The translations under genes were made by a program, and so were the position numbers. This document shows positions 1 through 32,541 of a DNA stretch of 32,541 nt, in pieces. The stretch is from Haloarculaceae archaeon. Its GTDB lineage: Archaea; Halobacteriota; Halobacteria; Halobacteriales; Haloarculaceae. Location: positions 1 to 32,541 of the forward strand of contig SKTU01000034.1 of NCBI GenBank assembly GCA_007122455.1. The letters are read 5' to 3'. Each line of letters starts with the position of its first letter. The stretch's first letter is position 1. The notes beneath the pieces are model-generated. The model ran no database searches. It saw only the letters and a program-made list of their open reading frames with translations, and had not been told where the DNA came from.

Positions 1-1
1 A

Positions 2-832
2 CTCCGGATCGTGCTGCTCGTCGGGCTCCCGTTCGCGACGCTTTTGGGGTTCTTCGTCTTCCCGCTGCTCTCGATGATCTCGATTTCGTTCCTCGACGGG
101 CTCCCGCCGGCCAGCTTCACCCTTGAGAACTACACGCGGATCGTGACGTCAGACGTCTACTACACGATCTTCTGGCGAACGACGGTGATTACGATCCAGA
201 CGACGCTCATCGTCACGGTTCTGGGATACGCCTTCGCCTACAGTATCGTCCGGTTCTCCAAGCGGGTGACCGTCGCGCTTCTGCTGTTGATCCTCCCGTT
301 CTGGACGAACTACATCGTTCGCATGTACGCGTGGATAAACATCCTACAGCGCGACGGCCTGCTCGATACGGTGTTGATCTTCGTCGGGATACTGAACGAA
401 CCGACGGGACTGCTCTACTCGCACACGGCCGTACTGATCGGGTTCACGTACATCTGGCTCCCGCTGTCGACGCTCGCGTTCTACGCGTCCCTGACCGATC
501 TCGACCCGGATCTCATCGACGCGGCGAAGGATCTGGGCGCCGGCCCGATCAAGACGTTCTTCGTCGTGACGCTGCCGCTGACGTTCAACGGCGTGATCGT
601 CGGCGTGATTCTCGTTGCCATTCCGACGTTCGGCGCGTTCATCACGCCCGTACTCCTCGGTGGAACCGACAACGTCATGATCGGCATGGTGATCGAAAAC
701 CAGTTCATCGAGGCGTTCAACTGGCCGCTCGGTGCGGCACTCGGGACGATCGTCTCGATGGTCGTCATCGCGGTGACGGTCGGTGCCGTCGTCGCCGGCG
801 GTGACGTGCTCGGGCGGGGTGATTCCTCGTGA
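2..832 (+). CDS. ABC transporter permease, PotB/spermidine-type (5' partial)
   Basis: This is an inner-membrane permease subunit of a binding-protein-dependent ABC importer of the polyamine/iron/thiosulfate class. The reading frame is open to the left edge, and a GTG at 11 falls at the start of the first membrane span, so the true start probably lies outside the window. About six hydrophobic spans are visible. The cytoplasmic EAA loop reads IDAAKDLGAGPIKTFFVVTLP, the segment that docks on the ATPase. The C-terminus overlaps the next permease by four bases (GTGA at 829-832), so the two are translationally coupled and likely form a heterodimeric channel. The ATPase and solute-binding protein are expected upstream, outside the window. 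The substrate cannot be read from the permeases; spermidine/putrescine is only the nearest family label. Confidence 0.9.
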   Translation, partial: LRIVLLVGLPFATLLGFFVFPLLSMISISFLDGLPPASFTLENYTRIVTSDVYYTIFWRTTVITIQTTLIVTVLGYAFAYSIVRFSKRVTVALLLLILPFWTNYIVRMYAWINILQRDGLLDTVLIFVGILNEPTGLLYSHTAVLIGFTYIWLPLSTLAFYASLTDLDPDLIDAAKDLGAGPIKTFFVVTLPLTFNGVIVGVILVAIPTFGAFITPVLLGGTDNVMIGMVIENQFIEAFNWPLGAALGTIVSMVVIAVTVGAVVAGGDVLGRGDSS

Positions 833-1677
833 ACCTACACCGACATCTCAACCGCGTGCTCGCCCCGTTCGAGCGCGTCGTCGAGCGAATCGGACCGAGG
901 GTCGGACGAGGGATACTGGTTGTCGTACTGCTGTTTCTCTGGTTACCGATCGGCGTCCTCGTGTTCATGTCGTTCGCCGAGCAGAACGTTCTGGCGTTCC
1001 CGCCGGAGGGATACACGCTCGATTGGTATATCGTATTCCTCGAGAACGACCAGGCAAGGGGGGCGTTCCTGAACACGCTGAAGGTGAGCGCGGTGGCGAC
1101 ACCGATCGCCGTCTTCATCTCGGTGCTGATCGCGTACGCCATCGACCGGTACGCGTTCCCCGGACGGAACGTACTCCAGCTCCTGGCCGCGCTTCCGATC
1201 ATCGTTCCGCTGATCATCGTCGCAGTCGCACTGACGCTGTTCTTCGGCACGATCGGCCTGAGTGCGGGGTTCGGAACGATCGTCATCGCGCACGTGATTC
1301 GCATCATCCCCTTCGCGTTTCTCATCATCCTTCCGACGTTCATGCGGTTCGACAGGACCCTCGAGGAGGCCGCAAAGGATCTCGGTGCCGACGAGTTCCG
1401 GACCTTCCGACGCGTGACCCTTCCGAACGTCATGCCGGGGATCGCCGCCGGAACTATACTCGCCTTCACGATCTCCTTCAACGAGTTCATCTACACGTAC
1501 TTCGTGAAGGACACCGCCACGGAGACGCTCCCGACGTTCATCTGGGACCAGATCCGCTGGGAGATCACGCCGGAGATCAACGTGATAAGCGTCGTTTTCC
1601 TTGGCGTCGCGATCCTGACCGTACTGGTTGCGGTCGGTATCACCAACGTCGAGCGCGTCACCGAACGCGGGCGGTGA
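829..1677 (+). CDS. ABC transporter permease, PotC/spermidine-type
   Basis: This is the second permease of the same importer, 282 aa, starting at the GTG that overlaps the upstream stop codon. A short basic amphipathic N-terminus (to about residue 28) precedes six hydrophobic spans. The EAA motif LEEAAKDLGADEFRTFRRVTLP lies around residues 178-200, at the usual distance from the C-terminus. Length and topology match PotC-type subunits. It is the last gene of the operon: the next gene starts 60 bases on with its own TATA box, and a hairpin lies just after the stop. The transported solute is unknown. Confidence 0.92.
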   Translation: MNLHRHLNRVLAPFERVVERIGPRVGRGILVVVLLFLWLPIGVLVFMSFAEQNVLAFPPEGYTLDWYIVFLENDQARGAFLNTLKVSAVATPIAVFISVLIAYAIDRYAFPGRNVLQLLAALPIIVPLIIVAVALTLFFGTIGLSAGFGTIVIAHVIRIIPFAFLIILPTFMRFDRTLEEAAKDLGADEFRTFRRVTLPNVMPGIAAGTILAFTISFNEFIYTYFVKDTATETLPTFIWDQIRWEITPEINVISVVFLGVAILTVLVAVGITNVERVTERGR

Positions 1678-1683
1678 CGTCCA

Positions 1684-1704
1684 CTCGACCGGACTCCAGT
1701 TGAG
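1684..1704 (+). terminator. Hairpin after the permease operon
   Basis: CTCGACCGG (1684-1692) can pair with CCAGTTGAG (1696-1704) over nine positions, two of them G-U, around a 3-base loop. It starts seven bases after the permease stop and ends just before the TATA box of the next gene. No T-run follows, so archaeal termination here is only a suggestion; it could instead be an upstream operator. Confidence 0.3.
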
Positions 1705-1707
1705 GGG

Positions 1708-1713
1708 ATATAT
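1708..1713 (+). promoter_or_regulatory. TATA box of the DUF6293-type regulator
   Basis: ATATAT is centred about 27 bases before the ATG at 1738, the distance expected for a leaderless haloarchaeal transcript. This supports the chosen start. Confidence 0.6.
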
Positions 1714-1737
1714 GATCGTCGGCGAGAATGGTTCCGT

Positions 1738-2628
1738 ATGCAGACCCACATCGTGCCGGTCGGCTTCGACTACGACCGGCTGATCGCGCCGCTGGTGCGC
1801 GACCAGCTCGATGTCGACCGGGTGATCCTGCTCGAGGGAGCAGTCGGGAGCGAAGCCAACGTCGAGTATTCGCGAAAGCTGGCCGAGAAGCTCGAGCAGG
1901 ACTTCAGAAACCTGCTCGGGGCCGAAACCGAGCGGTTCGTCGTGGCGGACGTCTACGACTACGACGCGGCCTTCGAGCAGGCGTACACCCTCATCAACGC
2001 CGAGCTCGACACCGGGAGCGAGGTGTGGGTCAACGTCTCCGCGATGCCGCGAACGGTCTCCTTCGCCTTCGCGACCGCCGCCCACTCGATCATGGTCGAG
2101 CGGGAGGGTGACCGCGAGCGGATTCACACCTACTACACGGTGCCCGAGAAATATCTCGAAACCGAACTGGCCGAGGCGCTGCAGCTACAGTGTTCGCTCC
2201 TCGAGGACGTGCTGGCCGGCGACGGGGACGCCGATCGGATCCGCGAACAGCTCGACTCCGCACGCGAACTGCTCGCGGAGTTCGACGAGCGTGGCACGAC
2301 GATCGGCGCCAAGGAGTTCGGCGGGAGCCACATCATCGAGTTCCCCGTCGCCTCGTTTTCGAACGTCAAGCCGTTCGAGGAGCTGATCCTCTTCACGCTC
2401 GGCGAGCACGGCGAGTTCGAATCGGTCTCCGAACTCGCACAGACGCTCGCCCGCGAACTCGACGAGGAGTACACGGACTCGTTCCGATCGAAGGTGATCT
2501 ACAACGTCGATCGGCTCGGCCCCGGTGGAAAGGGCTACATAGAGCGCGAGGAACACGGGAAATCCTACCGAACCACCCTCTCTCGGATCGGCGAGCTGTG
2601 GGTTCGAAGCCACGCCGACGACGAGTGA
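1738..2628 (+). CDS. HFX_2341/DUF6293-family regulator: CARF-like domain plus winged helix
   Basis: This 296-aa soluble protein resembles the haloarchaeal HFX_2341 (DUF6293) family. Residues 1 to about 130 look like a Rossmann-type domain: an opening beta-strand (THIVPVGFD), a second strand VDRVILLEG, and the strand-turn VWVNVSAMPRTVSFAF. That last segment sits where CARF domains carry their ligand-binding N-x-S/T-G-G-T turn. A helical linker follows (about 140-190). Residues 205-296 form a winged helix-turn-helix with the pattern FEELILFTLGEHGEFESVSELAQTL. It is probably a ligand-responsive transcription factor; its ligand and targets are unknown. It stands alone, with no CRISPR or cas genes in the window. 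The start is fixed by the TATA box at 1708-1713. The family label is recalled from memory and was not searched. Confidence 0.75.
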   Translation: MQTHIVPVGFDYDRLIAPLVRDQLDVDRVILLEGAVGSEANVEYSRKLAEKLEQDFRNLLGAETERFVVADVYDYDAAFEQAYTLINAELDTGSEVWVNVSAMPRTVSFAFATAAHSIMVEREGDRERIHTYYTVPEKYLETELAEALQLQCSLLEDVLAGDGDADRIREQLDSARELLAEFDERGTTIGAKEFGGSHIIEFPVASFSNVKPFEELILFTLGEHGEFESVSELAQTLARELDEEYTDSFRSKVIYNVDRLGPGGKGYIEREEHGKSYRTTLSRIGELWVRSHADDE

Positions 2629-2635
2629 GGTTCCT

Positions 2636-2647
2636 CGGCACGTGCCG
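2636..2647. promoter_or_regulatory. 12-bp perfect palindrome, candidate operator
   Basis: CGGCACGTGCCG reads the same on both strands. It lies eight bases after the regulator stop and directly upstream of the TATA-like CATATT (2649-2654) of the small membrane protein, where an activator or repressor dimer could bind. It could also act as a short hairpin at the end of the regulator transcript. Confidence 0.35.
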
Positions 2648-2682
2648 GCATATTGAAGAACGGATCGGTTCTACGCCCGTTC

Positions 2683-2838
2683 ATGGTAAGCGTCATCCCC
2701 GACGAGGACACGATAACGTGGCGACGGATCGCAGTCATAATAATCGCGTTCATCCTGATCGTCGTCGCCGCCGGCATCGGCCTCGTCGTATTCAGGAGTT
2801 TCTTCGAGGGAATGCTCCTCAGTTTCGCCACCGCCTAA
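2683..2838 (+). CDS. Single-span membrane microprotein (hypothetical)
   Basis: This is a 51-aa protein of unknown function. A polar acidic N-terminus (VIPDEDTITWRR) is followed by one strongly hydrophobic helix at about residues 16-38 and a short amphipathic tail (RSFFEGMLLSFATA). A TTG at 2653 would add ten residues, but the ATG at 2683 is preferred: CATATT at 2649-2654 lies about 30 bases upstream, as expected for a leaderless message. It has its own promoter, downstream of the DUF6293-type gene and on the same strand. I recognise no family. It could be a small accessory subunit of a membrane complex. Confidence 0.6.
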   Translation: MVSVIPDEDTITWRRIAVIIIAFILIVVAAGIGLVVFRSFFEGMLLSFATA

Positions 2839-2906
2839 CGCCCCCGAAACCGACGGTTAGGTGGTGAGTACTTTTCCCCATAGCAGTAGCGCTCGTAGAC
2901 GGAGAC

Positions 2907-3059
2907 ATGACCACGAACGCCGAGCCGCTGGGGCGCTGTCCACATTGTCGAACAGAGATCCCGAAACGACAGCTCCTCATCAGCTACCGAACGGCGGACG
3001 AGGAAGCTCGCGAATTCGCCGAATGTCCGAACTGCCGCGACGTCGTGGCACCGGGATAA
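2907..3059 (+). CDS. Small CxxC zinc-finger protein (first of a pair)
   Basis: This 50-aa protein has two CxxC knuckles, CPHC (11-14) and CPNC (40-43), spaced to form one four-cysteine zinc site. Haloarchaea encode many such microproteins, and a few are known to affect biofilm or swarming; this one cannot be assigned a role. It resembles a family I recall as DUF7837 (unchecked). TACTTTTCC at 2869-2877 could be its TATA element. The next zinc microprotein starts two bases after its stop, so the two are probably co-transcribed. Confidence 0.75.
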   Translation: MTTNAEPLGRCPHCRTEIPKRQLLISYRTADEEAREFAECPNCRDVVAPG

Positions 3060-3061
3060 CG

Positions 3062-3193
3062 ATGGCGGAGTGTGCCAACTGCGGTCGTCACGTGACCGAT
3101 CGCTACCGACGCGTCTTCGCGACGAACGACGGGACGCTCCACGGCTGTCCGGGCTGTAAGAACCGTGGCGAAGTGCGGCTCTATCCGGAGTGA
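3062..3193 (+). CDS. Small CxxC zinc-finger protein (second of a pair)
   Basis: This 43-aa protein has cysteines at 4, 7, 29 and 32 (CANC and CPGC), a single zinc-ribbon-like knuckle pair joined by a basic linker (RHVTDRYRRVF). The linker suggests nucleic-acid or protein contact. It may belong to the haloarchaeal DUF7563-like group (recalled, unchecked). The ATG at 3062 follows the upstream stop by two bases, which supports translational coupling. Its last 13 bases overlap the 3' end of the convergent DUF1405 gene, so antisense transcription may occur at this tail-to-tail junction. Confidence 0.75.
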   Translation: MAECANCGRHVTDRYRRVFATNDGTLHGCPGCKNRGEVRLYPE

Positions 3194-3858
3194 GTGCGCC
3201 CGCGCCGCGTTTTGATGTGAGTCAGCATCGCCAAGTAGGTCGCAACGAGGAGCAGCGCCACGGCGCCAGCCGCAGCGACGCCGAGTGCGTCGGCGCCGAG
3301 GAACAGTTCCGTCTCCCGAGCAGTCGGGAGGACCGTGTGGTGGAGATCGCCACGAATCGGGACGAAGTAATCGACGATCGTGTCGAGGCCGTACCACAGC
3401 AGCGCGACCCCGACAGCCCACGGCGGAAACTCGCTGATTCGGTGGAGGAGAAACGCCTGCAGAAACATCGCGAAGTGGCTCGTGATGAGGAACCACCGCA
3501 TCGCCGGATCGAGATAGCCGAAATACTCCCAGAAGGCGATGTGTACGTACACCGTCCACAGCCCGAGAATGATGTTCCCGAAGAACGCGAGCGCGGTGAG
3601 CCACTCCTGAGGGTGTCCGAGCTTCCACGCGGCGAGAGCGGCCGCGATAAACAGCGTCGCCATCGGGCTATCGGGGATGAAGAGCCACATCTCGACGGGA
3701 GTCGAGAGAAACTGTCTCCGGTAGTAGTAGAACCCGAAGGCAGTACCCGCGAGGTTGATCACGACGACGAGCCACGCCACTCGAAGGCCGAAATCCTCCA
3801 GTTGCCGCGGAAGCGGCGCCACGTACCACGGCGGCCGGTCGGCCTCTCGGTCCGTCAT
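3181..3858 (-). CDS. DUF1405 family integral membrane protein
   Basis: This 225-aa membrane protein has about six hydrophobic spans and conserved features of the archaeal/Bacillus DUF1405 group: an N-terminal [17 protein letters not shown] segment, SPMATLFIA, and a histidine/aromatic-rich [13 protein letters not shown]. No biochemical role is established for the family. Reading through upstream would give 22 extra residues, but the ATG at 3858 is chosen: TTATA (3884-3888, minus strand) sits 28 bases upstream, and the extra residues are arginine-rich and unlike a signal. It is divergent from pdxS and overlaps the zinc microprotein tail by 13 bases. Confidence 0.8.
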
Positions 3859-3883
3859 CGACGTTGCGTACTGACCCGATCGG

Positions 3884-3888
3884 TATAA
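3884..3888 (-). promoter_or_regulatory. TATA box of the DUF1405 gene
   Basis: TTATA on the minus strand is centred 28 bases before the ATG at 3858. It supports a leaderless transcript and the shorter start. Confidence 0.55.
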
Positions 3889-3913
3889 GCGCAACCGTCT
3901 CGCGGCCCGCTTC

Positions 3914-3951
3914 GGGAACGGCATCGGTTAAGTGGGTCCGTTCCCAACCGA
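3914..3951. promoter_or_regulatory. Two interleaved inverted repeats over the pdxS promoter
   Basis: GGGAACGG (3914-3921) pairs with CCGTTCCC (3938-3945), and TCGGTT (3924-3929) pairs with AACCGA (3946-3951). Both dyads have 16-base spacers and they interleave. The first is centred on the TATA-like GTTAAG (3927-3932), about 27 bases before the pdxS ATG. The placement suggests a repressor operator rather than an RNA element. Confidence 0.5.
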
Positions 3952-3956
3952 ATGGT

Positions 3957-4862
3957 ATGAGTGAAACCGACATCGAGGAACTCCGTCGCGGGACGGATCT
4001 CGTGAAGCGCGGATTCGCGAAGATGCAGAAAGGTGGCGTCATCATGGACGTCGTCACCCGCGAACAGGCCCGCATCGCCGAGGACGCCGGTGCGGTCGCC
4101 GTCATGTCCCTCGAGGCGGTCCCGGCGGACATCCGCAAGCGCGGCGGCGTCGCCCGAATGGCCGATCCCGGCATGCTCGAGGAGATCATCGACGAGGTGT
4201 CGATTCCGGTGATGGGCAAGTGCCGCATCGGCCACACCGCCGAGGCGCAGATCCTCGAGGCGACCGGCGCCGACATGCTCGACGAGTCCGAGGTGCTGAC
4301 GACCGCCGACGAGCGGTACCACATCGACAAGCGGGGATTCACCGCCCCGTTCGTCTGCGGCGCTCGGAACCTCGGCGAGGCGCTCCGACGGATCGACGAG
4401 GGGGCAGCCATGATCCGAACCAAGGGCGAGGCGGGCACCGGCGACGTCAACCAGGCTGTCACCCACCAGCGAAACATCCAGCGGTCGATTCGCAAGCTCT
4501 CCGGGATGAAATACGAGGAGCGCGACGAGTGGGCTCGCGAGAACGAGGCGCCGCGGGAGCTGGTCCACGAGACCGCCGACCGCGAGCGGCTTCCCGTCGT
4601 CAACTTCGCCGCCGGCGGCATCGCGACGCCCGCCGACGCCGCACTGATGATGCAACTCGGCTGCGACGGCATCTTCGTCGGGTCCGGCATCTTCGGCGCC
4701 GAGGATCCGGTGAAGATGGGTACCGCGATCGTCGAAGCTGTCAACAACTACGACGAGCCCGAAACGCTGCGCGACATCGCGAAGGGGATCGGCAAGGGCA
4801 TGAAGGGGCAGGCAAACGAGACGATGCCCGAAGAGGAGAAGCTGCAGGGTCGCGGAGTCTGA
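3957..4862 (+). CDS. pdxS: Pyridoxal 5'-phosphate synthase lyase subunit PdxS
   Basis: PdxS makes PLP directly from ribose 5-phosphate, glyceraldehyde 3-phosphate and ammonia supplied by the glutaminase PdxT. The 301-aa protein is a full-length (beta/alpha)8 barrel. The catalytic residues are visible: Asp31 (GGVIMDVV), Lys88 ([10 protein letters not shown]), which forms the first imine, and Lys156 ([10 protein letters not shown]), which receives the intermediate. The phosphate-binding glycine segment [13 protein letters not shown] and the region [10 protein letters not shown] are also present. The ATG at 3957 has a TATA-like element about 27 bases upstream. No pdxT lies in the window, so the glutaminase is encoded elsewhere. 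The gene is convergent with thrB, 31 bases apart. Confidence 0.97.
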
Positions 4863-4893
4863 TCGCGCCCCCTATACGTTCTTCAGGGCCCTT

Positions 4894-5769
4894 TTATACG
4901 ATCTCGGCGCCCGAGCCGATCTCGGTCTGGTAGGCGCGCGCGTCGATATCCGCTCGTTCGAACGCGTCGATCATGGCGGTCGCGATCGACCGGCGGTCGG
5001 ATTTATAACACGCCGCGATCACCGCCGGCCCGGCGCCCGAGATCGTCACGCCCGTCGCGCCCGACTCGAAGGCGGCCTCCCGGACTGCATCGTACCCGTC
5101 GATGAGTTCGGCCCGGGCGGGCGTGACGATCGCGTCGTCCATCCCCATCCCGACCATCTTCGGATCGTTTCGGGTCATGCCGACGGTCAGCGTCGCGGCG
5201 TTGCTGACCGTCTCGACGAGTTGCTCCATGCGGGCCCCGTCGGGGACGACACGCCGGGCGTCCAGCGTCGAGACGACGATCTCCGGCAGACAGGTCACCA
5301 CCGGGATCGAGGCGTCGACCTGCGTGACGCCGTCGTCGCGGACGATCGTGAACCCGCCCATCAGCGACGGAGCGACGTTGTCGGCGTGAGCGTCCCCGGA
5401 GACGACCGCCTCCCCCTCGGCGGCGATCGGAACGAGTTCCTCGCGAGTGAGCCCGCGATCGTACAGCTCGTTCAGCGCGAGCGCCGCCCCGGCGGCGCTG
5501 GCTGCGGACGATCCGAGACCCGAGGCCGGCCGGACGCCCTTGTCGATGTGTATGTGCGCCGGAGCCTCGAGCGCCTCGGCGACGGCACCGACGGTGTTTC
5601 CGTCCGGATCCTCCGGTATGAAATCGCTACCGACGCCAGTCACCTCGATCGTCGTTCTCTCGGCTTTCTCGACGTGGAGCACGTCCGCGGGTCGCCCGAG
5701 GGCGGCGCCGAACACGTCGAATCCGCTACCGAGATTCGCACTCGTCGCGGGGGCCCGAACCGTCACCAT
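4894..5769 (-). CDS. thrB: Homoserine kinase
   Basis: This GHMP-family kinase phosphorylates homoserine with ATP, the step before threonine synthase. The 291-aa protein has the N-terminal motif VRAPATSANLGSGFDVFG, the ATP-binding GHMP loop PASGLGSSAASAAGAA (about 81-96) and the C-terminal GHMP motif VTISGAGPAVIAA. A GTG three codons upstream (5778) is possible, but the ATG at 5769 is chosen because TTTATC (minus strand, near 5794-5800) lies 28 bases before it. The stop overlaps the T-run CTTTTAT between it and pdxS. It is a single gene with no other threonine gene adjacent. Confidence 0.95.
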   Translation of the reverse strand: MVTVRAPATSANLGSGFDVFGAALGRPADVLHVEKAERTTIEVTGVGSDFIPEDPDGNTVGAVAEALEAPAHIHIDKGVRPASGLGSSAASAAGAALALNELYDRGLTREELVPIAAEGEAVVSGDAHADNVAPSLMGGFTIVRDDGVTQVDASIPVVTCLPEIVVSTLDARRVVPDGARMEQLVETVSNAATLTVGMTRNDPKMVGMGMDDAIVTPARAELIDGYDAVREAAFESGATGVTISGAGPAVIAACYKSDRRSIATAMIDAFERADIDARAYQTEIGSGAEIV

Positions 5770-5793
5770 ATCCGCCACTTCCGGTCGCCCCCG

Positions 5794-5800
5794 GATAAAG
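5794..5800 (-). promoter_or_regulatory. TATA box of thrB
   Basis: The minus strand reads CTTTATC, centred about 28 bases upstream of the ATG at 5769. This supports that start over the GTG at 5778. Confidence 0.55.
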
Positions 5801-5855
5801 CTACCCGAAGGGCGTCAGTGGAAAGAGCCAACACGACGGGCCGAAAACCGCCGGT

Positions 5856-7151
5856 ATGATCGGTGTCGTCGGGGGAGGTCTCGCCGGATTAGCTGCCGCG
5901 CGGCGCCTCCAGGCCGCCGGCCACGACGTTCGCGTCTTCGAGGCTACCGATACCGTCGGCGGATTGGCAGCGAGCTACGAGACGCGGGGGGATCCGATCG
6001 AGCGCTACTACCACCACCTCTCGAAGTCCGAGGAGACGATCGTCGAGCTCGCCACCGAACTGGGGATCGGCGACCGGATCGAGTGGCGAATCGGAAAGAA
6101 CGCCTACTACGTCGACGGGATCGTCTACCCGCTGGACACGCCGTGGGAGATCCTCGCGTATCCACATCTCTCGCTGAACGACAAGTTCCGGCTCGCAATG
6201 GTGACGCTCGGAATCGACGTCCGTGGCGGTCGACCCCGAACGGATAGCTACGACTCGCTGGAGGCGTACGAGGACGTTCCGATCGAGCAGTTCCTGCTGG
6301 AACACACGACCCGCGGCGTCTACGAGTACTTCTTCGAGCCGCTGCTCGACGCGAAGTTCGGCCGTCGGGCGGAGGACGTCTCCGCGGCGTGGCTCCTCGG
6401 GCGCATCAGATTTCGCGGCGAGCGAGACCTCCTTCGCGGGGAGATCCTCGGTTATCTCGAGGGAGGGTTCGGCGTGCTCGTCGATGCACTCGCCGACGAC
6501 GTCGGTCGCGATCGGATCGAAACCGGGGCGCGCGTCGAGTCGCTCGAAACAGACGGAAGCATGGAGTCGCTCGTCGTTTCGACGGGGGGTGACGTACGGC
6601 GACACGACGTCGACGCGGTCGTCGTCGCGACGATGCCCGACGTGCTGACCGAACTGACCGGCTACACCTGCGAGATAACGTTTCAGGGCTCGGTCTGTGC
6701 GGTCGTCTCGATGGAGGAACGGCTCCTCGATACGTACTGGCTCAACATCGCCGACGAGGCGCCGTTCGGCGCGCTGATCGAGCACACGAACTTCGTGCCG
6801 CCGGAGCGATACGGCGGCGAGCACCTGCTGTACGTCGCCAGTTACGTCCAATCGCTCTCCGAGGAACCGTGGACGCTTACCGACGACGAGCTCACAGAGC
6901 GGTGGCTCTCGGGGATCGAGTCGCTGTTTCCCGACTTCGATCGGGAGGCGGTCAACTGGATCCGGATCGCCCGAAATCCCAAAACTGCACCGGTGTACGA
7001 GCGCGGCTATCTCGACATGGTCGTTCCGTACGATCTCGGCGGCGGCGTCTACTACGCCGGAATGGCGTCCCGTGCACAGTATCCCGAACGATCGCTCAAC
7101 GGGGCGATCGAAGCCGGCCACGCGGCTGCCGACCTGATCGACACGGCCTAG
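5856..7151 (+). CDS. FAD-dependent amine-oxidase/protoporphyrinogen-oxidase-like protein
   Basis: This 431-aa flavoprotein has the dinucleotide-binding fingerprint at its extreme N-terminus (VVGGGLAGLAAARRLQAAGHDVRVFEA). The adjoining GGLAAS element is typical of amine oxidase, phytoene desaturase and UDP-galactopyranose mutase-like enzymes. A substrate-region aromatic stretch (RYYHHLSKSEE) and a C-terminal FAD contact (GGGVYYAGMASRAQYPERSLNGAIEAG) complete the fold. The substrate is unknown; heme, carotenoid or nucleotide-sugar chemistry are all possible. The ATG at 5856 starts directly at the Rossmann strand, so no signal peptide is present. Its stop interlocks with that of the convergent AI-2E gene in the tetranucleotide CTAG (7148-7151). 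Confidence 0.85.
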   Translation: MIGVVGGGLAGLAAARRLQAAGHDVRVFEATDTVGGLAASYETRGDPIERYYHHLSKSEETIVELATELGIGDRIEWRIGKNAYYVDGIVYPLDTPWEILAYPHLSLNDKFRLAMVTLGIDVRGGRPRTDSYDSLEAYEDVPIEQFLLEHTTRGVYEYFFEPLLDAKFGRRAEDVSAAWLLGRIRFRGERDLLRGEILGYLEGGFGVLVDALADDVGRDRIETGARVESLETDGSMESLVVSTGGDVRRHDVDAVVVATMPDVLTELTGYTCEITFQGSVCAVVSMEERLLDTYWLNIADEAPFGALIEHTNFVPPERYGGEHLLYVASYVQSLSEEPWTLTDDELTERWLSGIESLFPDFDREAVNWIRIARNPKTAPVYERGYLDMVVPYDLGGGVYYAGMASRAQYPERSLNGAIEAGHAAADLIDTA

Positions 7152-8140
7152 ATCTCGTCGTACTCCTCGCGGAACGTCTCCAGCGTCGCGACCAACACCC
7201 CGATCACGATCGGTCCGACGAAGAGACCGGTGAAGCCGATCGAGTAAATGCCGCCGAAGACGCCGACCAGAATCACACCCGGGTTGATGTGGGCCTGTTG
7301 ATCGATGAGGATCGGACGGACGTAGTTGTCGACCATGCTGACGATCGCGATACCGTACACCGCAAGCAGTACGCCGGCGGTGGCCTGATCGACGACGACG
7401 AGGTAGGCGGCAGCCGGACCCCACACCATGAACGCACCGATGAGCGGAAGCAGTGCCAGGATAGCCATCACGAACGTCCAGAAGACGACGTCCGGAATGC
7501 CGACGAGCCAGAGCCCGAACCCCGCGACGATCGCCTGCAGCACCGCGACCGAGATGTGCCCCACGACGACGCCCCACGTCGTCACGTCGATCTGTCGGAT
7601 GAGCTGGTCGCTGATCCGGTCAGGGAGGGGCGACGTCCGCCTCGCCCACGCGACGAACTCCGGACCCTCCCGCAGCAGATAGTAGCCGAGAAAGACGACA
7701 AGCGCGATACCGAGCGAAGCGTGGAGGCCGATCGTGACGATGCCCGTGACGTCGCCGAACAGTACCTCGATCAGCAGTTGACCGACAGTCATGAACAGCT
7801 CCGACAGTTCGACCTCCCGGCCGAGCAGTTCGCTCGCTCTCGTCTCGATGGCGTCGAGGTCGAGGTCGGTCTCTCCCCGCGCGATCGCGTTCAGGTCTCG
7901 AACGAGAACGAATCCGATGTAGACGAGCGGAACGATGAGCGCGACGAGCGCGGCGACGATGAGGGACACCGCCGAGACGAGGCCGCCGGCGCGCGGTTCG
8001 AGGCGACGATGAAACGGGAGCAACACGTACGCGAGAATTATCGCCGCGATGACGTACTCCAGAAACGGAAGAACGATCAGAAGCGATAGCGCGGCGAGAA
8101 CGCCGATCAGAAAGAGGAGAAAGGCTTGCCCGCGGTTCAT
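7148..8140 (-). CDS. AI-2E/PerM family membrane transporter
   Basis: This 330-aa polytopic membrane protein of the AI-2E (PerM, UPF0118) family has about eight hydrophobic segments. An amphipathic cytoplasmic stretch lies between spans three and four (about 75-125), and the family signature DNYVRPILIDQQAHINPGVILVGVFGGI is near residues 260-290. Members include Na+/H+ antiporters and the TqsA exporter; the substrate here is not known. It lies downstream of the DUF6149 gene on the same strand, separated by 50 bases that hold an inverted repeat and a TATA-like box. Confidence 0.88.
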   Translation of the reverse strand: MNRGQAFLLFLIGVLAALSLLIVLPFLEYVIAAIILAYVLLPFHRRLEPRAGGLVSAVSLIVAALVALIVPLVYIGFVLVRDLNAIARGETDLDLDAIETRASELLGREVELSELFMTVGQLLIEVLFGDVTGIVTIGLHASLGIALVVFLGYYLLREGPEFVAWARRTSPLPDRISDQLIRQIDVTTWGVVVGHISVAVLQAIVAGFGLWLVGIPDVVFWTFVMAILALLPLIGAFMVWGPAAAYLVVVDQATAGVLLAVYGIAIVSMVDNYVRPILIDQQAHINPGVILVGVFGGIYSIGFTGLFVGPIVIGVLVATLETFREEYDEI

Positions 8141-8141
8141 A

Positions 8142-8162
8142 CGCCGGCATCGAACGCCGGCG
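8142..8162. promoter_or_regulatory. Inverted repeat between TATA-like box and AI-2E start
   Basis: CGCCGGC (8142-8148) and GCCGGCG (8156-8162) are perfect complements around a 7-base spacer, one base before the AI-2E start codon. The minus-strand box CTTTTA (8164-8169) lies just upstream. It could be an operator for the AI-2E gene or a terminator hairpin for DUF6149. Confidence 0.4.
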
Positions 8163-8163
8163 C

Positions 8164-8169
8164 TAAAAG
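8164..8169 (-). promoter_or_regulatory. TATA-like box of the AI-2E gene
   Basis: The minus strand reads CTTTTA, centred about 27 bases before the ATG at 8140. It suggests the AI-2E gene can be transcribed independently of DUF6149. Confidence 0.45.
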
Positions 8170-8190
8170 GTTACGCTCCGGGGATCGAGC

Positions 8191-8787
8191 TCAGTCGGCC
8201 CTGACGTCCTCGTCGCTGACGCCGGGGGCGTCGGTGACGCTGACGTTCGGTTCCTCGGCGTCGCCGCCGACGACCGTCTCGCCGTCGCCCGTCTCGACGT
8301 AGACGTCGTCGGCGAACCCCTCGATCGCGTTCTCGTACTCCGGCTGCTCGAGCTTTTCGGGCGTTCTCGGTGCCGACGGGATCCCCTCCTCGGGTCGAAA
8401 CTCCCCGAGGGGGTCGTCGATCGTGATTCCGTGTTCGACGAAGAACGACTCGTATCGGCGGTAGTGGTCCTCGAGTTCGTCGCCGGGGATCTCCATCATC
8501 TCCGTCCAGCCGTGGTTGAAGAAGTCGAAGTTGGCCTGCACGTGCGTGATCTCGCGCGCTTCGGCCTCGTCGTAGCCGGCCTGCAGGGCGGCCACGTAGG
8601 CGTCCATCGTCGCCTCGAAGAACGCGTCGAGGTGGTCGCGGCGCTCCTCTCGGCGCGTTTCGGACGCCTTGCCGAGGAAGATCTTCGTGTGGAGCTTCAC
8701 CAGCGCGTAAGATGCGACGTTTCGAACGCCGGGAGTCGTCAGTGCCTTCTTCGACGCCCAGTGGCGAGGGTTTTGACGGATCTTCAT
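8191..8787 (-). CDS. DUF6149 family protein (haloarchaeal, unknown function)
   Basis: This 198-aa protein resembles the Halobacteria-restricted DUF6149 family. The basic N-terminus (MKIRQNPRHWASKKALTTPG) is followed by helices with a conserved-looking core, DAYVAALQAGYDEAEAREITH and VQANFDFFNHGWTEMMEIP, and then a very acidic, probably disordered tail (about 160-198). There is no membrane span and no known catalytic motif. Function is unknown. Its start is preceded within four bases by a 16-bp perfect palindrome, suggesting tight regulation. The AI-2E gene follows on the same strand. Confidence 0.8.
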   Translation of the reverse strand: MKIRQNPRHWASKKALTTPGVRNVASYALVKLHTKIFLGKASETRREERRDHLDAFFEATMDAYVAALQAGYDEAEAREITHVQANFDFFNHGWTEMMEIPGDELEDHYRRYESFFVEHGITIDDPLGEFRPEEGIPSAPRTPEKLEQPEYENAIEGFADDVYVETGDGETVVGGDAEEPNVSVTDAPGVSDEDVRAD

Positions 8788-8790
8788 CGG

Positions 8791-8806
8791 GCGACCGTAC
8801 GGTCGC
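8791..8806. promoter_or_regulatory. 16-bp perfect palindrome at the DUF6149 promoter
   Basis: GCGACCGTACGGTCGC is identical on both strands with no spacer. It lies 4 to 19 bases upstream of the DUF6149 ATG, between the start and a weak minus-strand TATA-like ATTTCAA (8814-8820). That is the classic position for a dimeric repressor site in a leaderless promoter. Confidence 0.5.
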
Positions 8807-8908
8807 GACCATCTTGAAATCCGTGGCCCGCTCGCGCGTCCTGGCGATCACTCGAGGAAAAACAGAAACGACAGTTCTCGCGGGAGTTCGGTCACCGAAT
8901 CCGATGTA

Positions 8909-8922
8909 TGTACAGTCGTACA
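8909..8922. repeat. Inverted repeat TGTAC-N4-GTACA
   Basis: Five-base perfect arms around AGTC lie in the 228-base gap between the DUF6149 and FAD reductase genes, about 95 bases upstream of the reductase start. Short arms make chance possible. Confidence 0.25.
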
Positions 8923-8968
8923 GGAACCGGGGATGAAATGCCAAAACGAAGCACACAGTTGCCCACCG

Positions 8969-8990
8969 ATGTGAACATAGCAATTCACAT
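8969..8990. promoter_or_regulatory. Inverted repeat over the FAD reductase promoter
   Basis: ATGTGAA (8969-8975) and TTCACAT (8984-8990) are perfect complements with an 8-base AT-rich spacer. The right arm enters the -26 region of the reductase gene at 9016, so a bound dimer would block or recruit TBP/TFB. Confidence 0.5.
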
Positions 8991-9015
8991 TAGGCACCGA
9001 TACAAAGCGCTCTAC

Positions 9016-10260
9016 ATGTGTGCGTCGCACGTCATAATCGGCGATGGGATCGCCGGCTCCTCGGCTGCCGAAACCATCCGGGAGGCGGATCCCGACGCCG
9101 ACGTGACAGTCATCACAGAGGAGGGGGAGGCACTCTACAATCGCATCCTCATAAAGGAGTTCGCCAAGGGGAAGCTCCCCGAGGCCCCCATCTCGATCCA
9201 CGATCCGGAGTGGTACGACGAGCGCGAGATCGATCTCCAGCTGAACACGGTCGTCACGGGCGTCGACACCGATGCCCACGAACTGTACACGCACGACGGA
9301 GAGACGTACAGCTACGACAAGTTACTCCTCGCGACCGGCGGGACGCCGACGCAGCTTCCCGTCGAGAACAGCGACGCCGACGGGATCCACCACTTCTGGA
9401 CGTTTCAGGACGCCCGCAGGATCAAGGAAAACGCCGAGCGAGCCGACACCGGCGTCGTCGTGGGCGCGGGACTGCTCGGAATCGACCTCGCAGCCATCTG
9501 CGGAGCCCAGGGTATCGACGCACACTACCTCATGCGTGGGCAGGCGTGGTGGCGTTACGCGCTCAGCGAGGACGGCGCCGAGATCATCCACGACGCGCTG
9601 CGCGAGATCGGCGTGACGCCGGTGTTCGATTCGGGCGTCGACTACTTCGAGACAGATTCCGAGGGACACGTGACTGCGACGGTCGACCCGAACGGCGATC
9701 GGTTCGACTGTGAGTTCGTCGGGATCGCAATCGGTCTCAACTTCAACACCGAGGTCGTACAGGACACGCCCATCGACTGCGACAACGGGATCGTCGTCGA
9801 CGAATACATGCGAACGAACGTCGAGGACGTCTACGCGGCCGGCGACATCACGCAGTTCCACGACGTCATTCTCGGCGAGCGCGCACAGAACGGCGCCTGG
9901 GGGTCCGCAAAGGAGCAGGGATCGATCGCCGGACAGAACATGGCCGCCGACGAACCGGCGGAGGCGTTCGAGTGGGTCTCCTCGTACTCGATTACGCACT
10001 TCGACTTCCCCTTCCTCTCGTTCGGTCACCCGACGCTCGGCGACGACTCGGTCGAACGGAGATACGGCGACGACGAGTGGCGGCGGATCGCCCTGAAGGA
10101 CGGGCGAGTCATCGGCGGCGTTCTCATCGGTAATCTCGCTCCACAGTCGGCACTCAAGAAACTCGCTCGCGAGCAGGTCGACGTCTCCGGGAACAAGTCA
10201 CGGCTCCTGGAACCGACAGTCGATCCCGACGCCTTCGGCGAGCGACCGCCCGCCGAGTGA
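9016..10260 (+). CDS. FAD/NAD(P)-dependent pyridine nucleotide-disulfide reductase family
   Basis: This 414-aa two-dinucleotide-fold flavoprotein belongs to the NirB/rubredoxin-reductase/ferredoxin-reductase branch. The FAD-binding site is at the N-terminus (IIGDGIAGSSAAETIRE), with the family LLLATGG segment near residue 108. An NAD(P) fingerprint TGVVVGAGLLGIDLAAI is near residues 147-163, and the second FAD contact VYAAGDIT is near residue 275. There is no redox CxxC pair, so electrons pass to a partner (rubredoxin, ferredoxin or another acceptor) rather than a disulfide. An upstream in-frame ATG (8908) would add 36 low-quality residues; 9016 places the Rossmann strand at the N-terminus. 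It is convergent with hxlR and near doxX, suggesting redox-responsive use. Confidence 0.88.
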   Translation: MCASHVIIGDGIAGSSAAETIREADPDADVTVITEEGEALYNRILIKEFAKGKLPEAPISIHDPEWYDEREIDLQLNTVVTGVDTDAHELYTHDGETYSYDKLLLATGGTPTQLPVENSDADGIHHFWTFQDARRIKENAERADTGVVVGAGLLGIDLAAICGAQGIDAHYLMRGQAWWRYALSEDGAEIIHDALREIGVTPVFDSGVDYFETDSEGHVTATVDPNGDRFDCEFVGIAIGLNFNTEVVQDTPIDCDNGIVVDEYMRTNVEDVYAAGDITQFHDVILGERAQNGAWGSAKEQGSIAGQNMAADEPAEAFEWVSSYSITHFDFPFLSFGHPTLGDDSVERRYGDDEWRRIALKDGRVIGGVLIGNLAPQSALKKLAREQVDVSGNKSRLLEPTVDPDAFGERPPAE

Positions 10261-10271
10261 GTCCTCGAGCG

Positions 10272-10619
10272 CTACTGGCAGTCAGCGATCCACTCGTCGG
10301 CCCACGTCTCGATCTCATCGAAGACCGGACAGAGCGACTCGCCCTTCGGCGTGAGGCTGTAGTACGTCGCGACGGGGGCGTCCTCCTCGAGACGGCGATC
10401 GACGAAGCCGGCCTCCCCGAGATCGCCGAGCACCCGCGAGAGCGTTCGGGAGTTCGCATCGGTTGCCCGCTTGAGTTCGTTGAATCGCCGCTCGCCGTTC
10501 TGTAGTTCGTGAAGTACGACCAGCCGCCACTGCGAACCGATCTGTTCGATCGACTCGACGATGGGGCAGACGTCGTCGGAGCCGGCGACAGAGTCGACTG
10601 ACGCTTGAGGAGATGACAT
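10272..10619 (-). CDS. HxlR-family winged-helix transcriptional regulator
   Basis: This 115-aa MarR-related HxlR/DUF24 repressor shows the signature CPIVESIEQIGSQWRLVVLHELQNGERRFNELKRATDANSRTLSRVLGDLGEAGFVDRR, with recognition helix at about 56-70 and wing at about 77-90. Cys18 is at the position used for thiol sensing in bacterial HypR/YodB-type members; Cys97 and Cys114 are additional. It probably senses electrophile or oxidative stress. It is divergent from doxX (69-base shared promoter) and convergent with the FAD reductase, 11 bases apart, so both are candidate targets. Confidence 0.92.
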   Translation of the reverse strand: MSSPQASVDSVAGSDDVCPIVESIEQIGSQWRLVVLHELQNGERRFNELKRATDANSRTLSRVLGDLGEAGFVDRRLEEDAPVATYYSLTPKGESLCPVFDEIETWADEWIADCQ

Positions 10620-10696
10620 CGATGTTACCTAGTTGCGTCACTGTTCGCGAGAGCATATATCAGTTGTGCTCGTACAGCTGGTTACACGATGTTACC
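10620..10696. repeat. 10-bp direct repeat flanking the hxlR-doxX promoter region
   Basis: CGATGTTACC occurs exactly at 10620-10629, abutting the hxlR start, and at 10687-10696, spanning the doxX ATG. The copies are 67 bases apart, with ATATAT (10655-10660) between them. GTTAC occurs a third time at 10681-10685. They are candidate HxlR sites for autoregulation and doxX control. Confidence 0.35.
10655..10660 (+). promoter_or_regulatory. TATA box between hxlR and doxX
   Basis: ATATAT is centred about 31 bases upstream of the doxX ATG at 10689. Its symmetry could also allow some use toward hxlR, 36 bases away. Confidence 0.5.
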
Positions 10697-11138
10697 AGAA
10701 CTCCAGATGCCTGCCCAGACCGCTCTCGAGGGGCCGCTCGCCGGCGAGTTGCTGCTCGTCGCACGCCTGCTCATCGGTGGTGTACTCGCCTTCATGGGAC
10801 TGAACCACTTCCTCGACGCCGAAAACATGACCGGCTACGCGGCCGCGAAAGGATTGCCCGCGCCGCGGGCGGCGGTCCTTCTCAGCGGCGGGACGCTGCT
10901 GTTCGGAGGCATCGGCGTCGCAGTGGGACTGCTTTCGACTATCGCGGCGGGAGCGCTGCTCGTCTTCCTCCTCGTGGCGACGCCGACGATGCACGATTTC
11001 TGGGCGGTTCCCGAGGAACAACGACAGGCGGAGATGATCAACTTCCTGAAAAACGTCGGCCTCATCGGCGCCGCGGCGGCCCTCCTCGCACTCAGCGCGA
11101 CGGCGTGGCCGTACGCGCTCAACGTTCGGCTCCTGTAG
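10689..11138 (+). CDS. DoxX family membrane protein
   Basis: This 149-aa membrane protein has four predicted spans. The DoxX hallmark is present: a first helix LLLVARLLIGGVLAFMGLNHFLDAENMTGYAAAKGLPAP, then GGTLLFGGIGVAVGL. Some DoxX members are quinol-oxidase subunits or partners in thiol and sulfur oxidant defence; most have no assigned reaction. Its divergence from an HxlR regulator is a common arrangement for redox-inducible DoxX genes. The start is the ATG at 10689, with a TATA box about 31 bases upstream. It is convergent with tif6, 14 bases apart. Confidence 0.9.
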   Translation: MLPELQMPAQTALEGPLAGELLLVARLLIGGVLAFMGLNHFLDAENMTGYAAAKGLPAPRAAVLLSGGTLLFGGIGVAVGLLSTIAAGALLVFLLVATPTMHDFWAVPEEQRQAEMINFLKNVGLIGAAAALLALSATAWPYALNVRLL

Positions 11139-11152
11139 GCGTCGGCGCTCGA

Positions 11153-11818
11153 TCAGTCGATGTACCCGAGCGCGTCCTCGATGCGCCCCAGCTCCGGACC
11201 GGTCGTCTCCTGGCCCGTGACGTATCCGTAATCGTTGGCGACTAACCCGGAGCCGACCAGCGGACCGCCGTAGTTTATCGTCCCGATGTCGGCGTACACC
11301 CCGAGCAACTCCTCGAGGAAGTCGAGTTCCTCGTCGGTCGCCTTGGGATGACAGAGCACACCCTTGTTCGTGGCGACGGCCGCGGTTCCGACCGTCCGAA
11401 CTCCGGCAATGTCGCCACGCTCGACCGGAACGTCGAGCGCGTCGGCGATCGCCCGCGTCGCCTTTCGAGGGAGGTCGGGGTGGACGTACGCACCGGTATC
11501 GTTCGCCAGCACGACGTTTCCGGCGGCGTTGATTCGCCCCGGCAGTTCGACGACCGGACGGTCGACGGCGTCGGAGATCCGATCCCGCTCCCGGTCGGTG
11601 ATGCGGCTACTGACGAGCAGTCCGTTCTCGTTGCCGCAGACGAGCGAGCCGACGGTTCCGGATCCGGCGACCGTCGTCGGAACGGCAGGAACCTCGAGTT
11701 CCGCCTCGAACTCCTCGAGGAGCGACTCCTCGACGTCGGGACGAATCAGCAGACAGTCGTCGGTCGCCCTCGCGAAGACGCCCACGTAGGACGAACCGGA
11801 GAGGGCCGCACGGAGCAC
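11153..11818 (-). CDS. Translation initiation factor aIF6
   Basis: aIF6 binds the large ribosomal subunit and prevents premature subunit joining. The 221-aa protein has the five-fold pseudo-repeat pattern of the family, with recurring [32 protein letters not shown] and [10 protein letters not shown] segments. The start is the GTG at 11818 (first residues [20 protein letters not shown]), one base after the L31e stop. This matches the conserved N-terminus, whereas the longer open frame overlaps L31e. It is the last gene of the L39e-L31e-aIF6 operon. The rplX/pfdA/ftsY genes that often follow in archaea are not found here. Confidence 0.95.
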
Positions 11819-11819
11819 G

Positions 11820-12092
11820 CTATGCGGTCTCTGCTTCGACGATGCGCTCGCCCTCTTCCTCGAAGCGGGCGGCACGAACGCGGAGCTTCGACGGCGGGTT
11901 CGATCGGCCGCGCTCCCAGACGGCCTCGTTGATCGAGGCGTCGAGTCGAACCTCGTCCTCGTCGACGTTGAAGTGCTGGGCGAGGTGCTGGCGGATAAGG
12001 CTCATCGCCTTGTCGGCACGGGCCGTCTTCGATTCTGCCAACACGTCCCGGAGCGGGACAGTCATGACGCGCTCGTCGAATTCGGCGCTCAT
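11820..12092 (-). CDS. rpl31e: Large-subunit ribosomal protein eL31
   Basis: This 90-aa protein is universal in archaea and eukaryotes. It opens with [34 protein letters not shown], followed by [29 protein letters not shown], the eL31 signature; the Trp-Glu-Arg-Gly element contacts rRNA near the exit tunnel. The tail is acidic, as expected for halophiles. The ATG overlaps the L39e stop by four bases (12089-12092), and aIF6 begins one base after its own stop, so the three genes are coupled. Confidence 0.97.
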
Positions 12093-12241
12093 TCGTCCGT
12101 GTCACTCCGACGCCAGTTACGGCGCTTGGGGTTTCGCATCACGTCGCGGTCGGTCTTCATGATGACCCACGCGGGCACGCGGCTGTTCTGGCGCTCCAGT
12201 TTCGCCAGCCGCTTCTTCTTGGCCTTCGATTTCTTACCCAT
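12089..12241 (-). CDS. rpl39e: Large-subunit ribosomal protein eL39
   Basis: This is a 50-aa, highly basic, tunnel-lining ribosomal protein ([18 protein letters not shown], then [29 protein letters not shown]), full length for the family. Seventeen further upstream residues could be read in frame, but the ATG at 12241 matches the family start and has AATTTAAA (minus strand, 12267-12274) about 29 bases upstream. It is the first gene of the operon rpl39e-rpl31e-tif6. Confidence 0.97.
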
Positions 12242-12266
12242 AGTACCCGTCCATTCCACAGCGTCG

Positions 12267-12274
12267 TTTAAATT
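12267..12274 (-). promoter_or_regulatory. TATA box of the rpl39e-rpl31e-tif6 operon
   Basis: The minus strand reads AATTTAAA, a strong archaeal TATA element, centred about 29 bases before the L39e ATG at 12241. Confidence 0.65.
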
Positions 12275-12330
12275 CTTGTTCCTTTCGCACAACCGACCGC
12301 GGGGGAAGCGACCACCGACAAAGTGAGGTG

Positions 12331-12888
12331 CTACAGCGGATATCGCTCGACCGTTCGGTAGACGGGCCCCTCGTCAGTCAGTTCGCTCTCGGTCAGCCGG
12401 AGCTCCTCGATTCGGCGCCGTCCGACGTCAGCAGTACCGTCGCGAACGAACTTCGTCACGGCCTCCTTCGCAGCCCCGTGGTTCATCCGGGCGAGCGTGA
12501 CGTGCGGTGTGAACTCGTGCCGTTCGGGTTCGTAACCCAGATCGGTCGTTCGCTCCTCGACGGTCTCGTGGAGACGCCTCAATTCGTCGCTTCCGTCGTC
12601 GACACCGAGCCAGATGACGCGGATGTACTCCGTCGACGGGAACGCGCCCAATCCGCGAAGGGAAAGCTCGAACGCGCCGGTATCGGCCGCCTCGACGGCC
12701 GCGGTGAGCGCGTCGTCGAGAGCGTCGAAGTCGTGACCATCACCGGGACCGTCGCCGAGAAACTTGATCGTCACGTGGGCCTGAGTCGGGTCGACCGGGG
12801 AAATTCCCGGCCGGTTCGCGATCGGTTCCTGTACGGCTTCGATTTCGTCCTCGAAGCCGTCGAGATCGACGCTGACGAACAGTCGCAT
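12331..12888 (-). CDS. thpR: RNA 2',3'-cyclic phosphodiesterase (2'-5' RNA ligase family)
   Basis: This is a 185-aa member of the 2H phosphoesterase superfamily. The two catalytic HxT motifs are visible: HVT at 38-40 ([10 protein letters not shown]) and HVT at 129-131 (TPHVTLARM). The N-terminus MRLFVSVDL is typical of ThpR. These enzymes open 2',3'-cyclic phosphates on RNA ends and in vitro join tRNA half molecules by 2'-5' linkage. The open frame continues upstream across the divergent TPR gene, but the ATG at 12888 is preferred because it matches the family and has TTTTA (minus strand, 12912-12917) 27 bases upstream. Confidence 0.94.
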
Positions 12889-12911
12889 GCTACCAGTACA
12901 CCCCCCGACGG

Positions 12912-12917
12912 TAAAAC
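12912..12917 (-). promoter_or_regulatory. TATA box of thpR
   Basis: The minus strand reads GTTTTA, centred about 27 bases upstream of the ATG at 12888. Confidence 0.5.
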
Positions 12918-12934
12918 GGCTCGCGCCCGCAGCC

Positions 12935-12961
12935 CTTAACCGCACCGACGGCAAACGTCGG
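12935..12961 (+). promoter_or_regulatory. TATA box and inverted repeat before the TPR gene
   Basis: CTTAAC (12935-12940) is centred 27 bases before the ATG at 12964. Between it and the start lies CCGACG (12945-12950)/CGTCGG (12956-12961), perfect arms around GCAAA, ending two bases before the ATG. The position suits a repressor site. Confidence 0.4.
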
Positions 12962-12963
12962 GT

Positions 12964-13692
12964 ATGGACGAGGAACGCGACGAACACCGGTTCTCGGAGG
13001 GCCAGGGGTTCGACGACCCCTACGAAGGGTTCGATCTCGATCCGCCGGAACTCGACGTCGATCCCGGAATGGTCGATCCCGTCGACTCCCGCGTCGTCGC
13101 CGATACGCTCGACGCCCGACAGATCCCGACCGACCAGGTCGACGCCGAGGCGCTCCTGGACGTCGGCCTCGACTACATGCGGATCAACCGCTTCGAACAG
13201 GCGACTGAAACCATGGAACGGGTCGCACGCTTCACTGACGACGACCGGCTCGAACAGGAGGCGTGGGTGAACAAGGGTGCGGCCCACGCCGAACTCGAGG
13301 AGCTCGACGAGGCGATCGGCGCCTACCGGGAGGCGATCGCGCTCGACGACGACTCCGAACACGCCGCGACCGCCGAGACGAACCTCGCGTACGCGCTGTG
13401 GGAGTCCGGACGACACGAGCAGGCGTTGGATCACGCCGAGCGCGCCGTCGAACTCGATCCCCGATTCCCACAGGCCTGGTACAACCGCGGCTTCTTCCTT
13501 CTCGAGCGGGGACTCGCCGAGGACGCGGTCGACTGTTTCGACAACGCGATCCGTCTCGGTCACAGAAGCGTTGAGGTTCTCGGCGAGAAGGCTCGAGCGC
13601 TCGAAGAACTCGGCCGCGACGACGAGGCCGAGGAACTCGCCGACGAAGCCGAGCAGCTACGGCAGCGCGCCGAAGAACGACTGGTCGAATGA
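12964..13692 (+). CDS. Tetratricopeptide repeat protein
   Basis: This 242-aa soluble acidic protein starts with a disordered Asp/Glu-rich N-terminus (1 to about 60). About five TPR units follow at roughly 65-99, 100-134, 137-171, 172-205 and 206-239, with the canonical spaced W/L/G/Y/A/F/A/P pattern (for example PQAWYNRGFFLLERGLAEDAVDCFDNAIRL). It is likely a protein-interaction scaffold; the partner is unknown. It overlaps DUF424 by four bases (ATGA, 13689-13692), so the two are coupled. It is divergent from thpR and next to the ribosomal cluster, which hints at a role around translation or RNA processing. Confidence 0.9.
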   Translation: MDEERDEHRFSEGQGFDDPYEGFDLDPPELDVDPGMVDPVDSRVVADTLDARQIPTDQVDAEALLDVGLDYMRINRFEQATETMERVARFTDDDRLEQEAWVNKGAAHAELEELDEAIGAYREAIALDDDSEHAATAETNLAYALWESGRHEQALDHAERAVELDPRFPQAWYNRGFFLLERGLAEDAVDCFDNAIRLGHRSVEVLGEKARALEELGRDDEAEELADEAEQLRQRAEERLVE

Positions 13693-13982
13693 TGCTTCTT
13701 CGCGAACGGGACACGCCGGAGGGGCTGTTGGTCTCCGTCTGCGATCCGGACGACCTCGGCGAGACGTTCGAAACGGACGGCGTTTCGCTCACCGTCGAGC
13801 GGGAGTTCTACAGCGGGCGAGAGGCGACCGCCGAGGAGGTCGTCGCCAGCCTCTCGCGAGCCAGCGTCGCCAACCTCGTCGGTACCGAAGCGGTCGGCGT
13901 TGCCATCGAGAACGGTTTCGTCGAGGAGACGAACGTCCTCGAGTTCGAGGAGACCAGACACGCCCAGTACCTCCGGCTGTAG
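13689..13982 (+). CDS. DUF424 family archaeal protein
   Basis: This 97-aa protein of the archaeal DUF424 family (PF04242) has characteristic stretches EGLLVSVCDPDDLGETFE, FYSGREATAEEVVASLSRASVANLVG and AIENGFVEETNVL. A structural or RNA/translation-related role has been suggested for the family from gene neighbourhood; no reaction is established. It starts inside the last codon of the TPR gene and ends 32 bases from the convergent histidine kinase. Confidence 0.88.
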   Translation: MMLLRERDTPEGLLVSVCDPDDLGETFETDGVSLTVEREFYSGREATAEEVVASLSRASVANLVGTEAVGVAIENGFVEETNVLEFEETRHAQYLRL

Positions 13983-14014
13983 CGTCGAACCAAACGCTCT
14001 CGGGAGAATCGAGC

Positions 14015-15598
14015 TTACTGGGCGCACGCGGTCGCCCGCGAGGAGACGGCATCCTCCACGAATCGGAGTTCGAACCGTGCACCACCGCCGTCGGCGTCCG
14101 TCGCCCGAACGGACCAGCCGTGAGCGTCGGCGATCTGACGGACCGTCGCCAGACCGAACCCGGTCCCCCGTTCGTTCGTCGTGTACCCCGAGTCAAACAC
14201 CTTCTCCCGTTCGTGTTCCGGGATTCCGACCCCGTCGTCCTCCACGAAGAAGCCCGCGTCACCGAGCGGCCCGATCCGAACGGTGATCGGGTCGTCGAGT
14301 CGGTCGGCGCTGCCGTGTTCGACGCTGTTTCGGAAGAGGTTCTCCAGCAGCTGCCGGAGCCGTCCCTCGTCAGCCTCGACGGCGGCCGTGCCGACGCACT
14401 CGAGCCGTACGCCGTCGGTTTCGACGCTCTGCCAGCTGGCCTCGGCGACGCTCTCGAGATCGACGCTCTCGACGTCACCGACGCGCTGGCCCTGCCTCGC
14501 AAGTTCGAGCAGATCGTCGATCATGGTTCGCATTCGCTCCAGCGCGTCGTCGGCGGCCACGAGATCCTCGGCCCCGGCTTCACCGTCGATGCGCTCGCGG
14601 GCCAACTCGAGTCGACCCATCGCGACGCTCAATGGGTTCCGCAGATCGTGGGAGACGACGCTCGTGAACTCCTCCAGTCGGGCGTTCTGTCGGGCGAGTT
14701 CCTGTCGGCTCTCGCGGAGCTGCTCCTCCCGGTCGGCTCGACGCAGCGCCGCCGTCGTGGCCGTACCGAGGAGCCGCGCGACCGTCACGTCGAAGGAGTC
14801 GAACGCGTCCGGCTGCAGCGAGCCGACGTTCATCACCCCGTACTCGCCGAGTGGGACGATGATCTCCGCGCGGATGATCGTCTCGTCGTTGTTGACGTTC
14901 GGCTGCCGGGTGACGTCGTCGTAGTGTTGGAGCTCGCCGCTCTCGTAGGCGCTCCACGAGAGGCTGTTTCCGCGCCGATAGACCGGCGGTGAGTCGAAGA
15001 GCTCCCGACCGGGATTCGCGACGGCGGTGGGGACCAGTTCGTCGTCCTCGAGCAACCAGATTCCGGAGATTGGCAGTCCGAGCACCCGGTTTGCGATCGA
15101 GACGGCCTCCTCGCAGACGTCGTCGACGGTCGTCGCCGCCGTCAGTGCGGCCGTCGATTCCTGCAACGCCTCGATAGTGGTCGTCTTCTTTCGGTTCTGG
15201 ACGTCGTACCGTCCGGCGACGATACCGAACAGCGCTGCGACGCTGATCGACGTCGCGCCGAGGAAGATTCCGGCCTCGAGTTCGGTTCCCTCGAGATGCT
15301 GGTGAACCAGCGCGACCGACACCACACCGGTCATCAGAACCGCTCCCAGTCCGGCCCACGCGGCCACCACGGCAGTGTGTGCGGTAGAGAGGTCGCTTCG
15401 GTGAAGCCGGTAACCGAGAACGACGAGGGCGATAGAGAGTACGAACGGGAGTGCAATACCGAGAAGTGTCGTCAGCGGCGGTTCGTCGTGAATAACCGCG
15501 TGAGAGACGTGAAACAGCGAGAGTCCGACGCCCAGCGCGATCAGGGAACCGGTGCTGATCCATCGCGGAACGGCGTCGAGCTTCGTGGAACCCCCCAT
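14015..15598 (-). CDS. Membrane sensor histidine kinase (4TM-GAF-HisKA-HATPase)
   Basis: This 527-aa kinase has four hydrophobic helices in the first 130 residues. A GAF-like domain follows (about 140-290, including VCEEAVSIANRVLGLPISGIWLL and AEIIVPLGEYGVMNVGS). A short coiled coil (REEQLRESRQELARQNARLEEF) leads into HisKA with phospho-acceptor His317 (SHDLRNPL). The ATPase has the N box ENLFRNSVEHG, the G1 box DDGVGIP and the G2 box GTGFGLATV. No receiver domain is fused and no response-regulator gene lies nearby. The signal is unknown. Its promoter is shared back to back with sufS, TATA at 15624-15631, so iron-sulfur or redox status is a conceivable input, but that is inference from position only. 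Confidence 0.93.
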   Translation of the reverse strand: MGGSTKLDAVPRWISTGSLIALGVGLSLFHVSHAVIHDEPPLTTLLGIALPFVLSIALVVLGYRLHRSDLSTAHTAVVAAWAGLGAVLMTGVVSVALVHQHLEGTELEAGIFLGATSISVAALFGIVAGRYDVQNRKKTTTIEALQESTAALTAATTVDDVCEEAVSIANRVLGLPISGIWLLEDDELVPTAVANPGRELFDSPPVYRRGNSLSWSAYESGELQHYDDVTRQPNVNNDETIIRAEIIVPLGEYGVMNVGSLQPDAFDSFDVTVARLLGTATTAALRRADREEQLRESRQELARQNARLEEFTSVVSHDLRNPLSVAMGRLELARERIDGEAGAEDLVAADDALERMRTMIDDLLELARQGQRVGDVESVDLESVAEASWQSVETDGVRLECVGTAAVEADEGRLRQLLENLFRNSVEHGSADRLDDPITVRIGPLGDAGFFVEDDGVGIPEHEREKVFDSGYTTNERGTGFGLATVRQIADAHGWSVRATDADGGGARFELRFVEDAVSSRATACAQ

Positions 15599-15623
15599 CG
15601 TATGGCCGCGTTAGAAACGGACC

Positions 15624-15631
15624 ATATAAAA
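15624..15631. promoter_or_regulatory. Shared TATA box between histidine kinase and sufS
   Basis: ATATAAAA (minus strand TTTTATAT) is centred about 29 bases from the kinase ATG at 15598. Read forward, it would start transcription near 15654. It is the only strong AT-rich element in this 83-base divergent gap. Confidence 0.55.
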
Positions 15632-15676
15632 CGCTACGTTCGACCGAAGGAGTGACCTACCTCGAACGCTACGTTC
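15630..15676. repeat. 12-bp direct repeat in the sufS promoter/leader, each with a dyad
   Basis: AACGCTACGTTC occurs exactly at 15630-15641, touching the TATA box, and at 15665-15676, five bases before the sufS ATG. Each copy contains AACG-CTA-CGTT; the second extends to GAACG-CTA-CGTTC. Two equal sites 35 bases apart suggest paired operator occupancy. Confidence 0.5.
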
Positions 15677-15681
15677 CAGTA

Positions 15682-16923
15682 ATGAGTCAGCAGTCCGAGC
15701 CGCTCAACGCCGAGGCACTCCGCGAGGATTTCCCGATCCTCGAACGGGAGTTCAACGGATCTCAGCTCGTCTACCTCGACAACGCGGCAACGACGCAGAC
15801 GCCCGAACAGGTCGTCGAGGCCATCGTCGATTACTACCGGGAGTACAACGCCAACGTCCACCGGGGGATCCACCAGCTGAGCCAGGAGGCTTCGATCGCC
15901 TACGAGGAGGCTCACGACCGCGTCGCGGAGTTCATCGGCGCCGACGGTCGCGAGGAGATCGTCTTCACGAAGAACACGACCGAGGCGGCGAACCTGGTCG
16001 CGTACGCGTGGGGTCTCAACGAACTCGGTCCCGGCGACGAGGTCGTGCTCACCGAAATGGAGCACCACTCCACGCTGGTGACGTGGCAACAGATCGCGAA
16101 GCGAACCGGCGCGGAGTGCAAGTACATCCCCATCACCGACGACGAACACCGGCTCGACATGGCCGCCGCTCGCGAACTGATCACCGACGACACGGCGATG
16201 GTGGCGGCCGTCCACGTCTCGAACGCCCTCGGAACTATCAATCCCGTCGCGGAACTCGCCGACATCGCGCACGACCACGGCGCGTACGTCTTCGTCGACG
16301 CCGCCCAGTCGGTTCCGAACCGACCGGTCGACGTGCGTGAGATCGACGCCGACTTCCTCGCCTTCTCGGGGCACAAGATGTGCGGCCCGACGGGTATCGG
16401 CGTTCTCTACGGAAAACGTCGAATTCTCGAGGAGATGGAGCCGCACCACTACGGCGGGGAGATGATCCTCAAGGTCACCTTCGAGGATTCGAAGTGGAAC
16501 GAGCTGCCCTGGAAGTACGAGGCCGGAACGCCGCTCATCTGTCAGGGGATCGCCCTCGCGACGGCCTGTGACTATCTCGACTCGATCGGTATGGACGCGA
16601 TCGAACGCCACGAGGCCGACCTCGCGGCGTACGCCTACGACCGGTTGACCGAGCAGAACGACGTCGACGTGTACGGCCCGCCGGGCGACGACCGCGGCGG
16701 ACTCGTCGGCTTCAACGTCGACGGGGTCCACGCTCACGACCTCTCGAGCATCCTCAACGACCACGCGGTCGCGATCCGAGCCGGCGATCACTGTACGCAG
16801 CCGCTCCACGACGTTCTCGGCGTCTCCGCGTCCGCGCGAGCGTCGTTCTACCTCTACAACACGAGAGACGAGATCGACCGACTCGTCGAGGCCGTCGACG
16901 ACGCCCGTCAGCTGTTCAGCTGA
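15682..16923 (+). CDS. sufS: Cysteine desulfurase SufS
   Basis: This PLP enzyme releases sulfur from cysteine as a persulfide for Fe-S cluster assembly. The 413-aa protein has the N-terminal YLDNAATTQTP motif, the histidine stacking region EMEHHSTLVTW, the PLP lysine Lys232 (SGHKMCGPTG) and the persulfide cysteine Cys371 in the group-II context RAGDHCTQPLH. The ATG at 15682 gives the usual SufS N-terminus. A GTG at 15652 lies nearer the leaderless position relative to the TATA box and would add ten residues, so the exact start is open. SufU follows on the same strand 171 bases later; SufBCD are not in the window. Confidence 0.95.
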   Translation: MSQQSEPLNAEALREDFPILEREFNGSQLVYLDNAATTQTPEQVVEAIVDYYREYNANVHRGIHQLSQEASIAYEEAHDRVAEFIGADGREEIVFTKNTTEAANLVAYAWGLNELGPGDEVVLTEMEHHSTLVTWQQIAKRTGAECKYIPITDDEHRLDMAAARELITDDTAMVAAVHVSNALGTINPVAELADIAHDHGAYVFVDAAQSVPNRPVDVREIDADFLAFSGHKMCGPTGIGVLYGKRRILEEMEPHHYGGEMILKVTFEDSKWNELPWKYEAGTPLICQGIALATACDYLDSIGMDAIERHEADLAAYAYDRLTEQNDVDVYGPPGDDRGGLVGFNVDGVHAHDLSSILNDHAVAIRAGDHCTQPLHDVLGVSASARASFYLYNTRDEIDRLVEAVDDARQLFS

Positions 16924-17060
16924 GCGGGGCGTACTCGACCGCCCGAAACGATCGAATACCCCTCGAGTCGACGACCCTCTCGCGTGAATGCGGCGGAATC
17001 ACATCGCGACTACGATTCTCTCGCCGACAGCGGAACCGCTTGCCTCAACCTACCGGTGGC

Positions 17061-17068
17061 CTTTTGAG
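17061..17068 (+). promoter_or_regulatory. TATA-like box of sufU
   Basis: CTTTTGAG lies about 31 bases upstream of the ATG at 17095, in the 171-base gap after sufS. It suggests sufU has its own promoter. Nothing else was recognised in that gap. Confidence 0.4.
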
Positions 17069-17094
17069 TCCCATTCCCGTTTGTACGGACGACA

Positions 17095-17511
17095 ATGGGC
17101 CTGGGCTCGGACATGTACCGCCAGCAGATCCTCGATCACTACAAGAACCCCCGCAATTACGGGGAACTCGAGGATTCGGACTTCGAGCACGTCGGGGAGA
17201 ACCCGCTGTGCGGCGATACGATCAAACTGTTCGTGAAGCTGGCGGACGACGACGAGACGATCGAGCGCGTGAGCTTCGTCGGCGACGGCTGTGCGATCAG
17301 TCAGGCGTCGGCGAGCCTGCTCTCGACGGAACTGCGCGGCAAGACGCTCGAGGAGGTCCAGGAGATGGACCGCGAGGACGTCGAGGAACTGCTCGGCGTC
17401 GATCTGACGCCGATGCGCGTCAAATGTGCAGTGCTGGCGGAGAAGGTCGCCCAGGACGGCGCGGCGATCTACGTCGGCGACGAGGAGATCGATCAGACGA
17501 CCACCGAGTGA
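17095..17511 (+). CDS. sufU: SufU-type iron-sulfur assembly protein
   Basis: This 138-aa IscU/SufU-fold protein receives sulfur from SufS. The three conserved ligands are present: Cys39 (NPLCGD, with Asp41), Cys66 (GDGCAISQASASLL) and Cys111 (RVKCAVLA). In bacteria SufU is a zinc-dependent sulfurtransferase for SufS; in archaea the same role is likely. The N-terminus (DMYRQQILDHYKNPRNYG) is typical, supporting the ATG at 17095. The adjacent rubredoxin-like gene follows 39 bases downstream. Confidence 0.94.
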   Translation: MGLGSDMYRQQILDHYKNPRNYGELEDSDFEHVGENPLCGDTIKLFVKLADDDETIERVSFVGDGCAISQASASLLSTELRGKTLEEVQEMDREDVEELLGVDLTPMRVKCAVLAEKVAQDGAAIYVGDEEIDQTTTE

Positions 17512-17550
17512 GCCGTGGCGTTTTTGGGTTGGTATAGCGTACCATGGAGT

Positions 17551-17835
17551 ATGGCAAGCGAACAGCGGGAGCGAGAGGTCGTGTTCGGCGAGACCGTCTA
17601 CGACGCCGACGGAAACGAACTCGGGCGGGTTCGGGCGTACGACGACGCGGGGTTCTACGTGACGAGCGCGGAGGGTATCTCGACGCTGACTCAGGCCGAG
17701 AGCAAAGCCGGCGAGAAAACACTGATGTGGCGCTGCTGGAACTGTGGCGAAGTCGGACGCATCGACGAGATTCCTGACTCCTGTCCGTCGTGTGGAGCGC
17801 CGGGGGAGGATCTCTACTACTGGCAGGAGGACTGA
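17551..17835 (+). CDS. DUF7130-like rubredoxin-type protein
   Basis: This 94-aa protein has a small beta-barrel-like N-terminal part (about 8-50, resembling PRC-barrel strands: FGETVYDADGNELGRVRAYDDAGFYVTS). A C-terminal rubredoxin-like metal knuckle follows, with paired CxxC motifs WRCWNCGEVG and DSCPSCGAPGEDLYYW. The CxxCG plus terminal aromatic pattern matches rubredoxin/rubrerythrin tails, so it may bind iron or zinc. It is recalled as the haloarchaeal DUF7130 group (unchecked). The ATG at 17551 is 28 bases downstream of TTTTTGGG. A small dyad TGGTA-N5-TACCA (17530-17544) lies between. It is next to sufU, so an iron-related role is plausible. Confidence 0.8.
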   Translation: MASEQREREVVFGETVYDADGNELGRVRAYDDAGFYVTSAEGISTLTQAESKAGEKTLMWRCWNCGEVGRIDEIPDSCPSCGAPGEDLYYWQED

Positions 17836-17877
17836 TCGTTTATAAGAGGAGATACGCGACGATCGACGCCGTGGCGA

Positions 17878-19140
17878 TCACGGCGCGACGAAATACTGCG
17901 TGCGATCGCCGGTGTCGTACTGCACCGAGAGGACGAACCACGCGTCGTTGACGTTCTCGTCGAAGTCGAGATAGATCTCGTTCGATCCCGGCTCGAGCGC
18001 GATTTCGGGGTCGAGCGAGCGGGATTCGCCGCCAACCTCGAGGGTCGCACTGATTTCAGAGACGTCCTCCGTCGCCGTGAGATCGGCTTCCGTTGCGTCG
18101 GAATCGTCGAGGAAATTGACTCGCGCCAGTTCGATTCCGACTGCGTCGTCCTCGACGTTCTCGAAGGAGAGTTCGATTCGGGCGTTTTCGCCATCGACGA
18201 GGCTCGCGCCCCCGTATCGAACCCCCGCGATTTCGAACGGGTTGTCCTGTTCGCGCTCGAACGATTCGACCCGTGAGAGCGTTTCCGACGGTTCGACGGT
18301 CCCGTCGATCGCGACCCGCGTCGCCTGCAGTTCCCAGTCGGTGTCGGGGTCAAGTCCGACCGTCACCGATCCGTCACCCGCAGCTGCACTGGCGCCGGGT
18401 TCGCCGTCCTCGAACGTCTCCCCGATCAGCCCGATCCAGACGTCCGGCTCGTCGGTCGAGATCTCGAGTTCGACCGGCTCCTCGCCGCTTTGGACGATCG
18501 GTACCGGATCCGTCGGCCCGTCGATCGTCTTCGGATCGATCGTCGTTCGAAGCCCGCTCTCCGAGAGGTTCCCGTCGAAGAGAACCAGGTTGAGCCGCCC
18601 GGTATCTCCCTCGATCAGCCGCTGGTCGGTCGCCGCGAGCGTCGCGTCGTCGAACCGGTTGTAGAGTAACGAGTGCTCGAACACCGTCGTCGGAGCGGTT
18701 CCGTACTCCGTGTACCCCGGTTCGTAGACGATCCGGTTGGTACGGTGTGGTTTGCTCAGCAGCTCCGTCTCCGGATCACCGGAGAAGGAACCGTCGACGT
18801 CGACGTTCCGTATTTCGATTGTTCCGGTGGCGTCCGTTTCGAGCGATCCGACCGCCGGTGGCGGATTGACGGCGAGCATCCGCGTTGGGTATCGGGTACC
18901 GATTCGGACGTCGATCGGCGCGTGCTCGCGGACCTCCCCCTCCGCGCGAACGTCGAGTAGCGCGTTCCGAAGCTCACCGAGATCCGACTGCAGTTGCTGG
19001 TTGTGCTCGAACTCGACGTCTGTGTTTTGAGCGGGGACGTGGACGGCCTGATACGTCGAGAGTGCGACGATACCGAGCCCGAAAAGAAGTACGAATCCGA
19101 CCAGCGTCGACACCCCACGCGTTTCGCTTCGAAATCCCAT
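17878..19140 (-). CDS. Exported protein with archaeal type IV pilin-like N-terminus
   Basis: This 420-aa protein has an N-terminus typical of the prepilin class: a short charged leader (MGFRSETRG), a likely PibD cleavage after Gly9, then VSTLVGFVLLFGLGIVALSTYQ as the hydrophobic pilin helix. The rest (about 40-420) is a large beta-rich, Asp/Glu-rich extracellular region. It is too long for a major pilin, so it may be a minor pilin or a membrane-anchored surface protein. The only strong TATA-like element (19151-19156) is 11-16 bases from the start, too close for this ATG. It is convergent with the rubredoxin-like gene. Confidence 0.8.
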   Translation of the reverse strand: MGFRSETRGVSTLVGFVLLFGLGIVALSTYQAVHVPAQNTDVEFEHNQQLQSDLGELRNALLDVRAEGEVREHAPIDVRIGTRYPTRMLAVNPPPAVGSLETDATGTIEIRNVDVDGSFSGDPETELLSKPHRTNRIVYEPGYTEYGTAPTTVFEHSLLYNRFDDATLAATDQRLIEGDTGRLNLVLFDGNLSESGLRTTIDPKTIDGPTDPVPIVQSGEEPVELEISTDEPDVWIGLIGETFEDGEPGASAAAGDGSVTVGLDPDTDWELQATRVAIDGTVEPSETLSRVESFEREQDNPFEIAGVRYGGASLVDGENARIELSFENVEDDAVGIELARVNFLDDSDATEADLTATEDVSEISATLEVGGESRSLDPEIALEPGSNEIYLDFDENVNDAWFVLSVQYDTGDRTQYFVAP

Positions 19141-19252
19141 GTGACCCAGTTTATATCAGAATCTGTGACATTCTACTTCAGAGTACCGATCGTCCCGACC
19201 ATCGCGGTGGATCGTCGAAAGACCCATCCGCCGAGGGCTGCAACGTCGTCCC

Positions 19253-19354
19253 ATGGGCGAGCAACCGTGCCACCGCGACTACTGTGCGGCGTGCGACGCA
19301 GCGGTGACCGTCGTCAACGAGCGCTGTTTCGACTGCGGTGAACCGCTTCCCTGA
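19253..19354 (+). CDS. 33-residue cysteine-rich zinc microprotein
   Basis: This is a short reading frame with five cysteines in 33 residues (6, 11, 14, 25, 28), arranged as CHRDYCAAC then CFDCGEPLP. The CxxC pair spacing fits a single zinc ribbon. It lies between the pilin-like gene (divergent) and the AIR-synthase gene (44 bases downstream, same strand). Haloarchaea carry many CPxCG-type microproteins of this size, and dense cysteine codons are unlikely in noncoding DNA. No strong TATA box was found upstream. It could be an adaptor or a nucleic-acid-binding knuckle; function is unknown. Confidence 0.65.
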   Translation: MGEQPCHRDYCAACDAAVTVVNERCFDCGEPLP

Positions 19355-19398
19355 GACGGTCCGGAAACGCTGATTACCGCGGCCCCACCACACCGACC

Positions 19399-20361
19399 AT
19401 GATCGGCAAGCTCGATCCGGAACTTCTCGAGGCGTTCGTTTTCGACCGTACCGGCGCAGCCGACGAACGGGTGCGTCAGGGGTCGGCCTACGGCGAGGAC
19501 ACGGCGGCGATCGATCTCGGCGACGAAACGCTCGTCGTCAACTCGGATCCGATCTCGCTGGCCGTCGAGCGAATCGGAACCCTCGGCGTGACGATCGCGA
19601 GCAACGACGTCGCCGCGTCGGGAGCCCGGCCGGCGTGGCTCACGAACGTCATCTTCCTCCCGAACGACGAGGATGCGACGCTCGACGCGATCACCCGACA
19701 GCTCGACGACGAAGCCGAGCGCCTCGGCATCTCGATCGTCGGCGGACACACGGAGTACAACCCTTCCCTCGAATCTCCGCTTCTCTCGTTGACCTGTCTG
19801 GGCGTGACCGATCGGTACGTCCCGACCGGCGGGGCCGAAGCCGGCGACCGGGTCCTCATCACGAAGGGGGCCGCGATCGAGGGATCGGCCATCCTCGCGA
19901 CGGATTTCCGCGAGAGTCTGGCTCTCCCGCCGTCCGTTTTCGACCGCGCCGAGGCGTTCTTCGGTGAGCTCAGCGTGATCGAGGAAGCGACGATCCTCTC
20001 GAAGCGAGCGTCCGCGATGCACGATCCCACCGAAGGTGGGGTCGTCGCCGGGCTGTTCGAGCTCGCGGTCGCCTCCGGCGTTCGATTGACCGTCGATCCC
20101 GACGCGATCCCGGTTCGCGAGGAGACCGATCGCCTCTGTGCGGCCGCCGGCGTCGATCCGCTCCGGGTGTTCGGTTCGGGTGCCCTGCTCGCGACGGTGT
20201 CGGAGGACGGAATCGACGACGCCGTCGCCGCACTCGAGGCGGCGGGTATCGAGACGGCCGTCATCGGGACCGTCGAATCGGCCGACGAACCGTCGCTGCA
20301 GCTCGGAGAAGTGTCGGTTACCGAACCCGTGGTCGACGAGATGTACGCGCTGTGGAGTTGA
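19399..20361 (+). CDS. AIR synthase-family (PurM/ThiL/HypE-fold) protein
   Basis: This 320-aa ATP-binding protein of the AIR synthase superfamily has YGEDTAAIDLGDETLVVNSDPIS near the N-terminus, the metal-ATP motif TIASNDVAASGARPAWLTNV, GGHTEYNP, and the C-terminal domain DPTEGGVVAGLFELA plus a glycine-rich GSGALLATV. The layout resembles HypE. However, HypE uses a C-terminal cysteine as carbamoyl acceptor, and this protein ends in MYALWS with none. No other hyp gene lies in the window. It is therefore a HypE-like paralogue of unknown substrate, possibly a small-molecule kinase or synthetase. Confidence 0.85.
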   Translation: MIGKLDPELLEAFVFDRTGAADERVRQGSAYGEDTAAIDLGDETLVVNSDPISLAVERIGTLGVTIASNDVAASGARPAWLTNVIFLPNDEDATLDAITRQLDDEAERLGISIVGGHTEYNPSLESPLLSLTCLGVTDRYVPTGGAEAGDRVLITKGAAIEGSAILATDFRESLALPPSVFDRAEAFFGELSVIEEATILSKRASAMHDPTEGGVVAGLFELAVASGVRLTVDPDAIPVREETDRLCAAAGVDPLRVFGSGALLATVSEDGIDDAVAALEAAGIETAVIGTVESADEPSLQLGEVSVTEPVVDEMYALWS

Positions 20362-20426
20362 AAACGCTCGAGGGATTCGGCTGGGGACGACATCGCTTTG
20401 TGGCGTCCACCACCACGTTTCGGTGA

Positions 20427-21395
20427 ATGAACGGGCCCTCCACAGCCGCCGAGACGACGCCCGCACCCGTCACTCGCCTCGAGTTCGACGTCAGCTGGTC
20501 ACCGGGGTTCGTTTCGGCGTATCTCCTCGACGGGGACGAGCCGACGCTCGTCGACGCCGGCATGTACAGCCCCGACAACGAGACCGAACTCGACCTCGAA
20601 CCGACCGACGTCGACCACGTCGTCGTCACTCACCCCCACATCGATCACGTCGGATTCGTCGAGCACCTCGTAGAGACCGGCGAGCCGCGTGTGTACGCTC
20701 CCGACGCCTACCGACGGACGCTTTCGACGCCGCTGTCGACGGTGGAGCGCAGGATCGAGCGAACGGTCGCGGAAGCGGGCGTCCCCGAGAAGATGGCCGA
20801 TGCGGCGACCGCGTTTACGCTCGAGCGGGTCCGCGAGGTTCGAGAGGCGCTCCCGGCGGATTCCGTCGACGTCTGGATTCGCGACGGGGAGTCGATCGAC
20901 GTCGGCGGGCGACAGTTCGACGCGACGACCACGGGCGGTCACCAGCGCGAGCATCTCTGCTTCGGCGTCGACCTCGACGGCGAGCGCGCGCTCTTCTCCG
21001 GGGACATGGCGATCCGGACGTTCCGTGCCGTCGCGGTCCACGCCGGGCTCGAACCATCACAGCGGGAGGCGCTCGCGGCGTACGACGAGGCGCTCGACCG
21101 GCTCGAAGCGATCGACGCCGACCGGGTCTATCCCGGTCACGGGCCGGTTCACACGGAGCTTCGGGAGGCGATCCGGACGGCTCGGGAGAGCCTCGATCGA
21201 CTGCTCGAGCGGACCGAAGCGGCACTCCGGCCGTCGGGAACGCACGCAGTCCACGCCGCCGCCGCTCGGACCGACGACGTGTCGAGCGGGCCGTGGCTGC
21301 CGGAAGCGATCGCCGCACTCGTGGCACTGGAGCGAGCCGGCCGTGCGGAGAGCTATCTCGAGGACGGGGTCCGATACTACGTGCCCGTCGAGTGA
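20427..21395 (+). CDS. Metallo-beta-lactamase-fold hydrolase
   Basis: This 322-aa soluble hydrolase has the complete metal site: the HxHxDH motif VVTHPHIDHVGFVEHL (about residues 67-82), a third histidine in TTTGGHQREHLCF, a bridging Asp in LFSGDM and a last His in YPGHGPVH. The C-terminus carries a helical/winged extension (REAIRTARESLDRLLERTEAAL onward) as in lactonase- or glyoxalase-II-like LACTB2 proteins. Substrate is unknown; thioester, lactone or nucleic acid are all possible. The ATG at 20427 has a weak GCTTTGTGG element about 30 bases upstream. It follows the AIR-synthase gene by 65 bases. Confidence 0.9.
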   Translation: MNGPSTAAETTPAPVTRLEFDVSWSPGFVSAYLLDGDEPTLVDAGMYSPDNETELDLEPTDVDHVVVTHPHIDHVGFVEHLVETGEPRVYAPDAYRRTLSTPLSTVERRIERTVAEAGVPEKMADAATAFTLERVREVREALPADSVDVWIRDGESIDVGGRQFDATTTGGHQREHLCFGVDLDGERALFSGDMAIRTFRAVAVHAGLEPSQREALAAYDEALDRLEAIDADRVYPGHGPVHTELREAIRTARESLDRLLERTEAALRPSGTHAVHAAAARTDDVSSGPWLPEAIAALVALERAGRAESYLEDGVRYYVPVE

Positions 21396-21464
21396 GCCAT
21401 CACCGACTCGGGTGAGGCAGCCGTCCAACCGATACGTACAACGGCCGTTTGACCCTCTGGAAGA

Positions 21465-21470
21465 CATATA
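21465..21470 (+). promoter_or_regulatory. TATA box of the PGF-CTERM protein gene
   Basis: CATATA is centred about 27 bases upstream of the ATG at 21494. It excludes the longer in-frame start at 21449, which would lie upstream of the box. Confidence 0.55.
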
Positions 21471-21493
21471 CCGAGGCCCAGCAACGACAGAGT

Positions 21494-22558
21494 ATGAACC
21501 GTCGGACGTTTCTCGTCTCGGCCGGCCTCGCGACCGCCCCGATAGCGGCGCGTCCCGCTGCCGCCGAACCGACCGTGGATCTCTATCCCGGAGACGTCGA
21601 GATCGGCGACGTCGAGCAGTCGCTCGCGATCGCCGTCGCCGGGATCGACGGCGACCGGCTCACGGTGCGCGTCGACCTCTCGGCACTCGAATCGGCGTCT
21701 ATCGATCTCGACGCCGCCGCCGTCGACGAGGAGCGATCCAACCTCCACCACGCCGAACTCGTCGACGCGACGATCGAGGACGTGGAGCTCCTGGCAGTCT
21801 TCGAACTCGACGAGGACACACTCCGCGGAACGATCGTCGTCGGAGGACTCGAAACGGACGGCGCGGACGATCGTTCGGCGTCGACCTACGACGTCACGGT
21901 GACGGCGAACGACGATCTCGTCTACGAGGGGGAGAGTGATCCCTTCGACGTCGTCGATCCCGACGAGCGCGAACTGAAGCTGTCGCTCCGACCGGGACGT
22001 CTCGAGCGGGACGCTCGCGAACAGCAGCTCCGTCTCGGCGTCGAGGGGGCGCCGGCTGACGCACTCGTCGTCGCGGTGAATGTTGGCGAACTGTCGACGA
22101 TCGGCGTCGGAACGGACGAACTCGGTGTTGTCGATCCGGTCGGCGAAGGCGCGACGGTTGAGACGGTCGAGCTACGCGAACGTGACGGCGAGCCGATCGT
22201 TCGATTCGTCGTCGATCCGGACGCCGAGCGGTTCGACGTCGTCGTCACGTTGACCGGACTCGACGCGACAGACGCGGAGAGTGGTCGGGAGATCGGCTAC
22301 TACGCGACGATCGAAGCAGGCGGCGACCCCGAAATACCTACCGCGGAGAACCACGACGTACGAGGGACAGTGACACTGATCGACTCACCCGACGCTGACG
22401 ACGAGTACGACGAACCGCAGCCCGAACCGGATCCGGATCCCGGACCAACCGAGGAGAACGCGACCGATCCCGCCGATCAGCCGGGGTTCGGCGTCCTCGC
22501 GGCCGTCGGGGGAGCGATCGTCGCCGTGCTCGCCAGACAGCGGGCAAAATCGGGGTGA
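21494..22558 (+). CDS. Tat-exported surface protein with PGF-CTERM anchor
   Basis: This 354-aa secreted protein has both export and anchoring signals. The N-terminus MNRRTFLVSAGLATAPIAARPAAA is a twin-arginine-type signal with an Ala-x-Ala cleavage area. The C-terminus has a proline/glutamate spacer (EPQPEPDPDPGPTEE) followed by QPGFGVLAAVGGAIVAVLARQR, the PGF-CTERM tripartite signal processed by archaeosortase A for lipid attachment. The body is beta-rich with repeated VDLSALESASIDLDAAAV-type strands, suggesting two or more Ig-like or adhesin-like domains. No enzymatic motif was found. It is a separate transcription unit. Confidence 0.88.
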   Translation: MNRRTFLVSAGLATAPIAARPAAAEPTVDLYPGDVEIGDVEQSLAIAVAGIDGDRLTVRVDLSALESASIDLDAAAVDEERSNLHHAELVDATIEDVELLAVFELDEDTLRGTIVVGGLETDGADDRSASTYDVTVTANDDLVYEGESDPFDVVDPDERELKLSLRPGRLERDAREQQLRLGVEGAPADALVVAVNVGELSTIGVGTDELGVVDPVGEGATVETVELRERDGEPIVRFVVDPDAERFDVVVTLTGLDATDAESGREIGYYATIEAGGDPEIPTAENHDVRGTVTLIDSPDADDEYDEPQPEPDPDPGPTEENATDPADQPGFGVLAAVGGAIVAVLARQRAKSG

Positions 22559-22588
22559 CGTGACAGGACGCGGTTATCCGTGCTAAGC

Positions 22589-22596
22589 TTTACATT
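22589..22596 (+). promoter_or_regulatory. TATA box of the acyl-CoA dehydrogenase gene
   Basis: TTTACATT is centred about 26 bases before the ATG at 22618, consistent with leaderless transcription. Confidence 0.55.
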
Positions 22597-22617
22597 ACCC
22601 TGTGCGAACCGTCACCC

Positions 22618-23877
22618 ATGGAGTATCACGACTCCGAGAAAGCAAAGGAGGTCGCCGGACGCGTCGAGGCGTTCATGGACGAAGTCGTCATCCCGCGGGA
22701 GCGGGAGGCGCTCGCGACCGGCGAGAAGATCACCAACGAGGAGATCGAGGAGTTCTGGGAGATGGCCAAAGAGCGGGACCTCTTCGCCCCGCAGATGCCC
22801 GAAAAGTACGGCGGGCAGGGGTTGGCCTTCCGCGACATGCTTCCGTCCTTCGAACAGGTCGGCCGCTCGCTGATCGGCGCGCTGTCGATCCGAGCGAACG
22901 CACCACAGGAGGGGAACATGCACACCCTCGAACTCGTTGGCACGGAAGAGCAGAAGGAGGAGTGGCTCCGCCCGCTCGTACAGGGGGAGATCTCCTCGGC
23001 GTTCTCGATGACCGAACCGCTTCAGGGCGGCGGTTCCGACCCGAAGATGCTGAAGACGACCGCGGTGAAGGACGGCGACGAGTGGGTGATCAACGGCCAC
23101 AAGTGGTGGACCTCCGACGGGATGGACGCCGACTTCCTGCTGGTGATGGCCCGAACGGACATGGACGCCCATCCCTACGAGGGAACGTCGATCATTCTGG
23201 TCCCCACGGAGACGGACGGCGTGAACATCGTCCGGAACATCGACCACCTGGGCGGTCACACCATCACCGAGCGAACGGGCGGCCACGCCGAGATCAAATA
23301 CGAGAACGTCCGCGTCCCCGTCGAAAACACCGTCGGTCCGGAGGGTGGCGGCTTCAAGGTCGCACAGATGCGTCTCGGTGGCGGCCGATTGACCCACTGT
23401 ATGCGCTACTCGGGGATGGCCGAGCGGTCCCTCGACATCGCGAAGGCGTACATCAACGAGCGCGAGGCGTTCGGCTCGACGCTGTCGGATAAGCAGGCGC
23501 TTCGCCACGAGATCGCCGACGCGGAGATGCGGCTCCACGCGGCGCGAACGATGGTTCGACACGCCGCTCGTGAACTGGATCAGAGCGAAGCCCGAATCGA
23601 GGTCGCGATGGCGAAGGTGTACACCGCACAGGTCACCAACGACATCATGGATCTCGCAGTCCAATGCTGCGGCGGCAACGGGATCGGCAAAGATCTGCCG
23701 ATCGCGTACTTCTACGAGAGCGTTCGGCCGTTCCGCATCGTCGACGGGGCCGACGAGGTCCACCGGCGCTCGATCGCCCGCTACGCCTTCGAGGAGGTCA
23801 AGGAGGAGGAACTCGAACACCTGCTCCGCTTCGACGAGGAACTGATCACCGAACCGGCCGTCGCCGACGACGACTGA
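22618..23877 (+). CDS. Acyl-CoA dehydrogenase family protein
   Basis: This 419-aa FAD enzyme probably removes hydrogens alpha-beta from an acyl-CoA. Visible landmarks are the N-terminal helical domain with APQMPEKYGGQGLAFRDML, the FAD/substrate loop SSAFSMTEPLQGGGSDP, the beta-domain DGDEWVINGHKWWTSDGMDADF, and the C-terminal helices with QCCGGNGIGKDLPIAYFYESVRPFRIVDGADEVHRRSIARYA. The C-terminal GADEVH context resembles the ACAD10/11-like branch. Chain specificity is not readable. No other beta-oxidation gene is adjacent, so its pathway partner lies elsewhere. Confidence 0.93.
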   Translation: MEYHDSEKAKEVAGRVEAFMDEVVIPREREALATGEKITNEEIEEFWEMAKERDLFAPQMPEKYGGQGLAFRDMLPSFEQVGRSLIGALSIRANAPQEGNMHTLELVGTEEQKEEWLRPLVQGEISSAFSMTEPLQGGGSDPKMLKTTAVKDGDEWVINGHKWWTSDGMDADFLLVMARTDMDAHPYEGTSIILVPTETDGVNIVRNIDHLGGHTITERTGGHAEIKYENVRVPVENTVGPEGGGFKVAQMRLGGGRLTHCMRYSGMAERSLDIAKAYINEREAFGSTLSDKQALRHEIADAEMRLHAARTMVRHAARELDQSEARIEVAMAKVYTAQVTNDIMDLAVQCCGGNGIGKDLPIAYFYESVRPFRIVDGADEVHRRSIARYAFEEVKEEELEHLLRFDEELITEPAVADDD

Positions 23878-23932
23878 TCGGCTCGACGACGCCGCGTCGT
23901 AGCCACCGGCCGTCTTCTCCCATGGAGTGAGG

Positions 23933-23938
23933 CTTACG
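23933..23938 (+). promoter_or_regulatory. TATA-like box of the split YeeE pair
   Basis: CTTACG is centred about 28 bases upstream of the ATG at 23963. Confidence 0.4.
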
Positions 23939-23962
23939 TACGCTGGCGGCCGAGGCCAACGC

Positions 23963-24451
23963 ATGTCAGCGCTCGCTACAGTCGTCGCGGAGCTGTTCCC
24001 CAACGGGATCGCCCACTACGCGGTCGGGGGCGTACTCATCGGGGTCGGCGTCGCCGTCATCTATCTCGGGACCGGGATCAGCCCCGGCGCGAGTACGTTC
24101 CTCGAATCGACGCTGTCGTACGTCTCGACGCGAGAGCGGTTCGCTCAACAGCGCTTCCTCGCCTCGCGGGACTGGCGAATCGTCTTCACCGTCGGCATCG
24201 TCGTCGGGGCAGCCGTCTACGCGATCGCCTTTCAGGGCGGTGCGTGGATCACCGAAGTACAGCCGTGGCGGCTCTTCGCAGGCGGCGTGCTCATCGGGAT
24301 CGGCACGCGGCTCGGGAAGGGGTGTACGTCGGGTCACGGCGTCTGCGGCGTCGGCTCCCGCTCGGGAACCTCGATCCTCAACGTCGCGATATTCATGGCC
24401 GTCGCGATCGGCGTCGCCCAGCTCCTCCTGGCCATCGGGGTGACGCCATGA
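23963..24451 (+). CDS. YeeE/YedE (sulfur transport) half-protein, N-terminal type
   Basis: This 162-aa membrane protein has about four spans and the family motif LGKGCTSGHGVCGVGSRS near residues 113-132, whose cysteine is used in thiosulfate handling in bacterial YeeE. The usual full-length YeeE is about 350 residues; here the protein is one half, and the second half follows with a four-base ATGA overlap (24448-24451). This matches PmpA/PmpB-like split systems. It probably moves thiosulfate or another sulfane-sulfur compound across the membrane, but no sulfurtransferase gene is adjacent. The ATG at 23963 follows a TATA-like box. Confidence 0.88.
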   Translation: MSALATVVAELFPNGIAHYAVGGVLIGVGVAVIYLGTGISPGASTFLESTLSYVSTRERFAQQRFLASRDWRIVFTVGIVVGAAVYAIAFQGGAWITEVQPWRLFAGGVLIGIGTRLGKGCTSGHGVCGVGSRSGTSILNVAIFMAVAIGVAQLLLAIGVTP

Positions 24452-24909
24452 GCGACGATCGCCACCCGCTTTTCATGCCACTCGTCGGCGTCGGCGGCCT
24501 GATCTTCGGCTTCGGACTCGCGATCAGCGAGATGGCTCGCCCGGAGGTCGTCCTCTCGTTTCTGCAGCTCTCGGACCTCGGATTGCTCTTCGTGATGGGC
24601 GGCGCAGCAGCGGTGACCGGGATGCTCTTCGCGATCCTTCCGCGCACTGATCGGCGAGCGCCGCTGACCGGCCGCGCGTACGCCCGGCGGCTGAAGACGA
24701 TGGACAACAACGTCGTCTACGGCGGCGCGATCTTCGGCGTGGGATGGGGGCTCTCTGGGATCTGCCCCGGTGCCGCCTACGCCAGTCTCGGGATCGGAAA
24801 CTGGCCGATCCTCTGGGGCGTCGCGGGGATGTTCGTCGGCGCGTACGTGCAGGGATACGTCCGCTCGCGACCGACCGACGCCGGCGGCGACGTCACGGCC
24901 GCCGACTGA
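24448..24909 (+). CDS. YeeE/YedE (sulfur transport) half-protein, C-terminal type
   Basis: This 153-aa membrane protein has four predicted spans. It is the partner of the preceding gene, coupled by an ATGA overlap. The motif GWGLSGICPGAAYASLG (about 96-112) supplies the second conserved cysteine of the YeeE pore. The opening span MPLVGVGGLIFGFGLAISEMARPEVVLSFLQL matches the DUF6691/PmpB-like half. It is likely to form a heterodimeric sulfur-compound channel with the upstream half. It is the last gene of the operon; a 265-base gap follows. Confidence 0.88.
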   Translation: MSDDRHPLFMPLVGVGGLIFGFGLAISEMARPEVVLSFLQLSDLGLLFVMGGAAAVTGMLFAILPRTDRRAPLTGRAYARRLKTMDNNVVYGGAIFGVGWGLSGICPGAAYASLGIGNWPILWGVAGMFVGAYVQGYVRSRPTDAGGDVTAAD

Positions 24910-24935
24910 CCGGGACAGTTCGGAACGGAGACTTC

Positions 24936-25017
24936 GTTGAAAGAATCAACCGATAATCATCTTTTACGGATGTGCTACGTGCACGACGCGCCGATACCAC
25001 GAGAATCTAGTTGATTC
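24936..25017. repeat. Inverted repeats in the 265-base gap after the YeeE pair
   Basis: The gap 24910-25174 has no credible gene. It is locally AT-richer than the surroundings and holds GTTGA-N5-TCAAC (24936-24950) and GAATC-N5-GATTC (25003-25017). GAATCAAC (24943-24950) and GTTGATTC (25010-25017) are also exact complements 59 bases apart. It could be operators, a terminator region or a worn element end. Confidence 0.35.
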
Positions 25018-25174
25018 GCAAAAGGGGTATTCGCGTCGACTAACCGCACCGGCCGAGTTGGTCCCGAATGGCACCCAGGGTTACGGGACGTCTGGTTCGC
25101 TGACTCCGACGTGAGACAGGAGACGGATCGTGAGGACGGCAGTCGAGAGCGCAGTCAACCGAAGGCGCCGACCG

Positions 25175-26536
25175 TCAGCCGGCGAGCCATTCGGCGAATG
25201 GCCCGGTGAGGAACTCGTAGTAGCCCATGATCGCCAGCACGAGCGTGGCAATCAGCGCCAACAGCACCGGCACGCGAACCAGCCAGATCCAGATCTGCCC
25301 CAGCGAGCCGATGTCGCCGACGCCCCGCTGGATCTCGTCGAGCGCCCTGTCGTGGGCGATCCAGGCGACGAGAACCATCAGCAGGATGCTGCCCGTCACG
25401 AGGAGGATCTCCGCGGCGAGCTGGTCGTAGAGATCGATCAATACGAGGTCGCCATCGAGAGCCACCGGCGCGCCGAGGACGAACATCCCACCGCCGATGG
25501 CGAGGGTGGCGGGGATTCGGTCGACCCCGAACTCGTCGATGACGGTCGAGACGACGACCTCCATGAGGCTGATCGCGGAGGTGAGCGCCCCCAGTGCGAA
25601 TGCGAAGAAGAAGACTGCACCGAGAACCAGACCGAAGCGGATCTCGGCGAACGCGCCCGCCAGCGCGACGAAGATGGCGCCGGCGCCGGGGTCGGCCGGC
25701 CCAATGGTGGCGGCGAAGAGGATGGGGAAGACGACGAGCCCTGCGAGAAACGCGATGCCGGTGTCGAGGCCGATGATGATCGCGCTGTCCTCGGCGAGGT
25801 TGCGGTCCTCGGCGAGATACGACGCGTAGGTTATCATGATCCCCATCCCGAGCGAGAGGGTGAAGAACGCCTGTCCGGCCGCCGAGGGGATGATCGACTG
25901 CCAGTCGTCGGCGATGACGCCAAAGTCGGGCGAAAGGTAGTAGGCGTAGGCCTCGCCAGCGCCCGGGAGCGTCGCGGCGTAGACGGCGACCGCGACCATC
26001 AGGACGACGAGCGCCGGGACCATGGCCTTCGCCGCCAACTCGATCCCGCGCTGGACGCCAAGCGCGACGATGGCGATGGTGGCAGCCATGAAGATCGCGT
26101 GGAACAGCAGCGCGTCGGTGCCAGCGGCGACGGTGAGGAAGTACGCCTCCGGGTCCTCCGCGTAGCCGCCGGTGAGGCTCCCGACGAAGTACCGAACGAC
26201 CCACCCAGCGACCACGCTGTAGTAGGACATGATGAGGAACGCGATCAGCATGAACAGCCCGCCGATGTACTTCCAGGCGTCACCACCGAACTCGCGGAGG
26301 GCGCCGACCGGACTGAGTTCGGTCCGACGGCCGATGCTGAACTCCACGAGCATGGCCGGTAACCCAATGATCAGGATGAAGAGCAGGTAGATCAGAAGGA
26401 AGGCCGCCCCTCCCTCCTGGCCCACCTGGAAGGGGAACCGCCAGATGTTCCCTAGCCCGACGGCGCTTCCAACCGCGGCTAGGATGAACCCGAATCGGGT
26501 CGCCCAGTTCTCACGTATCACGTCGTCGAGTGACAT
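25175..26536 (-). CDS. Sodium-dependent transporter, NSS (SNF) family
   Basis: This 453-aa LeuT-fold symporter is expected to import an amino acid or similar solute with Na+. The first-helix signature WATRFGFILAAVGSAVGLGNIWRFPFQVGQEGGAAFLL is intact, including the unwound GSAVGLGN Na+/substrate segment. About eleven to twelve spans are visible, as in prokaryotic NSS proteins. The ATG at 26536 is used; an upstream in-frame ATG at 26575 lies at the far side of the TATA box (TTATAAAT, 26563-26570), so it cannot be in the message. Substrate is unknown. It has its own promoter. Confidence 0.94.
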   Translation of the reverse strand: MSLDDVIRENWATRFGFILAAVGSAVGLGNIWRFPFQVGQEGGAAFLLIYLLFILIIGLPAMLVEFSIGRRTELSPVGALREFGGDAWKYIGGLFMLIAFLIMSYYSVVAGWVVRYFVGSLTGGYAEDPEAYFLTVAAGTDALLFHAIFMAATIAIVALGVQRGIELAAKAMVPALVVLMVAVAVYAATLPGAGEAYAYYLSPDFGVIADDWQSIIPSAAGQAFFTLSLGMGIMITYASYLAEDRNLAEDSAIIIGLDTGIAFLAGLVVFPILFAATIGPADPGAGAIFVALAGAFAEIRFGLVLGAVFFFAFALGALTSAISLMEVVVSTVIDEFGVDRIPATLAIGGGMFVLGAPVALDGDLVLIDLYDQLAAEILLVTGSILLMVLVAWIAHDRALDEIQRGVGDIGSLGQIWIWLVRVPVLLALIATLVLAIMGYYEFLTGPFAEWLAG

Positions 26537-26562
26537 ACAGGTAAGAGTATTCCAACCATCAG

Positions 26563-26570
26563 TTATAAAT
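26563..26570 (-). promoter_or_regulatory. TATA box of the NSS transporter gene
   Basis: The minus strand reads ATTTATAA, centred about 30 bases upstream of the ATG at 26536. The rest of the gap to 26776 has GTTAC-GGTT-GTTAC (direct pair near 26580) but no other clear signal. Confidence 0.6.
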
Positions 26571-26776
26571 CCCATCTAGAGGTTACGGTTGTTACAATTT
26601 TGTCCTGAAAAGTGAACGTCAACTCCGGACCACATCGATCGGCGAGGACGGGCGATCGGTGGCCCCTGTCGGTGGTTGTCGATTAGGACGAAGAACGACG
26701 AGATCGCGATCAAACGTACCCGTGAGCGTGAGAAACTGTCACATACCTCGCGAACGTAGCTGTGAACTGAAGAGGA

Positions 26777-27580
26777 ATGCAAACGATCAGTTCAGCCGAT
26801 AACACGCCGATCGCGTTCGAACGATCGGGTAGCGGGCCGCCGCTCGTGCTCGTCCACGGAACGACCGCGGACCACACCCGGTGGGCGCCAGTTCTCCCCA
26901 CACTCGAAGAGCAGTTCACCGTCTACGCGATCGATCGTCGTGGCCGGGGTGAGAGCGGTGACGCCGACGAGTACGAACTGGAACGGGAGTTCGAAGACGT
27001 GGCTGCGGTCGTCGATTCGGTCGACGAACCCGTAATCCTGCTCGGTCACTCCTACGGGGCACTCTGTTCCCTGGAGGCGGCTCTACTGACCGACAACCTC
27101 CGGGCGCTCGTCCTGTACGAGCCGCCGATTCCGGTCGACGATCACGAAGTTTATCAGGAGGACGAGCTCGCAGAGATGAAATCGTTACTCGAAGAGGGTG
27201 ACGACGAGCAGGCGCTCGTCGTTTTCCTGAGCGAGATCGCCGACATTCCGGCGGCACAGATCGAAACGCTTCGATCGGCCCCGAACTGGCAGGCTCGTGT
27301 AGATGCCGCCCACACTGCCTACCGTGAGACGCAGGCACCCGACAGCTACCAGTTCGAGCCCGCCCGATTCGACCGGATGACGACGCCGACGCTACTGTTG
27401 GCGGGAGGGGAGAGTCCACAGTGGTTCAGGGATGCAGTAGAATCAGTCAACGACGCGCTCCCGGACAGCCGGATCGTCGTCCTGGAGGGGCAGGAACACG
27501 TCGCGATAAATACCGCGCCGGAGCTCTTCGTCGACACCGTGTTGACGTTCGTTAGTGAACTGGGCTCGCGAACAGAGTAG
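26777..27580 (+). CDS. Alpha/beta hydrolase
   Basis: This 267-aa soluble alpha/beta hydrolase has the oxyanion-hole strand VLVHGTTADHTRW and the nucleophile elbow GHSYG with Ser92. The catalytic histidine His241 is in LEGQEHVAINT near the C-terminus. The acidic residue is probably in the LLLAGGESP loop. A cap region spans about 115-190. Esterase, lactonase or related activity is likely; the substrate is unknown. The ATG at 26777 begins directly at the first strand, so it is cytoplasmic. It is convergent with the MFS gene, with 97 bases between them and no recognisable feature. Confidence 0.9.
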   Translation: MQTISSADNTPIAFERSGSGPPLVLVHGTTADHTRWAPVLPTLEEQFTVYAIDRRGRGESGDADEYELEREFEDVAAVVDSVDEPVILLGHSYGALCSLEAALLTDNLRALVLYEPPIPVDDHEVYQEDELAEMKSLLEEGDDEQALVVFLSEIADIPAAQIETLRSAPNWQARVDAAHTAYRETQAPDSYQFEPARFDRMTTPTLLLAGGESPQWFRDAVESVNDALPDSRIVVLEGQEHVAINTAPELFVDTVLTFVSELGSRTE

Positions 27581-27677
27581 GCCTCTCTGATAGCGTCGAT
27601 CTCTTCAGCCCCATCCGATTCGGACGCAGTGAACAGCACCGAACGGGCGCAGATCGTCGATCGCGAAACGCTTCCGC

Positions 27678-28922
27678 TCAGTCGAGCAGTACCAGAACGC
27701 CGAACAGTAGCGCCAAAACGAGACTCACGCCGGCGATGGCGGGAAAGGCGGCAACGACGCCCCACTCCGTCGCGAGAACGCCGAAGACGGCGGGACCGCT
27801 CGCACTGCCGAGCGCCGACCCGGTCTGGACGACTCCGAACAGACTCCCGCTGTAGGCACTGTCCGCCTCCCGAGAGATCAGCGCGTTCTTCACGGGGTAG
27901 CTCGCGTACATCGCGAATCCGATCGCCGCGAACCAGATCGCCAATCCGGCGATCAGGATACTGGACGGAACACCCGACGCGAGCCGCGTGACGGCGATCG
28001 TCGCCCCGACGAGGATCGCGGTTGCGATAGCGGTCCCGATACCGATGTACCGGCGGTCCACGCGGTCGGCGAGCTCCCCCGCCCAGAGGGACGCCACGCT
28101 CCCACCGGCTAGCAGCGTAAAGAACGCGAGGTTGCTGATCGACACCGACGCACCGGTTTCGGCGGCGATGTACGAGGTGGTGAACGTCTGGATCGCACGG
28201 TGTTGCAGCGACAGAAACAGCGTGATGAGACAGAGCAGTCCGATCTCCCGTGTCATCAGAACGCCCGCCACGTTCCTGATGTTCCGGAGCCGACGCCGAA
28301 CCGTCGAACCGCCGTCGGCTCGGATCGACGGCGTCGTCGAGTTGGCCGAGAGCATGGCGTAGACGACGAAAAGCGTCAGCCCGCCGCCGAGCACTGCAGC
28401 GCCGACGAGCGCCACGCGCCAGCCCGCCACCGCGGCCAATCCGCCCACGACGAGCGGTGCAGCCATGGTGCCGACAGTTCCGCCGAAGCCGAAGACGCCC
28501 ATCGCCTTCCCTTCGGTGGCACCGGATTCGACGTCGCTGATGATCGACATGCCCGTCGGGTGGAACGTACTCCCGCTGATGCCAGTGATGGTCTGGGCGA
28601 CGAGCAGCGCCTCGTAGTTCGGTGCCATGCCCGCCAGCAGGATGCCGCCGGTCATTCCGACGAGACCGACGATCATGAGCCGCGTCTTTCCGACCCAGTC
28701 GGCGACGACGCCGGCGGGGAGCTGGAAGACCGAGTACATGAGAAAGAAGATGGTGAGCAGGAAGCCGGCCTGACCGTACGTGATGCCGAGATCCGTGATC
28801 AACAGCGGGATCACCGGCGGGATGACGATCGAGAAGAACTCGTTGATGCCGTGGCTAGCGGTGATCGGTCCGACGATCCGGGGCTCGTCGACGTCCGTTA
28901 CTCGCTGTATCGGTGCCCGCAT
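27678..28922 (-). CDS. MFS transporter
   Basis: This 414-aa major facilitator has about twelve spans in two halves. The loop 2-3 signature is GVVADWVGKTRLMIVGLVGM, with a matching GELADRVDRRYIGIGTAI in the second half. The cytoplasmic mid-loop (about 200-225) is basic. The ATG is three bases after the stop of the FAD/Fe-S dehydrogenase gene, so the two share a transcript and this protein probably imports or exports that enzyme's substrate or product. It lacks its own TATA box, which supports co-transcription. Confidence 0.92.
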   Translation of the reverse strand: MRAPIQRVTDVDEPRIVGPITASHGINEFFSIVIPPVIPLLITDLGITYGQAGFLLTIFFLMYSVFQLPAGVVADWVGKTRLMIVGLVGMTGGILLAGMAPNYEALLVAQTITGISGSTFHPTGMSIISDVESGATEGKAMGVFGFGGTVGTMAAPLVVGGLAAVAGWRVALVGAAVLGGGLTLFVVYAMLSANSTTPSIRADGGSTVRRRLRNIRNVAGVLMTREIGLLCLITLFLSLQHRAIQTFTTSYIAAETGASVSISNLAFFTLLAGGSVASLWAGELADRVDRRYIGIGTAIATAILVGATIAVTRLASGVPSSILIAGLAIWFAAIGFAMYASYPVKNALISREADSAYSGSLFGVVQTGSALGSASGPAVFGVLATEWGVVAAFPAIAGVSLVLALLFGVLVLLD

Positions 28923-28925
28923 CGA

Positions 28926-31895
28926 TCACGACGATCCGAGCGCCTCGGCCACCTTCTCGATCGGGTGCGGCGGTTTCTCGTCGTACTCGTCGCCGATCTG
29001 CGTCCGGCAGGACGCCCCTGGAGCGACGACCGAATCGCCGCTGTCGTCGTCGATCCGCTCGAAGAGCATCTCGCCGACGGCCTGACTCATCGAGTAGTGT
29101 TCGGCCTCGTACCCGAAACTACCCGCCATGCCGCAACAGCTACTGTTGAGCGGCGTGACTTCGTATCCTGCCCGCCTGAGAACGCCGACGGCGTGGTGAT
29201 CCTTCTTCGTCGCCTTCTGGTGGCAGTGGCCGTGGTAGCTCAGACGCTCGTCGGTACTCCCGAACTCGAGCGATTCGTCGAGGCGGTACCGATCGATGTA
29301 CTCGTTGATGCCGTAGCTGTTCGCCGCGACCGCTTCGACGTCCTCGCCGGAGCAGAGGTCGAGATAATCGTGCTGGAACATGACAGCGTCGGAGGGTTCA
29401 CACACCACGACGTCGCGTCCGTCGCGGATCCGGGGAGCCAGCGCGGCGACGTTCTGTTCGGCCTGCTCGCGCGCCTTTTCGAGGAACCCCTTCGAGAACG
29501 CCGGTCGACCGCTCGCAGTCACACCGTCGGGGAGTTCCACGTGAACATCGGCGGCCTCCAGCACGCGAACCGCCGCCTTCCCGGCGGAAGGGTTGTTGTA
29601 GTTCGTGTAGGTGTCCGGGAAGAACAGCACCTGCCGCGACGCCTCGGACGGATCGATCGTCGAGCCGCCGCGAGCCTCGAACCAGTCGACGAACGTCTCC
29701 CGGTGGAACGTCGGGAGCGATCGCTCGCGGGCGATCCCGACCGTCTTCTCCATCAGGAACCGCGATCCCGGAAGCTTCGTAGCGAGATTCGAGAGCGGCG
29801 CGGTTGCGCTACCGATCTTCGAGAGGGTGTCGATGTTCGCGAACATCCGGTCGCGGATCGACGCGCCGTTCCGCTCGTGGTAGGCGTGTTCGAGCTCCGC
29901 CTTCATCTTCGCCATGTCGACTTCACTCGGGCAGTCGGTGGCACATCCCTTACAGCCGACACAGAGGTCGAGCACCTCCGTGACGAACTCCTCTTCGAAC
30001 ATCTCCTCCTCCGGGAGCCCCCCGCTCATCGCCTGTCTGAGCATGTTCGCCCGCCCCCGTGTGCTCTGGATCTCCTCGTGAGACGCCCGGTAGGTCGGGC
30101 ACATCACCCCACCGGTGCCGTCCTGGCTCGTCCGGCAACCGCCGCAGCCGTGACAGAGCTCGACCATGCCCTGGAAGCCGTTCTCGTTCTCCCAGTTCAG
30201 TTCGGCGTCGAAACCGGAGTCGAACTCGTACTCCGGACCGAACCGGAGGTTTTCGCTCATGTCGAAATCACCGCAGACCGATCCCGGATTCAGCAGCCAG
30301 TCCGGATCGAACGCCGACTTCAGATCCCGAAACACTTCCCAGAGACGGTCGCCGTAGAGTTTGCGGTTCCACTGGGTTCGCGCCCGACCGTCGCCGTGTT
30401 CGCCGGAGACGCTCCCGCCGTACTTCACGGCGAGGTCGGAGGCCGCGTCGCCGAGCGACACCATCGTGTCGACCCCCTCCTGAGTCTTGACGTTGATGAG
30501 GGGTCGGACGTGCATACAGCCGGGGCCCGCGTGGGCGTAGAAGCTGGCGAACGTGTCGTGGTCCTCGAACACCTGCTGGAACTCGGCGGTGTACTCCGGG
30601 AGATGTTCGACCGGGATGGCGACGTCCTCGACGAACGCGATGTGCTTCTCGTCGCCGGTCCGGGAGAGCAGGATCGGCGTCGAGGCCTTCCGCATCTTCC
30701 AGAACGCCTGTTGTTGATCGGCGTCGTACGCTTCGAGCCCGTCGAATGCGATCTCGCCGACGCGGTCCTCGAGCAGCGCCTCGACGAGTTCGCGGCGCTC
30801 GGCGTCGGTGTCGGCGTAGAACTCGACGAGCAGGAACGTGTCCGTCTCCTCGGGGAGGATACCGACGACGTCCTTGAACTCCTCGAGCCCGCGAGCCAGA
30901 TCGAGCAACACCCCATCGAGCACCTCGACGGCGGCGGGATCGTGTTCGAGGATCGGCTCGACGTCCTCCATGGCGTCCAGCAGGCTGTGGTAGGTGAGCA
31001 ATGCGACCGACTTCGTCTCCGGGATATCCACCAGCGAGACCTCGGCTTCCGTCACCAATGCGAGCGTCCCCTCGCTCCCGACGAGCAGTTTGGCGAGGTT
31101 GACCGTGCCGGTCTCGGCCTCGTCGATAAGCACGTCCAGATTGTACCCCGACACGTTCCGCTTCATGTCGGGATACCGCTCGTCGATCTCGTCGGCCTCC
31201 TCGTCGATGATCCGAACGACTTCGGCGTAGATGCGCGCCTCGAGACCGCCGTCGACGTCCGCGCGCTCGCGAAGCGTCTCGACGTCGATCTCGCCGAACG
31301 TCGTCACCGACCCGTCCGCGAGAACGGCTTCGACCTCCTCGACGTACGCGTCCGTCTTGCCGTAGAGGAGCGAGTGTGCACCGGTGGTGTTGTTACCGAT
31401 CGCTCCGCCGAGTGCACTCCGATCGGCCGTCGACGGATCGGGTGCGAACTTCAGCCCGTGCGGCTCGAGGGACCGGTTCAGTTCGCCCAGCGTCACACCC
31501 GTTTGCGCCCGTGCACGTCGGTCGTCGGGGTCGATTGAGCGCACCTCGTTCATGTACCGGGTGAAGTCGAGCACGACCGCCTCGTTGACCGCCTGCCCCG
31601 CGAGGCTCGTCCCCCCGCCACGGGGGAGTACCGGGATCTCCCGCTCCGCACAGTAGGAGACGACCGCGGCCACGTCCGCCGTTGAGGTGGGGTAGACGAC
31701 GCCGATCGGCGTCACCTCGTATGCGCTCGCGTCCGTCGCGTACAGCTCCTTCGAGTACTCGTCGAATCGAACGTCGCCGTCGACACGCTCGGTCAGATCG
31801 TCGACCAGCCCGGGACGATCGACCGCGTCGTTCCGGTAGTCGTACTCGGCACGTCCGTCCGCAGTCGGATCCGAAGATGGATTATCAGTAGCCAT
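28926..31895 (-). CDS. Fused FAD-binding / iron-sulfur dehydrogenase (D-2-hydroxyacid type)
   Basis: This 989-aa fusion joins a GlcD/Dld-type FAD domain with a GlpC/LutA-like Fe-S domain. The N-terminal PCMH-type FAD site is visible (VLPRGGGTSLAGQAV, then ADRSALGGAIGNNTTGAHSL and KLLVGSEGTLALVTEAEV), followed by a substrate domain with SVSGEHGDGRARTQW. Two ferredoxin-like clusters follow, CHGCGGC...CPTYR (about 578-600) and CVGCKGCATDCP (about 641-655). The C-terminal CCG domain keeps HGHCHQKAT and SSCCGMAGSFGY, but the first CCGRP motif is degenerate (TASGRPAFSKGF). Members oxidise D-lactate, glycolate or 2-hydroxyglutarate and pass electrons to the quinone pool. It lies in line between the TPP-enzyme and MFS genes. 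Confidence 0.92.
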   Translation of the reverse strand: MATDNPSSDPTADGRAEYDYRNDAVDRPGLVDDLTERVDGDVRFDEYSKELYATDASAYEVTPIGVVYPTSTADVAAVVSYCAEREIPVLPRGGGTSLAGQAVNEAVVLDFTRYMNEVRSIDPDDRRARAQTGVTLGELNRSLEPHGLKFAPDPSTADRSALGGAIGNNTTGAHSLLYGKTDAYVEEVEAVLADGSVTTFGEIDVETLRERADVDGGLEARIYAEVVRIIDEEADEIDERYPDMKRNVSGYNLDVLIDEAETGTVNLAKLLVGSEGTLALVTEAEVSLVDIPETKSVALLTYHSLLDAMEDVEPILEHDPAAVEVLDGVLLDLARGLEEFKDVVGILPEETDTFLLVEFYADTDAERRELVEALLEDRVGEIAFDGLEAYDADQQQAFWKMRKASTPILLSRTGDEKHIAFVEDVAIPVEHLPEYTAEFQQVFEDHDTFASFYAHAGPGCMHVRPLINVKTQEGVDTMVSLGDAASDLAVKYGGSVSGEHGDGRARTQWNRKLYGDRLWEVFRDLKSAFDPDWLLNPGSVCGDFDMSENLRFGPEYEFDSGFDAELNWENENGFQGMVELCHGCGGCRTSQDGTGGVMCPTYRASHEEIQSTRGRANMLRQAMSGGLPEEEMFEEEFVTEVLDLCVGCKGCATDCPSEVDMAKMKAELEHAYHERNGASIRDRMFANIDTLSKIGSATAPLSNLATKLPGSRFLMEKTVGIARERSLPTFHRETFVDWFEARGGSTIDPSEASRQVLFFPDTYTNYNNPSAGKAAVRVLEAADVHVELPDGVTASGRPAFSKGFLEKAREQAEQNVAALAPRIRDGRDVVVCEPSDAVMFQHDYLDLCSGEDVEAVAANSYGINEYIDRYRLDESLEFGSTDERLSYHGHCHQKATKKDHHAVGVLRRAGYEVTPLNSSCCGMAGSFGYEAEHYSMSQAVGEMLFERIDDDSGDSVVAPGASCRTQIGDEYDEKPPHPIEKVAEALGSS

Positions 31896-31927
31896 GAGTT
31901 CCGTTTTGTGTCCAGTTCACACAGACA

Positions 31928-31936
31928 ACAGATAAA
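31928..31936 (-). promoter_or_regulatory. Possible internal promoter before the FAD/Fe-S dehydrogenase
   Basis: The minus strand reads ACTTTATCT about 37 bases upstream of the ATG at 31895. A dyad TGTGT-N7-ACACA (31907-31923) lies between. It would allow transcription independent of the upstream TPP gene. Confidence 0.35.
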
Positions 31937-31965
31937 GTCACCCTACGCCGAATCGCCGGGAGGGG

Positions 31966-32541
31966 TTACTCCTCAAGGTCGGGACGCGAGAGCTCAGTCT
32001 CTTTCGACGTGATGATCTCCAGCAGCGCCGCCGTACCCTGTTCGGTCTGTTCGATCCCGCGCTCGATCGCCGGGGCGACCTCGTCGGGGTCCTCGACGCG
32101 CTCGCCGTAGCCGCCGAGCCCCTCGGCAACCGTCGCGAAGTCGCCGGAGAACGGCGTCTCGTAGGACGCCATCTCGTAGTTGTTGAGGTGGATCGAGAGG
32201 ATCGGGAGGTCCTCGCGCACCGCGGTTTCGAAGTCGAGACCGGTCATGCCGATGGCGCCGTCGCCCCAGAGGTTGATGCAGAGCTTCTCCGGGTGAAGCA
32301 GCTTGGCACCCATGATGAGGCCGAGCCCGTAGCCGAGCTGGGTCGTCTTCCCCCAACCGATGTACGAGAGCGGCTCCGTCGACTCCCAGAACGGGGCGAG
32401 GAAGTCGCGAGGGTTGCCCGCGTCGTGCGTGATGATCGTCTCCTCGGGGTCGGTGACGCGAGTGAGCTCGTGGATGACCCGGTAGGGATTGATCGGCGTC
32501 TCGTCGGACGTGAGCTTCGGTCGCCACTGGTCGAGCCACTC
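31966..32541 (-). CDS. Thiamine pyrophosphate-dependent enzyme, C-terminal part (5' partial)
   Basis: This is the C-terminal 191 residues of an acetolactate-synthase-like TPP enzyme; the frame is open to the right window edge. The TPP/Mg2+ motif GDGAIGMTGLDFETA...LHLNN-type (GDGAIG then LSIHLNNYEM) is intact. It is preceded by THDAGNPRDFLAPFW and GWGKTTQLGYGLGLIMGAKLL. Candidate reactions are acetolactate synthase, glyoxylate carboligase, oxalyl-CoA or phenylpyruvate-type decarboxylation. It lies 70 bases upstream of the FAD/Fe-S dehydrogenase on the same strand, so a joint pathway is likely. The reaction cannot be fixed without the missing N-terminal two domains. Confidence 0.88.
   Translation of the reverse strand, partial: EWLDQWRPKLTSDETPINPYRVIHELTRVTDPEETIITHDAGNPRDFLAPFWESTEPLSYIGWGKTTQLGYGLGLIMGAKLLHPEKLCINLWGDGAIGMTGLDFETAVREDLPILSIHLNNYEMASYETPFSGDFATVAEGLGGYGERVEDPDEVAPAIERGIEQTEQGTAALLEIITSKETELSRPDLEE

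Follow-up and report, generated by a model that had tools for sequence, protein, structure and literature searches.

Bacterial glycolate use, as known from Cupriavidus and E. coli, involves GlcDEF, the Gcl glycerate pathway, and a 'malate cycle' composed of malate synthase and malic enzyme. In Pseudomonas, the genes for pyruvate kinase, class II glycerate kinase, tartronate semialdehyde reductase, an isomerase, and gcl are clustered, according to an excerpt of PMC2063504. The available portion of PMC3534367 describes Val in place of the catalytic Glu51 as characteristic of the whole Gcl family and as an exception among ThDP-dependent enzymes. The physiological role of Ddh from Haloferax mediterranei is called unknown in the part of PMC6303947 at hand. 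The titles and abstract openings listed in the literature searches describe no haloarchaeal glyoxylate carboligase or glycolate-to-glycerate route. To our knowledge, a glycerate pathway of this kind is not known in haloarchaea.

The window, which is the whole of one contig (G000:C38, 32541 bases), carries three co-oriented genes on the minus strand, encoding the C-terminal 191 aa of a ThDP-dependent enzyme (31966..32541), a 989-aa FAD/FeS 2-hydroxyacid dehydrogenase (28926..31895), and a 414-aa MFS carrier (27678..28922), with gaps of 70 and 3 bases. Because the window is a complete contig, the ThDP gene is cut by the assembly and its 5′ part is lost at the contig end. The dehydrogenase combines in a single chain a FAD_binding_4 domain (residues 63–200, 31296..31709, Pfam 146 bits), a FAD-oxidase_C domain (residues 291–540, 30276..31025, 196 bits), a 4Fe-4S domain (Fer4_8, residues 578–659, 29919..30164, 36.9 bits), and a CCG cysteine-rich domain (residues 887–967, 28995..29237, 33.1 bits). 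Among the NCBIfam models, it scores 553.8 with YdiJ (cut-off 1350), 264.7 with GlpC (cut-off 278), and 249.6 with GlcD (cut-off 567.9), none over the equivalog cut-off. The coordinates, domains, and model scores bear out the initial annotation, which described three co-oriented genes with these gaps and a fused GlcD-GlpC-type dehydrogenase. The uptake step that it assigned to the carrier (MFS_1, 146 bits) fares worse, having just the 3-base gap behind it: a relative at E ≤ 1e-60 is present in 2/57 genomes of the family, the window's own included, and there is no plasmid match at 1e-50. Judged by sequence comparison, the carrier is lineage-specific and tells nothing about the substrate.

At the start of another contig of the same genome, C113, the 5′ end of a ThDP gene runs off; by eye it falls in the same subclade as the window's ThDP gene, and it probably, though not demonstrably, represents that gene's missing end, with ~1 kb absent between the two. 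Contig C102 was considered as the missing half and rejected: the ends overlap by 272 bases with just 74% identity, indicating that C102 is a different copy. The end of contig C75 carries another ThDP-gene 5′ end.

The ThDP fragment matches NF004807 with 318 bits (model positions 365–564), while the next-best model scores 88, and contains a TPP_enzyme_C domain (Pfam, residues 40–172, 82.5 bits). The 191-aa fragment stays under the NF004807 cut-off of 607 because it is truncated; full-length haloarchaeal relatives score 772–893, and one of them (L059) is 88% identical to the fragment over its length. On sequence criteria, the window enzyme probably belongs to NF004807/PRK06154 by score, and its full-length relatives do so by both score and tree. 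The tree comprises 62 rows, after ten near-duplicates were dropped from 72, with the window fragment and L078 left out. In this tree, NF004807 forms a clade of its own (100/100), apart from E. coli Gcl, IlvB, Oxc, and PoxB as well as from eight paralogues of the window's own genome, and E. coli Gcl groups with IlvB and its relatives (99/95). A housekeeping IlvB is ruled out by the tree and by the neighbours (the next genes are those of the dehydrogenase and the MFS carrier rather than ilvN/ilvC), and a relative scores 286 with TIGR00118 (IlvB) against a cut-off of 538. Gcl proper is likewise ruled out by the tree, by the NF008431 (Gcl) score of a full-length relative (219 bits, cut-off 791), and by residue 51, a position that falls in the part absent from the window fragment and was read from relatives. 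Specifically, this residue is Glu in 45/47 and Gln in 2/47 NF004807 proteins and Val in E. coli Gcl, indicating that the ThDP enzyme, which keeps the catalytic Glu that Gcl lost, is not a member of the Gcl family. A PDB sequence search returned no close solved relative, the best match being BbmA at 173 bits.

The NF004807 enzyme is patchily distributed in haloarchaea, with 32/292 genomes over the cut-off, and occurs also in Chloroflexota, Pseudomonadota, Poribacteria, and others. Full-length haloarchaeal members include those of Natronococcus amylolyticus and Halorussus aquaticus, while the control genome of Haloferax volcanii has no match that reaches the cut-off. Canonical Gcl (NF008431) is over its cut-off in 0/292 haloarchaeal genomes and in 1/14 controls. 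The top 21 non-self dehydrogenase rows by score (18 genomes, 71–79% identity) all fall within the 32 ThDP-positive genomes (hypergeometric 1e-20, relatedness ignored). On plasmids, dehydrogenase ranks 1–9 of 93 records correspond to nine of the ten haloarchaeal plasmids that carry the ThDP gene. The association is not reciprocal: in 11/32 ThDP-positive genomes, a dehydrogenase of the linked group was not found.

Among 35 haloarchaeal ThDP loci, ddh is found in 23, malic enzyme in 13, glycerate kinase in 6, and aceB in 4. The ddh product belongs to the family of Haloferax mediterranei Ddh (506 bits, cut-off 400). Glycerate kinase also lies in the stretch around the ThDP gene on both Halorussus plasmids (H. 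aquaticus and H. limi), where glycerate kinase, aceB, dehydrogenase, ddh, and the ThDP gene follow in a row; the window itself has none, and one genus accounts for most of the linkage within the 35 loci (counted as 2/~17 lineages, P = 0.013, a value that depends on assumptions). In Halocatena salina, the locus contains xanthine permease (421.7, cut-off 414), allantoate amidohydrolase (410, cut-off 399), a hydantoinase-like gene, malic enzyme, the ThDP gene, and aceB (813, cut-off 780). Locus L070 (genome G209) comprises glycerate kinase, the ThDP gene, ddh, a tartrate-DH-like gene, pyruvate kinase (over cut-off), a tartronate-semialdehyde-reductase-like gene, and allantoate amidohydrolase (402, cut-off 399), and L079 (genome G183) comprises xanthine permease, malic enzyme, ddh, the ThDP gene, a reductase-like gene, aceB (796, cut-off 780), and an allantoinase-like gene. 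The reductase-like gene occurs in 3/59 haloarchaeal stretches (L070, L079, L105) and 0/70 bacterial ones; its three products are 41–44% identical to E. coli GlxR and score 322–335 with TIGR01505, just under the cut-off of 340.75 (322 in L079; 335 in L070, where the next model of unrelated function scores 246). E. coli Hyi has one partial match in the 59 haloarchaeal stretches (L098, 35% over 110 aa) and three weak ones in the 70 bacterial stretches. In bacteria, the neighbours of the ThDP gene include alpha-hydroxyacid oxidase (Neorhizobium, Salipiger, Bradyrhizobium), allantoinase-type genes (Rhizobium, Paracoccus), and allantoate amidohydrolase over cut-off (Rokubacteria), while those in Poribacteria, some Chloroflexi, and Latescibacterota give no pointer to glyoxylate. 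Other contigs of the window's genome carry two glycerate kinases, a malate synthase that exceeds its cut-off, and a gene sharing 73% identity with the reductase-like gene of these loci. Of the two genes that were to be sought, glycerate kinase and a tartronate-semialdehyde-reductase-like gene therefore occur near relatives' ThDP genes (the latter in three stretches), and counterparts lie on other contigs of the genome. The 2-hydroxyacid-to-C3 pathway first proposed for the window is partly supported by the glycerate kinase, malate synthase, malic enzyme, 2-hydroxyacid reductase, and (in three stretches) reductase-like neighbours in relatives, without Gcl proper and without the uptake step; likewise, glyoxylate-to-C3 neighbours in relatives favour a Gcl-like role for the TPP enzyme, while its membership in the Gcl family falls to the tree, the model cut-off, and residue 51.

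We propose, with a probability of roughly 0.63, that the window genes are a truncated copy of a haloarchaeal glyoxylate island that is often carried on plasmids. Glycolate or purines would supply such an island, and a ThDP enzyme that is not orthologous to Gcl would take the place of Gcl in it. The substrates, products, and fluxes of this scheme are those that we infer from gene content, clades, co-occurrence, and neighbourhoods, and participation of the window's carrier would be conjectural. The FAD-FeS dehydrogenase would act on a D-2-hydroxyacid, glycolate being the likeliest, oxidise it to glyoxylate, and deliver the electrons to the respiratory chain. The NF004807 enzyme would then use up glyoxylate. 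Its most likely reaction is that of bacterial Gcl, in which one molecule is decarboxylated and the one-carbon unit left over is linked to a second molecule, yielding tartronate semialdehyde. Where present, the TIGR01505-like reductase may convert tartronate semialdehyde to glycerate, which a MOFRL glycerate kinase would phosphorylate, with malate synthase and malic enzyme as a putative parallel route. In other islands, glyoxylate may come from purines via allantoate in place of the dehydrogenase. Counting against the scheme, the one Ddh that has been studied prefers 2-oxoacids of 4–5 carbons, as stated in the accessible part of PMC6303947.

An unlikely alternative, though the most serious one, is that the ThDP enzyme is a decarboxylase or acyloin synthase acting on another 2-oxoacid, such as tartrate-derived oxaloglycolate or the pyruvate or oxaloacetate formed from D-lactate or D-malate, with the dehydrogenase oxidising the matching hydroxyacid. 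In 16/35 haloarchaeal loci, the ThDP gene has a tartrate/D-malate-dehydrogenase-like gene in its vicinity, and in a Thermomicrobiales contig the two are adjacent (445 bits, cut-off 470); no such match occurs in the Halorussus and Haladaptatus stretches. The best model of the dehydrogenase is the D-2-hydroxyglutarate enzyme YdiJ, and two bacterial members have aldehyde dehydrogenase genes nearby. Glycerate kinase is used in tartrate routes too, according to the same excerpt of PMC2063504, and decarboxylation of oxaloglycolate would be expected to yield tartronate semialdehyde as well. The malate synthase, allantoate amidohydrolase, and xanthine permease neighbours, however, are best explained by glyoxylate.

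The glyoxylate scheme needs neither that gene nor the class III CoA-transferase, which is also matched in 16/35 loci, in 14 of these 56–298 bases from the ThDP gene. The latter would suit an enzyme acting on CoA thioesters, in the manner of oxalyl-CoA decarboxylase or 2-hydroxyacyl-CoA lyase, with the transferase as its partner as in oxc-frc, a reading that we consider improbable: the window and the Halorussus and Haladaptatus stretches contain no CoA-transferase match. Oxc proper is ruled out, as Oxc lies outside the NF004807 clade, and its GDYEE motif and C-terminal tail, which bind substrate, are absent from the 6 and 3 members compared, respectively. Among the 50 matches listed, Foldseek places HACS/HACL and Oxc first and E. 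coli Gcl at ranks 28, 39, and 49, but HACL, Oxc, CDH, Gcl, and ALS align alike (TMq 0.80–0.88, 21–26% identity; 0.83–0.88 for HACL, Oxc, and Gcl), and fold comparison did not discriminate between ThDP enzyme functions. Cupriavidus has an oxalyl-CoA route for glyoxylate, as mentioned in an extract of PMC7486775. Very improbable, finally, is an accidental row of three genes with a housekeeping acetolactate synthase or a stray gene as its ThDP member. The lineage-specific carrier and the abundance of ThDP enzymes of the same fold (13 N-domain matches in the window's genome) would fit it, but the separation of the NF004807 clade from IlvB and the eight paralogues, together with the recurrence of the ThDP-dehydrogenase linkage in genomes and plasmids, largely refutes it for that pair.

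Beyond the window, we see even odds that NF004807 is a second, independently arisen glyoxylate carboligase family using the normal catalytic glutamate, and that it forms the core of a haloarchaeal island, often on plasmids, through which glycolate and glyoxylate from purines are converted to glycerate and malate. If so, a large unnamed enzyme family would gain a function, the Ddh family of haloarchaea would gain its first metabolic setting, and there would be an explanation for how haloarchaea that lack canonical Gcl could subsist on glycolate or on glyoxylate derived from purines. A second family performing the Gcl reaction with glutamate would also serve as a natural control in asking why this residue was lost from Gcl. 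Algae release glycolate, as noted in an excerpt of PMC7416419, and the route could therefore link brine algae to haloarchaea.

Compared with bacterial glycolate use, the haloarchaeal islands, when pooled, provide the dehydrogenase, the ThDP enzyme, the reductase-like gene, glycerate kinase, malate synthase, and malic enzyme. They differ in that the ThDP enzyme is not a Gcl orthologue, the dehydrogenase is one fused chain, the hosts are archaea, Hyi is hardly seen, the commonest neighbour is a 2HADH (ddh), and no single stretch has all steps. NF004807 shares with the Gcl family the ThDP fold, neighbouring genes for the production or consumption of glyoxylate, and, in some members, allantoin-type genes; it differs in its NF008431 score, its retained Glu51, and its separate clade. 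Its current label, 'thiamine pyrophosphate-requiring protein' (NF004807/PRK06154), names no function, and the window copy is incomplete. The dehydrogenase resembles YdiJ, its best NCBIfam model, in bringing together FAD domains, 4Fe-4S, and CCG in a single chain, but scores 554 bits with that model against the cut-off of 1350. The ddh of the islands shares its family with Haloferax mediterranei Ddh and is distinguished from it by its position beside a ThDP gene.

The window contains three co-oriented genes on the reverse strand, encoding a 191-aa ThDP-enzyme fragment that ends at the contig edge (32541–31966), a 989-aa fused GlcD/GlpC-type FAD-FeS dehydrogenase (31895–28926), and a 414-aa MFS carrier (28922–27678), separated by 70 and 3 bases, respectively, in agreement with the initial annotation. 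Contig C38 is covered by the window from end to end, so that the ThDP gene is cut by the assembly. A sodium:neurotransmitter-symporter family gene (25175–26575, reverse strand) and an alpha/beta hydrolase gene (26777–27580, forward strand) adjoin the operon. The proposal that the carrier takes up glycolate is not supported: its sole basis is the 3-base gap, a relative of the carrier (E ≤ 1e-60) occurs in 2 of 57 family genomes, its own included, and the plasmid records searched contain none at E ≤ 1e-50.

The ThDP fragment matches NF004807 (PRK06154) with 318 bits across its 191 residues, compared with 88 for the runner-up model, and full-length haloarchaeal relatives reach 772–893 bits. One of these (L050) scores 891 bits with NF004807, against 286 for the acetolactate synthase model and 219 for that of glyoxylate carboligase (Gcl). 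NF004807 is over cut-off in 32 of 292 haloarchaeal genomes; canonical Gcl is over cut-off in none of the 292 and in 1 of 14 control genomes. A 62-protein tree, in which 47 NF004807 members are set against E. coli Gcl, IlvB, Oxc, and PoxB, three further proteins, and eight ThDP paralogues from the window's genome, unites all 47 in a single clade (100/100) that excludes the rest, and places E. coli Gcl with IlvB; the full-length relatives of the enzyme initially described as acetolactate-synthase-like are separate from IlvB. The catalytic Glu is present in 45 of the 47 members and replaced by Gln in two. Val at this position is described as a distinguishing feature of all Gcl family members (PMC3534367). 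Because its family forms a separate clade and, in all but two members, keeps Glu where the Gcl family has Val, the ThDP enzyme is not a Gcl by membership, and the 219 bits of L050 also speak against that assignment. The two Gln members, from Rhizobium and Paracoccus (L088:8944–10635 and L089:8932–10617), are flanked by PuuE on one side and an allantoinase-like gene on the other, and are possibly intermediate between the Glu enzymes and Gcl. The predicted structure of the NF004807 enzyme (pLDDT 89, pTM 0.90) is about equally similar to 2-hydroxyacyl-CoA lyase, Oxc, Gcl, and ALS and does not discriminate among them.

The window's genome is a 2.93-Mb draft of 149 contigs (87% complete), in which the NF004807 pieces on C38, C102 (L049), C75 (L201), and C113 (L200) are each truncated by a contig end, as though the assembly had broken off at this family. 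C102 carries ~460 N-terminal residues and was considered as the missing half of the window's gene, but is a different copy, since the 272-base overlap is only 74% identical. C75 holds another 5′ end; for an IclR regulator near it (L201:5324–6157), the best-scoring model is the beta-hydroxyaspartate-cycle BhcR, at 167.7 bits (cut-off 350), and the E. coli glyoxylate-bypass IclR model gives a further hit (131). C113 starts with a 5′ end of the window's own subclade, as judged by eye, and has a GC content of 0.657, compared with 0.649 in the window's last 5 kb; it probably supplies the missing start. The five genes typed in its first 9 kb encode phosphomevalonate decarboxylase (over cut-off), glutamate dehydrogenase and a CitE-like lyase (both under cut-off), an enoyl-CoA-hydratase-like protein, and a protein without a match, and include no pathway reductase or kinase. 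Other contigs carry glycerate kinase, malate synthase (aceB), and a 73% relative of the gene resembling tartronate-semialdehyde reductase.

At E ≤ 1e-180, 289 of 292 genomes contain a relative of the dehydrogenase; ranked by score, however, the top 21 matches other than the protein itself (18 genomes, 71–79% identity) all fall within the 32 ThDP-positive genomes. The first ThDP-negative genome ranks next at 70%, and lower-scoring negatives reach 71%; the hypergeometric value is 1e-20, kinship of genomes ignored. ThDP-positive G195 and G226 are absent among the dehydrogenase matches listed, yet carry the gene (75%) near their ThDP gene; in 11 others of the 32, the linked type was not found. Presence of the dehydrogenase thus implies that of the ThDP gene, and not vice versa. 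Among plasmids, 38 records match the ThDP enzyme at E ≤ 1e-80, ten of them haloarchaeal, and the first 9 of 93 dehydrogenase records are nine of these ten.

At least 546 candidate stretches contain a ThDP-enzyme relative at E ≤ 1e-3, of which the best 80, from haloarchaea and several bacterial phyla, were kept. In 35 haloarchaeal loci (stretches of 7.5–19.5 kb from 32 genomes), the dehydrogenase is present at ≥71% in 15 (14 by a length rule). Neighbours include the D-2-hydroxyacid dehydrogenase family gene ddh (23), tartrate-dehydrogenase-like genes (16), CoA-transferase (16), enoyl-CoA hydratase (14), malic enzyme (13), glycerate kinase (6), TctA (5), aceB (4), and M20 hydrolase (3). Assuming two copies per genome, the chance of six glycerate kinases is 1.5e-6 and of four aceB 4.5e-4; collapsed to an assumed ~17 lineages, the values are 0.013 and 6.6e-4.

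The islands seem to be of two makes: the first, to which the window belongs, has the dehydrogenase, and the second has genes of purine breakdown. Halorussus aquaticus and H. limi plasmids carry, in order, MOFRL glycerate kinase, aceB, dehydrogenase, ddh, and the ThDP gene (in H. aquaticus, aceB is from the record annotation and the kinase, ddh, and dehydrogenase were typed). The ThDP gene of Halocatena salina is surrounded by xanthine permease, allantoate amidohydrolase, and aceB (all over cut-off), malic enzyme, ddh, a tartrate-dehydrogenase-like gene, and a hydantoinase/allantoinase-like gene (under cut-off). L070 (G209) combines glycerate kinase, ThDP gene, ddh, tartrate-dehydrogenase-like gene, pyruvate kinase, a tartronate-semialdehyde-reductase-like gene, and allantoate amidohydrolase, and L079 (G183) combines xanthine permease (at cut-off), malic enzyme, tartrate-dehydrogenase-like gene, ddh, ThDP gene, IclR regulator, allantoinase-like gene, and a reductase-like gene 15 bases from aceB (over cut-off). 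The reductase-like proteins score 322–335 bits with TIGR01505, just below its 340.75, and ≤246 with other-function models. A Halorussus island is adjoined (L188:10175–17605) by a gene of the methylisocitrate-lyase/PEP-mutase family (337 with prpB, cut-off 354) and one resembling phosphonoacetate hydrolase (216, cut-off 408), perhaps a phosphonate route. In one genus (L073, L075, L080–L082), a gene of the aconitase family (L073 has two) is located within a few kb after the ThDP gene, along with other conserved genes. The edge of the Natrialba asiatica stretch (L098:2–439), ~9.5 kb from the ThDP gene, matches part of the E. coli hydroxypyruvate isomerase, with 35% over 110 aa.

In bacteria, the ThDP gene neighbours alpha-hydroxyacid oxidase (Neorhizobium, with GlcD-like genes; Salipiger; Bradyrhizobium), 2-hydroxyacid dehydrogenase (in three Caldilineaceae; the one typed is under cut-off), allantoate amidohydrolase (on a Rokubacteria contig), or PuuE and allantoinase-like genes (Rhizobium, Paracoccus). 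Counting against glyoxylate are PhyH, LamG, and GFO_IDH in Poribacteria, nitrilase and subtilase in some Chloroflexi, and a threonine-dehydratase-like gene in Latescibacterota; typing covered one or two members per cluster. In seven Poribacteria stretches (L115, L117, L122, L146, L152, L155, L160), a tandem pair of PhyH-like genes and a GFO_IDH oxidoreductase precede the ThDP gene, and LamG-domain genes come after it (again with one or two members typed per cluster).

The neighbours of the ThDP gene point to glyoxylate, a reading to which we assign a probability of roughly 0.63. The dehydrogenase in one make of island, and purine breakdown in the other, would yield glyoxylate. Because both makes would do so and the pooled islands match most of the pathway steps, we read the NF004807 enzyme as a putative substitute that would do the job of Gcl by convergence. 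The initially proposed route from glyoxylate to C3 through this enzyme accordingly gains glycerate kinase, aceB, and reductase-like neighbours in relatives, but loses Gcl-family membership. Its weak points are that the commonest neighbour is ddh, yet the Haloferax mediterranei Ddh, whose role is called unknown, prefers 2-oxoacids of 4–5 carbons (PMC6303947), and that the CoA-transferases and tartrate-dehydrogenase-like gene fall outside the scheme.

The titles and abstract openings covered, with few subscription papers among them, describe neither a glyoxylate carboligase nor a glycolate-derived glycerate pathway in haloarchaea, whose glycerate kinases are treated in the context of the Entner-Doudoroff pathway (PMC2063504). 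A Pseudomonas cluster comprises pyruvate kinase, class II glycerate kinase, tartronate semialdehyde reductase, hydroxypyruvate isomerase, and gcl (PMC2063504). In Cupriavidus, glycolate dehydrogenase makes glyoxylate from glycolate, and two routes lead on from the glyoxylate: the glycerate pathway, with gcl, hyi, tsr, and glycerate kinase, and the malate cycle, with malate synthase and malic enzyme (PMC7486775). Although no single haloarchaeal stretch examined holds every Cupriavidus step together, the islands pooled have a counterpart of each, save a clear hyi, with NF004807 in place of gcl.
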